From positions 1-64,000 of the forward strand of contig CAMJFY010000002.1 of NCBI GenBank assembly GCA_946405105.1: a DNA stretch of 64,000 bases, given 5' to 3'. A program made the position numbers and the translations under genes. The notes under the pieces are model-generated. The model worked only from the letters and a program-made list of their open reading frames with translations. It made no database searches and was not told the DNA's origin. The stretch is from an uncultured Caryophanales bacterium. Its GTDB lineage: Bacteria; Bacillota_I; Bacilli_A; Acholeplasmatales; Anaeroplasmataceae. Of the stretch, positions 1-64,000 are shown piece after piece. Each line of letters opens with the position of its first letter. Within the stretch, counting starts at the first letter, position 1.

Positions 1-2
1 TA

Positions 3-899
3 TTCATCCCAGGTATTATGGAGCATATCGAGCGTACTGGTGTTCACTCAGGAGATTCAATGAGTGTTTACCCTCCATATTCATTAAATGAGGCTGCTCA
101 AAAGACAATCATTGATTACACAATTAGAATTGGTAAGAAACTAAACATGGTTGGTTTATATAATATCCAATTCATTGTTGATAAAGGAAATAATGTATCA
201 ATTATTGAAGTTAACCCAAGATCTTCAAGAACTGTACCATTCTTAGCTAAGTCAACAAACATTCCAATTGCTAATATCGCAACAAAGGTAATGCTTGGTG
301 CTAAGCTAAAAGATTTAGGATATGTAGGTGTAGCACCTAAGCGAAAGAGATGGTATGTAAAAACACCAACATTCTCATTCACTAAGATTACAGGTCTAGA
401 TGTTGTATTATCACCAGAAATGAAATCAACTGGTGAAGCAATCGGTTACGATTATTCATTAAATAGAGCATTATTCAAATCACTAAAGGCTTCAGGAACA
501 AGAGTATCTAATTATGGTACAATTCTTGCGACTATAGCAAATGCTGATAAAGAAGCTGCCCTACCTTTAATTAGAAGATTCTATAATCTAGGATTTAATA
601 TTGAAGCTACATCAGGAACTGCTAAGTTCTTAAAGAAAAACGGAATTAAAACAAGAATTAGAAAGAAGCTATCTGAGGGCTCTGAAGAAATTCTTGAATC
701 AATCAAGGCTGGCTATGTTACATATGTAATCAATACATCATCTGAGGGTGCTGGTTCAGTTTCAGAAGATGGAAAGATCATAAGAAGAGCTGCAATTGAT
801 AACAACGTAAATGTATTTACTTGCTTAGATACAGTTAAGGTATTATTAAATGTATTAGAGGAAGTAACAATGAAAATCTCAGTTATTAATGAGGAATAA
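3..899 (+). CDS. carB: Carbamoyl-phosphate synthase large subunit, C-terminal part
   Basis: This is the 3' end of the large subunit that makes carbamoyl phosphate from ammonia, bicarbonate and ATP for pyrimidine and arginine synthesis. The open frame runs in from the left edge, so the gene is truncated by the window, not broken. Visible are the end of the second ATP-grasp domain, including HSGDSMSVYPP and the metal-binding EVNPRSSRT stretch, and the C-terminal MGS-like regulatory domain, which starts near the GTILATIANADKEAALPL stretch and ends at the stop codon. A terminator follows directly, so carB is probably the last gene of its operon. The identity is secure from these conserved blocks. 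Confidence 0.97.
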   Translation, partial: FIPGIMEHIERTGVHSGDSMSVYPPYSLNEAAQKTIIDYTIRIGKKLNMVGLYNIQFIVDKGNNVSIIEVNPRSSRTVPFLAKSTNIPIANIATKVMLGAKLKDLGYVGVAPKRKRWYVKTPTFSFTKITGLDVVLSPEMKSTGEAIGYDYSLNRALFKSLKASGTRVSNYGTILATIANADKEAALPLIRRFYNLGFNIEATSGTAKFLKKNGIKTRIRKKLSEGSEEILESIKAGYVTYVINTSSEGAGSVSEDGKIIRRAAIDNNVNVFTCLDTVKVLLNVLEEVTMKISVINEE

Positions 900-914
900 T
901 AATTGAAAAGAAAC

Positions 915-955
915 CACCATCAATTTATAATTAAATTAAAGATGGTGTTTTTTTT
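915..955 (+). terminator. Intrinsic terminator after carB, ending on the next start codon
   Basis: CACCATC (915-921) pairs with GATGGTG (941-947), followed by eight T residues (948-955). The T-run ends at the ATG of the following transporter gene, so the hairpin also covers the only possible ribosome-binding stretch (GGTG) of that gene. Confidence 0.75.
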
Positions 956-2083
956 ATGAATGAAATAACAAGAGAAAAAGAAATAATAAAGACAAGTATA
1001 ATTGGTATTATCGGAAATATTTTATTAGTAGGATTTAAAGCCTTCATTGGTTTTCTTGCTGGATCAGTATCAATTATTATGGATGCATTAAACAATTTAA
1101 CTGATGCTTTATCAAGTGTAATAACAATTATAGGTACTAAGCTATCAGGTAAAAAGCCAAATAAGAAGCATCCATATGGCTATGGAAGAATTGAATATAT
1201 CACATCAACCTTAATCGCATCATTAATTTTATTTGCTGGTGGTATGGCAATTTATGAATCAATTAAATCAATAATTGATTATTTTCAAAATGGTACAATG
1301 CCACAATTTGAAATTTATTCAATAATTATTATTGCCGCAGCTATTATTGTTAAGGTTGCGATAGGTTTATATTTTAGATACAAGGCAAAGAAGATAGATA
1401 GTGATGCCCTAAAGGCTTCAGGTACTGATGCCTTATTTGATTCAATATTATCTTCATCTACATTAGTAGGTATTATTATTGCTAAATATGCAGGATGGTA
1501 TGTTGAAGGATATTTAGGTATCATAATTGGTTTATTTATCCTAAAGAGTGGCTATGAGGTATTAAAGGAATCATTATCATCAATGATAGGTGATAGATTT
1601 GATAAGGATTTCGTTTTAGAAATTAAAAAGGAAATCAATCAAATAGATGGTGTTTGTGGTGCATATGATTTAATATTAAATAGCTATGGACATCATAAAA
1701 ATATTGGTTCTGTTCATATTGGAGTAAAAGATAATTTAACTGCCAAAGAGATTCAAGCAATTGAAAGACAAATTACTTCATTAATGTATGAGAAATATAA
1801 TACAATTATGACAGTAGGAGTATATGCTGAAAACCTAGATGATGAAGAATCTAAATCAATTTATTCTAAAATAATAGATATTATTAAAGATTATCCTAAT
1901 GTATTACAAATTCATGGCTTCTATTTTGATAAAGAAAAGAAGCTTATTAATTATGATTTAGTTATTTCGTTTGATGAACAAAATCCAGATAATTTAATAC
2001 AAGAAGTAACTAATAAAACAAAGGCATTATCTAGTGATTATAAGGTAATAGTAAATTATGATCAGGATTTCAGCCTATCATAA
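956..2083 (+). CDS. Cation diffusion facilitator, manganese-type (MntE-like) efflux transporter
   Basis: A 375-residue cation diffusion facilitator with six predicted membrane helices in the first 210 residues and a cytoplasmic ferredoxin-like C-terminal domain. The family exchanges cytoplasmic divalent metal for protons and acts as a dimer in the plasma membrane. The transport site can be read: TM2 has N46 and D50 (MDALNNLTD), and TM5 has D158 and D162 (GTDALFD). Zinc members usually have a histidine in place of N46 or D158; the ND-DD set is, as I recall it, that of the manganese exporter MntE, so manganese is the likely substrate. The ATG directly follows the T-run of the carB terminator and has only a weak GGTG ribosome-binding site. 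The GH28 fusion gene follows after 18 bases. Confidence 0.88.
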   Translation: MNEITREKEIIKTSIIGIIGNILLVGFKAFIGFLAGSVSIIMDALNNLTDALSSVITIIGTKLSGKKPNKKHPYGYGRIEYITSTLIASLILFAGGMAIYESIKSIIDYFQNGTMPQFEIYSIIIIAAAIIVKVAIGLYFRYKAKKIDSDALKASGTDALFDSILSSSTLVGIIIAKYAGWYVEGYLGIIIGLFILKSGYEVLKESLSSMIGDRFDKDFVLEIKKEINQIDGVCGAYDLILNSYGHHKNIGSVHIGVKDNLTAKEIQAIERQITSLMYEKYNTIMTVGVYAENLDDEESKSIYSKIIDIIKDYPNVLQIHGFYFDKEKKLINYDLVISFDEQNPDNLIQEVTNKTKALSSDYKVIVNYDQDFSLS

Positions 2084-2101
2084 GCTGTTATGAGGTATAA
2101 T

Positions 2102-4543
2102 ATGGAGAAGTTTTTAGATGGAACAATAATTAGTGATTTCTTTAATAAGGATGAAGCTATTTCTATTGATTATTTTAAAAATAAATATTATCTAAAGGAT
2201 TATTGTAAGCCAAATGTATTAGAAACTAATAATATCCAGGATTTAATTGATAATATATCAGATAATGGTGGTGGATTATTAATTGTTGATGATACATATA
2301 TTACTGGTGCCTTATATTTTAAAGAAAATGTAAGCTTATATATTAAAAAGAATTGTAAGCTTCTTGGCAGCAATAATATTAATGATTATCCATTATGCTA
2401 TACAAGAATAGAGGGAGAAAGTGGACTTTATTATCCTGCCCTTTTAAATTTTATTGGTATTTCTAATGCCTATATATTTGGTGAAGGAACAATTGATGGT
2501 AATGGTAATCAATCATGGAAAAGCTTTTGGGATAGAAGAAAATGGAATAATAATGCCACTAATAAGGATGAACAAAGACCAAGATTATTATTCATATCAA
2601 ATTCATCAAATGTATTAATCAAAGATTTAACAATGATTAATTCGCCTTTTTGGAATATTCATTTATATAAATCAGAATATATTAAGCTAATGAATCTAAA
2701 AATTCATTCACCAGAAGCACCAATAAAGGCTCCATCAACAGATGGAATAGATGTAGATTATTGTAGATATGTATCAATTAAGAATAATTATTTCGATGTT
2801 AATGATGATGCGATAAGCCTAAAGGGCGGCAAAGGACCATATGCAGATTTAGATATTCATAATGGTATTAACGAATATATTGTTATTTCTAATAATGAAT
2901 TTGCGTTTTGTCATTCATGCCTAACACTAGGTAGTGAATCAATTCATAACAAGGATATTATTTTTAAGGATTCATTAACTACAAAATCTAATAATGTATT
3001 ATGGTGTAAGGTTAGACCTGATACACCACAAATATATGAAAATATATTAATAGATAATATTAAAGGCTATTCAAGAGCTTTAATATATATCAGACCATGG
3101 GAACAATTCTTTGATTTAAAGGGAAGAAATGATTTAGGAAAAAATATTATAAAGAATGTAGTTATTTCTAATGTTGATTTAAATTGTGATAATTTTTTTA
3201 AGATAACAAAATCTGACCAATATATTTTAAAGGATTTCGAATTTAATAATTTAAATATTAAATGTTTAATTTCAGGATATAGTGATGATAAGGTAGATAA
3301 TATTAAATTAAATAATGTAAATGTAGAAGAAAAATATATTGGATTAGAAGAAAAATTAGAATTCGTTAGAAATAAAATAAAGAATGAAAATATTAAATGC
3401 ATTGCTAATATTTCAAAGCCATTATTTATGATATCTAATTCATACCCTGGTGTTTGGCTAGAGCATGTATATGATTCAATAATGTATGGTAATTTATTTG
3501 ATGACTTTAGTATTGCTAAAAATACAATTAATGCTTTCCTTGATTTAGCATTAGATAACGGACAAATACCATGCTTTATCAAAAATGATGGTTCAATTGG
3601 TTATTCTCAAATCCAGGAATGTGTATCATTTGCACGACTTGGATTTATGGTTTATGAAAAAACAAATGATTTTGATTTATTAAAAAAGCTATATGATAAA
3701 TCAATTAAATGGGTTGATTTTTTATATAAATATCGTATGACTATGAATATGGGTTTAGTTGAAATGTTTGTTGGTTATGATACAGGTCATGATAATAGCC
3801 AAAGACTAGATGGTATGAAATATAAAGGATATTATTCAATTGATGGTAAAAGGGTTGATGCATCAATTAAACCAGATGATAATCCAATTATTGCGGTTGA
3901 TATGAATTGTAATTTATATATGACATTAAATACAATTAAAGAAATGGCTATAATACTAAATGATTCTAAAAATATCAATAAATATGATAAATTAGCAAGA
4001 AATTTAAAGAAAAGATTATTTGAGGTATGTTATGACGATGATGATTGTTTCTTTTATGATGTAGATAAAAATGGAAAAAGAAAACATAAATCATCAACAA
4101 TATTCCATTTATTTCTAGAAAGAGTATTAGATAGAGATAAGGATAAAGATATTATTGATAAGATATACCAAAAGCATATTAAAAACCCCGATGAATTTTG
4201 GACTAATTATCCATTCCCAGCAATGGCCGTAAATGATAAGGAATGGTTAAATAATAAGATGCCTAATTCATGGGGCTATTATAGTCAAGCATTAATTGCT
4301 TTAAGATGCTCTTTATGGATGGATTATTATGGATATATCAAGGATTATGATTCAATATTATATAAATGGCTTGATATGTTTATTAAAAATTATGATAATA
4401 ATCCATTCGGACAAGAAATTGATCCTATTACTGGAGAAGCAAGTACTGCATCTCCTTGGTATTCAACATCTATGATATTATTCTTATATATTATTAGAAG
4501 ATTAAAGCTATTACAATCTCACGATATTATTCCTACATTTTAG
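2102..4543 (+). CDS. GH28 pectinase-like domain fused to an MGH1/GH63-like (alpha/alpha)6 glycosidase
   Basis: A large two-domain protein without signal peptide, so cytoplasmic. Roughly residues 40-415 form a GH28 right-handed beta-helix: APSTDGIDVD (near 213), the acid pair in VNDDAISLKGGKGP (near 235), and FCHSCLTLGSES (near 270), where the usual GHG is CHS. Roughly residues 440-813 form a helical barrel resembling GH63/mannosylglycerate-hydrolase enzymes, with GHDNSQRLDG (near 564) matching their catalytic Asp region and TGEASTASPW near the end matching their Glu region. GH28 enzymes cleave galacturonic acid links; the second substrate is unknown. The ATG at 2102 is chosen because an AGG lies six bases upstream; an in-frame ATG at 2090 has no such site. 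Its tail overlaps the convergent ZIP gene by four bases. Confidence 0.8.
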   Translation: MEKFLDGTIISDFFNKDEAISIDYFKNKYYLKDYCKPNVLETNNIQDLIDNISDNGGGLLIVDDTYITGALYFKENVSLYIKKNCKLLGSNNINDYPLCYTRIEGESGLYYPALLNFIGISNAYIFGEGTIDGNGNQSWKSFWDRRKWNNNATNKDEQRPRLLFISNSSNVLIKDLTMINSPFWNIHLYKSEYIKLMNLKIHSPEAPIKAPSTDGIDVDYCRYVSIKNNYFDVNDDAISLKGGKGPYADLDIHNGINEYIVISNNEFAFCHSCLTLGSESIHNKDIIFKDSLTTKSNNVLWCKVRPDTPQIYENILIDNIKGYSRALIYIRPWEQFFDLKGRNDLGKNIIKNVVISNVDLNCDNFFKITKSDQYILKDFEFNNLNIKCLISGYSDDKVDNIKLNNVNVEEKYIGLEEKLEFVRNKIKNENIKCIANISKPLFMISNSYPGVWLEHVYDSIMYGNLFDDFSIAKNTINAFLDLALDNGQIPCFIKNDGSIGYSQIQECVSFARLGFMVYEKTNDFDLLKKLYDKSIKWVDFLYKYRMTMNMGLVEMFVGYDTGHDNSQRLDGMKYKGYYSIDGKRVDASIKPDDNPIIAVDMNCNLYMTLNTIKEMAIILNDSKNINKYDKLARNLKKRLFEVCYDDDDCFFYDVDKNGKRKHKSSTIFHLFLERVLDRDKDKDIIDKIYQKHIKNPDEFWTNYPFPAMAVNDKEWLNNKMPNSWGYYSQALIALRCSLWMDYYGYIKDYDSILYKWLDMFIKNYDNNPFGQEIDPITGEASTASPWYSTSMILFLYIIRRLKLLQSHDIIPTF

Positions 4544-5313
4544 GAAAGTGCAATATCTAATATCATCATTATTGCAAAGCCTACAGCAAGTCCAATAGTT
4601 GCAAGATTTGAGTGCTTACCAGTATTAGCTTCTGGTATTAGTTCTTCAACAACTACATAAATCATTGCTCCAGCGGCAAATGATAATGTAAATGGAAGAA
4701 TTGCAGAAACAAAATAAGTTAATAATATTGCTATAGCGGCAGCAATAGGTTCAACTACACCGGAAATGAAGCCGTATAGGAATGCCTTAAATGTAGGCAT
4801 TCCTTCATTTTTTAATGGCATTGAGATAATTGCGCCCTCTGGGAAGTTTTGTATTGCAATTCCCACTGCAAGAGCAAGCATTGCCTCATTTGAAATAGAT
4901 TTATTAATTGCACCAGCAATAATTACACCTACTGCAAGACCTTCAGGAATATTATGAATTGTAACTGCTAGCATCATTTTATAATATTTACTTAGCTTAG
5001 TATTTTTAATTCCTTCCTCTTGATTATCTATATGAACATGTGGAACTAATACATCTAGAAGTAATAAGAAAGATATTCCTATAACGAATCCACCAGCTGG
5101 AATTAGCCATGCTTTAAAATCTTTTTTATCAAAAGAATCAATGGCAGGCTGTAATAAGCTCCATATAGATGCAGCAATCATTACCCCTGAGGCGAAGCCT
5201 AGAAGAACCTTTTGCAATCTTTCGTTTATGTTTTTCTTTAGAATAAATACCATTGCACTACCTAATGTAGTTCCTAGTAATGGTATTAACAAACAAATAA
5301 TTATTATCCACAT
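4540..5313 (-). CDS. ZIP-family divalent metal importer (GufA/ZupT type)
   Basis: A 257-residue membrane protein of about eight helices that moves zinc, iron or manganese into the cytoplasm. The family motifs are both present: IHNIPEGLAVGV in the fourth helix and IQNFPEGAIISMPL in the fifth, which supply the binuclear metal site. The start at 5313 is chosen because AAAGGAG (5324-5330 on the complement) lies nine bases upstream; the longer frame from 5343 would begin inside the operator and ahead of that site. It is transcribed from its own promoter (5360-5388) with a perfect palindrome just downstream, so it is probably repressed by a metal-sensing regulator. The substrate metal cannot be told from the sequence. 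Confidence 0.9.
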   Translation of the reverse strand: MWIIIICLLIPLLGTTLGSAMVFILKKNINERLQKVLLGFASGVMIAASIWSLLQPAIDSFDKKDFKAWLIPAGGFVIGISFLLLLDVLVPHVHIDNQEEGIKNTKLSKYYKMMLAVTIHNIPEGLAVGVIIAGAINKSISNEAMLALAVGIAIQNFPEGAIISMPLKNEGMPTFKAFLYGFISGVVEPIAAAIAILLTYFVSAILPFTLSFAAGAMIYVVVEELIPEANTGKHSNLATIGLAVGFAIMMILDIALS

Positions 5314-5332
5314 AAATGTCATCTCCTTTAAA

Positions 5333-5352
5333 TAGTTAGTCAAAACTAACTA
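5333..5352 (-). promoter_or_regulatory. Perfect palindromic operator in the leader of the ZIP gene
   Basis: TAGTTAGT and ACTAACTA are perfect inverted 8-base arms around CAAA. The site lies seven bases downstream of the -10 box and ends two bases before the ribosome-binding site, the position expected of a repressor operator at the transcription start. The form is reminiscent of DtxR/MntR-family sites, but the regulator is not in the window. Confidence 0.65.
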
Positions 5353-5359
5353 TTACTAC

Positions 5360-5388
5360 ATTATAATGCCTTTATTTTTATTTTTCAA
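5360..5388 (-). promoter_or_regulatory. Sigma-A promoter of the ZIP gene
   Basis: On the complement: -35 TTGAAA (5383-5388), a 17-base spacer, and -10 TATAAT (5360-5365), giving a start near 5353. Confidence 0.75.
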
Positions 5389-5420
5389 TATTTTTTTAAT
5401 AAATAATCAATTATTAATTC

Positions 5421-5449
5421 TAGACATTAATTATTTTAAAATATATAAT
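5421..5449 (+). promoter_or_regulatory. Sigma-A promoter of the DUF1508 membrane protein gene
   Basis: -35 TAGACA (5421-5426), a 17-base spacer, and -10 TATAAT (5444-5449). It lies in the divergent gap between the ZIP gene and the DUF1508 protein gene. Confidence 0.6.
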
Positions 5450-5489
5450 TGTTTATGGATATTTATTTATGAAAGGAGCTAAAAAGGAT

Positions 5490-6929
5490 ATGTTTTTATT
5501 TAATAATATAGATTTAATTTTTATTTTATCTTTTGCTTTCTTAGCTGCTTTAATAATTATTTGGATTTTAACTATTATTATTGTTAAAAAATATAAACAA
5601 AAAAATAAGAAGCCTATTGATTATGCTTCTAAGAATGTTCATTTTGATTCAGAAGAAAAAACTGAAGAAAATGAAATAAAAGAGGATGAAGTAGCTCAAG
5701 AAGAATCAGTAGCTTCTGATTCAGAAAATGAAGATAATTCAGAGCCAGTTGTTGTAGCTCCGGTTACTGAAAATGAGGAAACTCCATTAGAAACTGAAGA
5801 AAATAATCAAGAAGTTAGTGAAGAGCCAAAGGAAGAAGCTCCAACTGAAGAGATTAAGGAAGATACATTAGAACCTGTTGAAGCAACTCAAGCTGAAGAA
5901 AAGGCTGAGGAACCAACTGATAATGAAGTGGTTGAAGAAGCTAAAGAAGATGTTCAAGAAGAAGTTGAACCTGAAAAAGTTGAAGAAGCTCCTGTAGAAA
6001 ATAATGAAGAAGTTATTGTAGAAACTCCAAAAGATGAAGAACCAGTAATTGAAGAGCCTAAATCTGAAGAAGAAATAGCTACTGAAACACAAGCTAATGA
6101 GGAACCTACTGAAGACACACCAGCTTTAGAAAAACCAAAGGAAGAAGCACCAGTTGAAGAGGAACCTCAGGTAGAAAAAAAGAAAATAAATGCTGTTCCT
6201 GTTAAAAAAGGAAGAACATATAATGGTAAATTTGAAATATTTGAAGCTGGAGATGGATATGCATATCAATTAAAGGCATCAAATGGAGAAATATTAGTTG
6301 TTTCAGAAACTTATTCATCAAGAGATAGTGTTATCAAGGCTATCAAGGCTGTTCAAAAAAACATCAGTGATGGAGAAGTTAAGATATTTGCTGATAAGAA
6401 TAATAAATATAAATTCAAGTTAATAGCTAAAAATTATAAGCCTTTAGCTATTAGTGCTAGCTATACAGTATATAAGAGTGCAGTTAGAGCATCTGAATCT
6501 TTTAAGAAATATGCAATGATTGCTGATATTGTTGATGTAGAATTAGATGATAAAGAATCTAAAACTGCAACTCCAATTGAAATTACTACTACTGAGGATA
6601 AGGATGGTGCTAAATTTGTTGTTGAGAAATTCGACGGTGAATTTAGTTGGGCATTAAAAGCATCAAACGGAGAAATTTTATGCCAGGCTGAGGGTTATAC
6701 TTCAAAGGCTGGTTGCTTATATTCAATTGATACATTTAAGAAGAACATTGTTGAAGGTCAATTTAGATGTATAAAGGATAAGAGTGGTAATTATTGTTAT
6801 AAGCTATATACTGCAAATAATAGAATTTGTGCTGTAGGAGAATCATATTCTTCTAAGCAAAATGCTATATCAGCAGCTAACTCTGTTGTAGCATTCTATA
6901 AAAATGCTAAATTAGAAGAGAAAAAATAG
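5490..6929 (+). CDS. Membrane-anchored protein with acidic linker and four DUF1508 (YegP-like) repeats
   Basis: About 479 residues in three parts. One N-terminal membrane helix (about residues 9-33) is followed by a short basic stretch, then a low-complexity region very rich in Glu, with Pro, Val, Thr and Ala, to about residue 225. After it come four copies of a roughly 50-residue unit arranged in two pairs, with the pattern KASNGEIL...SETYSSRD and KASNGEIL...AEGYTSKA, which is the DUF1508/YegP fold; these small domains usually occur as tandem pairs in short soluble proteins, and their function is not known. The basic residues after the helix predict that the repeats face the cytoplasm. The start at 5490 follows AGGAG at 5474-5478. 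It is probably co-transcribed with the methyltransferase gene eight bases downstream. Confidence 0.75.
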   Translation: MFLFNNIDLIFILSFAFLAALIIIWILTIIIVKKYKQKNKKPIDYASKNVHFDSEEKTEENEIKEDEVAQEESVASDSENEDNSEPVVVAPVTENEETPLETEENNQEVSEEPKEEAPTEEIKEDTLEPVEATQAEEKAEEPTDNEVVEEAKEDVQEEVEPEKVEEAPVENNEEVIVETPKDEEPVIEEPKSEEEIATETQANEEPTEDTPALEKPKEEAPVEEEPQVEKKKINAVPVKKGRTYNGKFEIFEAGDGYAYQLKASNGEILVVSETYSSRDSVIKAIKAVQKNISDGEVKIFADKNNKYKFKLIAKNYKPLAISASYTVYKSAVRASESFKKYAMIADIVDVELDDKESKTATPIEITTTEDKDGAKFVVEKFDGEFSWALKASNGEILCQAEGYTSKAGCLYSIDTFKKNIVEGQFRCIKDKSGNYCYKLYTANNRICAVGESYSSKQNAISAANSVVAFYKNAKLEEKK

Positions 6930-6937
6930 GTGATTTT

Positions 6938-8062
6938 ATGCAAATAGAGCTTCCTTCTAAAATATTAAAAGGAATCATTTCATCTAAAAAGGATAAGAAT
7001 GGTAAATACGAAAAAGGTAAGATAGCTAGAATAAAGATAAATAATGAAGAAAAGCTTCAGTTATCATTATTCACTAAAACCCAGGTATTTCATTCTAATT
7101 ATAGTGATGATGAAATCAATAATGTAATAAATGAATTATTAGATAAAGAATTTAATAATTTAGAGCTTACAACTGATTCATTTAATTATTTCTATAAAAT
7201 AACATCTAAGGGTAAGCTATTAACTAACAAAAAGAAAAATCTAGATTCTTTTGTAGCAATAGATCATAATAGATCAAAGAAATATTTATTAGAGGAAGGA
7301 ATAGTAGTTCCTCCACTAGTAGACCTAGGAATTATGCAGCCTGATGGAAGAGTTAACAAATCAGCATATGACAAATATAGACAAATCAATAGATTCCTAG
7401 AAATAATTAATGATTCTATTAAGGATGAAAAGGAATTAAATATAATTGATTTTGGATGTGGAAAAAGCTATTTAACATTTATCTTATATTATTTTTTAGT
7501 AGAGATAAAGAAAATGAATATTAATATCATTGGTTTAGATTTAAAAGAAGATGTTATTGATAATTGTAACGAAATAGCTAAGAAATATAAATATGACAAC
7601 CTTAAGTTTTATAAAGGAAATATATCAGATTTCAAAGATAATAATAAAATTGATATGATAGTTACATTACATGCTTGTGATACAGCAACTGATTATGCTT
7701 TATACCATGCAATAAACATGAAATGTAGATATATATTCTCTGTTCCATGCTGCCAGCATGAAATAAATAATCAATTAAAAACTGATGTAATGCATTCATT
7801 AACTAAATTTGGAATTATTAAAGAAAGATTTAGCGCATTATTAACAGATTCAATTAGAGCAAATATATTACAATATTATGGATATAAAACAAATGTAATG
7901 GAATTTGTTGATTTTGAGAATTCTCCTAAGAATTTATTAATTAGAGCAATCTATTCAAATTCAGGAAAGAATCATAAAATAAAAGAAGAAATAGATAATT
8001 TAATAAAGGAATATAATATTGATCAAACATTATATAACCTAACATTAAAGGAAGAAAAATAA
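6938..8062 (+). CDS. Class I SAM-dependent methyltransferase (Methyltransf_32-like)
   Basis: A 374-residue soluble protein. The SAM-binding motif I is IIDFGCGKSYLT (about residues 169-180), the acidic motif II is IIGLDLK, and a motif-IV-like TLHACDTATDYALY followed by SVPCCQHEI is characteristic of the Methyltransf_32 group. The N-terminal 150 residues are family specific and have no recognised catalytic motif. The substrate is not known; relatives are annotated only as methyltransferases, and RNA is a possible target. The gene starts eight bases after the DUF1508 gene with a short AGGTGA ribosome-binding site and ends at a bidirectional terminator, so the two probably form an operon. Confidence 0.82.
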   Translation: MQIELPSKILKGIISSKKDKNGKYEKGKIARIKINNEEKLQLSLFTKTQVFHSNYSDDEINNVINELLDKEFNNLELTTDSFNYFYKITSKGKLLTNKKKNLDSFVAIDHNRSKKYLLEEGIVVPPLVDLGIMQPDGRVNKSAYDKYRQINRFLEIINDSIKDEKELNIIDFGCGKSYLTFILYYFLVEIKKMNINIIGLDLKEDVIDNCNEIAKKYKYDNLKFYKGNISDFKDNNKIDMIVTLHACDTATDYALYHAINMKCRYIFSVPCCQHEINNQLKTDVMHSLTKFGIIKERFSALLTDSIRANILQYYGYKTNVMEFVDFENSPKNLLIRAIYSNSGKNHKIKEEIDNLIKEYNIDQTLYNLTLKEEK

Positions 8063-8089
8063 TGGGCTACCAACGTAGCCCATTTTTTA
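8062..8089. terminator. Bidirectional terminator between convergent genes
   Basis: ATGGGCTAC (8062-8070) pairs with GTAGCCCAT (8075-8083), followed by T-runs on the plus strand; the complement also has a T-rich exit, so it can serve the methyltransferase and the pectinesterase genes. Confidence 0.85.
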
Positions 8090-8998
8090 TTTCTTATAAT
8101 TAATTAGCTTAAAGAATTCATCAGCATATTGATTAGCTTCATCTTTATTTAATAAATGAATCCATCTTTCTCTTTTTGATAAATCAATACCTTCGCTATA
8201 TTCATAGAATCTAGCAGTTTTATCTCTATTAGTATTATCCCATTTATTAAATCCTTTTGGATCTATATGCTTGCCTAGCTTGCAATTAATGAATGCAGCA
8301 CATCCGTAATCTCTCCAAGGTCTACCTAAATAGACATTACAGTCGGTTGTTGATATTATATTACAATTATAGAATAGATATCCATATTTCATTTCTTTAG
8401 CATGTGCTGGAGCACATACAAATCCATTCCCAATAGAAATAATATCACAATCAATAAATAATGCTTGGCTGCTGCCAAATATAAAATCAGTATCGCCATA
8501 TATTTTGCATCCTTTATATACCTGGCTAGTAGAATCAGGTATTAATTGATCAGCTCTTAAAAATCCTGTATATCTTTCAATTAAATCTTTTTGAAGTGGG
8601 CCAGTAAATAATGTATCCTGAGCACTCTTTAGGCAGACATTTTCACATAAGAAGCCATCGCCACATGCGTGTAGTGCGACTGCTTGTCCATATTTTTTAG
8701 AAGGAAGAGATGTATTTTCAATTGTTAGGTTAGATATTTTTACATTTTTCCCTGTTACAAGGCATGTATAAGTTCTAAAAGTATTTGCCTCGTTATTATC
8801 ATCAAGAATTTTATGAAAATAATCATTATTTCTGATAATTGTTTTATCAATATTTTCGCCAATTATTGTGATATTATCGACACTTATGACTATTTTTTCG
8901 TTGTAAATGCCATTTTTTAAATAAATTGTATCCCCTGATTTTGCGTTTTTTAGCGCATTGTTGATTGAAATTGAGTCATTTATAGTTATCATAAGCAT
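8087..8998 (-). CDS. Pectinesterase (carbohydrate esterase family 8), cytoplasmic
   Basis: A 303-residue right-handed beta-helix enzyme that removes methyl esters from galacturonic acid units. All family motifs are present: GQAVALH (about 104-110), QDTLF (127-131), DTDFIFG (169-175, with the catalytic Asp) and LGRPWR (224-229, substrate Arg). There is no signal peptide or anchor, so it acts in the cytoplasm on imported methylated oligogalacturonides. The ATG at 8998 is placed five bases after AGGAG; an ATG two codons later is also possible. It is divergent from the ABC importer operon, which starts 250 bases away and probably supplies its substrate. Confidence 0.93.
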   Translation of the reverse strand: MLMITINDSISINNALKNAKSGDTIYLKNGIYNEKIVISVDNITIIGENIDKTIIRNNDYFHKILDDNNEANTFRTYTCLVTGKNVKISNLTIENTSLPSKKYGQAVALHACGDGFLCENVCLKSAQDTLFTGPLQKDLIERYTGFLRADQLIPDSTSQVYKGCKIYGDTDFIFGSSQALFIDCDIISIGNGFVCAPAHAKEMKYGYLFYNCNIISTTDCNVYLGRPWRDYGCAAFINCKLGKHIDPKGFNKWDNTNRDKTARFYEYSEGIDLSKRERWIHLLNKDEANQYADEFFKLINYKK

Positions 8999-9113
8999 TC
9001 ACGCTCCTATCTTAAAAAAATTATATCATATTTTTTCCTAAAAAAATGGAAAAACTCGCAATTTTAAGCCATTTTTTTGAATTTTGTGATTTTAAAAATT
9101 CACTATCTTTCTA

Positions 9114-9142
9114 TTGACTATTATATGCAATAATGGTAAAAT
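9114..9142 (+). promoter_or_regulatory. Sigma-A promoter of the pectin importer operon
   Basis: -35 TTGACT (9114-9119), a 17-base spacer, and -10 TAAAAT (9137-9142). The predicted start near 9149 leaves an untranslated leader of about 100 bases. The rest of the 8999-9252 gap shows no gene. Confidence 0.75.
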
Positions 9143-9156
9143 TAGGTATGAAATTA

Positions 9157-9170
9157 TGAAAACGTTATAG
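9157..9170 (+). promoter_or_regulatory. cre/LacI-type operator candidate
   Basis: TGAAAACGTTATAG matches the CcpA catabolite-response consensus TGWAANCGNTNWCA at 12 of 14 positions, with the central CG in place. It lies just downstream of the predicted start, where binding would block transcription. A LacI-family regulator specific for pectin sugars is an equally good candidate. Confidence 0.5.
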
Positions 9171-9252
9171 TTTCAAACAACAAGACTAATCGTAAATCAA
9201 GGGGTAGCGACGAGGTGGTATTATCAACAAGAGTGTAACTAGCTACAGAGCT

Positions 9253-10017
9253 ATGGACTTGTTTCTATTAGCCCTTTTTGGATGCATTTTGGAGGCGCTC
9301 GTAACTAGATTCGGTGGAATTATGTTAGGTACTCCGACAATAACAATTTCATTTATAATAACTATTATAGCAGTAATCAGATGGAACCTTTGGGGTTTAA
9401 TAATTGTGCCATTGCTAGCGTTAGCTACTACATTAGGGGGAAGCTTCGCTGATTATGGCCAATTTAAGGCTTTTTATAGCTTTGGTAGTAATTATGGCTA
9501 TTGCGGTACAGCAATATTCATTTCAACCATAGTAGGATTATTATCAATAGGATTTGATGTTATCTTATTTAAAAAGGTTGGTACAAAAAAAATAGTGAAG
9601 AGTCCGTTAGCATTAATTGGTGTGGTTTTAGCAGACTACGTTATATTTAATGTAATACAACTTATCCTATTTAGATTAATAACTGCGCATTCAATTTTAA
9701 AACAAGCAGAAATAATTTATTTAGGAGCCAATGGCGAATTCAACCTAGCAATTTGGGGTGAGGCCGGCTTTGTTAGAAATTTGTTAGCGCTTGCTATAGC
9801 AGTTGTTGGAATTTTAATTCTTAGGTCGCAAGGAGTTATCACTAATGTAGTTGATAAACTCGTTGATGATAAAATTAATGCAGAATTAGATGCAAAGGAC
9901 AGAAATTTCAGAATTGAAGAAGTCGAAGAAAAAGAAATGGAAGAAGCTGTTCCTGATGCAAAAGATGATGCAAACGATGAATCAAACGAAGACGATTCAT
10001 CACAAAAACAGTTTTAA
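9253..10017 (+). CDS. Uncharacterised six-helix membrane protein, first gene of the pectin importer operon
   Basis: A 254-residue membrane protein that I do not recognise. About six hydrophobic helices cover residues 1-195, with a conspicuous glycine and aromatic-rich loop (FKAFYSFGSNYGYCG) near residues 75-90. The last 60 residues are hydrophilic and highly acidic, with EEVEEKEMEEAVPD and further Asp/Glu runs. The general layout recalls small-molecule S components of ECF transporters, but no diagnostic motif is seen. The ATG at 9253 lacks a clear ribosome-binding site; no ATG, GTG or TTG lies in frame between it and an upstream TAG. It precedes the two permease genes by 14 bases and is the first of five unknown membrane proteins in this operon. 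Confidence 0.7.
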   Translation: MDLFLLALFGCILEALVTRFGGIMLGTPTITISFIITIIAVIRWNLWGLIIVPLLALATTLGGSFADYGQFKAFYSFGSNYGYCGTAIFISTIVGLLSIGFDVILFKKVGTKKIVKSPLALIGVVLADYVIFNVIQLILFRLITAHSILKQAEIIYLGANGEFNLAIWGEAGFVRNLLALAIAVVGILILRSQGVITNVVDKLVDDKINAELDAKDRNFRIEEVEEKEMEEAVPDAKDDANDESNEDDSSQKQF

Positions 10018-10031
10018 AGGATGGTGCGTGT

Positions 10032-11063
10032 ATGCAAAATACTGTCAAGACAGATCAAGCAGTAGTAAATGAAGTAGAACGTACGAAGTTTAAACGTGGT
10101 TTAGCTACAATCGTTAAGGATTGGCGTTTATACGTTTTATTAATTCCTATGCTTGCATTCTTAATTTGCTTCAAGTATTTACCAATCTATGGTATTCTTG
10201 AAGGTTTTAAATGGGGATCATATCAACAGTCATCTAGATATATCACTCAATGGTGTGGTTCACAATGGTTAGAATATATCTTCGTTGGCGATGGTTCAGT
10301 AGAATTCTGGAGAGCATTCAGAAATACATTCGTTAACAGTATGTATGGTCTAATTATTGGTTTCCCAATCCCTATTTTCTTAGCTTTATTATTCAGTGAA
10401 ATTAAAGTATTAGGATATAGAAGTGCTTTACAAGTTTGTGCTTATCTACCTCACTTCGTATCAACAGTAGTTGTTACAACAATTATTACATTATGGTGTA
10501 CAGGTGATAACTCAACTTCAAATGCTCCAGGCGTTATCTATCAAGCAGTTAAGGCTTTAGGCGTTTTAGGAGCTGACCAAAGAGGTCTATTAGCGCATCC
10601 TAAGTTCTTTAGACCTATTTACCAAATCTCAGGTATTTGGGAAGGTGCTGGTTACGGATCAATCGTTTACTTTGCAGCTATCCTAGCAATTTCACCTACA
10701 AGCTATGAAGCAGCTAGAATTGATGGTGCTTCAAAAGTACAACAAATTAGATATGTAACATTCCCTGGTATGGCTCCTACATTAACAATCATGTTAATTA
10801 TGCGTATTGGTCATATTTTAAATATAGGTTATGAAAAGATAATTCTATTAATCGGTTCAGAAACAACTGCTTGGGAAACAGGTGATGTTGTATCTACATT
10901 AGTTTATCGTATGACAGGACGTGGTGGTTCTGCCGCAGCAAATGTTCAGATTATTGAGCAAATGGGTGTAGTTGCAGACTTATTTAACTCATTAATTGCG
11001 ATGGTACTAGTACTTGGTGCAAATGCAATAAGTAGACGTGTATCTTCTACATCATTATTCTAG
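10032..11063 (+). CDS. ABC sugar importer permease, LplB-type
   Basis: A 343-residue inner membrane permease of the MalF/LplB class, about six helices. The cytoplasmic EAA loop that docks on the ATPase is EAARIDGASKVQQIRYVTFP (about residues 233-252). It forms the translocation channel with the next gene product. Between the third and fourth helices there is a longer hydrophilic insertion (about residues 155-195) than in typical LplB proteins. The start follows AAAGGATGG. The complete set of transporter genes in one operon with pectin enzymes suggests oligogalacturonide import; the substrate is inferred, not read from the sequence. Confidence 0.92.
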   Translation: MQNTVKTDQAVVNEVERTKFKRGLATIVKDWRLYVLLIPMLAFLICFKYLPIYGILEGFKWGSYQQSSRYITQWCGSQWLEYIFVGDGSVEFWRAFRNTFVNSMYGLIIGFPIPIFLALLFSEIKVLGYRSALQVCAYLPHFVSTVVVTTIITLWCTGDNSTSNAPGVIYQAVKALGVLGADQRGLLAHPKFFRPIYQISGIWEGAGYGSIVYFAAILAISPTSYEAARIDGASKVQQIRYVTFPGMAPTLTIMLIMRIGHILNIGYEKIILLIGSETTAWETGDVVSTLVYRMTGRGGSAAANVQIIEQMGVVADLFNSLIAMVLVLGANAISRRVSSTSLF

Positions 11064-11074
11064 GAGGGCACAAA

Positions 11075-11935
11075 ATGAAACGTTTAGATAAAACCGAAAT
11101 AATCTTTAAGATCTTATCTTATGTATTATTAACATTATTTGCGTTATGCTGTTTATATCCATTTATATACGTATTATCTGCTTCAATTTCATCAAAATCT
11201 GCAGTAGATGATGGTAAGGTATTCTTATGGCCAGTTGAATTCTCAATTCAAAACTACATTGCCGTATTCAATAACAAAGAGTTCTGGATTTCTTATTCAA
11301 ATACATTCTTCGTTACAGGTTATGGTACATTAGTTTCAATGCTAGTTGCTATTACTGGTGCATATTCATTATCAAAGACTAGATTAATATTTGGTCGTGG
11401 ATTTAACTTCATGTTAGTATTTACAATGTGGTTCAGTGCTGGTATGATTCCAACATATCAAAACTTTAAGTTGTTCCATGTTAATAACAAATATATGTTC
11501 ATTATTGCATTAGGTTTCAATGCATTCAATATTATATTATTACGTAATTACTTTAGTTCAGTTCCTACTGAAATTGAAGAAGCTGCAACAATTGATGGTG
11601 CAACAGAATTCCAAATCTTATCAAAGATTTACATTCCAATGTCAAAATCATCAATCGTTACAGTAGCAATGTTCTATGCTGTAGCAAGATGGAACGGATA
11701 TATCTGGGCTCAAATGCTATTATTAAATAACTCAGATGTTCTATTAACAGTATTCATTAAGAATAACATGGCTCAGTTAGTTGATATCATTAACAACGGT
11801 GCCGACGTTCCATATTCTGTATATGGTCTACAGTATGCATTTATTGTTTGTTCTATCATTCCAGTAATCGTTATTTATCCAAGCTTACAAAAGTACTTTG
11901 CAGCTGGTGTTAACGTTGGTGGAGTTAAGGAATAA
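11075..11935 (+). CDS. ABC sugar importer permease, LplC/MalG-type
   Basis: A 286-residue permease of about six helices, partner of the preceding LplB-type protein. The EAA loop reads EEAATIDGATEFQILSKIYI (about residues 168-187). Opening residues KILSYVLLTLFALCCLYPF form the first helix, as in LplC. A strong AGGAGG ribosome-binding site precedes the ATG. The next gene, for the binding lipoprotein, follows after 34 bases that are rich in A and G. Confidence 0.93.
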   Translation: MKRLDKTEIIFKILSYVLLTLFALCCLYPFIYVLSASISSKSAVDDGKVFLWPVEFSIQNYIAVFNNKEFWISYSNTFFVTGYGTLVSMLVAITGAYSLSKTRLIFGRGFNFMLVFTMWFSAGMIPTYQNFKLFHVNNKYMFIIALGFNAFNIILLRNYFSSVPTEIEEAATIDGATEFQILSKIYIPMSKSSIVTVAMFYAVARWNGYIWAQMLLLNNSDVLLTVFIKNNMAQLVDIINNGADVPYSVYGLQYAFIVCSIIPVIVIYPSLQKYFAAGVNVGGVKE

Positions 11936-11969
11936 TAGAAAAAGAAAAAAAGGAGAAAAAAGAGAAAAA

Positions 11970-14264
11970 ATGAAAAAGAAAACTTTAGCCGTTTTAGGCT
12001 TCGCTGCTCTTGCTGGTGTTGCATTAGCAAGCTGTAGCAAAAAGGATGAAAAAAAGCCAGAAGATAATTGGAAAGTTGAAGGAGATGTAGACCTTTGGCA
12101 CGTATACTCTAAGTCATATGGTACAACATATAACGGAGTTATAACAAATGGTAAGACTACTAACCCTATCGATGGTTTAACTTATACACAAGATGACCAA
12201 TTACCTGCATGGAAGACATTCCAAGCTAATTTAGGTTTATCTCATATTTACCAAGCTGGTAACTATGGTGAAGATGATGCAACAAACTATAATTCATTCA
12301 AGGGTGCTAAGGAATCAGATGGTGTTTATCGTGATAAGAACCAACACATTACTGACTTATTCTATAACACTACAACTAACTTAAATGAATTAGGTGACGA
12401 TGCTCAATTAATTGATTTAACTTCATACATTGATGCTGGTAGGATGCCATATTTCAAGGCTTATCTTGATGAAAATCCTGCTATTAAGCAAGAAATTACA
12501 CATAATGGAAAGATTTTCTATACTCCATATCTAGATGGTTATCAAGCAATCGAAAGAAACTTCGTAATGGATAAAACACAAGTTGAAAAATTATTAGATA
12601 CAGCATTACCTTCAGGTACAGGTTCTGTTGCAGCTGGTAATGGTGCAACAGGAAAAGGTTTAAATGGCGCTCCTGAAGCTCAACCATTCATTGATGCTAA
12701 TAACAATTATCCTACTGCTACACAAATTTATATTGTTAACCCATCTAATAATCAAAAGGCTCAAGTTACTGTAAATCAAACAACTAACATCATTAAGCAA
12801 CAAAATGAATTATTAGCTACTGGTACAACTGGTGGTGCATTAATTGAACAATTTAAGACTTATGCACGTGCTGCATATGGAAACATCATCGATACATATT
12901 ATGAAGGAAAAATTTCTAAGATGTTTACATCTGTTGGCGCATGCTACAATGCTGATGATTTAGTAGCATTATTACGTATTTTCAAGGCTAACCCAGATGT
13001 ATTATTTGGTTCAGCTACAGCATATGACGAGGTTGTTCCAGTATTCCCAAGAGGTCAAGCTAATAACCGTGTTGAAAACATCCTTAACTTTGGTGCAACA
13101 TTATATGGTGTTCAAGGTAGAGGTTCTGAATATGATCATTTATTCTTTGGCGCAGATGGTAAGATTCATGACTTCGATACTCAACAAGCATCTTATGATA
13201 TGCTAGATAAGTTACATGCTTTATATTCTGAAAAGTTAATTCAACAAAACTTCTGGAATGGTAAATCTGGTACTTTCGGCTTAGATACATATTTCAAGAA
13301 GTCAAAAGATGGTACTTCAACTTATGGTTTAATGGAATATGATTACATTGCAACTCAATCAGCTGCAAATGATAAGTATAAAGGTGTAGGTACTGCTTCT
13401 AGTTCAAGAAAGAAAGCAGCATGTGGATATGACTTCTCTGATGAAGAAGTTCAAGGCGTTGTTGCTATCCTATCACCATTAACATATGTATCTACACAAT
13501 CATATGCTTGGGATCAAGCTCTTGATAACAAGGCTGGTAAGACTTTAACAAGATACTATGAAGAAAATAGATCTGTTAAGAATACTTCATGGGCAATTCC
13601 TGCTGGTTCAGATAATATTCCAGCTGCAATTGCATTAATGGATTACATGTTCTCAGAAGATGGATGGAGAATCCAAAACTTCGGTCCTGAAGGATATTGG
13701 GAACTTGGTACAGTTTTAGGTGAAGAAAATACACCAGTAATTAAGCAACAAGTTCTAGAGCATTTCGCTGAAACTAACCTAGACTTCTGGAACTACTGCC
13801 GTGGATTCTTAGGAACAACTCATGGTATTGGTCACTATAGACCTACAACTCTTGATATGCAAGCAACTAACTATTATACTCAAGAAAGCTATACTAACTT
13901 AGCATTAGCTTGTCAACAAGAAGTTCAAATATCATCTAAGGCAAAAGTTTCTGACTTTGATTGGAAGACTTCAATGCCAATGGCTGTATTCTCTACATTA
14001 GATACAAGTGTAGCTAACACATATGCAGGTGTAACTAACTTCTGGAATCAAGGTAACAAGACTAACGAAACTGGTACAATGGTTGGATGGGTTGCTATCG
14101 TTGCTGCAGGTTCTGGCTATTCAAGTGATGTATTAACTGGTATTAATGGTAATAACTATACTTATACTCAAGTTAAGGCTCAAATCGCTACAAAGAATGC
14201 TGCTTATTTATATGCAATGGGCGAAAAGATGAACTTAATCGCTCCTGAAGCAAGACGTGCATAA
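11970..14264 (+). CDS. Very large extracellular solute-binding lipoprotein of the pectin importer
   Basis: A 764-residue substrate-binding lipoprotein of the family 1 (LplA-like) class. The signal peptide ends in the lipobox ALASC with the modified Cys at residue 22, so the mature protein is tethered outside the membrane and hands oligosaccharides to the two permeases. Family features include the early DLWHVYS strand and the late ETNLDFWNYC and MDYMFSEDGWRI stretches. Relatives are mostly 420-560 residues, so about 200 residues are extra, partly in a Gly/Thr/Asn-rich middle section (about 210-280). The start at 11970 has AAGGAG 17-22 bases upstream within an A-rich leader; a longer frame from 11898 would lie inside the permease gene and lack a signal peptide at its end. 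Confidence 0.9.
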   Translation: MKKKTLAVLGFAALAGVALASCSKKDEKKPEDNWKVEGDVDLWHVYSKSYGTTYNGVITNGKTTNPIDGLTYTQDDQLPAWKTFQANLGLSHIYQAGNYGEDDATNYNSFKGAKESDGVYRDKNQHITDLFYNTTTNLNELGDDAQLIDLTSYIDAGRMPYFKAYLDENPAIKQEITHNGKIFYTPYLDGYQAIERNFVMDKTQVEKLLDTALPSGTGSVAAGNGATGKGLNGAPEAQPFIDANNNYPTATQIYIVNPSNNQKAQVTVNQTTNIIKQQNELLATGTTGGALIEQFKTYARAAYGNIIDTYYEGKISKMFTSVGACYNADDLVALLRIFKANPDVLFGSATAYDEVVPVFPRGQANNRVENILNFGATLYGVQGRGSEYDHLFFGADGKIHDFDTQQASYDMLDKLHALYSEKLIQQNFWNGKSGTFGLDTYFKKSKDGTSTYGLMEYDYIATQSAANDKYKGVGTASSSRKKAACGYDFSDEEVQGVVAILSPLTYVSTQSYAWDQALDNKAGKTLTRYYEENRSVKNTSWAIPAGSDNIPAAIALMDYMFSEDGWRIQNFGPEGYWELGTVLGEENTPVIKQQVLEHFAETNLDFWNYCRGFLGTTHGIGHYRPTTLDMQATNYYTQESYTNLALACQQEVQISSKAKVSDFDWKTSMPMAVFSTLDTSVANTYAGVTNFWNQGNKTNETGTMVGWVAIVAAGSGYSSDVLTGINGNNYTYTQVKAQIATKNAAYLYAMGEKMNLIAPEARRA

Positions 14265-14302
14265 TAATTATTGCGAATTAAAATTTTAAATTAATAAAAA
14301 TA

Positions 14303-14332
14303 GCAGTACCATCATTAATTTGGTGGTACTGC
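14303..14332 (+). other. Intercistronic hairpin without T-run after the binding-protein gene
   Basis: GCAGTACCA (14303-14311) pairs perfectly with TGGTACTGC (14324-14332) around a 12-base loop. No T-run follows, so it is unlikely to be a full terminator. Its place directly after the binding-protein gene suggests an mRNA-stabilising end or partial attenuator that raises binding protein above the downstream genes. Confidence 0.65.
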
Positions 14333-14360
14333 CCATCCTATTGGGATTAGGAGGTTAAAA

Positions 14361-15335
14361 ATGAAAAAATTTTTGAATAAATCCAAGTGGATTTACTATA
14401 CATTAGGAATTATTTCTGGCCTTTTAGTAATTTCTGCGCTATTCTTTATGAATCAGTACAGATATGTAAGAATTAACTATAATAAAAATTTAGTTAAAGA
14501 TGTAGTTACAGGCGAAGAAAAAACAGTAATCACATATGATAAAACAGCAAAATTAAATTCTGCTGACCAACAATACTTATTTAGTTTTATCAATAACCTT
14601 GCAACAGGACAATATTCTGATCCAGAAATCGTATTATACGAAAATGTTGGGGATACAAAAAAATTAACTGAAGCTCCTCATCTTGCAGGTGATTTTATTG
14701 AACAAAATAAAACTTTAAGTATACTTTTAACAAAAGTAGATGGTCAATATAAATATATTGAACAAACTGGTTCTGGATATGAGCAATCTTATGGTTTAAA
14801 ATTTGATGTATTAGATGATTTAAGATTATTCCGTAATAAATTAGATTCATATAATAATCTTATTTTAGCTTATGGTATCGTATCATTAGTTTGTTTTGCG
14901 CTATTAATAGTGTTATCAAATCATAACAGAAAGATTTATTATAAATCAAATTTAATTGGTGGAATTTTAATTCCAGCAGTAAATATTATTTTTAGTTTGA
15001 TTTTAATTATTAATGCATTTTCTTTATTGTCTAATTTTAGTAATTCCGAGAATATTGCTATTTATAATGTAGTTTCTACATTAAATAATTCAAGTATTGC
15101 ATCTAAGAATGTACGTGTTACTGATACTGATGCAGCAAATTTACAATCACTACAAAATATTGCAAATAATTTCAATATTAATAGTGCAACAATTCTTGGT
15201 TATATTGTATTCTTTGGTCTTACTGCTGCATACAATGTTTTCTTAATTGTATTTGCTTTCTTAAAGTATAAAGATACTGAAAAGGAAAGAAATGAAACTT
15301 TAGAAAAAGCAAGATTGGCTGGTGAGAAAGCATGA
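14361..15335 (+). CDS. Uncharacterised membrane protein with extracytoplasmic domain, pectin operon
   Basis: A 324-residue protein that I do not recognise. The first membrane helix is at about residues 11-30 and is followed by a roughly 130-residue hydrophilic domain (about 32-165) that should face outside. Three more helices follow at about 168-188, 196-220 and 275-298, and the tail is short and basic-acidic. The AGGAGG ribosome-binding site is strong, and the gene comes right after the intercistronic hairpin. Its stop codon overlaps the start of the next gene in ATGA, which implies translational coupling. The topology, a domain outside on a small membrane base, is repeated in the protein at 17158, so the two may form a complex with the importer. 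Confidence 0.7.
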   Translation: MKKFLNKSKWIYYTLGIISGLLVISALFFMNQYRYVRINYNKNLVKDVVTGEEKTVITYDKTAKLNSADQQYLFSFINNLATGQYSDPEIVLYENVGDTKKLTEAPHLAGDFIEQNKTLSILLTKVDGQYKYIEQTGSGYEQSYGLKFDVLDDLRLFRNKLDSYNNLILAYGIVSLVCFALLIVLSNHNRKIYYKSNLIGGILIPAVNIIFSLILIINAFSLLSNFSNSENIAIYNVVSTLNNSSIASKNVRVTDTDAANLQSLQNIANNFNINSATILGYIVFFGLTAAYNVFLIVFAFLKYKDTEKERNETLEKARLAGEKA

Positions 15336-16039
15336 TGAATAATGTTGAAAATAAGAATGATCTTAGCAAAATGTCTGATCTTGAATTTGGTAAAAACAAA
15401 GTCGAGATGATGAGATATAGAGAGAATTCTTTATCTTATAAATTAGGTATGGCTGGTATTGGAGCCTCAGTATTAGCAGCTTTCATTTGTTTAAATGCAT
15501 TTAATCCTATTGATGTTGGTACGTTAATTGCTATTATGCTTAACATAGTAATATTACTAGGTGGATTCTTATGTGTTGAGAAATCAAAATCATACTCTTT
15601 TGGCGGCTCTATTGGCTTAATTATTTTTGGTGGTTTATGTATTGGTAGAATATTCTGGATTCCAGTTTTCTACTTAATAGCTCATTATGATAAATGGAAA
15701 TCTGCTACTGCATCTCTAAAGGCTGCAAATGAGACATTAGCTGCAGCTACAAAAGCAGAAGATGCTGAAGCAATTAGACTGGCAACAATTGAAGTTGAAG
15801 AATTAACTAAAAAGGTTGCAGGTCACACTAAATATTTAGGAAAGACAATTACAACAAATAATTATAATAAGTTAACTTATTTACCAACTGATGGAAATGT
15901 TAGAGCTATATTAGCAATTATTGCATTAGTTGTTGCAGCAGGATTCTTCATTGCTGCAGGTTATATTGGTATGGTTAGATCTAAGAAGTTAAATACATAC
16001 CTAAATAGTATAAATCAAAAGAAAGTAGGAGGAAATTAG
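15332..16039 (+). CDS. Uncharacterised four-helix membrane protein, pectin operon
   Basis: A 235-residue protein without a recognised family. Three helices lie at about residues 37-60, 62-83 and 90-115, then a helical, charged and alanine-rich cytoplasmic stretch (about 118-180, with SLKAANETLAAATKAEDA) that could form a coiled coil, and a last helix near 185-208. The start overlaps the preceding stop codon in ATGA; the second ATG (15335) is equally possible. The ATPase gene follows after only three bases, so the products are probably made together, which supports a role connected with the transporter. Confidence 0.68.
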   Translation: MMNNVENKNDLSKMSDLEFGKNKVEMMRYRENSLSYKLGMAGIGASVLAAFICLNAFNPIDVGTLIAIMLNIVILLGGFLCVEKSKSYSFGGSIGLIIFGGLCIGRIFWIPVFYLIAHYDKWKSATASLKAANETLAAATKAEDAEAIRLATIEVEELTKKVAGHTKYLGKTITTNNYNKLTYLPTDGNVRAILAIIALVVAAGFFIAAGYIGMVRSKKLNTYLNSINQKKVGGN

Positions 16040-16042
16040 TTT

Positions 16043-17143
16043 ATGGCTGGTGACGTAGTATTAAAGAATGTAAATAAAGTTTATCCTAATGGCTTCCATG
16101 CTGTATATGATTTTAATATCGAAATTGCTAAGGGTGAATTTATCGTTCTAGCTGGTCCTTCTGGATGTGGTAAGTCTACTACATTAAGAATGGTTGCCGG
16201 TTTAGAGGAAATTTCATCTGGTGATTTAATTATCAATGGTAAGAAGTGTAATAATGCTGCTCCAAAGGATAGAGATATCGCAATGGTATTCCAAAACTAT
16301 GCTTTGTATGCACATATGACTGTTTACCATAACATGGCATTCTCATTAACTATCAGAAAAGTAGACCCTGTTGAAATTCATGCTAGAGTAATGAAGGCTG
16401 CTGAAATCTTAGGCTTAGTTCCTTATTTAAATAGAAAGCCTAAACAATTATCAGGAGGTCAACGTCAAAGAGTTGCTGTAGGTAGAGCAATCGTACGTGA
16501 CCCAGTAGTATTCTTACTAGATGAGCCACTTTCTAACCTAGATGCTAAGTTAAGAGGCTCAATGAGAAAAGAATTAATGCAATTACATGAAAGATTAAAT
16601 GCTACATTTATCTATGTAACACATGACCAAATCGAGGCATTAACTCTAGCTACTAGAATCGTAGTTATGAAAGATGGTTATGTTCAACAAATTGCAACTC
16701 CAAAGGAAATGTTCGATAATCCTGAAAACTTATTCGTTGCAGGTTTCATCGGTACACCTCCAATGAATTTTGCAGATGGTTATATTGATGAGAATGTTCA
16801 ATATTTCGTTCATGAATCTGGTGCTAAATTCAAATTAACTGAACATCAACATGAAATCTTAGGAAATTATGCTGGTAAGCAAGTTAAATTTGCAGTTCGT
16901 GCTGAATATGTATATATTGATGATGCAAGTCTTCAAAAGTATGCTGACTCTACATTTACTTTAGCTGTAGATTATACAGAATTCTTAGGCGCTTACACAT
17001 TAATATATGGTTTCTTTGGTGATCAAGCTATTATTTCTAAGGTATATCAAAGAAATGATATCGTAGATAAAGAATTAAAAGCTTGTTTCGATATGGAAAA
17101 GGTTCATTTCTTCGATATAGAGACAACAAAGAGAATTAGATAG
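16043..17143 (+). CDS. ABC sugar importer ATPase, MsmK/UgpC-type
   Basis: A 366-residue ATPase that powers the importer. It has Walker A GPSGCGKST (about 38-46), the Q-loop QNYALYAHMT, the signature LSGGQRQR (about 135-142), Walker B VVFLLDEP (about 154-161), the switch His in THDQIEAL, and a C-terminal regulatory TOBE/OB domain from about residue 240, as in MalK and MsmK. In many Firmicutes the ATPase of such importers is encoded elsewhere and shared; here it lies within the operon. The AGGAGG ribosome-binding site precedes ATG at 16043. Confidence 0.96.
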   Translation: MAGDVVLKNVNKVYPNGFHAVYDFNIEIAKGEFIVLAGPSGCGKSTTLRMVAGLEEISSGDLIINGKKCNNAAPKDRDIAMVFQNYALYAHMTVYHNMAFSLTIRKVDPVEIHARVMKAAEILGLVPYLNRKPKQLSGGQRQRVAVGRAIVRDPVVFLLDEPLSNLDAKLRGSMRKELMQLHERLNATFIYVTHDQIEALTLATRIVVMKDGYVQQIATPKEMFDNPENLFVAGFIGTPPMNFADGYIDENVQYFVHESGAKFKLTEHQHEILGNYAGKQVKFAVRAEYVYIDDASLQKYADSTFTLAVDYTEFLGAYTLIYGFFGDQAIISKVYQRNDIVDKELKACFDMEKVHFFDIETTKRIR

Positions 17144-17157
17144 GAGGTATACTGATA

Positions 17158-18522
17158 ATGAATGATCAAAATCGTTATGAGGATGTACCTCAAAAAGAAA
17201 ATAAATTTGTCAAAGGCTTAAAAGCTTTTGGTAGTTATTTAAAATTTGTATTTGTGGATTTCTTTAATTCATTCAAATATAACAACATGAAGTTAGCTGC
17301 AATTCTATTTGCAATGCCTGGTATTTTATTAGGTTTCTTCATGTTTGCACACGTACCTACAATCAGACACGTAACAGTTTCTTATCAATCAGTTGATCTA
17401 GATTCTAAAATGGATATTTCTGTTACTGAAGATACAGGTAATGATTATTTATTAACAATTGCAAAATATAATGTTAATGGTAAAGATTATACAAACATTG
17501 AAATGCAATTAAATAAGCCTGAAATAACAGTTGCTAATCAAGATGATTATGCAGTTGATAGTGAAGCAGTTCCTGGTAAGGAAAATCAAATTGCTACTCC
17601 TACAATGTCTATTACTCAAATTTCTACTGAAGATGCTGAAGGAAATCCAGTATATAATGGGAATGAATATTCTGTAGTTGTAAATTTACCAGAAGAAGAT
17701 CAAAGCCATGTTGCTAAATATATGGTATTCATTTTCGTTACTGCTAAGAATAATAAAGAATATCAAGTTGGTAATTATTATTCTTTCACTAATCCTGAAA
17801 CAGTTTTAAATATTTCTAGCTTAGGTAAATCACCTTATAAGTATAAAGCAGTTGTTAAAGCTATTGCTCAAGGTGGTGAAGGAACTTATTATTCATCAAA
17901 TTTAAGTGAAGCTGTTGATATTACAGTTAATGCTAATGGTACTGCATATGCAGAATCTGACTATGATTTTATTCAATATCAAGGTGATTATAAGGTTAAA
18001 TCAGTTGATGGTGGTTTAAATGATGATATTAGCAAATTTAAGATGACTGTTAATGCTAATGGTACAGCTGTATATAAGGATGATGCTAAAAATGAAACAA
18101 AAGAAGGTCAATTAATGGCTAGTGGTACTTCTCTAGTTTCAAATGAATTATTCACTATTCATATTTTACCATTTGACTTTGCTGGTATTTCAATTTTCTT
18201 CTTAACATTATTAGGTTTCTTAAATGTATTCCTATCACTAGAATTATCAAAGAAGAAGAATTTCGGTACAGTTGTTAAGTGTTGTGTTACTACTGCATTA
18301 ATTTGTGGTTTATCAGCATTATATGTATATTCTATTTTTGCTACACAAGCTGCAATCGACAGAAAAGAAAATGCACTAGTTCTAGCTAGTACAACTTCTA
18401 TTCTTGATTCTAATGCTTATGTATCTATCGTTGCAGTACTTGCTTCATGTGTATTCTCACTTGCTGGTTTAGTATTAGCATTTATCAATTATGATAGAAC
18501 ATACGAAAAGGTAGATAGATAA
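17158..18522 (+). CDS. Uncharacterised membrane protein with large beta-rich outer domain, pectin operon
   Basis: A 454-residue protein of unknown family. After a 45-residue cytoplasmic tail, one helix (about residues 46-66) leads to a domain of about 290 residues that should be outside. It is rich in Thr, Val, Asn and Tyr with alternating beta-strand patterns and looks like one or two fibronectin-III or immunoglobulin-like folds (for example VVVNLPEEDQSHVAKYMVFI). Three helices follow at about 340-362, 371-392 and 423-445. It could bind polysaccharide at the cell surface, but that is inference. AGGAGG precedes the start. The next gene overlaps by one base (TAATG). Confidence 0.68.
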   Translation: MNDQNRYEDVPQKENKFVKGLKAFGSYLKFVFVDFFNSFKYNNMKLAAILFAMPGILLGFFMFAHVPTIRHVTVSYQSVDLDSKMDISVTEDTGNDYLLTIAKYNVNGKDYTNIEMQLNKPEITVANQDDYAVDSEAVPGKENQIATPTMSITQISTEDAEGNPVYNGNEYSVVVNLPEEDQSHVAKYMVFIFVTAKNNKEYQVGNYYSFTNPETVLNISSLGKSPYKYKAVVKAIAQGGEGTYYSSNLSEAVDITVNANGTAYAESDYDFIQYQGDYKVKSVDGGLNDDISKFKMTVNANGTAVYKDDAKNETKEGQLMASGTSLVSNELFTIHILPFDFAGISIFFLTLLGFLNVFLSLELSKKKNFGTVVKCCVTTALICGLSALYVYSIFATQAAIDRKENALVLASTTSILDSNAYVSIVAVLASCVFSLAGLVLAFINYDRTYEKVDR

Positions 18523-19133
18523 TGAAAAAAAACAAAGTAAAAGATGAAAATGTGGATATTAATCCATATCAAGTTGATAAGCTTGCAAAAGTTCCATCAT
18601 GGATAAAGATTCTTTTACTAAGGTATTGGGCAGCTGCGGCTGCCTGTTTCCTTTTATTTGGCATAAGTGAATTAGGCTTAAATATTTATGAAGAAGGCGA
18701 ATATGCTGACGTAGAATTAAATGTTAAATTAATATTATTATTAGCATTATTCTTCTCAATATTCACTAATTATGTTGTTAGAGTATTTGTTAGACTTATG
18801 TATAATAGAAGAGACAATACCTATAGATTGAATCTAATAAATTTTAAGGGAGTCTTATCTTTTGTAGCTTCATTAGCCTACAATTTAGTAATGGCTATTT
18901 TAGTATTCGTATTAAATGTTGGTGTCTTATCTAAATATGGTTTAGTATTAGACCCATTTGGAACAACAGGAGGAATTGGTATTGAACCATTTACTGTTGG
19001 CTTCCTATACATTATTTTGGATGGTGTATTTATTATTATTAAGGATATTATTGTAATGATTTTTCAAAGAGTTCAATATAAAATCCAAAATAGATCTGAA
19101 GATGAATTAACAAAGACTGGAGATTTAGCATGA
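18522..19133 (+). CDS. Uncharacterised four-helix membrane protein, pectin operon
   Basis: A 203-residue protein with hydrophobic helices at about residues 27-50, 66-85, 107-135 and 150-180 and a polar C-terminal tail. I do not recognise the family; the size and layout recall YesL-type proteins that accompany LplABC importers in Bacillus pectin loci, but no diagnostic motif supports this. Its start overlaps the stop of the previous gene, and its own stop overlaps the start of the polygalacturonase gene in ATGA, so it is translated as part of the same series. Confidence 0.66.
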   Translation: MKKNKVKDENVDINPYQVDKLAKVPSWIKILLLRYWAAAAACFLLFGISELGLNIYEEGEYADVELNVKLILLLALFFSIFTNYVVRVFVRLMYNRRDNTYRLNLINFKGVLSFVASLAYNLVMAILVFVLNVGVLSKYGLVLDPFGTTGGIGIEPFTVGFLYIILDGVFIIIKDIIVMIFQRVQYKIQNRSEDELTKTGDLA

Positions 19134-20680
19134 AACTAGATGCAATTTTTATTAGTTCACGTAGTGTAACAATTGAATTAAAAAATAATGATATTTATAC
19201 AACAAGTTCATATGATGTATTTTTGAATGATGAATTAATTAAATCTAATGAGAATAAGAATGTATTTTCAATTTTTGATTTAAATCAGGATTCAAATTAT
19301 ACAATTAAGGTTAAGCAAGGTAACAATATCGATTGCATTGATATTAAAACATTACCTGAATCTGTTGGATTAAATGTTAAAAGATTTGGCGCTAAGGGCG
19401 ATGGAAAATCTTTAGATACATATTATATTCAAGCAGCCATTCTTGCTTGTCCAGATGGAGGTAGAGTATATTTCCCTGATGGAGAATATTACACTGGTCC
19501 ATTATTCTTAAGAAGTAACATCACAATTGAGCTTGCTAAGAATGTAAAATTAATTGGTGATATTGATAGAAAGAACTATCCAATTTTACCAGGAGTTACA
19601 TTTACATCTGATGAGCTAGATGAATATAATCTAGGCTCATGGGAGGGCAATCCTCTAGATTGCTTTGCTAGTATCATTACAGGTATTAATGTAGAAAATG
19701 TTAATATCATTGGCGAAGGTATTATTGATGGTAATGCCTCAAATAGTGACTGGTGGGTAGATGTAAGAAACAAGAGAATCGCATGGAGACCAAGAGGAGT
19801 ATTCTTAAATCATTGTAAAAACATCACTTTACAGGGTGTAACAGTTACAAATACTCCATCATGGAATCTACATCCATATTTCTCAGAAGGTTTAAAATTC
19901 TTGGATTTAAAGCTTATTAATCCAAAGAATTCACCTAACACTGATGGTTGTGATCCTGAATCATGTAAGAATGTTGATATTATCGGTGTTAATTTCTCAG
20001 TTGGTGATGACTGTATTGCAATTAAATCTGGAAAGATTTATATGGGTAGAAAGCATAAGAAGCCATCTGAATTATTCAACATTAGAAACTGTTCTATGAA
20101 CTTTGGTCATGGCGCAATTGTATTAGGTTCTGAAATGTCTGGTGGTATTAAAAATATCACAGTATCTCAATGTTTATTCAACCAAACTGACCGTGGCTTA
20201 AGAATTAAGACTAGACGTGGTCGTGGCAAGGATGCAGTTATTGATGGTATCGTATTTGAAAATATTCAAATGGATGATGTATTAACACCATTAGTAATTA
20301 ATATGTTCTATTTCTGTGATCCAGATGGACATACTGAATATGTATATTCAAAGGAAAAGCTTCCTGTTGATGAAAGAACTCCATATTTAGGAGAATTTGT
20401 ATTCAAGGACATTGATTGTAAAAATGTTAATGTTGCTGCAGGAACATTCTATGGTCTTCCAGAGCAACCAATTAAATCTATTAATATTGAGAATGTAAAA
20501 TTCCATTATTCTCCAAATCCAAAGGAGGGTATCCCTGCAATGATGGATGGTTTAAATCCAATGAAGGGTAAAGGATTAATTTTCTCTTATGTTAATAAGG
20601 TAAGCATTAAGAACGTTGTTTTTGACGGATTAAAGGATAAAGAATACGAATTAAATGACGTTAAGGATTTTAACAAATAA
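19130..20680 (+). CDS. Polygalacturonase (GH28), cytoplasmic, with N-terminal FnIII-like domain
   Basis: A 516-residue enzyme that hydrolyses galacturonic acid links. The catalytic set is complete: SPNTDGCDPES (NTDG), GDDCIAIKSG (acid pair), FGHGAIVLGSE (GHG) and GLRIKT (RIK). Residues 1-80 form a small beta-domain with fibronectin-III-like pattern, and the sequence VKRFGAKGDGKSLDT opens the beta-helix. There is no signal peptide, so it acts inside the cell on imported oligosaccharides. Its start overlaps the previous stop in ATGA, coupling its synthesis to the importer. A terminator follows directly, ending the operon. Exo-action is likely for an intracellular GH28 but not shown by the sequence. 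Confidence 0.94.
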   Translation: MKLDAIFISSRSVTIELKNNDIYTTSSYDVFLNDELIKSNENKNVFSIFDLNQDSNYTIKVKQGNNIDCIDIKTLPESVGLNVKRFGAKGDGKSLDTYYIQAAILACPDGGRVYFPDGEYYTGPLFLRSNITIELAKNVKLIGDIDRKNYPILPGVTFTSDELDEYNLGSWEGNPLDCFASIITGINVENVNIIGEGIIDGNASNSDWWVDVRNKRIAWRPRGVFLNHCKNITLQGVTVTNTPSWNLHPYFSEGLKFLDLKLINPKNSPNTDGCDPESCKNVDIIGVNFSVGDDCIAIKSGKIYMGRKHKKPSELFNIRNCSMNFGHGAIVLGSEMSGGIKNITVSQCLFNQTDRGLRIKTRRGRGKDAVIDGIVFENIQMDDVLTPLVINMFYFCDPDGHTEYVYSKEKLPVDERTPYLGEFVFKDIDCKNVNVAAGTFYGLPEQPIKSINIENVKFHYSPNPKEGIPAMMDGLNPMKGKGLIFSYVNKVSIKNVVFDGLKDKEYELNDVKDFNK

Positions 20681-20690
20681 TATAAAAAGT

Positions 20691-20720
20691 GCGTAATTAT
20701 TTAGGTAATTACGCTTTTTC
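20691..20720 (+). terminator. Terminator of the pectin importer operon
   Basis: GCGTAATTA (20691-20699) pairs perfectly with TAATTACGC (20706-20714), followed by TTTTT. Confidence 0.9.
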
Positions 20721-20882
20721 TTTTCTACTTTTCTTTTAATTTCTTTTTCATTATAGTAATTTTTTTCTAAAATATCTTTCATATTTTCACCCCTCATATA
20801 ATATTAGTCAAATTTGTTTTTGTATATTAAAAGTAATAACTATTTCATAGATTTTTTTATTTAATAGGTCTATATTTTATGT

Positions 20883-20925
20883 TATAATTTTATTATAAGT
20901 GAGAAAGAAATATAGAATATTTCTT
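20883..20925 (+). promoter_or_regulatory. Possible -10 box and inverted repeat upstream of rpiB
   Basis: A TATAAT at 20883-20888 has no good -35 box. AAGAAATA (20905-20912) and TATTTCTT (20918-20925) are perfect inverted arms around five bases, ending just before the GGAGG ribosome-binding site, in a position suited to an operator or a small leader hairpin. Confidence 0.35.
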
Positions 20926-20939
20926 ATGGAGGAATTATA

Positions 20940-21386
20940 ATGAAAATATCTATAGGCTGTGACCATTCTGCATTAGAATTAAAAAATTCAATTATTAAGC
21001 ATTTAAAGGACAATGGTCACGAGGTAATTGATAGAGGTACATTCACAAAGGATTCTTGTGATTATACAGATTATGGATATATGGTAGCAAAGGATATCCA
21101 ATCAAAGGAAGTAGATAGAGGAATTGTTATTTGCTTCACTGGTATTGGTATGTCAATGATTGCAAACAAGGTAAAGGGCGTTAGATGCGCTTTAGTTTGT
21201 AACAAGGATGCTGCTATATTAACAAGAGAGCATAATGATTCAAATTGCTTGGCTTTAAGTGCAAAATACACTGGACCAGCATTTGCTAATGAAATTGTTG
21301 ATGCTTGGTTAAATACAGAGTTTTCACATAATGAGCGTCATCAAAGAAGAATTGATAAAATTTCAAAGTATGAGGAGAATTTTTAG
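20940..21386 (+). CDS. rpiB: Ribose-5-phosphate isomerase B / LacAB-family sugar-phosphate isomerase
   Basis: A 148-residue enzyme that interconverts ribose 5-phosphate and ribulose 5-phosphate. Family landmarks are the opening [11 protein letters not shown], the catalytic Cys in [15 protein letters not shown] (near residue 66) and [15 protein letters not shown]. The usual active-site CGTG is CFTG here, a Phe for the Gly next to the catalytic Cys, which is unusual and might alter substrate choice. A strong GGAGG site precedes the ATG. The stop overlaps the GTG start of upp by one base, so the two are coupled, and together they head the ATP synthase cluster. With rpe at 46532 it serves the pentose phosphate route. 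Confidence 0.9.
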
Positions 21387-22015
21387 TGACTGTTGTAATT
21401 TTAAATCATTCAATGATCAAGCACAAAATAACTAATATTAGAAAGAAAGAAACTAAAACAAAGGATTTCTATCAAAACGTAAATGAAATTGCTAGTTTGA
21501 TGGCTTTTGAGATTTCAAAGGATTTTCCGTTGAAGGATGTTGAAATTGAAACACCAATTTGCAAAACCATTCAAAAGGAATTAAATTGTGAAGTAGTTAT
21601 TGTTCCAATATTAAGAGCTGGACTTGGAATGGTTGATGGTATAAGAAATATTATACCTACAGCAAGTGTTGGATTTATAGGCTTAGCTAGAGATGAAGAA
21701 ACCCTAAAGCCTAAAGGTTACTATACAAAGCTTCCTGATACAGTTAAGGAAGATAACACAATTGTATTAGTAGTAGATCCAATGCTAGCAACTGGTGGAA
21801 GTGCTGTTGCTGCAGTTGATATAATTAAGAAGTCTGGTGCTAAGAAAATTTGTTTTGCTAGCTTAGTGGCTGCTCCAATTGGAATTGAAACATTAAAGAA
21901 TGCTCATCCGGATATCGATATTTATGTCGCAGCTCTAGATGAGAAGCTAAATGAAAAAGGCTACATTGTTCCAGGCTTAGGAGATTGTGGAGATAGATTA
22001 TTTGGTACTAAATAA
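21386..22015 (+). CDS. upp: Uracil phosphoribosyltransferase
   Basis: A 209-residue salvage enzyme that makes UMP from uracil and PRPP. The PRPP-binding loop is [11 protein letters not shown] (about residues 130-140), the uracil site lies at the C-terminal [16 protein letters not shown], and [12 protein letters not shown] is also family specific. It starts with GTG, eight bases after GAGGAG, overlapping the rpiB stop. The order upp followed by the atp genes is common in Firmicutes. The next start (22015) overlaps its stop. Confidence 0.97.
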
Positions 22016-22257
22016 TGAAATTCAGTAATGTTGCTAGGACTTATGCACTTGCTACCCAGGGAATATTAACAATGGTAGTAATGCTAGGACTTGGTTATTT
22101 TATCGGATATCTAATCGATAAAAATTCAGCATGGCCTGCAATACTTGCGGTCGTAGGAGTAATATGTGGATTAGTTACTTTTGTATCTTATCTTTTATAT
22201 TTGATTAAAGTTGAAGAGAAGGAAAAGAAGAAAAATGACCAAGGATCAAAAGATTAA
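22015..22257 (+). CDS. AtpZ/AtpI-family small membrane protein of the ATP synthase operon
   Basis: An 80-residue protein with two membrane helices (about 14-35 and 42-64) and a charged lysine-rich tail. The pattern GLGYFIGYLIDK is typical of the AtpZ family, small proteins encoded at the head of atp operons that are thought to help c-ring assembly or magnesium/calcium supply. It overlaps the end of upp and the beginning of the next gene. Confidence 0.75.
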   Translation: MKFSNVARTYALATQGILTMVVMLGLGYFIGYLIDKNSAWPAILAVVGVICGLVTFVSYLLYLIKVEEKEKKKNDQGSKD

Positions 22258-22651
22258 TTTCATAGTTGTCCTTATAACACTAGTTATTATAGGAATTGTT
22301 ACATTGGTATTATTTTTATGTAAGCAAGAATGGAAATATTATCTAATAGGTGGAATGCTAGGGCTTATGTGTCATGGCTTGATGGTTAAGCAAAACGCTC
22401 GTGCAACACGCATGATGAAGCTTGACCCTAATCAAACTGCCTTTAATCCAAAAAAATCTGCAATACTTTGGTATTTGTTAAGATTTGTATTGGTATTAGG
22501 TATATTCGCCGTTCTTGGATATTTTGCAAAGGATAAGCCTAGAGTTGAATTGGTTATCAGCATGCTTATAGCTCTTGCAGGATATATGACAATAAAAATT
22601 GTATTCTTAATAGTACTATTGTGCTTTAGAGAGAAGGTGGTTAAAGAATGA
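22235..22651 (+). CDS. atpI: ATP synthase subunit I (AtpI-like assembly protein)
   Basis: A 138-residue protein with four predicted helices (about 10-30, 35-50, 76-96 and 102-130), the usual size and layout for the AtpI protein that assists c-ring assembly. The start at 22235 follows the purine-rich GAAAAGAAGAAAA and lies within the previous gene in another frame; an in-frame ATG at 22211 would add eight basic residues and has no better site. The stop overlaps the atpB start in ATGA. Confidence 0.7.
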   Translation: MTKDQKINFIVVLITLVIIGIVTLVLFLCKQEWKYYLIGGMLGLMCHGLMVKQNARATRMMKLDPNQTAFNPKKSAILWYLLRFVLVLGIFAVLGYFAKDKPRVELVISMLIALAGYMTIKIVFLIVLLCFREKVVKE

Positions 22652-23313
22652 CTTTGTTGTACAAAATGCCAAACGCAATTTTGTCAACGATTATTATTGT
22701 AGGTGTATTATGTGTTTTCTTCATAATATTGTTCTTCTTTATTAGAAGAGTTAATCCATTAAAGAGAACACCACTATGGTTAGTACCATTTATGTGGATT
22801 GTTGATTTAATCAATGGTTCAGTAAAGGCTAACATAGGTAAAAGATGGAAAATATATTCACCTTGGTTTTTAACCTTAACAATATTTGTATTCTTTGCAA
22901 ATATTTCAGCTGTCTTTGTATTAGAGAATCCGACAGGATATCTAGTTATAACAGCAGCGCTTGGCTTTATGACGTTTGTTGTTATTCAGCTAACAGGAAT
23001 TACGTCACTTGGAATAAAAGGCTATTTAAAAGGCTTTTTAGACCCATTCCCTATTATGCTTCCAATGAACATAATAAGTGAATTCTCGTTACCAATTTCA
23101 TTAGCATTACGTTTATTTGGTAACCTAACATCAGGAACTTGTATTGCAATATTAGTTAAATATGCATTAGGCTGGTATTCATTACCAATAATGCCATTTA
23201 TGAATGCAATATTTGATATATTCTTTGGAGTAATACAGGTTGCAGTATTCGTTATTCTATCAATGATTTTCACATCAATGAAGGTTAGCGATGAAGATAA
23301 AATTTATTCATAA
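22648..23313 (+). CDS. atpB: F-type ATP synthase subunit a
   Basis: The 221-residue membrane stator subunit that provides the ion half-channels. The essential Arg lies in SLALRLFGN (about residues 149-157), and FSLPISLALRLFGNLTSG is the conserved fourth helix. Five to six helices are predicted. Its start overlaps the atpI-like stop. It works with a c subunit that looks sodium specific (see atpE). Confidence 0.95.
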   Translation: MTLLYKMPNAILSTIIIVGVLCVFFIILFFFIRRVNPLKRTPLWLVPFMWIVDLINGSVKANIGKRWKIYSPWFLTLTIFVFFANISAVFVLENPTGYLVITAALGFMTFVVIQLTGITSLGIKGYLKGFLDPFPIMLPMNIISEFSLPISLALRLFGNLTSGTCIAILVKYALGWYSLPIMPFMNAIFDIFFGVIQVAVFVILSMIFTSMKVSDEDKIYS

Positions 23314-23334
23314 AAAAGAAGGAGAAAGAAAAAT

Positions 23335-23607
23335 ATGGATTTTATGTTAGTTTTACAAAATGTTTTATCATTTTTAGAGGGACTTACAACTGGTGATGGC
23401 TTAAAGTATATCGGTGCTGGTTTAGCAGTATTCACAGGCTTCGCTGCCGCTATTGGTGAAGGTAATGTTGCTGCACACGCAGTTGATGCTATGGCTCGTC
23501 AACCTGAAATGGCAGGTACTATTCGTACTACAATGCTTATCGGTCAAGCTGTATCTGAAACAACAGGTCTTTATGGTTTAATTATTGCCATTCTATTAGT
23601 AATGTAA
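23335..23607 (+). CDS. atpE: F-type ATP synthase subunit c, two-carboxylate sodium-type
   Basis: The 90-residue rotor-ring subunit: two helices joined by the ARQPE loop (residues 54-58). The ion-binding Glu is E75 in GQAVSETTGLYG. The sodium ligand set can be matched: V73, E75, T76 (Ser in Ilyobacter), T77 and Y80. At the place of the first-helix Gln of Ilyobacter (33 residues before the Glu) stands E42 in IGEGNVAA. This gives two carboxylates per site, the arrangement described for Fusobacterium nucleatum. The enzyme is therefore predicted to be driven by sodium. AGGAG precedes the start. Confidence 0.95.
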   Translation: MDFMLVLQNVLSFLEGLTTGDGLKYIGAGLAVFTGFAAAIGEGNVAAHAVDAMARQPEMAGTIRTTMLIGQAVSETTGLYGLIIAILLVM

Positions 23608-23646
23608 TTTTAACGAAAGGACACTTAATTGTGCTGGGTTGTATAA

Positions 23647-24231
23647 ATGTTTTTAGTAGGAGATATTGCAGAAGCATTAACAAAAATAAGAGAAACAATT
23701 CAGGGAACATTAGGACCTTTATATAACACTAAGGAGTTAACTGTTGATAGATTGACTCAATATGGTATTGATTTTGGTATTCAAATTGGAGCAACAATAA
23801 TATTATTTATCGTTGTAGCAATTTTCTTCTGGAAGCCAATTACTAAGATTCTAGAACAAAGAAGACAGGTAATTGATAAGGAGCTTACAGATGCTCAAAG
23901 AGCTAAGGATAATGCAATCGAAATTGAAGCTGAATTAAATAAGCAATTAACTGAAGCAAAACAAAAGGTTAAGGAAATGCTTGATAAGGCTGAAAAGGAT
24001 GCAAACCTAAAGCGTGATGAAATAATCAATCAGGCTAAGGAAGAGGCTAGAAGAAGAATGGAAAATCTTCAGCTAGAGCTTGAGCAAGAAAGAAAATCTA
24101 TGGAAGATGACATTAGACAAGAAATTGTAGATGTTGCTTTCGCAGCTGCTGAAAAGATTGTTTCCAAAGAGATTAATCAAGAAAAATATCTTAATGTTGT
24201 TGATGAGATCTTGAAGGGGGCTAATGAATAG
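23647..24231 (+). CDS. atpF: F-type ATP synthase subunit b
   Basis: The 194-residue peripheral stalk subunit: one membrane helix (about residues 44-66, IGATIILFIVVAIFFWKP) followed by a long charged coiled coil to about residue 165. A 40-residue N-terminal extension precedes the helix, longer than in many bacteria. The ATG at 23647 directly follows an in-frame TAA; the nearest AAAGGA site lies about 30 bases upstream, so translation may depend on coupling or a reading-through ribosome. The stop overlaps the GTG start of atpH. Confidence 0.93.
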   Translation: MFLVGDIAEALTKIRETIQGTLGPLYNTKELTVDRLTQYGIDFGIQIGATIILFIVVAIFFWKPITKILEQRRQVIDKELTDAQRAKDNAIEIEAELNKQLTEAKQKVKEMLDKAEKDANLKRDEIINQAKEEARRRMENLQLELEQERKSMEDDIRQEIVDVAFAAAEKIVSKEINQEKYLNVVDEILKGANE

Positions 24232-24752
24232 TGGTTTCTAATGAATATGCTAAAGCTATTTATGAATTAGCTCATGAGACAAATAAAATAAAGGTATTTA
24301 GTGAATGCTTTGTAGTTGTTACTCAAACTGCATTCAAAAACAACGATTTTTTAGAGATATTAACATCTCCAGTTGTTAAGAAGAATGAGAAAAAAGAAAT
24401 AATTAAAAAGGTTTATAATTCCTTAGATGAGGATTTTAGAAACTTTTTATATGTATTAATTGATCATAATAGATTCCAATTTATTGATGAAATCTATCAT
24501 GAATACGATAATCTTGTCTTAGTTGATAAGAATATCATCAAATCATCTATATTTAGCGCATATGAGCTAAGTGATGAGCAAATTAAGATGATTGTATCAG
24601 CATTAGAGGAAAGATATAAAAATAAGAAAATAGAAGCAGAAAATATAATTAATCCTGAGCTTATTGGTGGTATTAGAGTATTAATCAACAATGAATCTGT
24701 TGACCTTTCTCTAAAAACATCATTAGATAAGCTTAAGGAATCTATATTATAG
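24231..24752 (+). CDS. atpH: F-type ATP synthase subunit delta
   Basis: The 173-residue delta subunit that joins F1 to the b stalk. The opening [11 protein letters not shown] and the end [21 protein letters not shown] are the conserved ends of the family. It begins with GTG overlapping the atpF stop by one base, after AAGGGGG. Confidence 0.93.
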
Positions 24753-24766
24753 GAAAGGATAAATAT

Positions 24767-26278
24767 ATGGCAAAAATAAATTTATCTGAAATTTCAGCCC
24801 TAATTAAAGAACAAATCAAATCATACAAGGAAGATATCCAAACTGAAAATGTAGGACACGTTGTTCAGGTTGGTGATGGTATCGCACTTGTTCATGGCTT
24901 AAATCAAGCAATGTCAAGTGAGCTATTAATATTCCCTAATGATGTTTATGGTATGGTTCAAAACCTAGAAGAAGACTGTGTAGGTGTTATCCTACTTGGT
25001 GAATCATCTAAGGTTAAAGAGGGAGATTTAGTTAAATGCAGTGGAAGAATACTAGAGGTTCCAGTTGGTGAAGAATTCATTGGACGTGTAGTTAATCCAC
25101 TAGGTAAGCCTATCGATGGACTTGGAGCTATTGCCGCAAAAAACTTTAGACCAATTGAGGTAAAGGCTACAGGTGTTATGGATAGAAAGGCTGTTAATGA
25201 GCCACTTGAAACAGGAATTAAAGTATTAGACGCTCTTGTTCCTATTGGAAAGGGTCAAAGAGAATTAATTATCGGTGACCGTCAAACAGGTAAAACATCA
25301 ATCGCAGTAGATACAATTCTAAACCAAAAGGGTAAAGATGTTATTTGTATCTATGTCGCAATTGGACAAAAGGAATCAACAGTATCTAATGTTTATGAAA
25401 CATTAAAAGATAATGATGCAATGTCATATTCAATCATTGTATCAGCATCAGCATCTAACCCTGCTCCATTATTATATTTAGCACCATATTCTGGTGTATC
25501 AATGGCTGAATATTTTATGCATCAGGGAAAGAATGTATTAATCGTATATGATGACCTTTCAAAGCATGCCGTTGCATATCGTGAAATGTCTCTATTATTA
25601 CACCGTCCACCAGGACGTGAGGCATACCCAGGAGATGTATTCTATCTACATTCAAGATTACTTGAGCGTGCTGCTAAGCTAAATGATAAGCTAGGTGGAG
25701 GTTCAATTACTGCCCTACCTATTATTGAAACTCAAGCTGGAGATATCTCAGCATATATTCCAACTAACGTTATTTCAATTACTGATGGTCAAATATTCTT
25801 ACAATCAGATTATTTCTATAAGGGTATTAGACCAGCTATCAATCCAGGTTTATCAGTATCACGTGTAGGTGGTGCTGCCCAAACTAAGGCTGTTAAGAAG
25901 GTTTCTGGTACACTTCGTCTAGATCTAGCTTCATATAGAGAGCTTGAATCATTCACTCAATTTGGTTCAGATCTTGATGCTTCTACAAAGGCTAGACTTG
26001 ATAGAGGTAAGAGAACTCAAGAAATCCTTAAGCAAGATCTTCATAAGACTCTTGCGATGGAAGAGGAAGCTATTATTTTATATTCATTAATTCATGGCTT
26101 CTTAGATGATATTGAGGTTGAAAAATTAAAATCATTCGAAGAAAGCTTATATCAGGATATTAAGACTGATGAATTGGGTAAGAAGGTTGTTGCTGAAATA
26201 AAAGAAACAAAGGCATTACCTAAGGATTTAGCTAACCTTGATAATTATTTAACAGAGTTCAAGAAGAGATTCATGTAG
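24767..26278 (+). CDS. atpA: F-type ATP synthase subunit alpha
   Basis: The 503-residue non-catalytic nucleotide-binding subunit of F1. The P-loop is [11 protein letters not shown] (about 169-179), and the conserved [17 protein letters not shown] block with the catalytic-site Arg is near residues 362-378. Length is normal for the family. AGGAAAGGA lies upstream of the ATG. It has the standard place in the order B-E-F-H-A-G-D-C. Confidence 0.98.
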
Positions 26279-26287
26279 GAGGATTTT

Positions 26288-28568
<2,281 letters not shown>

Positions 28569-28569
<1 letters not shown>

Positions 28570-28961
28570 TGAAGATTGTTATATCAACACATCAAGGAGT
28601 TTTATATAACGAAGAAATTGATTATGTTGTAGTACATGATCAGGATGATGGTGAATATACAATCATGCAAAACCACATTCCTGTTGTATCTGTAATGGAG
28701 GAAGGATATTTAAAGCTTGTAAAAGAAAACAACGAATTATACATATTAGTTGTTTCTGGTATCCTTGAATTCCATGACAATTACTGTACTGTAACTGTTC
28801 AAGAGGCTCAGGCAGGTAGAACCCTTGAATCAACAAAGGTTCATCTAGCTGAGGTTAGAAAGGAACGCCTAGAGAGAAATCGTAAAGAATCAACAGACTT
28901 TACAGAGAAGGAAAAGGAATTACGCAAGCACATTAAAGAGGCTAAGGCCGGAAGACTATAA
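28569..28961 (+). CDS. atpC: F-type ATP synthase subunit epsilon
   Basis: The 130-residue epsilon subunit, with an N-terminal beta-sandwich (residues 1-82) and a helical C-terminal hairpin (about 88-130) that inhibits the rotor in other bacteria. The QNHIPVVSVMEEGYL pattern is family typical. It ends the operon; a terminator follows at once. Confidence 0.94.
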
Positions 28962-28962
28962 A

Positions 28963-28989
28963 AAAAATGCTGTTTCAAACAGCATTTTT
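28963..28989 (+). terminator. Terminator after the ATP synthase operon
   Basis: AAAAATGCTGT pairs with ACAGCATTTTT around a short TTCAA loop; T-run follows. The short DUF1146 gene lies directly behind it and is probably served by read-through. Confidence 0.85.
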
Positions 28990-29006
28990 AATTAAAGGTG
29001 ATAATT

Positions 29007-29225
29007 ATGTTTTTAGACATTACAATTGATTATTATAAAATAACATTCGCATTAATATTTATTCTTGTCTTTGTTGTTGCCTACTATGTAATTTTAGGTT
29101 CTCGCTTTGAAAACTTATTTAAACAAGGTAAAATATGGCAAATAAGAATAGGACAAATATTATTAGCATTTGTTATTGCATATTTAATAACTCAAGGTTT
29201 AATGCTAATATTACCTACATTTTAA
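29007..29225 (+). CDS. DUF1146 (YwzB-like) small membrane protein
   Basis: A 72-residue protein with two helices (about residues 8-28 and 47-67) joined by the family motif FENLFKQGKIWQIRIGQILL. DUF1146 proteins are found directly downstream of the atp operon in many Bacilli, which supports the call; the function is not known. The start at 29007 is chosen because AAAGGTGATAATT stands upstream; an in-frame GTG at 28998 lies within that site. The gene ends one base before the convergent yigZ. Confidence 0.82.
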   Translation: MFLDITIDYYKITFALIFILVFVVAYYVILGSRFENLFKQGKIWQIRIGQILLAFVIAYLITQGLMLILPTF

Positions 29226-29840
29226 TTATTCTACAGGAATCTCAATTACAGATTCCTGTATTTTTTTTAATGAAGTAATATCAATCTTATGCTTATATAA
29301 TAATTCTTCTAAATCATTAGCTATTTCTTTAGCTACTCCAAATGTTATTATTACATCATTAGTAAAAGAAGTATCAATTATATTAATATCCTTTATATTA
29401 ATTAAATTATTATATGATGAATATGATGTTGTTAATACATATTCAGCTATTTCTTTGTTAATATATCTCTTACATTTAGCTAATGCTTCAGAAACAGAAT
29501 TAGAATAAGCTCTAATTAATCCCCCTGCCCCTAAAAGCACACCACCAAAATATCTAGTGACAATAGCTAATATATTAGTCATTTCATTCTGTTTAAGCAC
29601 ATTCATCATTGGCGCACCTGCAGTTTTTTGTGGTTCTCCATCATCACTGCATTTTTGAATATCTTGTGCTTCACCTAATATATATGCATAACAATTATGA
29701 GTGGCATCATAATATTTCTTTCTAACATCCTCTAAAATAGAATTGACCTCATCAACATTGTTTACTCTATATAAATGAGTGATAAATTCACTTTTTTGTA
29801 TTATTATTGTATTTTCAGTTGTTTCTTTGATTTTATACAT
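29226..29840 (-). CDS. yigZ: YigZ/IMPACT-family protein
   Basis: A 204-residue soluble protein of the YigZ (UPF0029/IMPACT) family. The N-terminal domain has the hallmark CSDDGEPQKTAGAPMMNVL (about residues 63-81) and TRYFGGVLLGAGGLIRAY, and a smaller C-terminal ferredoxin-like domain follows from about 135. Relatives are thought to bind RNA or act around translation; the exact role is open. It converges on the DUF1146 gene with no gap and without a terminator of its own. Confidence 0.93.
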   Translation of the reverse strand: MYKIKETTENTIIIQKSEFITHLYRVNNVDEVNSILEDVRKKYYDATHNCYAYILGEAQDIQKCSDDGEPQKTAGAPMMNVLKQNEMTNILAIVTRYFGGVLLGAGGLIRAYSNSVSEALAKCKRYINKEIAEYVLTTSYSSYNNLINIKDINIIDTSFTNDVIITFGVAKEIANDLEELLYKHKIDITSLKKIQESVIEIPVE

Positions 29841-29923
29841 AATATTTTTTCCTCAAGATTAGAATATCACAATAAAATAATTAATTCAATTTTATATTTA
29901 TTAAATATAACCCTATACTTATT

Positions 29924-29952
29924 TTGACTAAAAAATAATATAATGATATAAT
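29924..29952 (+). promoter_or_regulatory. Promoter of cca with very short leader
   Basis: -35 TTGACT (29924-29929), 17-base spacer, -10 TATAAT (29947-29952). The predicted start near 29959 falls on the ribosome-binding site, so the leader would be only about ten bases. Confidence 0.7.
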
Positions 29953-29968
29953 TAAAAAGGTGTTTATG

Positions 29969-31072
29969 ATGAAATATTTAGATAAAGGAATTGAATTAAT
30001 AAACAAAATAAAATCTTACGGTTATGAAGCTTATTTAATAGGTGGATGTGTAAGAGATTTTTTATTAAATATTCAATCAAATGATATAGATATTACAACA
30101 TCAATGCCACTTGAATTACTTAAAAAAGAATTCAAATGTAAAGAAAATGGTCCTAAGTATTTAAGCATAATAATTAAATATGAAGGAATCAATTTTGAGG
30201 TTACTCATTTTAGAAAGGATATCGAATATATTGATAATAGACATCCAATCGTAGAAGAATCAGATAATCTTTTAGAGGATACACTAAGAAGAGATTTTAC
30301 AATCAATGCCTTAGCAATTGATGCCGATAAAAAGATTATCGATTATCATGATGGTTTATCTGATTTAGAAAAAAGACAAATAAAAGCTATAGGTGATCCT
30401 AGAAAAAGATTTGAAGAGGATTCCTTAAGAATTCTTAGAGCCCTTTATTTTGCCGCTAAATTGAATTTTAGCATAGAAGACAATACATTAGAGGCAATTA
30501 AGGAAAAGGCTCATTTATTGTCAAATTTATCTAATGATAGAATATATGAATATTTTACAAAAATATTATCTGCCAAAACAAAAAGAGGAGTAGATTATAT
30601 TGTAAAATATGACCTATTTAGATATATCCCAGATTTTAAAGATTGGTTTAATGCGACAGGATATGGATATACAGAAGATGAATTAGTATATTTTTATTAT
30701 TTAAAATATAATAAATTTCCTGTTATAGTTACTAAGTTAGAAAAGAAATTATGTTTATCATTAGCTGAGCTAGTTAAAAATGGTTATTCTGATTATGCAT
30801 TATATAAGTATCAGGATACAGTTTATAAGCTAGGAACTATTTTTGATAAATTAGGTGTTAGCTCAAAGGATTTGAAACAAAGAATTAATGAATTACCAAT
30901 TAGAAGGGATTCAGATCTTGCAGTATCAAAGCTTGAAATAACAGAATATTTTGAAGCAAATTATAAATCAGCAGCAGTAAACGAAATTATTAGTTCTATC
31001 GTATCTAGAAAATTAAAAAACGATAGATTATCAATATTAAAGTATATTGAGGTACTTAAAAATGCAAGGTAA
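29969..31072 (+). CDS. cca: CCA-adding tRNA nucleotidyltransferase
   Basis: A class II nucleotidyltransferase, 367 residues, that adds or repairs the CCA end of tRNA. The head domain has GGCVRDFLL and DIDITTS (the metal-binding Asp pair), then the RRDFTINALAID and RFEEDSLRILRALYFAAK motifs that select bases. The start at 29969 lies six bases after AGGTG; ATG 29966 is also possible. Its 3' end overlaps the pullulanase start by 11 bases, so the two are co-transcribed with yhaM. Confidence 0.94.
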   Translation: MKYLDKGIELINKIKSYGYEAYLIGGCVRDFLLNIQSNDIDITTSMPLELLKKEFKCKENGPKYLSIIIKYEGINFEVTHFRKDIEYIDNRHPIVEESDNLLEDTLRRDFTINALAIDADKKIIDYHDGLSDLEKRQIKAIGDPRKRFEEDSLRILRALYFAAKLNFSIEDNTLEAIKEKAHLLSNLSNDRIYEYFTKILSAKTKRGVDYIVKYDLFRYIPDFKDWFNATGYGYTEDELVYFYYLKYNKFPVIVTKLEKKLCLSLAELVKNGYSDYALYKYQDTVYKLGTIFDKLGVSSKDLKQRINELPIRRDSDLAVSKLEITEYFEANYKSAAVNEIISSIVSRKLKNDRLSILKYIEVLKNAR

Positions 31073-33137
31073 GATAGAAGCTTATATTGATTCCTATGAT
31101 TTTATAACAATTTTAATAGATAGGTCTATTAAGTTTGACGACAAGGAATTCTATCTTGTTGAAAATAATAAATCACAGGAATTGGAAATAATAAATTGCA
31201 TAGACGAAGGAGACTTCTTTAAATATCTTGTTAGATTCATCCCAACAATAGAATTACAAAAGGATTATATTATTAAGGATGAAAATGATAATAATACATT
31301 ACTTAGAAGTGGCTCTATTATTAGAGAAAAGAAATTTGAAGATATTTATTATTATGATGGTCCATTAGGAGTTGATTATTCTAAAGAAAGAACAATATTT
31401 AGAATTTGGTCTCCAGTGGCTAAAGAGATATATATTGAATTAAACAAAAAAAATAAATCTGAAAAGCATGTATTAAAATATAAATCAAAGGGCTTATGGG
31501 AGGTTACTGTCAAGGGTGACCTAGATTCTGTTGGCTACCTATATTTTGTTAGAGTATTTGATAGATTTATTAGAATAAATGATCCATACGCTATAGCGGC
31601 AGGAGCTAATGCGAATATTAATTATGTTATTAATCCTGAAAAGCTATATAAGCCAAAAAATAAAAAACCAGAATTCTCTGGAAATTATTGTGATGCCATC
31701 ATTTATGAGGCATCAGTTAGAGATTTCACTCAGGGTGTTGAAGGAAAATATAATGGCACATATTTAGGTATGCTTGATGATTTTGTTGATTCTAATGACG
31801 AGCCTAGAGGTTTAAAATATATTGCATCACTTGGGGTTACTCACCTTCAATTGTTACCAGTATTTGATTTTGGTGGGGTTAACGACCTAGATAAGGATGT
31901 AGAATACAACTGGGGATATAACCCTGTTGAATATTTTGTTCCATCAGGCTGGTATTCAACAAACCCTAATGATCCATATAAAAGAATTAATGAATTATTA
32001 GAGCTTATAGATGCAGCACATGGCTTAGGCTTAAGAATTAATTATGATGTAGTATTTAATCATGTATATAAGCATGAGCTATTCGCATTTGATAATTTAG
32101 TTCCTGGATATTTCTATAGAGTAGAAGCAAATGGCTCATTATCTAATTCATCAGGCTGTGGCAATGTTATTGCTTCAGAAAGATTAATGGCTAGAAGATT
32201 TATTAAGGACGTATTAATTTATGTTACTAAGGTATTTCAAGCTTCAGGCTTTAGATTTGATTTAATGGGTCTATTAGATATAGATACATTAAATGAGGCA
32301 TATGAAGAAATATCTAAGATAGATAATACAATTATGGTATATGGCGAGGGCTGGAATATGATGAACCCACTTCCAGATGAGAAGAGAGCACATATGTATA
32401 ACCACCACAGGCTACCACATTATGCATTCTTCAATGATCGCTTTAGAGATTATATTAGAGGTGGTCAATGGAATAAAACCCAAGGCTTCGCCTTAGGTAA
32501 TGAAAGAAGCATATTCGACCTAAATCATTTAATCATGGGCTCATGTATTGATTATTACAAATTTGATGAGCCAACTAGAAGCATCAATTATGTAGAATGC
32601 CATGATAATTATACATTCTATGATTATTGTAAATATTATAGCTCTATGGATGAAAAGCTAATAAAGAACGCAGCTAAGCTAGCTTTAGAGATAGTATTAA
32701 TATCAGAGGGCGTTCCATTTATTCATGCTGGTCAGGAATTTTATAGAACTAAGATGGGTATAGAGAATTCATATAATTCATCTGATAAGATAAATAAAAT
32801 AGATTATTTTAGAAGAAATAAATATATTTCTAATGTAGATACAGTAAGAGATTTAATCGCCATTAGAAAGGAATTTAAGCTATTTAGATTATCTAACCAC
32901 AAGGATATTGAAAATATGGTTCATCCACTAGATGGTATTACATCTGGTAAAACTACAGGATTATTCTTTGAGGATAGCACTGATAAGATGATATTATATG
33001 TAAAAAATGATTATAATGATAGTCAGCTATATTCAAATGGATATTCATTAATATTTGATGGTAAGAGAAGATGTAATCAATTAAAGGATGAATATATATT
33101 TAAGCAGCCTGGTATTTATATCTTTAGAAAGGAATAA
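31062..33137 (+). CDS. pulA: Type I pullulanase (GH13), cytoplasmic
   Basis: A 691-residue debranching enzyme that cuts alpha-1,6 links of glycogen, pullulan or limit dextrins. A family-specific N-terminal domain (about 1-90) precedes a CBM48-like domain (about 100-195) and a GH13 barrel. The pullulanase signature YNWGYNP is at about 283-289, region I DVVFNHVY near 329, nucleophile D400 in GFRFDLMG, acid E429 in VYGEGW and the third Asp in ECHDNYTF. There is no signal peptide, so it probably works on internal glycogen or imported malto-oligosaccharides. The start at 31062 follows GAGG; an earlier in-frame ATG at 31047 is within cca. Confidence 0.94.
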   Translation: MQGKIEAYIDSYDFITILIDRSIKFDDKEFYLVENNKSQELEIINCIDEGDFFKYLVRFIPTIELQKDYIIKDENDNNTLLRSGSIIREKKFEDIYYYDGPLGVDYSKERTIFRIWSPVAKEIYIELNKKNKSEKHVLKYKSKGLWEVTVKGDLDSVGYLYFVRVFDRFIRINDPYAIAAGANANINYVINPEKLYKPKNKKPEFSGNYCDAIIYEASVRDFTQGVEGKYNGTYLGMLDDFVDSNDEPRGLKYIASLGVTHLQLLPVFDFGGVNDLDKDVEYNWGYNPVEYFVPSGWYSTNPNDPYKRINELLELIDAAHGLGLRINYDVVFNHVYKHELFAFDNLVPGYFYRVEANGSLSNSSGCGNVIASERLMARRFIKDVLIYVTKVFQASGFRFDLMGLLDIDTLNEAYEEISKIDNTIMVYGEGWNMMNPLPDEKRAHMYNHHRLPHYAFFNDRFRDYIRGGQWNKTQGFALGNERSIFDLNHLIMGSCIDYYKFDEPTRSINYVECHDNYTFYDYCKYYSSMDEKLIKNAAKLALEIVLISEGVPFIHAGQEFYRTKMGIENSYNSSDKINKIDYFRRNKYISNVDTVRDLIAIRKEFKLFRLSNHKDIENMVHPLDGITSGKTTGLFFEDSTDKMILYVKNDYNDSQLYSNGYSLIFDGKRRCNQLKDEYIFKQPGIYIFRKE

Positions 33138-33142
33138 TAAAA

Positions 33143-34033
33143 ATGGAATTAGTAGGAGTAGTAACATCAATTAATTCATCAGATGGAATGCTAAATTTAA
33201 TAGTTTCTGATAAGGATAGAAATATCACTAATTTAAAGATATCTAGTGAGGATGGTAAATCTATTAAAATCGGTGGTGCATATTTATTCCAATATGAAGA
33301 ATTCAAAGGCACTGAAAGAATATCTAATAAGGTTACTAAATTCACTGATGTTAATGAACTAGAATTAAAAGAAAGAGACAAAGCATTAAGATCATTATAT
33401 AGATTTTCTCCATTTGATTTAGAATATGCAGAAAAAGAAATAAAAAAATATATCAATAAAATTGATAATGATATTATTAAAGATATTACAAATCATTTAA
33501 TAAGAAAATATTATGATCAATATTTCGTATATCCTGCAGCATCTAAGATGCATCATGCCTACATTGGTGGTCTTGCCCACCATTGTATAGGAATGCTTCA
33601 TATGAGTGAAGGATTTATAGAAAATTATGATTACCTAGATAAAAATTATATTTATGCAGGTATCATTTTACACGATATTGGTAAAGCAATTGAATTATCA
33701 GGTAATGTTAATACTGAATATACAATCAAAGGTCAGCTATTAGGCCACTTAGTTTTAGGCGCAATGGAAATCTCAGAGGCAGCTAAAACATTAGGTTATG
33801 AAAATAGTGAGGAGGCAATGATTTTAGAGCATATGCTAATAAGCCATCATGGTGTTCCTCAATTTGGTTCTCCTAAGAAGCCAATGACTGCAGAAGCATT
33901 AGTATTATGGTATATTGATACAATTGATTCTAAATTTAGAGTCTTAGGTGATGAATTAAAGAAAACAGACAATGGTTCATTTACTGAATCTATTGGAGTA
34001 ATAGATAAAAGTAAGATTTATAAGCCTAGATAA
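33143..34033 (+). CDS. yhaM: YhaM-family 3'-5' exoribonuclease
   Basis: A 296-residue nuclease with an N-terminal OB-fold (about 1-95) and an HD hydrolase domain. Metal ligands are visible in SKMHHAYIGGLAHH, ILHDIGKA (the HD pair) and LISHHG. Relatives trim RNA and single-stranded DNA. It starts five bases after pulA and ends before a terminator, forming the last gene of the cca-pulA-yhaM unit; the link is probably only co-transcription. Confidence 0.92.
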   Translation: MELVGVVTSINSSDGMLNLIVSDKDRNITNLKISSEDGKSIKIGGAYLFQYEEFKGTERISNKVTKFTDVNELELKERDKALRSLYRFSPFDLEYAEKEIKKYINKIDNDIIKDITNHLIRKYYDQYFVYPAASKMHHAYIGGLAHHCIGMLHMSEGFIENYDYLDKNYIYAGIILHDIGKAIELSGNVNTEYTIKGQLLGHLVLGAMEISEAAKTLGYENSEEAMILEHMLISHHGVPQFGSPKKPMTAEALVLWYIDTIDSKFRVLGDELKKTDNGSFTESIGVIDKSKIYKPR

Positions 34034-34038
34034 AAGAA

Positions 34039-34064
34039 ATGCACGTTTAGTGTGCATTTTTTTC
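34039..34064 (+). terminator. Terminator after yhaM
   Basis: ATGCAC (34039-34044) pairs with GTGCAT (34052-34057), followed by seven T residues. Confidence 0.8.
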
Positions 34065-34112
34065 TTTCTTTTTTTGTGTTATAATATTTATAAAGGATTG
34101 TGATTCTAGCCT

Positions 34113-35198
34113 ATGATAAAAAGAATAATTAAATTTATTAAATCAAAATTAGATGGTGCGAATGAAGAAAGAATAAGGTTTCAATTTTTAATTGTATATA
34201 TTATACTTGGAACTGTTTCTTTGGTTATGACATTAATTAATTTTATTACTGGATATAAGCTATTAATGTTTCAAACATTATTCTTTTCTATTGGTTTAAT
34301 AATTAATATCATTTTATTTTTTATAAATAAAAAATGCGAATTTGTAGCTAGATTATTCTTTTTCTTGGAAATAATTGCTTTATTTACATCATTTGTTATA
34401 ATTGGCGAGCCAGAAGGTTTTGCCGCTATATGGTGCGCTCTATTACCAGCATGTGGACTATTATTATATGGAAAGAAATATGGTTCTATATTATCTCTTA
34501 TCATGTTATTAATCCTAATATTTTTCTATTGGATACCATTTGGTAATTCATTATTAAGATATGAATATACTGAAAGCTTTAAGCTAAGATTCCCAATCCT
34601 ATATATTGCCTTTTTCAGTGTAGGATTAGTTCTAGAAACTATCCTTGTATATACTCAAAATGAATTAAATAAATCTAAAGAAAAATATAAGAAGCTATCA
34701 TACCATGATGGCTTAACTGGATTATTAAATGAAAGAAGCTATTTTGAAGAAATAGAAAAGCTTAATATTTTAACTGAGCATAAAAAGGATGATTATATTG
34801 TCATGGTAATGGATTTAAATGGCTTAAAGCTAACAAATGATAAATATGGTCATCATTTCGGATGCCATTTAGTTGTCCTAACAGGTCAAATCCTACAATC
34901 TATTTTTAAAGATTCATTAGTTTTCCATGTTGGTGGAGATGAATTTCAAGCAATCATTAAAGGTGAGGATTTGAATAGATTTGATGAAATATTAAAAGAA
35001 ATAGATGAAAAGCTATTATATAGAAAAATAGATTATAAGAATCATGAATTATTATTATCTGTAGCATATGGATATGCGAGAAGTAATCATTCTAGCCCAT
35101 ATCATGAATTATTTGAGATAGCTGATAAAATGCTATATGCAAATAAAAAAGAGATGAAGAAAAAATATAATATCCCTAATCGAGCTAATACAGATTAA
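34113..35198 (+). CDS. Membrane diguanylate cyclase (GGDEF)
   Basis: A 361-residue protein with about six membrane helices (residues 20-185) and a cytoplasmic GGDEF domain (about 195-355) that makes cyclic di-GMP from GTP. The active site is intact as VGGDEF, with DGLTGLLNERSY and MDLNGLKLTND as the other family marks. The RxxD product-inhibition site is missing, since FKDSLVFHV precedes GGDEF. The membrane part shows no named sensor domain. The start has only a weak ribosome-binding site; AAGGA lies about 15 bases upstream. Confidence 0.9.
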   Translation: MIKRIIKFIKSKLDGANEERIRFQFLIVYIILGTVSLVMTLINFITGYKLLMFQTLFFSIGLIINIILFFINKKCEFVARLFFFLEIIALFTSFVIIGEPEGFAAIWCALLPACGLLLYGKKYGSILSLIMLLILIFFYWIPFGNSLLRYEYTESFKLRFPILYIAFFSVGLVLETILVYTQNELNKSKEKYKKLSYHDGLTGLLNERSYFEEIEKLNILTEHKKDDYIVMVMDLNGLKLTNDKYGHHFGCHLVVLTGQILQSIFKDSLVFHVGGDEFQAIIKGEDLNRFDEILKEIDEKLLYRKIDYKNHELLLSVAYGYARSNHSSPYHELFEIADKMLYANKKEMKKKYNIPNRANTD

Positions 35199-35202
35199 GC
35201 AT

Positions 35203-35234
35203 AGCACCTAAGATTATTCTTAAGGTGCTTTTTT
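35203..35234 (+). terminator. Terminator after the GGDEF gene
   Basis: AGCACCT-AAG pairs with CTTAAGGTGCT with a one-base bulge, followed by a T-run. Confidence 0.75.
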
Positions 35235-35263
35235 GTTTATTAAAATATTAATTTTTTTCGTAG

Positions 35264-35292
35264 TTGAAAATCAAACTAAATTAATATATAAT
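35264..35292 (+). promoter_or_regulatory. Promoter of the pheST leader
   Basis: -35 TTGAAA (35264-35269), 17-base spacer, -10 TATAAT (35287-35292). Confidence 0.75.
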
Positions 35293-35309
35293 TATTGTGT
35301 TTATAAAAT

Positions 35310-35533
35310 GATGATGAGGGACATGGTAGATTGTATTCTTCAAGAGAGAGGATTAGCTGGTGAAATATCCTTAAGATAAGATCTATGAATTCACCTTCGG
35401 AATGGCACCAATCCTGCCCGTATTGCCGCGTTAAGGCTTAATGAGTGCTGTATATGTATTTTTACATTTATACAGAATTAAGGTGGTACCGCGTTCATTC
35501 GTCCTTAAGATGATAAATCTTAAGGATTTTTTT
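35310..35533 (+). promoter_or_regulatory. T-box riboswitch, phenylalanine-specific
   Basis: The leader contains the T-box sequence AAGGTGGTACCGCG (35480-35493), which pairs with the tRNA acceptor end, and a stem I with GGATTAGCTGGTGAAAT. The likely specifier codon is TTC (Phe) at 35390-35392, followed by the expected A. The terminator is TCCTTAAGA (35502-35510) with TCTTAAGGA (35518-35526) and a T-run. Uncharged tRNA-Phe should stabilise the antiterminator and turn on pheST. Confidence 0.93.
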
Positions 35534-35548
35534 ATTTAAGGAGGACAT

Positions 35549-36589
35549 ATGACAGAATTAGAAAAGCTAAATCAGATTCCTGAGGATGTTGAAAAAGAAT
35601 TAAAGGGTATTGATGATTTAAATCAATTACAGCAAAAGAAGGCTTTATTCCTTGGAAAGAAGGGCCCATTTGCTGAAATAATGAATAACATGAAGAATTT
35701 AGGTGCAGATGCTAAAAAAGAAATTGGTATGGCAACTAATAAGATTAAGCAAGCAATTGAAGCTAAATTCGAAGAAAAGAGAAAAGCAATTGAGGATGCT
35801 ATAATCCAAAAGAAGCTAGAGCAAGAAAAGATTGATGTTACACTTCCAGGTGTAGCACTACCTGTAGGTGGAATTCATCCTTTAATGCAAACAGTAATGG
35901 ATTTAGAGGATTTATATATTTCTATGGGATATAGCGTTGCTGAAGGACCAGAAATTGAAACAGATGAATTCTGTTTCGAAAAGCTTAATTTACCTAAGGG
36001 TCATCCAGCAAGAGATATGCAAGATACATTCTATATTAATCCAGAATTATTATTAAGAAGCCAAACTTCACCAGTTCAAGTTAGAACAATGCTTGAAAAG
36101 AAGGGTGAGCCTATTAAGATTATTTGTCCTGGTAAGGTATATAGAAGAGATGCAGATGATGCAACTCATTCTCATCAATTCATGCAATGTGAGGGTCTAG
36201 TATTAGGACCAAATATTACATTAGCTGATTTAAAGGGTGCATTACTTGAAATGGCAAGAAAGATGTTTGATAAGGATAGAAAGATTAGACTTCGTCCTTC
36301 ATTCTTCCCATTCACTGAGCCATCAGTAGAGGTAGATGTATCTTGTGGTATTTGTGGTGGTAAGGGCTGCTCAACTTGTAAGAACTCTGGTTGGATTGAA
36401 ATTCTAGGTGCTGGTATGGTTAATGATAACGTACTTCGTATGTCTGGATATGATCCTAAGAAGATTCAAGGCTTCGCATTTGGTATCGGTGTTGAAAGAA
36501 TTGCGATGCTAAAATATAAGATTGATGATATTAGAAATTTCTATATCAACGATGTTAGATTTTTAAATCAGTTCAAGGAGGAAAAATAA
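35549..36589 (+). CDS. pheS: Phenylalanyl-tRNA synthetase alpha subunit
   Basis: The 346-residue catalytic subunit that charges tRNA-Phe. A coiled-coil N terminus (about 1-90) is followed by the class II core: motif 2 region [19 protein letters not shown] and motif 3 [28 protein letters not shown] insertion (about 264-281) has four or more Cys and looks like a metal knuckle, as in many bacterial PheS. AGGAGG precedes the ATG. pheT follows after one base. Confidence 0.98.
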
Positions 36590-36590
36590 G

Positions 36591-38960
36591 ATGAAGGTAT
36601 CTAAGAAATGGTTAACTGAATATCTTAATTTAGATAACCTTACTGATGAAGAATTATATAATCAAATCACAGCTCATGTTTGTGAAATTGAAACAATGAC
36701 TAAGATGGTTGACGCAAACAACCTAACAATTGGTCTTGTTAAGGAATGTGAAGCAATTCCTGATACTCACCTACATCAATGTCAGGTTGAGGTAAAGCCA
36801 GGAGAGGTTACTCAAATTGTTTGTGGTGCACCAAACGTTGCCGCAGGCAAGAAGGTAATCGTTGCTAACCCAGGTGCAGTATTACCTGGTAATTTCAAGA
36901 TTAAGGCTTCTAGAATTAGAGGCGTTGAATCTAATGGTATGTTATGCTCACTTCAAGAATTAGGTATTGAAGAAAAATATGTACCAGAAGCATTCAAGAA
37001 TGGTATTTATTTATTCAATGATGATGCGGAAATTGGTGCTAACCCACTTGAGGTTTTAGGACTTGATGATACAATCATTGATTTAGAGGTAACATCTAAT
37101 AGAAGTGACCTTTTATCAATCGAAGGTGTTGCATACGACCTAGGTGCAGCACTTAATCAAAAGATAACTACAATCCTACCTGAATTTGAAGAAGATAATG
37201 AGGCAAATCCAGTCAAAGTCAAGGTTTTAACTGACAAATGCTATAAATATAATGCAAGATATATAAAGGGCGTTAAAATCCAAGAATCACCTATGTGGTT
37301 AAAATCTAAGCTTGTTGCATCAGGCATTAGACCTATTAATAACGTAGTAGACGTTACTAACCTAGTATTAATGGAATTAGGTCAGCCACTACATTCATTC
37401 GATGCTGATAAGCTAGGAAATGAAATAGTAGTTAGATTAGCTAACAAAGATGAAAAGCTAAAGACATTAGATGATATCGAAAGAGTATTAGAGCCTACTG
37501 ATATTGTTATTACTGATGGCAAGGAAGCAGTATGTGTTGCCGGTGTAATGGGTGGCTTATCTACTGAGGTAGAGGATAATACAACAAATATCGTATTAGA
37601 AGCAGCATATTTTGATCCACTTTCAATTAGAAAAACATCTTCTAGATTAAATCTAAAGAGTGAATCATCTATGAGATTTGAAAGAAAGATTGATTATTAT
37701 AGAGTGGAAAGAGCTCTAGATTATGCAGCACAGCTAATTCAAGAGCTAGCTGGAGGAAAGATTTTAAAGGGTGTAGCATCTGATGTTAAGATAACTCCTG
37801 AAACTAAGACTATTGATATTACAGTAGAAAAGATTAATTCAGTATTAGGTACAAGCCTAGATAAATCTTATATTGAGGATTTATTCAATAGATTAGCATA
37901 TAATTATTCAAACAATAATGGTGTATATACAATTACAATTCCTTCAAGAAGAATGGATTTAGAAGAATCTCAACAAGATATCATCGAAGATGTTGCAAGA
38001 ATGTATGGATATGATAATATTCCTACAACAATCGCAATGACAAGAGATAAGGGTGGTCTTACTTATTCTCAAAAGAGAACAAGATTAATTAGACAAATCC
38101 TTGCTTATATGGGATTAAATGAAACAATTACATATTCATTAATTGCTAAAAAGGATTTAGGCTTATATGTAGAGAATGTTAAGGAGCCAGTAGAGGTATT
38201 AATGCCTTTAACTGAGGATAGAGCAGTAATGAGACAATCTCTATTAAATGGTGTAATTGATGCAGTTAAATACAATAAGGCAAGAAAGCTTGAAAATTTA
38301 TCATTCTTTGAAATTGGTAATGTTTATTCAACTGAAGGACAAGAATTACATCTTGCTATAGCATTAAATGGTTTATATTCATCTAACTTATGGAAGGGTG
38401 AAAAGCAGGTTTCTTCATTCTATGTATTAAAGGGTATTTTAGATACATTATTTGAAAAGCTAAATTTCACAGCACAATACCTACCATATTCTGGTATTCA
38501 AGCATTCCACCCTGGTAGATGTGCAAAGCTTGTTCACAGAACACAAGAAATTGGTGTAATTGGTGAATTACATCCTAAGTTCGCAAAGCAAAATGATGTT
38601 GCTGGAACAATCGCATTAGAAATAAATATTACTCCATTAATTACTGAAGAGAATAAATTAAAATATCATTCAATTAATAAATTCCCTTCAATTAATAGAG
38701 ATTTAGCTATAGTAGTAAAGAAGGACGTATTAGCTGATTCTGTTAAGGAATCAATTAAGAAGGCAGCTAAGGGTCATTTAACAGATGTTAAACTATTCGA
38801 TGTTTACATGGGTGAAAATGTAGGAGCTGATGAAAAGTCATTAGCATTCTCATTAGTATTTGAAGATTATACTAAGACTCTTGAAACAGAAGAAGTTGAT
38901 GAATTTGTTAAGAATATATTAGCTAAGCTAGAAAAAGATTTTAATGCTAGATTAAGATAA
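36591..38960 (+). CDS. pheT: Phenylalanyl-tRNA synthetase beta subunit
   Basis: The 789-residue partner of PheS. Domain order is standard: tRNA-binding OB-fold (about 40-150), B3/B4 editing domain (about 210-380, with RPINNVVDVTNLVLMELGQP), B5 (about 400-470), a degenerate class II core, and the C-terminal anticodon-binding FDX-ACB domain (about 695-789, beginning KFPSINRDLA). It is under the T-box leader with pheS. Confidence 0.98.
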   Translation: MKVSKKWLTEYLNLDNLTDEELYNQITAHVCEIETMTKMVDANNLTIGLVKECEAIPDTHLHQCQVEVKPGEVTQIVCGAPNVAAGKKVIVANPGAVLPGNFKIKASRIRGVESNGMLCSLQELGIEEKYVPEAFKNGIYLFNDDAEIGANPLEVLGLDDTIIDLEVTSNRSDLLSIEGVAYDLGAALNQKITTILPEFEEDNEANPVKVKVLTDKCYKYNARYIKGVKIQESPMWLKSKLVASGIRPINNVVDVTNLVLMELGQPLHSFDADKLGNEIVVRLANKDEKLKTLDDIERVLEPTDIVITDGKEAVCVAGVMGGLSTEVEDNTTNIVLEAAYFDPLSIRKTSSRLNLKSESSMRFERKIDYYRVERALDYAAQLIQELAGGKILKGVASDVKITPETKTIDITVEKINSVLGTSLDKSYIEDLFNRLAYNYSNNNGVYTITIPSRRMDLEESQQDIIEDVARMYGYDNIPTTIAMTRDKGGLTYSQKRTRLIRQILAYMGLNETITYSLIAKKDLGLYVENVKEPVEVLMPLTEDRAVMRQSLLNGVIDAVKYNKARKLENLSFFEIGNVYSTEGQELHLAIALNGLYSSNLWKGEKQVSSFYVLKGILDTLFEKLNFTAQYLPYSGIQAFHPGRCAKLVHRTQEIGVIGELHPKFAKQNDVAGTIALEINITPLITEENKLKYHSINKFPSINRDLAIVVKKDVLADSVKESIKKAAKGHLTDVKLFDVYMGENVGADEKSLAFSLVFEDYTKTLETEEVDEFVKNILAKLEKDFNARLR

Positions 38961-38967
38961 TAAATAA

Positions 38968-38998
38968 AACTCACTAGAAACAACTAGTGAGTTTTTTA
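38968..38998 (+). terminator. Terminator after pheT
   Basis: AACTCACTAG (38968-38977) pairs with CTAGTGAGTT (38984-38993), followed by a T-run. Confidence 0.92.
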
Positions 38999-39079
38999 TT
39001 TCATCAAAATTGATATAAGTCTAGTTAATGATCCGTTGTTCAATTTTCAACAATATTAGTTTGTAATTACTAGTATAAT

Positions 39080-39106
39080 AAGCCCGTTTTTATACGGGCT
39101 TTTTTC
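39080..39106 (+). terminator. Second, orphan terminator-like hairpin between pheT and the AAA+ gene
   Basis: AAGCCCGT (39080-39087) pairs with ACGGGCTT (39094-39101), followed by six T residues. No gene lies between it and the pheT terminator. It may be a back-up terminator or end a short transcript. Confidence 0.65.
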
Positions 39107-39192
39107 ATACAATAGAAAATAATGATAAGTATGATATAATATAATTAACATAATCTATTTTATAAACCATATTAATGAGGGAAGTGGTTATA

Positions 39193-40977
39193 GTGAAGAA
39201 AGCGACAAAATTTATCATAATGCTTGTGTTTGTTTTTTTAGCATTTGCTTTATCAAGCTGTGAATCAACAAGTAAAGAAGCAACCGCAGCTGTTAATCCA
39301 AATATAAATGTAAGCTGCTATTATAATTCAAGCAAGGATACAACATCAGTTGAAGTATCTGTTATTGTTAAAAATAACTCTATTTATAATATTGATAAAT
39401 GCTCATTCAAGTTTAACATCTTTAATAATGATGAGCTTGTTAGAACTACTGATTATTCCGATTTCAATTTAAAAGTAAAGCATGGTCGTGAGAAAAAGGC
39501 TACATTATCCTTCGAAGCGGCAGGTGAGGTTACAAATGTAGATATTCAGTCATGGTCAGCCCATTATGTATCATTTTGGTCAACATATAATGTTATTATA
39601 ATTATTACAATTATTGTGGCTGTTGCTATATCAATAATAGCGTTATTTATAATAATATTTAGTGGAATGGACACTTTAGTAGAATTAATTATGGATAATG
39701 TATCTTGGGGGTTAACCCTTTTAGTTCCATTTGTTATATATGTAGTCTATGGAGGAATAGATCGTTTTTGGAGCTGGGTAATATTTGTAATAATCGCTAT
39801 AGGAATTGTTGCAGCTATTGTATTATTAGGGCTTTTAATATTAATTGGATATATTATTTTTGCAATTATTGATTATGTTGGTACATTTTCATGTGGTAGC
39901 AATTATTATATAAATACAAATTATGTCAAAAATAATGCTTCTAACGATGATGAATATGTATCTATAGAAGAATGTCTAGATGATCAAGATATGCTAATGC
40001 AATTTTCGGTAGCAGATTTAAGAGAATATTGCAAAAAAAATAATTATAACGGATATGGTCAATTAAATAAAAAAGAATTAGTAACTTTGATTATGAACAA
40101 AGGAAAATACAAGAAAACTGAAGTGATTGACCAGAATACAAATTCTAAATCAACCAAAGCTAAGAAAATAACATTTGATGATATCGCTGGATTAAACGAA
40201 GCAAAAGAAGCATTTAGAGAGAAGGTAATATTGCCATTTGAGCATCCTGAATTATTTGAAAAATTCGGTAAAAGGGCTGGAGGAGGCATTTTGTTATACG
40301 GACTTCCAGGAACAGGAAAAACAATGTTTGCTGAGGCAGCATCAAATGAATTAGATGCATTATTTATTTCTGTAAAATGCTCTGATATTAAATCAAAATG
40401 GTATGGAGAATCTGAGGCAAATATTAAGAAAATATTTGATACTGCAAGATCCTATAGTAAAGCTATTATTTTCTTTGATGAATTTGAAGCTATTGGTTCG
40501 AAAAGAACTGATAATTCTGAAAATGCAAATAACGATTTAGTTCCTGAAATATTAGCTGAAATGCAGGGAGTAGGAACTAATAATAGCAATTCAACAATAA
40601 TGGTTATTGCTGCGACAAACAAACCATGGGCAATCGATTCTGCATTCTTAAGACCAGGAAGATTTGATGAAAAAATCTACATACCTTTACCTGATGCTGA
40701 GGCAAGAAAAAAAATGTTTGAATTGGAGCTATCTAAATTACCAACAGAAGATTTAGATTATGATTATTTAGTTAAAATAACAGAAGGATTTAATGGCGCT
40801 GATATAAAAGAAGTGTGTGAAAAGCTAAAAATGAGTGCTATTAAAGATTCTATTACTAAAGGTTCTAATCAAACAATTGGTATGGATGATGTTGGAAGAA
40901 TAGAATCATCTATAAAGAGCAGTGTATCTCAAGAGGATATAGATGCATTAAATGAATTTAAAAAATCAAATAAATAA
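39193..40977 (+). CDS. Lipoprotein-signal membrane protein with cytoplasmic Cdc48/Vps4-like AAA+ ATPase
   Basis: About 594 residues with an unusual layout. A signal peptide with lipobox ALSSC (Cys about 23) leads to an outer domain of about 105 residues, then three predicted helices (about 133-157, 170-187 and 193-228), so the rest lies in the cytoplasm. A SAP/Rho-N-like helical motif (VADLREYCKKNNYNGYGQL, about 273-291) precedes the AAA+ domain: Walker A GLPGTGKT, pore loop KWYGESEANI, Walker B IIFFDEFEAIG, sensor 1 AATNKP and LRPGRFDEK with the arginine finger. FtsH has a similar ATPase but a protease domain follows; here there is none. The start is taken as GTG 39193 because it yields a standard signal peptide; ATG 39175 is the alternative. 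The M13 peptidase gene follows after 27 bases. Confidence 0.85.
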   Translation: MKKATKFIIMLVFVFLAFALSSCESTSKEATAAVNPNINVSCYYNSSKDTTSVEVSVIVKNNSIYNIDKCSFKFNIFNNDELVRTTDYSDFNLKVKHGREKKATLSFEAAGEVTNVDIQSWSAHYVSFWSTYNVIIIITIIVAVAISIIALFIIIFSGMDTLVELIMDNVSWGLTLLVPFVIYVVYGGIDRFWSWVIFVIIAIGIVAAIVLLGLLILIGYIIFAIIDYVGTFSCGSNYYINTNYVKNNASNDDEYVSIEECLDDQDMLMQFSVADLREYCKKNNYNGYGQLNKKELVTLIMNKGKYKKTEVIDQNTNSKSTKAKKITFDDIAGLNEAKEAFREKVILPFEHPELFEKFGKRAGGGILLYGLPGTGKTMFAEAASNELDALFISVKCSDIKSKWYGESEANIKKIFDTARSYSKAIIFFDEFEAIGSKRTDNSENANNDLVPEILAEMQGVGTNNSNSTIMVIAATNKPWAIDSAFLRPGRFDEKIYIPLPDAEARKKMFELELSKLPTEDLDYDYLVKITEGFNGADIKEVCEKLKMSAIKDSITKGSNQTIGMDDVGRIESSIKSSVSQEDIDALNEFKKSNK

Positions 40978-41004
40978 TAATTTATTAATAAAAAGGGAGA
41001 ACTT

Positions 41005-43020
41005 ATGAAAACAAAAAGATATTTATTTCTATTATTTATCTTTACGTTAATATTCATATCATCTTGTTCTAGCAAGAAAGTTATTTCAGAAGAGAAGGAA
41101 TATGATACATATACATATACATTTAAACAAGATGCTGATATGTCTAAAATTAATGGTTACCCATGGATTGATTTTTCTCGTCCAGGAGCAATAAAAATGG
41201 TATACAGACCAAGTTTAAAAGATGATTTTTATGGCTATGTTAATTATGATGAGCTAAATAGTCTAGAAATTAATAAAGAGGTTGTAAAGGGTGGCATTTA
41301 TGAAGCTGAAAATATTGTTTCTGATAATATAGAATATTTATTAAAAAATAATTCTAATTCAGATTATGCTAAGGCTTTATCTAGAATATATAACATATAT
41401 TCAACTACTAATAAGGATTTAGAAAAAGCTTATATAAAAGCTAAGATTGATGAAATTATGTCTATTAATACAAAAGATGGTATCTATGATTATATATTTA
41501 GTCAAAGCGGTATGGAAAATCCATCAGCTCCATTTCATATGAGAGAGATAGATGGAAAACTAGAATTATATTCTAATACGTCAAATTATGATTTTACTCA
41601 ACTTTTAGCTTTGAAGTCTTTAAATAATGGGGATGGAGAAATACCAATAAATATTTCTAAAAATTGTTTAATGAAATATGGATTTTCAAGAAATGAAGCT
41701 AATAATATTAGTCAAGCAGGAATTAATGCAGACTATGAGTATCTAGTAGATTATTTAATTCAATCAGATGAAGAAGGTACACTAAAAAATAGCTTTTATT
41801 ATGATGAAGGCTATTCTGCATTATATAATTATTTATCTTCATTAGGCTATTCTGATGATACTATGGTTAGATATTCATCTGGAGTTTCTAGTTTTATTAG
41901 ATTTGCTTGTTATGAAGATAATATAGAAATTATAAAGAGTGTATTAGCATATAGATTAGGTTACACATATAAAATATGTTTATCTATTAATGATTTCCGT
42001 GAAATTATGTTTCCTATATTTTCTGAAATATCAAAGGTATATGATGCGAAAACATTAATTAATATAATATTTGCAGATAGCTTTACAAATTTAGTGGATA
42101 GAGCATATATTGATGAATTTTTAACTGATGAAGATCAAGGAGATAATTTAAAAGAAATAGTAAATAAAATAGTAGAAGAATATAAATTAGTAATTGATTC
42201 ACAAAAATGGTTATCAGATCAATCTAATTTAAATTTAAAATTAAAATTAGAAAATTTAAATCAAGAAATTTTATATCCAGATTATTTAAAAACATTACCA
42301 TCATTTGATGATAATTCAAGCGATTTAGTTGCTAAATATTTAGGTAGCTATACAACGTGGATGTCTAGTGTAAATAAGGATATAAAGCCTAATACATGGA
42401 TAACATCAATTACGTTTGCTAACGCAGCTTATATGCCTACTTCTAATAGTATTGTTATTTATGCAGGATTATTATCTAATCCTAAAATTTATAATGAAAA
42501 TATGACTACAGAAGAAATGCTTGCTGGAGTCGGATTTATTCTTGCGCATGAAATATCTCACGCTTTTGATGCTAGTGGTATTTATTATGATTATGAGGGT
42601 CATTATAGTGATCTTTTAGATACTGATGAATCCACTTCTAAATTTCTTATAAAAGAAGCACAACTTGTAGCGTCATTATCTAGATTAAAATATAAAGAAA
42701 ATAAGAAAGTTAATGGCATTACAGTTTGCAATGAGGCAATGGCTGATATTGGTGGAATGAGAATAATGCTAGAGATTGCTAAAAAAACTCCTGGCTTCGA
42801 TTATAAAGCATTCTTTGAAGGATATGCTAAAACATTTGCCTGCATGTATAATGAAGTATATTATGAGAGTGATTATTTATATAATGATTCTCACTTATTG
42901 CCAATGTTTAGAGTAAATAATGTATTAAATGAATTCCAAGAATTTTATGATACATTTGATATTAAATCAGGTGATAATATGTATAAAGCAATAAGTAATA
43001 GAGCAACTATTTGGGATTAA
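41005..43020 (+). CDS. M13-family (neprilysin/PepO-like) zinc metallopeptidase lipoprotein
   Basis: A 671-residue surface peptidase. The signal peptide ends at lipobox ISSC (Cys about 21). Zinc ligands are H515 and H519 in AHEISHAFDASG, and E577 in NEAMADIGG, with the ExxxD spacing of the family; NAAYMPTSNSIVIYAGLL matches the M13 substrate-binding NAYY region. Family members cut short peptides outside the cell. GGGAGA precedes the ATG. It probably shares a transcript with the AAA+ gene. The N-terminal 400 residues are weakly conserved, as usual in M13. Confidence 0.9.
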   Translation: MKTKRYLFLLFIFTLIFISSCSSKKVISEEKEYDTYTYTFKQDADMSKINGYPWIDFSRPGAIKMVYRPSLKDDFYGYVNYDELNSLEINKEVVKGGIYEAENIVSDNIEYLLKNNSNSDYAKALSRIYNIYSTTNKDLEKAYIKAKIDEIMSINTKDGIYDYIFSQSGMENPSAPFHMREIDGKLELYSNTSNYDFTQLLALKSLNNGDGEIPINISKNCLMKYGFSRNEANNISQAGINADYEYLVDYLIQSDEEGTLKNSFYYDEGYSALYNYLSSLGYSDDTMVRYSSGVSSFIRFACYEDNIEIIKSVLAYRLGYTYKICLSINDFREIMFPIFSEISKVYDAKTLINIIFADSFTNLVDRAYIDEFLTDEDQGDNLKEIVNKIVEEYKLVIDSQKWLSDQSNLNLKLKLENLNQEILYPDYLKTLPSFDDNSSDLVAKYLGSYTTWMSSVNKDIKPNTWITSITFANAAYMPTSNSIVIYAGLLSNPKIYNENMTTEEMLAGVGFILAHEISHAFDASGIYYDYEGHYSDLLDTDESTSKFLIKEAQLVASLSRLKYKENKKVNGITVCNEAMADIGGMRIMLEIAKKTPGFDYKAFFEGYAKTFACMYNEVYYESDYLYNDSHLLPMFRVNNVLNEFQEFYDTFDIKSGDNMYKAISNRATIWD

Positions 43021-43026
43021 AAAAAG

Positions 43027-43058
43027 GACCAATTAATCTTTTGACTAATTGGTCTTTT
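43027..43058. terminator. Bidirectional terminator between the M13 gene and the convergent lipoprotein gene
   Basis: GACCAATTA (43027-43035) pairs with TAATTGGTC (43046-43054), with T-rich exits on both strands. Confidence 0.85.
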
Positions 43059-43059
43059 A

Positions 43060-43560
43060 TTATGCTTCTTTATATTCAACCTTTGTTACTTTACCAATAA
43101 TATTATTAGAATTAACAAATGTAACCTTACCACTAGTTTCTAAATCATATATATAGCTACTACCATATGTTGTTCTATATGGATATTGCTGTGCAATTCT
43201 ATCATCTTCAACAACATAAGTTGAAGAATCACTTAATATATCTACTATTCTAGAAGTATTAGTAATTTTTTTGCCAACGCTATCACTATATATTTGATAT
43301 GTTATAACATCTCCAATTTTTAATTCATCGTAAGTTGTTGATACAACTAGTTTATCTCCATTACTAAATCCTTTAATTTCATAATTATCCCATTCTACTA
43401 ATTTTGGATATTCATCACTCCATTCCATAGAATCTGACATTACTTTAAATGTTTTAGTAGATGATTCATTATTAGTGTTATTTGTTTTATTACATGCTGT
43501 TAGGGATATTGAAAATATTCCTGCAAGCATTAATATAAATGCTTTTAGATATTTTTTCAT
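43060..43560 (-). CDS. Lipoprotein with degenerate signal-peptidase (S26/SipW-like) fold
   Basis: A 166-residue lipoprotein (lipobox LTAC, Cys about 23). The mature part follows the pattern of SipW-type signal peptidases: VMSDSMEW has the catalytic Ser context (usual S-G-S-M-E-P), then ELKIGDVITYQIY, then ITNTSRIVDI where the active enzymes have THRIV, and NNIIGKVTKV at the end. The catalytic His is Ser here, so activity in the usual way is doubtful. It might be a peptidase-fold binding protein, or use another base. The function is unknown. It ends at a shared terminator and lies next to the ORF6N-RhuM gene, 49 bases downstream of it on the same strand. Confidence 0.65.
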   Translation of the reverse strand: MKKYLKAFILMLAGIFSISLTACNKTNNTNNESSTKTFKVMSDSMEWSDEYPKLVEWDNYEIKGFSNGDKLVVSTTYDELKIGDVITYQIYSDSVGKKITNTSRIVDILSDSSTYVVEDDRIAQQYPYRTTYGSSYIYDLETSGKVTFVNSNNIIGKVTKVEYKEA

Positions 43561-43608
43561 ATGTTTTTTACTCCTATATTCTAATTATCATATATATTAT
43601 TAATATTT

Positions 43609-44454
43609 TCAACAAAAACATAGATGTTCTTTTAGTTCATTTACATCATTAGTTAACTTTAATATTATGTCACTATGTTCTAAACATCTTTTGGTATTAA
43701 TAGAATATCCTTTTATTAAATAATTCTTTAATACATTATTAGCCCATCTTCTAAATTCTATTCCTCGCTTTGAATTAACTCTATATCCAACTGATAAAAT
43801 AACATCTAAATTATAATAAGTTGTTTTATATCTTTTTCCATCTTGGGCAGTTGTCAAGTTTTCCTTGACTACTGAATCAGATTTTAATTCTTTTTCATTA
43901 AAAATATTTATTATATGTAAGCTTATATTTTGTTTAGTAACTTCAAATAATTCTGCAATTTCTTGTTGAGTTAACCAAATAGTTTGTTCATCAGGAGAAA
44001 CTCTAACATCAAGTAAAACATTACCACTTTCAAATTTAACAATATCGTAATTTTTGGCTTCACTAGGCCATTTTTGAGCAATTTGGTTATCAATATTATT
44101 GATATATTCATTTAGAAATAATACATTTTGTTTTGATATATCATCTTTTGGTTTAAGGATTGTCACTAATGTCTTTATTCCATCTATTGTGAATGCGTAT
44201 GGTAAACTTGTACGCCCTCCTTTGATACCTTTCATTTGCATTAACGCGGTCACATTTTGTGACCTCGCTACTATTTCTAATTCATCTTTGTTAATTATAA
44301 ACATTAAATCTTCTGGAAACTTTTCTAGATTTCTTTTAACTTGCTGGTTAAAAGTTTTAGTACTATATCCATAAATTTTAGCTAATTCAAAATCTAGCAT
44401 TACCTTCCTTCCTCTAATTTTATAAATCATTGATTCAATTTTTTCCTTTTCCAT
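43609..44454 (-). CDS. ORF6N-RhuM domain protein
   Basis: A 281-residue DNA-binding-type protein. Residues about 5-90 form an ORF6N domain (YKIRGRKVMLDFELAKIYG, FNQQVKRNLEKFPEDLMF), found in phage antirepressor-like proteins. Residues about 140-260 match RhuM (EQTIWLTQQEIAELFEVTKQ, YYNLDVILSVGYRVNSKRG, FRRWANNVLKNYLIKGY). RhuM proteins usually go on for about 100 residues more; here the protein ends after NELKEHLCFC. Such genes are common in mobile and defence regions, but their role is not settled. AGGAGG precedes the ATG. Confidence 0.82.
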   Translation of the reverse strand: MEKEKIESMIYKIRGRKVMLDFELAKIYGYSTKTFNQQVKRNLEKFPEDLMFIINKDELEIVARSQNVTALMQMKGIKGGRTSLPYAFTIDGIKTLVTILKPKDDISKQNVLFLNEYINNIDNQIAQKWPSEAKNYDIVKFESGNVLLDVRVSPDEQTIWLTQQEIAELFEVTKQNISLHIINIFNEKELKSDSVVKENLTTAQDGKRYKTTYYNLDVILSVGYRVNSKRGIEFRRWANNVLKNYLIKGYSINTKRCLEHSDIILKLTNDVNELKEHLCFC

Positions 44455-44581
44455 TTATTTATATCCTCCTACTATAATAATTACTGAAAAAGGTAAAAAT
44501 TTTGGAAAAAAGATTATAAAAAATAATAATTCTTTTAAATTACCATAATTAATAGTATAATTATGGAGGAAATTAGGTGAA

Positions 44582-45607
44582 ATGATGCAAAGTATTTATG
44601 GCTACACTTTAGACATGTTAAAAGAATATATGATTAGCTTGGGTGAAAAGCCATTTAGATCTTCACAAATTATTGAATGGCTTTACAGACAAAAGGTTAG
44701 ATCATTTGATGAAATGACAAACATTAGTAAAGCATTCATTGAAAGATTAAAGGCTGATTTTGATTTAGATTTATTAGAATGTGTTACTAAGCAGGAATCA
44801 GCTGATGGAACTAAGAAGTTTTTATTTAGATTAAAGGATGGAAATCTAATAGAAACAGTATTAATGAATAATGAATACGGCTATAGTGCCTGTGTAACAA
44901 CAGAGGTTGGCTGTAATATGGGATGTGTTTTCTGCGCATCAGGAATGAAGAAGAAACTAAGAAACCTAGAAACACATGAAATTGTATTACAGGTCTTAAC
45001 CGCATCATTGTTAACTAATATAAATATTTCTCATGTTGTTGTCATGGGAATTGGAGAGCCATTTGATAATTATGATAATGTAATTAGATTTATCAAAATA
45101 TTAAATGAGCCTAAGGGACTTGAAATAGGTGCTAGACATATTACTGTATCTACATGCGGATTAGTGCCTAAGATTTATGAATATAGTGAATTCCCTTTAC
45201 AGGTTAATTTAGCTATATCACTTCACGCTCCTACAAATGAAATAAGAAATCAAATAATGCCTATTAATAAATCATACCCAATTGAAATATTAATGAAGGC
45301 AATTAAGGATTATATAGATAGAACTAATAGAAGAGTTACAATTGAATATATTTTACTTCAAGGAATTAATGATACAGTTTATGCAGCTAATGAATTAGCT
45401 AATTTATTATTTGGATTAAATGTATATGTAAATTTAATTCCATATAATGAGGTAAAGGAAAAGCCATATAAAAGAAGTAAAAAGGAAGATATGGTTAAAT
45501 TCTTTGATATATTAAAGAAGAGAAAAATAAATGTACAACTAAGACGTGAACAGGGCTCTGATATAGACGCAGCCTGTGGACAGCTAAGAAGCAAACATAT
45601 ATCATAA
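44582..45607 (+). CDS. rlmN: Dual-specificity 23S rRNA / tRNA adenine C2-methyltransferase
   Basis: A 341-residue radical SAM enzyme that methylates A2503 of 23S rRNA and A37 of some tRNAs. The iron-sulfur motif is CNMGCVFC, and the resolving Cys is in AACGQLR near the end; the second conserved Cys lies in VSTCGLVP. The first or the second ATG (44585) may be the start, both behind GGAGGAAATTAGGTGA. The gene opens the rlmN-rsgA-rpe group, a frequent order in Firmicutes. Confidence 0.97.
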   Translation: MMQSIYGYTLDMLKEYMISLGEKPFRSSQIIEWLYRQKVRSFDEMTNISKAFIERLKADFDLDLLECVTKQESADGTKKFLFRLKDGNLIETVLMNNEYGYSACVTTEVGCNMGCVFCASGMKKKLRNLETHEIVLQVLTASLLTNINISHVVVMGIGEPFDNYDNVIRFIKILNEPKGLEIGARHITVSTCGLVPKIYEYSEFPLQVNLAISLHAPTNEIRNQIMPINKSYPIEILMKAIKDYIDRTNRRVTIEYILLQGINDTVYAANELANLLFGLNVYVNLIPYNEVKEKPYKRSKKEDMVKFFDILKKRKINVQLRREQGSDIDAACGQLRSKHIS

Positions 45608-45617
45608 TGGTGGATGA

Positions 45618-46532
45618 ATGGAACAAGGAAGAATTATAAATTTATGTGGTGGAGTTTATAAGGTTTTAATGGCTAATGGTGAAATTAGATCATTAAAGGC
45701 TAGAGGTAAGCTTAGAAGTGAAAAAGCATATCAGGTAAATGAAAAATCAATAAGTAGAAAAAAGGATGTTCAATATATAAAGAATTCTCCAAAGGTTGGA
45801 GATATTGTATTAATTGATAATGATATGATAGATTCATATTTACCTAGAAAAAACGAAATGATTAGACCTGATATATCTAATGTAGATCAAATATTATTAG
45901 TATTTGCTGCAAAGGAGCCTGATTTTTCATTCTTTTTATTAGATTTATTTATTGTTAATATCATTAATAAAAAAATAAAGCCACTAATTGTTATATCTAA
46001 AATTGATAAGCTAACATCAGATGAGCTATCATCACTTAAAAATAATATGGAATATTATAAAAAAATAGGATATGATGTATTATTTGTTAATAGCCTAAAT
46101 GGTGATGGTATAGATGAACTAAGAGAAGAGCTAAAGGGAAAAATAACAATCCTATCTGGACAAACTGGTGCTGGTAAATCCACTTTAATTAACGCTATCC
46201 TACCAGATTTTAATCTAAGAACCCAAGAAATATCTAAAAGCCTTGGTAGAGGTAAGCATACAACAAGAGAAACTAACTTATATATGTATGAGGATGGATT
46301 TATTGGAGATACTCCAGGATTTTCTAAACTAGATTTATCTAGCATAGATAAGGATGACCTAAAATATTTATTTGAGGAATTTAAGGATTATAAATGTTTT
46401 TTCAAGGATTGTAATCATAAAGAAAATATAAAGGGCTGTATGGTATGTGATGCAGCTAAGAATGGATTAATATTAAATTCAAGATATCAAAATTATTTAA
46501 AAATGTATGATCAAAAGGAAGGTAAAAAATAA
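45618..46532 (+). CDS. rsgA: Ribosome small-subunit maturation GTPase
   Basis: A 304-residue circularly permuted GTPase acting in 30S maturation. An OB-fold (about 1-70) precedes the G domain in permuted order: G4 ISKID, G1 GQTGAGKST, G3 DTPGF. The C-terminal zinc knuckle shows C-x4-C-x-H and a later Cys (CFFKDCNHKENIKGC). It starts 10 bases after rlmN and its stop overlaps the rpe start. Confidence 0.96.
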   Translation: MEQGRIINLCGGVYKVLMANGEIRSLKARGKLRSEKAYQVNEKSISRKKDVQYIKNSPKVGDIVLIDNDMIDSYLPRKNEMIRPDISNVDQILLVFAAKEPDFSFFLLDLFIVNIINKKIKPLIVISKIDKLTSDELSSLKNNMEYYKKIGYDVLFVNSLNGDGIDELREELKGKITILSGQTGAGKSTLINAILPDFNLRTQEISKSLGRGKHTTRETNLYMYEDGFIGDTPGFSKLDLSSIDKDDLKYLFEEFKDYKCFFKDCNHKENIKGCMVCDAAKNGLILNSRYQNYLKMYDQKEGKK

Positions 46533-47170
46533 TGAAGATTGCATTATCTATCTTAACATTAGATTTTTCTAATGTTGAAAATAAATTTAAGGATTTAGCT
46601 AGCAAGGTAGATTATATTCATATGGATATAATGGATGCTGAATTTGTTCCTAATATTTCATTTGGATATGGTATAGTAGGAAATTTAAGAAAACTAACTG
46701 ATAAACCATTTGATACACATCTAATGATGATGCATCCACAAAATTATATTAAGCAATTCGCGGCAGCTGGAAGCCAATACATTACCTTCCATGTTGAGGC
46801 TGATTGTGATGTATTATCTACAATTAAGCTAATCAAGGAAAATAATGTAAAGGCTGGTATTTCAATTAAGCCAAAGACAAGTGTTGAAGAAATTGAAAAA
46901 TACCTACCTTATGTAGATATGGTATTAGTAATGTCAGTAGAGCCAGGCTTTGGTGGACAAAAATTTATGCCTTCAGCAATCGAAAAGGTTAAAAAGCTAA
47001 ATGAGCTAAAGAAGGCTAATGGATATAATTATTTAATTAATATCGATGGTGGTATTAATGGTGATACTGCACCATCAATTGCAGATTATGTAGATTTAGC
47101 TGTTTCTGGATCATATATCTGTAACGCAGATAATCCAGATGAAAGAATTGAAATATTAAAGAAGCTATAG
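46532..47170 (+). CDS. rpe: Ribulose-phosphate 3-epimerase
   Basis: A 212-residue TIM-barrel enzyme that interconverts ribulose 5-phosphate and xylulose 5-phosphate. Motifs: LSILTLDF, IHMDIMDAEFVPN, THLMM, VMSVEPGFGGQ and INIDGGI hold the metal and phosphate sites. It is coupled to rsgA by a one-base overlap. With rpiB it completes the isomerase steps of the pentose phosphate route. Confidence 0.97.
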   Translation: MKIALSILTLDFSNVENKFKDLASKVDYIHMDIMDAEFVPNISFGYGIVGNLRKLTDKPFDTHLMMMHPQNYIKQFAAAGSQYITFHVEADCDVLSTIKLIKENNVKAGISIKPKTSVEEIEKYLPYVDMVLVMSVEPGFGGQKFMPSAIEKVKKLNELKKANGYNYLINIDGGINGDTAPSIADYVDLAVSGSYICNADNPDERIEILKKL

Positions 47171-47240
47171 AATTAAAGAAAAAATCATTTATTATAAAAA
47201 AGTATTAATGTATAATTAAAATTGATTTGGAGGTACTATT

Positions 47241-48455
47241 ATGGAAAAAATTAAAATGACTACTCCATTAGTTGAGATGGATGGAGATGAAATGACAAGA
47301 ATCTTATGGAAAATGATAAAGGATGAATTATTATTACCATTTGTAGATTTAAAGACAGAATATTATGATTTAGGATTAATTGAAAGAGAAAAGACAAAGG
47401 ATCAAATTACAATTGATTCTGCAAATGCTGCAAAGAAATATGGCGTTGCCGTAAAGTGCGCAACAATTACTCCTAATAAACAAAGAGTAGAAGAATATAA
47501 TTTATCAGAAATGTGGAAGAGCCCTAATGGTACTATTAGATCAATTTTAGATGGTACTGTATTTAGAGCACCAATCATTATTGATACAATTAAGCCTGTT
47601 GTAAAGAATTGGAAGAAGCCTATCACTATTGCACGTCATGCATATGGTGATGTTTATAAGGATACAGAATTTAGAATTGAAGAGCCAGGTAAGGCAGAAT
47701 TATTATTCACTTCACAAAATGGTGATGTTCAAAGACAAACTATTTATGATTTTGAATGTGCTGGTGTTTTACAAGGATTATATAACAAGGATTCATCAAT
47801 TGAATCATTTGCTCATTCATGCTTCAAATATGCAATAGATACTAAGCAGGATTTATGGTTCTCAACAAAGGATACAATTTCTAAGAAATATGACCAAACA
47901 TTCAAATTAAAATTCCAAGATATTTATGAGAAGTGCTATAAGGAAGAATTTGAAAAGCTAGGAATCACTTATTTCTATACTCTAATTGATGATGCAGTAG
48001 CTAGAGTAATTAGAAGTGAGGGCGGATTCATTTGGGCATTAAAGAATTATGATGGTGATGTTATGTCAGACATGGTATCAACTGCGTTTGGTAGCCTTGC
48101 GATGATGACATCAGTATTAGTTTCACCAGACGGAAAATATGAATATGAGGCAGCACATGGTACTGTAACTCGTCACTATTATAGATACCTAAAGGGTGAA
48201 GAAACATCTACAAACCCAATGGCTACAATTTTTGCTTGGTCAGGAGCTTTAAGAAAGCGTGGAGAATTTGATGGATTAAATGATTTAATTAAATTCGCTG
48301 ATAATCTTGAAAAGGCATGTATTGATACATTATTAGATGGAATTATGACTAAGGATTTAGTTAATTTAGTTGAAGAAGGAGTTAAGGTTAAGGCTGTAAC
48401 TTCTAAGGAATTCATCTTAGAAATCAAGAAGCATTTAACTGCACTTTATAATTAA
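47241..48455 (+). CDS. icd: NADP-dependent isocitrate dehydrogenase, eukaryotic (dimeric IDH1-like) type
   Basis: A 404-residue enzyme that turns isocitrate into 2-oxoglutarate and CO2 with formation of NADPH. The sequence follows the eukaryotic-like dimeric class: [13 protein letters not shown] at the start, [20 protein letters not shown] (substrate-binding Ser and Arg), [13 protein letters not shown] and [13 protein letters not shown]. No other citrate-cycle gene is near, so it may serve glutamate and NADPH supply. GGAGG precedes the ATG and a terminator follows. Confidence 0.96.
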
Positions 48456-48462
48456 TAATTAT

Positions 48463-48497
48463 AAGCACATAGGAAATAAAGCCTATGTGCTTTTTTC
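48463..48497 (+). terminator. Terminator after icd
   Basis: AAGCACATAGG (48463-48473) pairs with CCTATGTGCTT (48482-48492), followed by a T-run. Confidence 0.92.
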
Positions 48498-48502
48498 TTT
48501 AT

Positions 48503-48531
48503 TTGACAAATATTATATATTTGGTTAAAAT
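48503..48531 (+). promoter_or_regulatory. Promoter of the DHH phosphoesterase gene
   Basis: -35 TTGACA (48503-48508), 17-base spacer, -10 TAAAAT (48526-48531). Confidence 0.78.
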
Positions 48532-48579
48532 TATCTTATAAGAATACTTTTTAGAAATATTAATATTTTGGAGGCTTTT

Positions 48580-49500
48580 ATGAAAAGATTAGTTACTAGA
48601 AGTGATTTTGATGGTTTAGCATGCGCTATGATGCTAAAGGAGCTTAATTTAATTGACGATATTAAATTCGTTCACCCTAAGGATGTACAAGATGGAAAAA
48701 TCGAATTAAGTGAAAATGATATTACAACAAACCTACCTTACGACCCAAGAGTAGGAATTGCATTTGACCACCATGAAAGTGAAATAGATAGATTAAAGGC
48801 AACACAAACTGGTGGTAAGCTAATAATCGATCCAAACGCTAAGAGTGCTGCTAGAGTTTTATATAATTATTATGGTGGAAAGAAGACATTCCCAAGAATT
48901 TCTGAGGAGTTAATGACAGCTGTAGATAAGGCTGATTCTGCAGATTTTACAATTGATGATATTTTAAATCCTAAGGATTGGGTATTATTAAATTATATTA
49001 TGGATCCAAGAACAGGTCTTGGAAGATTCCATGATTTTAAAATTTCTAATTATGATTTAATGATGGAATTAATTGATAAATGCTTAAATCATCCAATTAA
49101 TGAAATAATGGAATTACCTGATGTAAAAGAAAGAACTGATTTATATTTCGAGCAAGCAGAACTATTTAAAAACCAAATAGCAAATATTGCGAAGGTTTAT
49201 GATAAGGTTATTGTTCTCGATTTAAGAGATTTAGATGTTATTTATGCTGGTAATAGATTCATGGTATATGCAATGTATCCTGAAATTGAAATCTCTGTTC
49301 ATGTCGCATGGGGATTTAAGAAACAAAATACTGCAGTTATGATTGGTAAGAGTATTATCAATAAGGCATCTAAGGTAGATATTGGCGAGCTATGCCTAGA
49401 ATATGGTGGTGGTGGACACGCCAATGCAGGAACATGCCAATTAGATAATGATAAGGTTGATGGAGAGCTTCCAACAATCATCAAGAAATTAAATGCATAA
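48580..49500 (+). CDS. DHH-family phosphoesterase
   Basis: A 306-residue protein of the DHH superfamily. The metal motifs are TRSDFDGLACA near the N terminus, AFDHHESE (the DHH motif), and the C-terminal DHHA1 glycine-rich EYGGGGHANAGTC. Family members include exopolyphosphatases, nanoRNases and cyclic-dinucleotide phosphodiesterases, and the sequence does not decide between them. Two GGDEF proteins in the window give some cause to test cyclic dinucleotides. The start at 48580 lies five bases after GGAGG; an in-frame TTG at 48568 is at that site. Confidence 0.88.
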   Translation: MKRLVTRSDFDGLACAMMLKELNLIDDIKFVHPKDVQDGKIELSENDITTNLPYDPRVGIAFDHHESEIDRLKATQTGGKLIIDPNAKSAARVLYNYYGGKKTFPRISEELMTAVDKADSADFTIDDILNPKDWVLLNYIMDPRTGLGRFHDFKISNYDLMMELIDKCLNHPINEIMELPDVKERTDLYFEQAELFKNQIANIAKVYDKVIVLDLRDLDVIYAGNRFMVYAMYPEIEISVHVAWGFKKQNTAVMIGKSIINKASKVDIGELCLEYGGGGHANAGTCQLDNDKVDGELPTIIKKLNA

Positions 49501-49513
49501 ATATAATTTATGA

Positions 49514-49541
49514 TTGACAATAATTAATAATGTAATATAAT
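49514..49541 (+). promoter_or_regulatory. Promoter of the queuosine operon
   Basis: -35 TTGACA (49514-49519), 16-base spacer, -10 TATAAT (49536-49541). Predicted start near 49548. Confidence 0.78.
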
Positions 49542-49557
49542 AATGACATGTTAATAA

Positions 49558-49614
49558 GACAGTTCGTTTGTACCATCCTGTCTATAAATAAAACTAGGAC
49601 ATTTTTATTAGTTT
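49558..49614 (+). promoter_or_regulatory. Candidate preQ1-I riboswitch with terminator
   Basis: GACAG (49558-49562) pairs with CTGTC (49578-49582) around TTCGTTTGTACCATC, followed by the A-rich tail ATAAATAAAACTAGG, the general plan of the preQ1-I aptamer (hairpin, then an A-rich tail that folds back). AAACTA (49591-49596) can instead pair with TAGTTT (49609-49614), which is followed by a long T-run, so the tail may choose between aptamer and terminator. It is about ten bases from the predicted start and upstream of preQ1 synthesis genes. The loop is longer than in the type examples. Confidence 0.55.
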
Positions 49615-49619
49615 TTTTT

Positions 49620-49647
49620 AGATGGTCTTTTTTGACCATCTTTTTTT
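49620..49647 (+). terminator. Strong terminator in the queuosine leader
   Basis: AGATGGTC (49620-49627) pairs with GACCATCT (49634-49641) around six T residues, followed by a T-run; it lies between the aptamer candidate and queD, as in an attenuated leader. Confidence 0.88.
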
Positions 49648-49668
49648 ATCTTTAAAGGAGGAAATATT

Positions 49669-50067
49669 ATGTATATTTTAAGCTGTGAAGCCTCATTTGA
49701 TGCTGCTCATTTTCTAACTAATTATGAAGGAAAATGTAAAAACATTCATGGGCATCGCTGGAGAGTAGTATTAAGCATTAAAGGAGATCCTTGTAATGGT
49801 ATGGTTGTAGATTTCAATATTATCAAAAAGGATTTAAAGGAATTATGTGATTATTTTGATCATAGCTTCATTGTTGAAAAGAATTCTTTGAAAAAGGAAT
49901 TATTTGATATGCTACAAGAAGAATTTTTAATTAGAGTTGTAGATTTTAGAACAACTGCTGAAAATTTTTCTAAATATTTCTTCGATAAGATGAGTGAAAA
50001 ATATGATGTATATGATGTTACAGTATATGAAACTCCAAATAATAGTGCGAGGTATGTATGCGAGTAA
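49669..50067 (+). CDS. queD: 6-carboxytetrahydropterin synthase
   Basis: A 132-residue enzyme of queuosine precursor synthesis that turns dihydroneopterin triphosphate into 6-carboxytetrahydropterin. Zinc ligands lie in DAAHFL and NIHGHRWRV, the catalytic Cys in GKCKNIHGH, and VVDFNIIKKDLK and ETPNNSARY are further family marks. AGGAGG precedes the ATG. It is the first gene of a five-gene set and overlaps queE by ten bases. Confidence 0.95.
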   Translation: MYILSCEASFDAAHFLTNYEGKCKNIHGHRWRVVLSIKGDPCNGMVVDFNIIKKDLKELCDYFDHSFIVEKNSLKKELFDMLQEEFLIRVVDFRTTAENFSKYFFDKMSEKYDVYDVTVYETPNNSARYVCE

Positions 50068-50708
50068 TAGAAAAATTTGTATCAATTAATGGAGAAGGTC
50101 TTAAGCAGGGTGAGCTTGCATTATTTATTAGATTTGCTAATTGTAATTTAAGATGCTCATATTGTGATACTAAATATTCATTTGAAAATCCAGAATATAA
50201 AGAAGAATCAATAGAAGATATTATTGATTTTGCAAATAAATCAAATGTTAAAAATATCACAATAACTGGTGGAGAGCCTTTAATCCAAAATGATATTAAA
50301 GAATTATTAATTAAGCTATCTGATTTAGGATATAGCTTAGAAATTGAAACTAATGGTTCAGTTAATATAAAGGATTTTATAAATATTCCTAATGTTTCAT
50401 TTACCCTAGATTACAAACTTCCTACATCTTTAATGGAAAGATTTATGGAAGCTGCAAATTATGAATATATAACTAAGAATGATTCAGTTAAATTTGTATG
50501 TGGTAGTATAGATGATTTAAATAGAACATTAGAAATAATGAATAAATATGATTTGATTAATAAGACTAATTGTATGATTAGTCCAGTATTTAGTGAGATA
50601 GATCCTAAAGAAATCGTTGATTTCATGATAGAAAATAATTTAAATGGAGTGAAGCTATGTCTTCAAATCCATAAGGTTATTTGGGATCCAAATAAAAGAG
50701 GTGTTTAG
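50058..50708 (+). CDS. queE: 7-carboxy-7-deazaguanine synthase (radical SAM)
   Basis: A 216-residue radical SAM enzyme that contracts 6-carboxytetrahydropterin to 7-carboxy-7-deazaguanine. The cluster motif is [10 protein letters not shown], preceded by [18 protein letters not shown], and the SAM site ITGGEPLIQ follows. The length is that of the shorter Gram-positive QueE. It overlaps queD and is followed at once by folE. Confidence 0.95.
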
Positions 50709-50709
50709 A

Positions 50710-51264
50710 ATGGTAGATAAGAAAAAGCTAGAAAAAGCATTTAATCTAATAATAGAAGCATTAGGTGACGATCCAAAAAGAGAAGGATTAATAGATACAC
50801 CTAAAAGAGCTACTGAAATGTATTTAGAGCAATTTGAAGGAATGAATTACACTAATGACGAGATTGCAGTAATGTTTGACAAAACATTTAATGAGGATTA
50901 TCTAACTGATTCTAAAAACCTAGTAATAGTTAAGGATATTGATGTATTTTCTCATTGTGAGCATCATTTAGCATTAATGTATGATATGACAATTGATATT
51001 GCTTATATTCCTAACGGAAAGGTAATTGGATTATCTAAGCTTGCAAGAATTGCTGATATGGTATCTAAAAGATTACAGCTACAAGAAAGAATTGGTGATG
51101 ATATTTTATATATCGTTAAAAAGATTACTAATTCAAAGGATATATTAATTAAGATATCAGGATGCCATAGCTGTGTTACAGCAAGAGGTATCAAGAAAAG
51201 AAGTAAAACAATTACTTATTCAAAGCTAGGAAATAATATTTCTAATGAGGTATTTACATTATGA
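50710..51264 (+). CDS. folE: GTP cyclohydrolase I
   Basis: A 184-residue enzyme that converts GTP to dihydroneopterin triphosphate, the first step shared by folate and queuosine. Zinc and catalytic residues appear in [11 protein letters not shown] and [14 protein letters not shown]. In this operon it provides the QueD substrate. The start at 50710 follows AGAGGTG by six bases; an in-frame GTG at 50701 is part of that site. The stop overlaps queC in ATGA. Confidence 0.96.
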
Positions 51265-51941
51265 GAGCATTAGTATTATTTTCTGGAGGATTAGATTCAA
51301 CAACATCATTAGCATTAGCAATTAAGGCTTATGGTAAAGAAAATGTCGTTGCCTTATCTATTTCATATGGTCAAAAGCATATAAAAGAAATAGAAGCATC
51401 AAATAAAATTGCAGCATATTATGGTGTTGAGCACATCTATTTAGATTTATCAAAGATATTTGAATATTCTAATTGCTCATTATTATCTCACAGCAATGAA
51501 GAAATACCAAAGGGAGATTATAAGGATCAATTAGAACAAAAGAAGGTATTAACAACTTATGTGCCTTATAGAAATGGACTTTTTCTTTCAAGTGCTGCCG
51601 CTATCGCAATCTCAAGAGATTGTGATGTAATTTATTATGGAGCTCACAAGGATGATTCAAATAATGATGCATACCCTGATTGCTCACCTGAATTCACAAA
51701 CGCAATTAATGAGGCAATCTATTTAGGTAGTGGAAAAAGGGTTAAGGTAATTGGTCCATTTGTTGATATGCATAAAAAAGATATTATAAAAGTTGGAACA
51801 GAGCTTAATGTTCCTTATGAGCTTACATGGTCTTGTTATGAAGGACATGAAAAGGCATGTGGTAAATGTGGAACATGTATTGATAGAAAAAAAGCATTTT
51901 TAGATTTAGGATTAAAAGATCCTATAGAATATGAGGAATAA
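51261..51941 (+). CDS. queC: 7-cyano-7-deazaguanine synthase
   Basis: A 226-residue ATP-dependent enzyme that converts carboxy-deazaguanine to preQ0. The PP-loop is [13 protein letters not shown], and four zinc Cys are near the end in [33 protein letters not shown] is also typical. The start overlaps the folE stop; queF follows after one base. Confidence 0.97.
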
Positions 51942-51942
51942 T

Positions 51943-52422
51943 ATGGATAGAGAAAATGAAGGATTAAAAACATTAGGTAAAAAAACTACATATGAAAATG
52001 ATTATAATCCAGGTCTATTAGAAAGATTTTCTAATAAGCATGATAATGATTATTTCATTAAATTTAATTGCCCTGAATTCACATCATTATGTCCAATTAC
52101 AGGACAACCAGATTTCGCAACAATTTATATCTCTTATATCCCAGATTTATATTGTGTTGAATCAAAATCATTAAAGCTATATTTATTTTCATTTAGAAAT
52201 CATGGAGATTTCCATGAGGATTGTGTAAATACAATCATGAAGGATTTAATTAAGCTATTAGATCCTAGATATATTGAGGTATGGGGTAAATTCCTACCTC
52301 GTGGTGGTTTATCAATCGATCCATATGCCAATTATGGAAAGAAGGGTACTAAATATGAGGAAATGGCAAGCTATAGAATGCTAAACCACGACCTTAACCC
52401 TGAAAAGATAGATAATAGATAA
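51943..52422 (+). CDS. queF: NADPH-dependent 7-cyano-7-deazaguanine reductase
   Basis: A 159-residue short-form (YkvM-type) enzyme that reduces preQ0 to preQ1 with NADPH. The catalytic Cys is in [17 protein letters not shown], and the substrate-binding [20 protein letters not shown] follows. The start at 51943 follows GAGGAATAAT; a longer frame from 51931 lies in queC. It completes the route from GTP to preQ1. Genes tgt, queA and queG/queH are not in the window. Confidence 0.96.
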
Positions 52423-52430
52423 AAAAACGA

Positions 52431-52459
52431 TTGAATTAACATAAAAAAAGGTATAAAAT
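52431..52459 (+). promoter_or_regulatory. Promoter of the TPP-controlled thiT unit
   Basis: -35 TTGAAT (52431-52436), 17-base spacer, -10 TAAAAT (52454-52459). It overlaps the end of the queF gene region only by nine bases of spacing. Confidence 0.65.
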
Positions 52460-52474
52460 CTTTATTGTCATATT

Positions 52475-52549
52475 AAGGGGAGCCCTTAAGGCTGAGAGGA
52501 ATTAATATTCGACCCTTGACCTGATCTAGGTAATGCTAGCGTAGGGAAT
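52475..52549 (+). promoter_or_regulatory. TPP (THI-box) riboswitch
   Basis: The core is clear: GGGGAGC then GGCTGAGAGG, and downstream GACCCTTGACCTGATC, TAATGCTAGCGTAGGGAA. The helix that closes it is between the AAGGGG side and the GTAGGGAA side. It stands between the promoter and a terminator upstream of thiT, so thiamine pyrophosphate should switch off the transporter gene. Confidence 0.96.
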
Positions 52550-52587
52550 AATGTGCGATAAACAACTCATTATTTTTCGTTTTTTAG

Positions 52588-52615
52588 TATATTCCTAGCC
52601 GAATATATTTTTTTT
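52588..52615 (+). terminator. TPP riboswitch terminator
   Basis: TATATTC (52588-52594) pairs with GAATATA (52601-52607), followed by eight T residues. TATTCC (52590-52595) can instead pair with GGAATA at the aptamer 3' end (52545-52550), a simple antiterminator. Confidence 0.8.
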
Positions 52616-52631
52616 ATTTTAGGAGGTAATT

Positions 52632-53342
52632 ATGAAAGAAAAATTTTCGGTAAAAGTTCTTGCAGAAATAGCTATTTTTGCAGCAATAGGATTCGCTATT
52701 GATTTATTAGAAGGTGGAATCTTTAGAGGAGTATGGGTAAATGGAGGCTCAGTTGGAATTGCGATGGTACCAGTATTTATCATTGCATACCGTAGAGGTT
52801 TATTACCAGGATTATTATGTGGTTTAACTCTAAGCGCTGTTAAGATTCTTTCTGGCGGTATATATGCTCTTCCAGCAGCATCATTTGATAGCAAATTCAT
52901 GCAAGTAATGGGGCCATTCATTCAGGTTTCATTAGATTATGTAGTTGCATATACAGTTGTAGGCTTCGCTGGTATATTCTCAGGAATGTATAAGAGAAGT
53001 AAAAACGCAAACCAAAGAATTCTTGCAGTAACATTTGGAGTAATTCTTGGTGGATTATTAAAATATGCAGCCCATGTTGCAGCTGGATATTTCTGGTTAG
53101 ACCCAGAAATCACATTCTGGTTTGGAATAAATGGAGGAACAATGCTATATTCATTCGTTTATAACCTATGTGTAGTATTTAGTACTATCGTTTGTCTTCC
53201 TGTTATGATTATTATTGCTAAAGTATATCCAAAATTCTTAAATGCTTATTATGTAGAAGAGGAAAAAGTTGAAGAAGAAAAAGCTCCTGCAGAGCCACAA
53301 GTAGAATGCATTGAAAGCGAGGATACAAAAAATGAAATGTAA
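52632..53342 (+). CDS. thiT: Thiamine transporter, ECF S component
   Basis: A 236-residue substrate-specific component that binds thiamine and joins a shared ECF energising module, not encoded in the window. Six helices cover residues 8-195. KYAAHVAAGYFW is the usual thiamine-binding helix of ThiT, and LEGGIFRGVWVNGGSVGIAMVP is also family typical. An unusual Glu-rich tail (EEEKVEEEKAPAEP) extends about 35 residues beyond the last helix. Control by the TPP riboswitch supports the substrate. AGGAGG precedes the ATG. Confidence 0.93.
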   Translation: MKEKFSVKVLAEIAIFAAIGFAIDLLEGGIFRGVWVNGGSVGIAMVPVFIIAYRRGLLPGLLCGLTLSAVKILSGGIYALPAASFDSKFMQVMGPFIQVSLDYVVAYTVVGFAGIFSGMYKRSKNANQRILAVTFGVILGGLLKYAAHVAAGYFWLDPEITFWFGINGGTMLYSFVYNLCVVFSTIVCLPVMIIIAKVYPKFLNAYYVEEEKVEEEKAPAEPQVECIESEDTKNEM

Positions 53343-53751
53343 TTTTCTATTAATAAAAAAGATTTTATTTATCGTTTTAAGTGCTGTTTTATTTATCACT
53401 TCTATAATATTATTTGCTCAATCTATATCTGCATATAGCGGAAGCAGTGGTTCTGGATTTGATGCTAATTCTGATTATGTAGTGGCAATGATTTTATCAG
53501 GAATTATTTTATGTGTTTCAATCTACAACCTAGTAGGAAAGCAAGTCAATGAGGTAGCTAATTATTCTTTATTAGCTGGAAGCCTAATTGGATTTGGTTA
53601 TTCACTTGGCGTTTTCATTAAAGGCTTAATAAAGGGTGGAAAATTTGAAGGCCTACAAGTATATTTATATTTCAGTCTTGCAGCATTAGTATTATTTTTA
53701 ATTGCTGGTGCTCAATATTTCATTAATAAATCAAATAAAGAAAACAAATAA
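53332..53751 (+). CDS. Uncharacterised four-helix membrane protein downstream of thiT
   Basis: A 139-residue protein with helices at about residues 7-30, 46-66, 78-98 and 110-130 and a short basic tail; a small Ser/Gly-rich loop (SAYSGSSGSGFDANS) lies after the first helix. I do not recognise it. The start at 53332 lies within the thiT end in another frame, behind GCGAGGATA; a longer frame from 53311 has no such site. It is co-transcribed with thiT under the TPP riboswitch, so a thiamine link is possible but unproven. Confidence 0.65.
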   Translation: MKCNFLLIKKILFIVLSAVLFITSIILFAQSISAYSGSSGSGFDANSDYVVAMILSGIILCVSIYNLVGKQVNEVANYSLLAGSLIGFGYSLGVFIKGLIKGGKFEGLQVYLYFSLAALVLFLIAGAQYFINKSNKENK

Positions 53752-53756
53752 ATTAA

Positions 53757-53790
53757 AATGTGGAACAGACCGGTTCCACATTTTCTTTTA
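53757..53790 (+). terminator. Terminator after the thiT unit
   Basis: AATGTGGAAC (53757-53766) pairs with GTTCCACATT (53773-53782), followed by a T-rich run. Confidence 0.9.
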
Positions 53791-53793
53791 ATA

Positions 53794-53822
53794 TTGCTTT
53801 TTTATTATATATAAACTATAAT
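53794..53822 (+). promoter_or_regulatory. Promoter of the GGDEF-GAF gene
   Basis: -35 TTGCTT (53794-53799), 17-base spacer, -10 TATAAT (53817-53822). Confidence 0.6.
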
Positions 53823-53869
53823 AAATCTAAAGAAGATCGTTTTTAAAAATAATAAATGGGGTGCATAAT

Positions 53870-54895
53870 ATGTATACGTTAGATGATTTAAAGAAGTACA
53901 AGTACTTTGATGGAGCTGATATCAATTTCGTATTAGATTCATTAACAGGTATTATATCAAGACAATATATTCTTGATTTTGCTAGAACACTAGTTAACAG
54001 CAATACGCCTTTCGCAATGTGTATGATGGACCTAGATAATTTTAAATATGTAAATGATTCATATGGACATAGAGCCGGAGATATCTGTTTAAAAAATATT
54101 GCAGAAAGCTTACAAAAATGTGTGGGAGAAGATGGATTAGTTGGTAGATTTGGTGGAGATGAATTTATTATCATCTACTTAAAATCTAATAAATACGATG
54201 ATGTTCATGATTTCTTAGCACATGTATATGATGGAAAAGCAGTAAGAAGATTTATGTATATTGATAATGTAAGAATCTTCGTTACAGCAACAACAGGATC
54301 TGCCTCATTCCCATTAGATGCAGGAGATTATAATGATTTATTCCAAAAAATGGATAAGGCATTATATAGAGGTAAATCTAAAGGTAGAAACTGCTATATC
54401 GTTTATGTTCATGAAAAGCATAAAGATATCGTAGTAAGTGATAGAGCAGGCAATTCATTATTAACTAAGATAGTAGAATTAAAGAAGCTTATCACAGAGA
54501 CTGATGCCACAAATGTTTTAGATAAAACAGTAGCATTACTGCACACTTACCTACATCCAGCAAAAACATTCTATTGTGATAGAAAAAATAATGTATTTAA
54601 TGCTAAAGAAGGCACAAAATATTATTATGGAAATAATATGTATTTCATATTACAAAAGATGGCTGGAGATAAGGATTTATATTATTCTTCAAATCCAAAG
54701 GATGTAATGGAAAGATTCCCTGATATTGCATCATATATGCAAGCTAATAGAATCCATGCGTTTGTAATAGTGAAGCTTGCAGATTTAGGTTTCATTGCAT
54801 TATACGAGGATGCAGTAACTAGAATGTGGCAAGATTATGATCTAGTTTTAATAGAAGTTGCTTCAACATTACTAGCAAATAGATTAAAAAAATAG
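53870..54895 (+). CDS. Soluble diguanylate cyclase: GGDEF domain with C-terminal GAF-like domain
   Basis: A 341-residue cytoplasmic protein. The GGDEF domain is N-terminal (about 20-185): LDSLTGIISRQYIL, MDLDNFKYVNDSYGHRAGD and GRFGGDEFIIIY hold the metal, GTP and catalytic residues. The product-inhibition RxxD site is absent (GEDG at that place). Residues about 195-341 look like a GAF-type sensor by size and strand pattern, which is less certain. GGDEF before the sensor is the reverse of the common order. The start at 53870 follows GGGGTG by six bases; a GTG at 53861 is part of that site. Confidence 0.87.
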   Translation: MYTLDDLKKYKYFDGADINFVLDSLTGIISRQYILDFARTLVNSNTPFAMCMMDLDNFKYVNDSYGHRAGDICLKNIAESLQKCVGEDGLVGRFGGDEFIIIYLKSNKYDDVHDFLAHVYDGKAVRRFMYIDNVRIFVTATTGSASFPLDAGDYNDLFQKMDKALYRGKSKGRNCYIVYVHEKHKDIVVSDRAGNSLLTKIVELKKLITETDATNVLDKTVALLHTYLHPAKTFYCDRKNNVFNAKEGTKYYYGNNMYFILQKMAGDKDLYYSSNPKDVMERFPDIASYMQANRIHAFVIVKLADLGFIALYEDAVTRMWQDYDLVLIEVASTLLANRLKK

Positions 54896-54912
54896 TAAAA
54901 TAAATAATAAAT

Positions 54913-54939
54913 AAGACGATATTACAAATCGTCTTTTTC
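54913..54939 (+). terminator. Terminator after the GGDEF-GAF gene
   Basis: AAGACGAT (54913-54920) pairs with ATCGTCTT (54928-54935), followed by T residues. Confidence 0.85.
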
Positions 54940-54961
54940 TTATAAAAGTGGTGTGATTATT

Positions 54962-55891
54962 ATGAATGAAAAGGATAAGGAAAAAATATTTAATATATTA
55001 AAGGATATTCCTTTAGAGCAAGCACCCTTAAATAAAATTGTCCCAGGGGCAATAGTATTAGAGGGAGGTGCCTTTAGAGGTTTATACCAAGAAGGCGTAT
55101 TGGATTGCTTGCTAGATAATGGTATTAATTTTCATACCACAATCGGCGTATCTGCAGGTGCTTTAAATGGAACTAATTATGTTTCAAGACAAAGAGGAAG
55201 AAGTGCTCATATTAATTTGAAATATCGTCATGACAGAAGATATGTAGGAGCTAATGCCTTTTTAAGGACAAAGGGAAAGAGCCTAATTAATCTAGATTTT
55301 ACATTTGGTTCATTACCAAATATTGATAATCTAGATATAGAAGCAATTAAAGATCCTAATAGAAGATTTATAGCAGTTGCTACAAATCTTAAAACAGGTA
55401 AAGCTGAATATTTTGATAAGGATAGAGATGATTTTATTCAATGCATAAAAGCTTCAGCAACCTTACCATATTTATCAAAGCCGGTAATAATTGATGGTTC
55501 ACCATACCTAGATGGAGGATGTGATGATAGAATCCCATACAAGTGGGCACTAAATAACGGCTACGATAAAATAGTCGTTATAAGAACAAGAGATAGAGAT
55601 TTTAGAATAAAACCAAATTATAAAAGAAGATATATGATTACTAAAAGATGGTATTCACAATACCCTGATTTTGCATATATCTTATCTAGAACTGATACAG
55701 ATTACAATAAGGTATGTGATGAGCTATTCAAGCTAGAAAATAATGGTACTGTATTTGTTATAGCTCCATCAAAGCCTATCAATATAAAAATGCTAGAGGG
55801 TGACCTAGACAAGCTAAAGGAATTATATACTCTAGGCTATAATGATTGTAAAAACAATTTAGATATGCTAATGAAATATTTAAATAAATAA
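54962..55891 (+). CDS. Patatin-like phospholipase (first of three)
   Basis: A 309-residue lipid acyl hydrolase of the patatin family. The oxyanion loop is EGGAFRGLYQEGVLD (near residue 35), the nucleophile Ser is in GVSAGALNG, and the catalytic Asp in YLDGGCDDRIPY. No signal peptide is present, so it acts inside the cell, possibly at the membrane. The layout with a long C-terminal helix region matches bacterial proteins annotated as patatin-like. The start at 54962 follows GGTGTGATT. The antiporter gene follows after 15 bases. Confidence 0.92.
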   Translation: MNEKDKEKIFNILKDIPLEQAPLNKIVPGAIVLEGGAFRGLYQEGVLDCLLDNGINFHTTIGVSAGALNGTNYVSRQRGRSAHINLKYRHDRRYVGANAFLRTKGKSLINLDFTFGSLPNIDNLDIEAIKDPNRRFIAVATNLKTGKAEYFDKDRDDFIQCIKASATLPYLSKPVIIDGSPYLDGGCDDRIPYKWALNNGYDKIVVIRTRDRDFRIKPNYKRRYMITKRWYSQYPDFAYILSRTDTDYNKVCDELFKLENNGTVFVIAPSKPINIKMLEGDLDKLKELYTLGYNDCKNNLDMLMKYLNK

Positions 55892-55906
55892 AAAGCTGGT
55901 GATATT

Positions 55907-57364
55907 ATGTTTTTAGTTAAGGATGGCGTTTCTTTAATTGAAAAAATTGTTTCATCACTTGGAATTGATTCACCTACTGCGATAATAATTATATCTATCG
56001 CTGTAATATTATTCTTTGGTTTCTTAATGACAAGATTAACGAAGAAGCTAAAGCTACCAAATGTTACAGCATATATAATTATGGGTATTTTATTAGTTCC
56101 ATTATGGAAGATGCTACCAGTCGATATTAATGGTATCATTCCTGAAAGTGTAATTAATGGAATGGATTTCGTATCCGATATTGCATTAGCCTTTATCGCA
56201 TTTAGCGTTGGAGAATATTTCAAGCTTGATGATTTAAAGAAATCGGGAAGAAAAATATTAATAATAACATTATGTGAAGCAATGATGGCATTTGCATTAG
56301 TATTTATATTATGTTTCCTATTATTAGGAATAGATTTGTCATTCTCACTTGTATTAGCTTCTCTAGCTAGTGCAACTGCGCCAGCTTCAACAATAATGAC
56401 AATAAGACAAACTAAGGCTAAAGGAGAATATGTAAATACATTATTAGAGGTAATAGCCGCTGATGATATGGTAGCACTTATTCTATATAGTATAGCTATA
56501 TCTATTTGTCTTGCCTTAACCGCAGGAGGAAGTGGCATAACATTCAATTCAATAGGTATGCCAATAATAAAGAATCTTATTACTGTAGTTATAGGTATAA
56601 GCTTTGGATTCTTATTAAAGCTATTACTTCCAAGAACAAGAACTACTGATAATAGATTAATTATAGCAATTGCTGTATTATTCTTATTTTGTGGTATTTG
56701 TGCATTGCTAGAACAATCACCATTACTTGGATGTATGTTTATGAGTGTTGTTTATATTAACATTACCAAGGATGATAAGCTATTTAAGCAATTAAATTAT
56801 TTTTCACCACCAATAATGCTAGTATTCTTTGTTATGAGTGGTATGAAATTCAATCTAGAAGCATTTACAAATATGTCTAAGATTGGATATGTTCCATTAT
56901 TCGTTGCTGCAATTTGCTATTTCGTAGTAAGAATAATCGCAAAATATTTTGGAGCTTTCATTGGCTGCCAGACAGTAAAACAGCCTAAGAGAGTCAGAAA
57001 TTATTTAGGCTTAGGCCTAATACCTCAGGCAGGAGTTGCAATTGGTCTTGCCTATATGGGAGCTAGAATATTTACTAAGCAGGGATACCCAGAGCTTGGT
57101 GATTCATTACAAACAATAATACTTGCATCAAGTATTTTATATGAAATAGTAGGACCAGGCTTATCTAAGCTAGGCTTATATCTATCTAAATCTTATGGAA
57201 ATGAAGAGTCAAAGCCTGTTATAGCTGAGACACCAGCTATTTCTGAAACAACAAATTTAGATTTACAAGAAAACCAGGAGGTTACTCCAGAGGATGCCTA
57301 TAATGAGGCAGCCGAGGAATTCTATAAAGAAAAAGACATAAGAGACCATATAAATAAGGAATGA
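55907..57364 (+). CDS. CPA2-family cation:proton antiporter
   Basis: A 485-residue membrane protein with about 12-13 helices (residues 22-420) and a hydrophilic acidic tail. The transport site shows as the acid pair in EVIAADDMVALIL (about 182-194) in the sixth helix, typical of electrogenic sodium/proton exchangers, and ASATAPASTIMTIRQTKAKGE is the family-conserved unwound helix region. KefB-type NAD-binding domains are absent. Sodium is the likely ion; the sodium-type ATP synthase fits with it. GGTGATATT precedes the ATG. Confidence 0.9.
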   Translation: MFLVKDGVSLIEKIVSSLGIDSPTAIIIISIAVILFFGFLMTRLTKKLKLPNVTAYIIMGILLVPLWKMLPVDINGIIPESVINGMDFVSDIALAFIAFSVGEYFKLDDLKKSGRKILIITLCEAMMAFALVFILCFLLLGIDLSFSLVLASLASATAPASTIMTIRQTKAKGEYVNTLLEVIAADDMVALILYSIAISICLALTAGGSGITFNSIGMPIIKNLITVVIGISFGFLLKLLLPRTRTTDNRLIIAIAVLFLFCGICALLEQSPLLGCMFMSVVYINITKDDKLFKQLNYFSPPIMLVFFVMSGMKFNLEAFTNMSKIGYVPLFVAAICYFVVRIIAKYFGAFIGCQTVKQPKRVRNYLGLGLIPQAGVAIGLAYMGARIFTKQGYPELGDSLQTIILASSILYEIVGPGLSKLGLYLSKSYGNEESKPVIAETPAISETTNLDLQENQEVTPEDAYNEAAEEFYKEKDIRDHINKE

Positions 57365-57368
57365 TTTT

Positions 57369-57944
57369 ATGATTAAGACAAAAGAGGATTTAAAATATTA
57401 TATCGAACAGGATAGATTGAATCTTCATATTCAGCATGAAAAGCCTAAATGGAATGATGATATATGGAAATATGAAATAATCTTACGTAAGCTTGAATAT
57501 TATACTAATAAGGAAAAAAAGGGCTTATTCGATAAAATATTATTAAAGCATTACACAAAAAAGCATCATAAGCTATCAATGTTATATACCACAAGTATTC
57601 CTGTAAATGTATGCGGTCCTGGACTTTCTATCGCCCATTTTGGCTCAATTTATGTTAATGGAAAGAGTAAAATAGGTAAAAACCTAAGAATCCAATCAGG
57701 AGTAACAATTGGTGGTTCATATTCAACACCAGGTAAATTCCCAATTCTAGGCGATAATGTCTATATTGGAACTGGAGCTAAAGTGATAGGTGGTGTAACT
57801 ATTGCTGATGACGTTGCTATTGGGGCTAACGCAGTAGTAGTAAAAGATATTCTCGAGCCAGGCACATCACACGCAGGCGTTCCTACTCATAAAACATCTG
57901 ATCATAATTCTCATCCATATATTGATAAGAGAGTTTTAGAGTAG
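57369..57944 (+). CDS. Serine O-acetyltransferase-like hexapeptide acyltransferase
   Basis: A 191-residue protein with a helical N terminus (about 1-75) and a left-handed beta-helix made of hexapeptide repeats (about 80-170: IGKNLRIQSGVTIGGS, LGDNVYIGTGAKVIGG, IADDVAIGANAVVVKD). It most resembles serine O-acetyltransferases with SIAHFGSIYVNG near the active site, where the conserved His lies. It may instead acetylate a cell-surface sugar; the antiporter and lipase neighbours do not decide. The start follows the antiporter stop by four bases. Confidence 0.82.
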   Translation: MIKTKEDLKYYIEQDRLNLHIQHEKPKWNDDIWKYEIILRKLEYYTNKEKKGLFDKILLKHYTKKHHKLSMLYTTSIPVNVCGPGLSIAHFGSIYVNGKSKIGKNLRIQSGVTIGGSYSTPGKFPILGDNVYIGTGAKVIGGVTIADDVAIGANAVVVKDILEPGTSHAGVPTHKTSDHNSHPYIDKRVLE

Positions 57945-57949
57945 TTTTA

Positions 57950-57978
57950 TTGACTTTAAAATAATTATTTTATATAAT
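57950..57978 (+). promoter_or_regulatory. Promoter of the zinc-ribbon / patatin unit
   Basis: -35 TTGACT (57950-57955), 17-base spacer, -10 TATAAT (57973-57978), so the following three genes form a separate unit. Confidence 0.75.
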
Positions 57979-58008
57979 TTTTTCTAGTATAGGAAATGGT
58001 GAATTATA

Positions 58009-58770
58009 ATGAAATGTGATAAATGTGGTTTTATTTATAAGGGTAACGTAGAAAGATGCCCTTATTGCGGAAATATAATTAAAGAAACAAATGATGAATT
58101 ATTAGGCAAGAAAATCTTCTTTGGTAGAAGTATTTCTATTAAATTAAGTAGCTTAATATCTGTATTATTAGTTAATTTATTCATTATTTTCTTTGTAATG
58201 GATCTAGCAATACTTAATTCAGGATTCTTTGTTACTACAATTTCATATATTATATTTATTTCACCTATTTTTGTTTATTCTGCTATAAAAACAAGGGTAG
58301 TAAAGCTATTAGATGCTTTTATAAGAATAGATATATTTTTAATATCAGCATTAATATTATCTACATTATTCCTAAAGATAGGCTATATTATTCCAGATGC
58401 TATAGATATTAGACCTATAATAGGATTAATAGTTTTACCTATTTATTTAATTGTTTCAACAATATTAATTGTAATATTCTTATTTATTTCAAATTGGAAG
58501 TTTAAAAATGTAGAATTTGTATTCTTTGCGCCACTACATTTTACAGTTTCAATAATTATCTTTATATTCAATTTAGTTAATAAAGCTAACAATTATGGTG
58601 TATTTAGCTTCTTAAATATTTATGATAATTTTGAAGGATTAATAGGAGTAGCTGATGTATTAGCAGCATTCGCTTCAATATTTACAGTAATCTTTATGAT
58701 TGACTTCTATATTTTCATTGCTTATAAAATTTATCATTTTGCGAGATATAAATATGGAAACCAAGACTAA
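58009..58770 (+). CDS. Zinc-ribbon membrane protein of unknown function
   Basis: A 253-residue protein with an N-terminal zinc ribbon (CDKCGF...CPYCGN, Cys pairs at about 3/6 and 18/21) followed by six or so hydrophobic helices (about 46-245). No family is recognised beyond this. The zinc ribbon should face the cytoplasm. It overlaps the start of the next patatin gene by 17 bases, so the membrane protein and the lipase are co-translated and might act together at the membrane. Confidence 0.72.
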   Translation: MKCDKCGFIYKGNVERCPYCGNIIKETNDELLGKKIFFGRSISIKLSSLISVLLVNLFIIFFVMDLAILNSGFFVTTISYIIFISPIFVYSAIKTRVVKLLDAFIRIDIFLISALILSTLFLKIGYIIPDAIDIRPIIGLIVLPIYLIVSTILIVIFLFISNWKFKNVEFVFFAPLHFTVSIIIFIFNLVNKANNYGVFSFLNIYDNFEGLIGVADVLAAFASIFTVIFMIDFYIFIAYKIYHFARYKYGNQD

Positions 58771-59620
58771 AAGAGAAATTAAAAACATAGGAATAGTTTT
58801 ATCTGGTGGCTTTTCTAGAGGCGCAATTCAATTACCATTTGTCAAAAAGATAGTTGAAAAAATAGGATATGAAAGGCTAAAGGTATTAAGTGGCTCATCT
58901 ATAGGAGCTATTAATTGCTATTCACTAAGTTGTCAAACATATGAATTAATGGAAAAATTCTATAGAAAGCTAGATTTCGATAGTACAAGCACATTAAAGA
59001 GAGCTGTAAAATCTGGCTTATTTAATAAAGCATTTAATACTGTAGAAGGAGGACTTAAGGTCCCTACCTATATTACAAGTACTAGATTATTACCTTTCGA
59101 TACATATTATTTTTGCTTAAATAATATGCCAAGAGAGGATTTAATTAATACAATTAATTTATCAATGACATTCCCATTTGTTAATGGACCTAAAAAATAT
59201 AAAGGAAGATATTTCCTAGATGGTGGTTCAACAGATAATGTACCAACATATCCATTAACATATTTTGATTTAGATATGATAATAATATGTCATTGTTATC
59301 CAAAATATTATCCACCAGTTGAATTATTATTAGAGGATAAAATAGTAATTGATATTGATGTTACTCTAGATTTAGATAAGAAAATTACATCATTCTCATT
59401 TACTAAAAAGGACTTTAATTTCATGGTAGACATGGGAAATAAAAATGGTGAAGAATTTGCTAATTATATATTTAGTGATTTTGATTTTGATAATGTTAAG
59501 GAAAGATGCTATTCATATATCTCTAGTCAAATTGAGAAGAGAAATAAGAAGAGTGGAGATGGATTAATGACATTAGTTGATTTCGCTAATGCATTATATT
59601 CATTTAAAGGAGAATCATAA
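58754..59620 (+). CDS. Patatin-like phospholipase (second of three)
   Basis: A 288-residue patatin-family acyl hydrolase. The oxyanion loop is LSGGFSRGAIQLP, the nucleophile in LSGSSIGAINCY, and the catalytic Asp in FLDGGSTDNVPT. The start at 58754 is within the end of the zinc-ribbon gene; a longer frame from 58700 would be shadowed by the other gene and lacks a ribosome-binding site. The site for 58754 is weak (GCGAGA), which fits coupling to the upstream gene. No signal peptide. The third patatin follows after three bases. Confidence 0.86.
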   Translation: METKTKREIKNIGIVLSGGFSRGAIQLPFVKKIVEKIGYERLKVLSGSSIGAINCYSLSCQTYELMEKFYRKLDFDSTSTLKRAVKSGLFNKAFNTVEGGLKVPTYITSTRLLPFDTYYFCLNNMPREDLINTINLSMTFPFVNGPKKYKGRYFLDGGSTDNVPTYPLTYFDLDMIIICHCYPKYYPPVELLLEDKIVIDIDVTLDLDKKITSFSFTKKDFNFMVDMGNKNGEEFANYIFSDFDFDNVKERCYSYISSQIEKRNKKSGDGLMTLVDFANALYSFKGES

Positions 59621-59623
59621 GAT

Positions 59624-60754
59624 ATGGCTAAAGGATTAGTATTAGCTGGTGGTGGAGCACTAGGTGCTTATCAAATAGGCGCTTATGAGGCACTACTAGA
59701 ATTAGGTCATAAATTTGATATTATCACAGGTACCTCAATTGGTGCACTTAATGGAGCCTTTATTGCTTCAGATATGTTTGCTGAACTAAAGGATTTATGG
59801 AATAATATGGTTCCATCAGATGTTGTTAAAGATGGAGAAATGTTATCAGTAAGCAAGGTATCAGATATTGTTAGTACAGCAAACAAGAAGATAATTAGAG
59901 GATATATCAAAAATAAAATGTCTCTAGATAATAATCCTTTAAAAAATTATATGGGTAGCGCATTTGATTTTGATAGATTCTACAAATGCGATACAAAGCT
60001 TGGAATAGTTACAACCCAGGTACGTGGATTTAAAGAAGTAGATATAGATTTAAAATCAATTAGGTCTGATTATGTTATCCCATATTTATTCGCTTCAAGT
60101 GCATGTACACCAATATTCCCTTATGAAGTAATTGATAAGAAAAAATACATCGATGGATTCTTTAGCGATAATCTACCAGTTAGATATTGTTTTGAGCTTG
60201 GGGCAACAGAAATAGTTGCTGTAGATATGAGATTATTTGGATTAAAGCCAAAGAATACATATTTATTAAATTTACCTAATGTTAAATATATAGCTCCATA
60301 TAGATATTTAGGATCAATGATAGATTTCTCACAGGATACTATCCAAAGGAATAAGCAATTAGGCTACCAAGATGTTAAAAAGGCCTATAAGCTATTAAGA
60401 GGATATTATTATTGTTTCGAGAATGATTTTATGATTGATGGATTCATCAATAAAATAATAAATAGATATGGATCAAAATCAAAAGTAATTTTTAGCACAT
60501 TAGCCGATGGCATTAGAGATGAAATGGATGAACAGGATTATATTTATAGAACTATTGAAATAATATTTGATTTATTAGGTATAGATAATTATTATAAAAT
60601 ATATTCTAGTTTTGATGTAAAAGAGGCAATAAGAAGAGAACTAATTAATAATGCATATAAAAACCCTCTTACAGCATCTAAATCACTATTTAATCATTAC
60701 CTATGTGATTTTATAAATGATTATATTTCAAATACAAATTTATTATTAAATTAA
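59624..60754 (+). CDS. Patatin-like phospholipase (third of three)
   Basis: A 376-residue patatin-family protein. The oxyanion loop is LAGGGALGAYQIGAYEAL near the N terminus, and the nucleophile in ITGTSIGALNGA. The catalytic Asp lies in KYIDGFFSDNLPV, where the usual DGG or DGA is DGF, a variation that may still leave activity. The roughly 120 residues after the catalytic domain are helical and without known motif. AAAGGAGAA precedes the start. It ends before a terminator. Confidence 0.88.
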   Translation: MAKGLVLAGGGALGAYQIGAYEALLELGHKFDIITGTSIGALNGAFIASDMFAELKDLWNNMVPSDVVKDGEMLSVSKVSDIVSTANKKIIRGYIKNKMSLDNNPLKNYMGSAFDFDRFYKCDTKLGIVTTQVRGFKEVDIDLKSIRSDYVIPYLFASSACTPIFPYEVIDKKKYIDGFFSDNLPVRYCFELGATEIVAVDMRLFGLKPKNTYLLNLPNVKYIAPYRYLGSMIDFSQDTIQRNKQLGYQDVKKAYKLLRGYYYCFENDFMIDGFINKIINRYGSKSKVIFSTLADGIRDEMDEQDYIYRTIEIIFDLLGIDNYYKIYSSFDVKEAIRRELINNAYKNPLTASKSLFNHYLCDFINDYISNTNLLLN

Positions 60755-60756
60755 GT

Positions 60757-60783
60757 GATACATTAACAATGTATCCTTTTTTT
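60757..60783 (+). terminator. Terminator after the third patatin gene
   Basis: GATACATT (60757-60764) pairs with AATGTATC (60768-60775), followed by a T-run. Confidence 0.85.
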
Positions 60784-60824
60784 ATCAAATACAATGCATT
60801 CCCTAGTACTAAAGCCGTGTTTAA

Positions 60825-60853
60825 TTGACTTTTTGATAAAATGATAGTAAAAT
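60825..60853 (+). promoter_or_regulatory. Promoter of the tandem lipoprotein genes
   Basis: -35 TTGACT (60825-60830), 17-base spacer, -10 TAAAAT (60848-60853). Confidence 0.75.
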
Positions 60854-60901
60854 TATCCCGTGGATAAGCATTCAAAACAATTCAATATTGGAGGGGATTA
60901 G

Positions 60902-62230
60902 ATGAAAAAACTATGTTTATCATTAGGTGCAATTTTATTATCAGGTGTTGTATTAGCATCTTGTAGTAATGGTGTATCTATAAAAAAGCCAAAAAAGGGT
61001 AGTTCAGTTGAAAAGGTTGAAGTTGATCTTTATGATTATGATTATAAGCTAGAAATTAGTAAGGATGATAGCTTTGAAGATGTATACGAGAAGCTTTCTA
61101 ATATAACTTATATGACTGATTTTAAACAATCTGAATATGAAAGCGAGTTCGCATATAAGAAAATAGAAAAGTCTAATATGAAATCTACATATTCTAATTA
61201 TTATCTCGATGGATATGTTGTTAGATCTGGTACTATAAAAACAAAGGAAGATGAAGTAGAGGAATCTTACGGAAAGAATATCTCTACTGAAAATAAGGAT
61301 GTTATAACTAAAAAGTCATATTATTATAAGACAGAAAAAGGAACAGAAGAGTCAAAAGGCGATGATATGAGCTTAAAGTCAAAATACAGCTCTGCATCAG
61401 GCTTTGCTGGAGAATATGTTCAAAAGCGTGTTGATGGAGAAAATAGAATTGATTTTGGTAGCTATGAAATGGAAAAAAATAATATTACATCAAAATCAAA
61501 TTCATTTAACAACACTACAAAAGAAAAAAGTTCTGTTTATAAATATCTAAATGATAGAGAAAAGGATAGTGATCCTGACTACAGAAAGGAATATAGTGGT
61601 AGGGATTCAGATGGAAAAGAATATTCATATAGATTAACTAGTGTTTTCGATCAAAATACTCCTGATAATCAATCTTTAAGTAGTTTTATAATGTATTCAA
61701 AATATTTCGAGGAGCATGATACTGCTGAATATTCATTTGAATTAACTGATAAATATATTATTCTTAAATCATCTATTAACCTAACTGCTTCTGTTTCTGA
61801 TGATGTTCGTATTAGTGACTTTACTAGTGAGGATGAATATTATGCCGAACTAGTTAAGCTTTCTAAAACTGATTATAAGGGAAGTAAGGTTGAATCAGAA
61901 TTCTGGATTAATTACACAAATAGTGTGCCAAAAACTGATGATGAAAAAATATTAACATTATCTTATGCTACTTTAAAAGATACTACAAAGTTTAGTAGAA
62001 AAAAGATATATGATGATGCATTCTTCAATAATTATAGTTGTCCTGAAGAATTCAAGAAGGAATATAAGGGTAAAGAATATACTGTTAAGGGAAAAGGAGT
62101 TAGAACTCTAACAATTGGTTCAAGCCTTGACGAAAAATATGATAAGAAGATTACAAGCTTCAAGAAGAAAGCAAAGAAGAATAATGTATACAAGAAGATT
62201 GATATGACTTACGAAAAGGAGGGTAACTAA
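60902..62230 (+). CDS. Lipoprotein of unknown function, tandem paralog A
   Basis: A 442-residue lipoprotein with lipobox VLASC (Cys 21). The mature part is rich in Lys, Asp, Glu, Ser and Tyr, with KKPKKGSSVEKVEV just after the lipid Cys, FELTDKYIILKSS and EFWINYTN in the second half and DKKITSFKKKAKKNNVY near the end. I recognise no domain. The next gene encodes a protein with the same motifs in the same order, so this is a tandem duplication. AGGGG precedes the ATG and the promoter is its own. Confidence 0.75.
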   Translation: MKKLCLSLGAILLSGVVLASCSNGVSIKKPKKGSSVEKVEVDLYDYDYKLEISKDDSFEDVYEKLSNITYMTDFKQSEYESEFAYKKIEKSNMKSTYSNYYLDGYVVRSGTIKTKEDEVEESYGKNISTENKDVITKKSYYYKTEKGTEESKGDDMSLKSKYSSASGFAGEYVQKRVDGENRIDFGSYEMEKNNITSKSNSFNNTTKEKSSVYKYLNDREKDSDPDYRKEYSGRDSDGKEYSYRLTSVFDQNTPDNQSLSSFIMYSKYFEEHDTAEYSFELTDKYIILKSSINLTASVSDDVRISDFTSEDEYYAELVKLSKTDYKGSKVESEFWINYTNSVPKTDDEKILTLSYATLKDTTKFSRKKIYDDAFFNNYSCPEEFKKEYKGKEYTVKGKGVRTLTIGSSLDEKYDKKITSFKKKAKKNNVYKKIDMTYEKEGN

Positions 62231-62232
62231 TT

Positions 62233-63573
62233 ATGAAAAAAGCATTTATTTCTGTAGCTGGCCTAGCTATGGCTACTTTAATTTTAGCTTCATGCTCTAG
62301 CAATTCAGTTAAGGCTCCTAAAAAAGGTAAGGCTGTTGATGAAATTAAATTAATTTCAAAGACAGGTAGCACAATTGAATTTAAACAATCTGATGAATTA
62401 AAAGATGTTGTTGATAAAATTTTCACTGAGTCAAATGGTATTGGGCTTGATTATGATGATTCAAATTATAATTATAAGGATTCTACAGGTTTTAGATCTG
62501 TTGGATATAAAACAGTAAGAAAAGTAACAGATAAATATAAAGAAGAAAATGGCTATAATAAATCAGAATCATATTTATTTGGTAAGAGATCAGTTTCTGC
62601 TAAAAGAACTACGGCTTCTGATGCTTATAAGTCTTTAGATCAAAAGTCTGATGTAGAATTTTCTCAAAAATGCTATGAATCTAATTCAAATAAGATTACT
62701 ACAAATGAAACTATTGATAAATTAAAGTACAGTAGTAAAAGAAATGGAGAAAGTGCTGTTGCAGCAGAGAAATCATTTGATTCTAGCTATATGAATATTG
62801 AGGCAGCAACATATGGTAAAGGCTCTACGAAGGCTTCTCAAGGTGCCAACCACCAAAGCGAAAAACTAAGTAGCAAGAGTAATGAATACACATATGTAAC
62901 TGATAAGGTTTCTGTTAATGATGAAAATAAATTGTATGGAACTTATTATGGATATAAGGGTGAACGCGAATATAGCTACAATTATAATTTTACTTATCCT
63001 TTTGATGTTCATGTAGATTCACTTTACGTACTTAATGAAGACGATATATATGAAGATTATGTTAAGGATTTATATGAGAGCGCAACTTTTGAATTAACTG
63101 ATAAGGAAATCATTATTAAGACTAAATCAATTAATCTTCCTATAATTCATGATCGTGTTTGGGAAAAATATGATTATAGTGATGTTTCTACTACAGAAAA
63201 ATTTGTTGAGGCAATGAAGAAGGTTGCAGCAGATGAATTTAAGGGCTCATATTATGAAAAAGAAATTTGGATTAGCTATGAGTCTGAAAACTTTGCAGAA
63301 AAAGGATTCACTTATTCATATGAAAAATCTGTTAATTATGCAAATTTCAAGATTGAATATGAATGGACAAAGGATAAGCTAGAAGACCTTGGTATTTATA
63401 ACGAAATTAATAAACCATTCGTTGGAAAGAAGTATCGTAAAGAAGGAACTTCTAAAGAAGAATATACTATAGCAGCAAATTCTTCAAGCTATGATAAGAA
63501 AATAGAAAGATTATATAAGAAAGCTAAGAAGAATAATGCATATGATGGAATATATTTCACATTGTTTTATTAA
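62233..63573 (+). CDS. Lipoprotein of unknown function, tandem paralog B
   Basis: A 446-residue lipoprotein with lipobox ILASC (Cys 21). The shared motifs with paralog A are KAPKKGKAVDEIKL after the lipid Cys, FELTDKEIIIKTKS, EIWISYES and DKKIERLYKKAKKNNAY near the end; the middle is much less alike. Two bases separate its ATG from the stop of paralog A, after AGGAGG, so both are made from one transcript. Function unknown; the surface place and Lys/Tyr-rich make-up suggest a wall or ligand-binding role, which is only inference. Confidence 0.75.
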   Translation: MKKAFISVAGLAMATLILASCSSNSVKAPKKGKAVDEIKLISKTGSTIEFKQSDELKDVVDKIFTESNGIGLDYDDSNYNYKDSTGFRSVGYKTVRKVTDKYKEENGYNKSESYLFGKRSVSAKRTTASDAYKSLDQKSDVEFSQKCYESNSNKITTNETIDKLKYSSKRNGESAVAAEKSFDSSYMNIEAATYGKGSTKASQGANHQSEKLSSKSNEYTYVTDKVSVNDENKLYGTYYGYKGEREYSYNYNFTYPFDVHVDSLYVLNEDDIYEDYVKDLYESATFELTDKEIIIKTKSINLPIIHDRVWEKYDYSDVSTTEKFVEAMKKVAADEFKGSYYEKEIWISYESENFAEKGFTYSYEKSVNYANFKIEYEWTKDKLEDLGIYNEINKPFVGKKYRKEGTSKEEYTIAANSSSYDKKIERLYKKAKKNNAYDGIYFTLFY

Positions 63574-63596
63574 TCTTGATATAATTAATAAAAATT

Positions 63597-63622
63597 GGAA
63601 GCAAGAAATTGCTTCCTTTTTT
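63597..63622 (+). terminator. Terminator after the tandem lipoprotein genes
   Basis: GGAAGCAA (63597-63604) pairs with TTGCTTCC (63609-63616), followed by six T residues. It lies tail to tail with the minus-strand terminator at 63627-63673. Confidence 0.9.
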
Positions 63623-63626
63623 GCGT

Positions 63627-63793
63627 AAAAAAAAGCAGCGGTAAGAGGGGAGTCAGAAAATTCTTACAGCTGCCGCTAAAAGAGAAACTAATTAACAAAT
63701 TTTTAATTAGTATTAAAAGAAAATAATACTAGAATATATTGTAAGGCTTGTTATTGTTTCTTTTTAGATTTTTTATATACACCTCACAATACA
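63627..63793 (-). ncRNA. Candidate structured small RNA on the minus strand
   Basis: A minus-strand unit of about 167 bases with a promoter (63800-63828) and an intrinsic terminator. In the RNA, TATTGTGAGG at the 5' end can pair with CCTTACAATA (ten pairs including one G-T) around an A-rich loop. AGTATTA/TAATACT and ACTAATTAA/TTAATTAGT form alternative middle hairpins. The end has GCAGC-A-GTAAGA with TCTTAC-C-GCTGC and eight T residues. No convincing ORF is present. I cannot match it to 6S RNA, SRP RNA, RNase P or tmRNA. It might be a regulator or a leader fragment. Confidence 0.5.
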
Positions 63794-63799
63794 TCTTGA

Positions 63800-63828
63800 A
63801 TTATAGCATCAAAAATCACAAAAGTAAA
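63800..63828 (-). promoter_or_regulatory. Promoter of the minus-strand small RNA candidate
   Basis: On the complement: -35 TTTACT (63823-63828), 17-base spacer, -10 TATAAT (63800-63805). Confidence 0.6.
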
Positions 63829-64000
63829 CGATTTTCAGATAAAAAATGTAAGATAATCTTATTTTTTGTGTTTTTTCTACTTTTAAAAGTAATAAATATT
63901 ACAAAAAATGTAAAAATAGGCCAAAAATGTAAGGTCTTCAGAAATCATATATAAAAATTGGCTTCTAATCCTACTAAAAACAGGGAAAAGATATATTGGG
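63829..64000. other. A+T-rich stretch without visible gene
   Basis: Poly-A and poly-T rich stretch upstream of the small RNA promoter to the window edge. I see no ORF with a ribosome-binding site, no tRNA and no repeat; the 68-codon frame across this area has neither site nor family pattern. Confidence 0.5.

Follow-up and report, generated by a model that had tools for sequence, protein, structure and literature searches.

A lipoprotein-signal membrane protein with a Cdc48/Vps4-type AAA+ domain and no protease, a candidate membrane-tethered unfoldase of Bacillota

The window, a 64,000-nucleotide stretch of DNA from an uncultured Caryophanales bacterium, encodes a 594-residue protein in which a lipoprotein signal peptide, an outer domain, three transmembrane helices, and a SAP/Rho_N-like helix pair precede a single AAA+ ATPase domain. 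The protein is probably a hexameric, membrane-tethered AAA+ unfoldase or translocase, and we see about an even chance that its task is to extract membrane proteins or to take apart membrane-associated complexes. Its family is small and apparently undescribed: no description of an architecture combining the lipoprotein signal, ectodomain, three transmembrane helices, SAP-like pair, and AAA domain was found in the open-licence literature. The features of the gene and its upstream region, all on the forward strand, are as follows.

38966–39101, +: two terminator-like hairpins between the upstream pheT and the AAA gene
39193–40977, +: whole gene for the lipoprotein-signal, three-TM, SAP-like, AAA+ protein of 594 amino acids (16 proteins of the same architecture)
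39193–39261, +: type II (lipoprotein) signal peptide with lipobox LSSC, Cys-23 at 39259–39261
39262–39570, +: outside-facing β-sandwich (Ig-like) ectodomain, eight strands in the AlphaFold2 model (mean pLDDT 87)
39589–39663, +: transmembrane helix 1, from hydropathy (helix 128–157 in the model)
39703–39759, +: transmembrane helix 2, from hydropathy
39775–39852, +: transmembrane helix 3, from hydropathy (helix 195–231 in the model)
39985–40110, +: SAP/Rho_N-like helix pair, from profile matches, the model, and charge analysis
40171–40692, +: AAA+ ATPase domain (PF00004, 131 bits), fold closest to p97/Cdc48 D2 and Vps4
40300–40323, +: Walker A motif GLPGTGKT, invariant in the family alignment
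40396–40407, +: pore loop 1, KWYG (double aromatic), in 18/18 family AAA domains
40465–40488, +: Walker B motif IIFFDEFE, invariant in the family alignment
40651–40662, +: arginine-finger motif RPGR, both arginines invariant
40750–40965, +: AAA lid and Vps4_C-like C-terminal helices (AAA_lid_3, 36 bits; Vps4_C sub-threshold)

Open reading frame analysis gives an intact frame from GTG 39193 to the stop at 40977. The GTG is preceded, 11–16 bases on its 5′ side, by a Shine-Dalgarno-like GAGGGA, and the protein read from it opens with VKKATK, resembling the MKK starts of relatives. An alternative in-frame ATG at 39175, six codons upstream, has no Shine-Dalgarno-like site. The original prediction had allowed for a start beyond the signal peptide; the start precedes it, and the signal peptide is contained in the protein with either codon.

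The lipobox LSSC occupies residues 20–23, and its cysteine is kept in all 15 family members whose N terminus was read. The window genome encodes Lgt and LspA, the enzymes of lipoprotein lipidation and processing, so that the protein shows the features of a bacterial lipoprotein, a cysteine after a hydrophobic stretch in a genome with both enzymes. The N-terminal cysteine would be lipidated, with the ectodomain facing outward. The ectodomain comprises ∼100 residues (about 24–126). A fold search against the PDB returned weak, generic sandwich matches only (best E 4e-3) and no confident match; therefore, we describe it as an Ig-like fold and assign it no binding role. A DUF2393 match to the ectodomain (E 9e-4, below cut-off) occurs in one family member only, and Pfam finds no known domain above cut-off in the first 260 residues of the window protein. 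The ectodomain is followed by three hydrophobic segments at residues about 133–157, 171–189, and 195–220, whereas the most distant family member, L128, has five hydrophobic helices. Both numbers are odd, which places the AAA domain in the cytosol. The lipoprotein signal, the outer domain, the three helices, and an AAA+ domain without protease had all been predicted, and the reading frame, hydropathy, Pfam, and the structural model confirm them.

The SAP/Rho_N-like pair (approximately residues 265–306) is only weakly matched in the window protein itself (E 0.28 and 0.52). In L128, however, SAP scores above the Pfam cut-off (27.3 versus 23.9 bits); L053 falls 0.2 bit short of the cut-off for Rho_N, and 11 of the 14 aligned members match Rho_N. 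As judged from these profiles, the predicted motif appears real at the level of the family, and in the window protein it is faint. The further proposal that the motif binds nucleic acid fares less well: over the family as a whole the region carries almost no net charge (mean +0.4, range −4 to +4), and the pair is missing from L063, one of the orthologues, so that such binding is unsupported. The same observations bear on a reading of the protein as a transmembrane sensor, whose ectodomain would read the envelope or a ligand while the AAA ring uses the SAP-like motif to remodel a partner in the cytosol or on nucleic acid. Conservation of the ectodomain and of the motif speaks for a sensor, but the near-neutral charge and the exception of L063 speak against it, as does the lack of any regulator or signalling gene as a conserved neighbour, and we regard this role as unlikely.

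Above the Pfam cut-offs, the window protein contains AAA (PF00004) and AAA_lid_3, and it ends 94 residues past the AAA core with nothing following the lid. No family member has a protease domain or an HExxH motif after the AAA domain; relatives with a protease, an outcome that the original prediction had held open, were not found. Vps4_C gives sub-threshold matches in 11/14 aligned members (best E 1e-5) and lies below cut-off in every member scored individually. Scores against the NCBIfam models for CDC48 (229 bits, curated cut-off 803), CdvC (220, cut-off 650), and FtsH (183, cut-off 600) are far below the cut-offs, and annotation therefore assigns the protein to none of these three families. 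The nearest solved structures by sequence, for the AAA core and the lid alike, are those of p97/Cdc48 D2 (D2 204.6 bits), and a Foldseek search additionally gives the Vps4 proteins of archaea and yeast (TM 0.83–0.85, normalised to target).

In ATAD1 (Msp1), a K-W-Y-G pore loop grips the substrate with both aromatic residues, and replacing either the tryptophan or the tyrosine with an alanine abolishes the extraction of a membrane protein (PMC9273213). The corresponding loop is KWFG, KYFG, or KWLG in soluble sister ATPases of the family, KWYG in the vWA-linked ATPase L043, KFYG in archaeal Cdc48 D1, and MFVG in 8/8 FtsH sequences. The KWYG loop thus fits membrane extraction but is no proof of it, because soluble sisters, L043, and Cdc48 D1 also carry double aromatics (KWFG, KYFG, KWYG, and KFYG).

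A scan of the species genome collection, together with searches for relatives, recovered the full architecture in 16 proteins (the window protein, L050–L061, L063, L128, and L132), two of them incomplete as read, L055 at the N terminus and L059 at the C terminus. Two further copies are broken (L062, AAA part only; L064, in two frames). The relatives conserve a single architecture, a Cdc48/Vps4-type AAA domain on a lipoprotein-signal membrane protein, and the intact ones keep the N-terminal part, the loss of which would have counted against the original prediction. According to their record titles, the genomes carrying the gene are MAGs of Bacillota from gut and rumen, to which L132 is added. 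The L132 member (1501–3309) is full-length and open only if TGA is read as tryptophan; its genome is a single contig of ∼665 kb (0.67 Mb).

The family is rare and patchy in distribution. Within the window's taxonomic family, 3 of 55 genomes have a full-length copy, and the N-terminal module is matched in 5/160 genomes of the order and 7/395 of the class. Members from the taxonomic family resemble the window protein no more closely (53% identity) than do L050 and L051 from outside it (54–55%), which suggests transfer or repeated loss. Plasmid searches gave only partial matches covering about half of the query, none more than 80% of it, and the plasmid matches listed are mostly annotated as CDC48-type ATPases. 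Patchiness would suit an anti-phage or conflict ATPase of the IetA/IetAS kind, and PADLOC IetA models do match the AAA domain with up to 132 bits. The match is limited to the generic AAA region, however, and the NCBIfam IetA model scores 118 bits against a cut-off of 510; no relative was found among viral contigs with the N-terminal module, and neither a protease partner nor defence genes are conserved nearby, the downstream metallopeptidase being no conserved neighbour. A role in defence is therefore very improbable.

This metallopeptidase gene (41005–43020, +) encodes an M13 (PepO-like) protein with its own lipoprotein signal. Farther downstream, on the reverse strand, lie a small lipoprotein (43060–43560) with weak matches to signal peptidase I and S24 peptidase (E 7e-4 and 0.06, below cut-off) and a phage-regulator-like ORF6N and RhuM-type fusion protein (43609–44454). 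Only 27 bases, free of any terminator, separate the end of the AAA gene from the start of the M13 gene. An operon with the M13 peptidase was considered as a family trait and rejected, since the two genes adjoin in the window only. All-against-all comparison of 15 family loci, plus four further loci, revealed no conserved neighbour gene. Standing alone behind two terminators and lacking a conserved neighbour, the AAA gene appears to work as one protein, and the function probably resides in this protein itself.

FtsH is encoded in 26/26 genomes tested, including all family genomes, and the family protein is therefore an addition to FtsH with a role other than that of FtsH. The constant presence of FtsH and the close M13 gene could also be read as signs of an assembly factor or a regulator whose partner is FtsH or the neighbouring M13 lipoprotein peptidase. 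Against this stand the confinement of the M13 arrangement to the window and the interface residues of the AAA domain, which are those of a self-sufficient homo-ring. We consider such an accessory role improbable.

By descent, the motor stands nearest to bacterial Vps4-like ATPases. When 75 AAA domains, Msp1 not among them, were placed in a tree with FtsH as the root, the 18 family AAA domains formed one clade with an ultrafast bootstrap of 100. Its sister group consists of soluble Bacillota Vps4-like ATPases with an MIT-like helical N-domain (bootstrap 84, or 73 when L043 is included), whereas the deeper branching order is weak (support 39–49). Pfam MIT is matched below threshold by L078 among the closest sisters (E 6e-4) and by L047 outside that group (E 7e-4); because only these two match, we call the N-domain of the other sisters MIT-like by resemblance. 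A small helical Snf7-like gene lies directly upstream of the sister ATPases L065, L066, L070, L078, and L103. When scored alone, the Snf7-like proteins of L065, L103, and L066 have no match to Pfam Snf7. Two more distantly related homologues aligned with them do match it: L047 2853–3461 (E 6e-6; 26.4 bits, cut-off 27.3) and L042 7440–8066 (E 1.4e-4).

Pairs of Snf7/ESCRT-III-like and Vps4-like AAA genes are found in Bacillota at L065 (2917–3558 and 3482–4723), L066 (1852–3661), L070 (2964–4730), L078 (9070–10834), L103 (9138–10594), L042 (7440–9306), L044 (5079–6918), L045 (8975–10809), L046 (1–1770), and L047 (2853–5277), those of L044 and L045 adjoining a phage-type integrase. Proteasome-like (Ntn hydrolase-like) proteins occur near Vps4-like ATPases in several bacteria, some as tandem paralogues; L065 2064–2735 matches Pfam Proteasome above cut-off (E 1.1e-7), and L103 8452–9114, L043 603–1855, L068 10851–13180, and L108 14184–16454 are proteasome-like by resemblance. 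An SPFH/Band 7 protein (L070 9088–10386; Band_7_1, 112 bits) is encoded near one Snf7-like/Vps4-like pair, and L078 15107–16351 looks similar; SPFH proteins are also reported from archaeal ESCRT loci and with PspA. At L043 (4567–10138), a Vps4-like AAA gene clusters with a kinase-like, two vWA-like, and a PP2C-like phosphatase gene, assigned by resemblance. According to a recent (2024) survey (PMC10936438), Vps4-like and Snf7-like systems are confined to archaea and eukaryotes. Because its closest relatives sit in bacterial clusters of Vps4-like and Snf7-like genes, the family offers a lead into bacterial ESCRT-type systems.

If the protein acted as Vps4 does, a membrane-bound ring would disassemble ESCRT-III-type Snf7/PspA-like polymers and so remodel the membrane. 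The nearest AAA relatives beside Snf7-like genes, the Vps4_C-like C terminus, and the structural similarity to Vps4 of archaea and yeast all favour this. However, no Snf7-like gene is matched (E ≤ 0.01) in the window genome, which is 91% complete, and such a gene is absent from 14/18 family genomes; in the remaining ones, including G041, where it has its own ATPase, it lies at another locus. PspA is found in 0/55 genomes of the window's taxonomic family, and Pfam finds no MIT domain in the window protein. The general scarcity of Snf7-like genes and the absence of PspA indicate that ESCRT-III disassembly is not the general function of the family, unless the filament protein goes unrecognised, and we hold it to be unlikely.

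A separate anchor protein hints at how the architecture may have arisen. In genome G013, which belongs to the window's genus, L042 6076–6705 encodes a 209-residue protein that has a signal peptide with the lipobox LTSC and a homologous ectodomain, and that stops shortly after the last of its three hydrophobic helices. Its first 150 residues, from the signal to the first TM, align to the N-terminal profile of the family by hhalign (probability 97.2, E 3.4e-11). On the same strand follow a 197-residue protein (6832), a Snf7-like protein (7440), and a Vps4-like AAA protein (8113), which puts the anchor three genes upstream of the ATPase. Three related Snf7/AAA clusters are without an anchor protein; with one case against these three, the link between anchor and Vps4 is suggestive only. 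In the family protein, the MIT-like N-domain of a Vps4-like ATPase would have given way to a membrane module, which in other genomes is encoded on its own. That an ESCRT-IV (Vps4-like) ATPase became a one-protein membrane extractase in Bacillota by exchange of MIT for the lipoprotein/three-TM module is possible, but we consider it rather doubtful. A survey of PSP systems describes the transfer of Vps4-like AAA proteins to bacteria, with displacement of snf7 by a TPR/6TM membrane protein (PMC11237479); by analogy, this would be a comparable step towards the membrane.

A membrane-based unfoldase that extracts or remodels proteins, as originally predicted, is still the best reading, and one that we infer. 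Six copies would assemble into a ring that lies on the cytosolic side of the membrane, and the KWYG pore loops would take hold of exposed stretches of proteins in the membrane or bound to it, which would then be pulled through the pore and out of the bilayer or complex. Once released, substrates would either be refolded or be broken down by FtsH or by proteases of the cytosol. Substrate selection, sensing, or recruitment would fall to the ectodomain, the transmembrane bundle, and the SAP-like pair.

FtsH is the one membrane-anchored AAA quality-control machine usually credited to bacteria, and it degrades what it extracts, whereas Msp1 in mitochondria extracts membrane proteins without destroying them. 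If the proposed function is true, the family represents a second, protease-free membrane unfoldase, kept even in a 0.67-Mb genome, and thus bacterial extraction or remodelling without destruction. If the ESCRT-IV origin is also true, the family would be the bacterial equivalent of Msp1, derived from an ESCRT-type machine, and its anchor would at first have acted together with an ESCRT-III system of bacteria.

Among known systems, bacterial Vps4-like ATPases and archaeal CdvC/Vps4 have the closest AAA sequences (44–52% identity), are neighbours in the tree, and have a tail that the family resembles through its sub-threshold Vps4_C matches. They are soluble, have an MIT-like domain, and often lie beside Snf7-like genes, whereas the window protein is membrane-integral and has no MIT domain. 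Cdc48/p97 D2 is the best sequence-scored structure and has the RPGRFD and FFDE motifs in common with the window protein, which differs in possessing a single AAA domain and a membrane anchor and in lacking the double-psi-barrel N domain. With FtsH, the window protein shares an outside domain, transmembrane helices, and a cytosolic AAA domain; in contrast to FtsH, it has no zinc protease, its AAA domain is only ∼33% identical, and its pore loop reads KWYG instead of MFVG. YjoB of Bacillus subtilis is a protease-less membrane AAA protein in Bacillota, which is not known to be a lipoprotein with such an ectodomain. Msp1/ATAD1 resembles the window protein in its N-terminal membrane anchor, cytosolic AAA domain, W and Y pore loop (KWYG), and lack of a protease. 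The window protein differs in being bacterial, in its lipoprotein signal, β-sandwich ectodomain, and SAP-like pair, and in its three-TM lipoprotein anchor, since Msp1 is anchored by a single transmembrane helix and has nothing equivalent. The arginine-finger and Walker B motifs of the window protein are Cdc48-like, which would set it apart from Msp1, and because the RPGRFD arginine-finger motif is Cdc48-like we do not claim membership in the Msp1 family. By analogy of anchor, motor, and pore loop, the window protein and Msp1/ATAD1 probably perform the same action.
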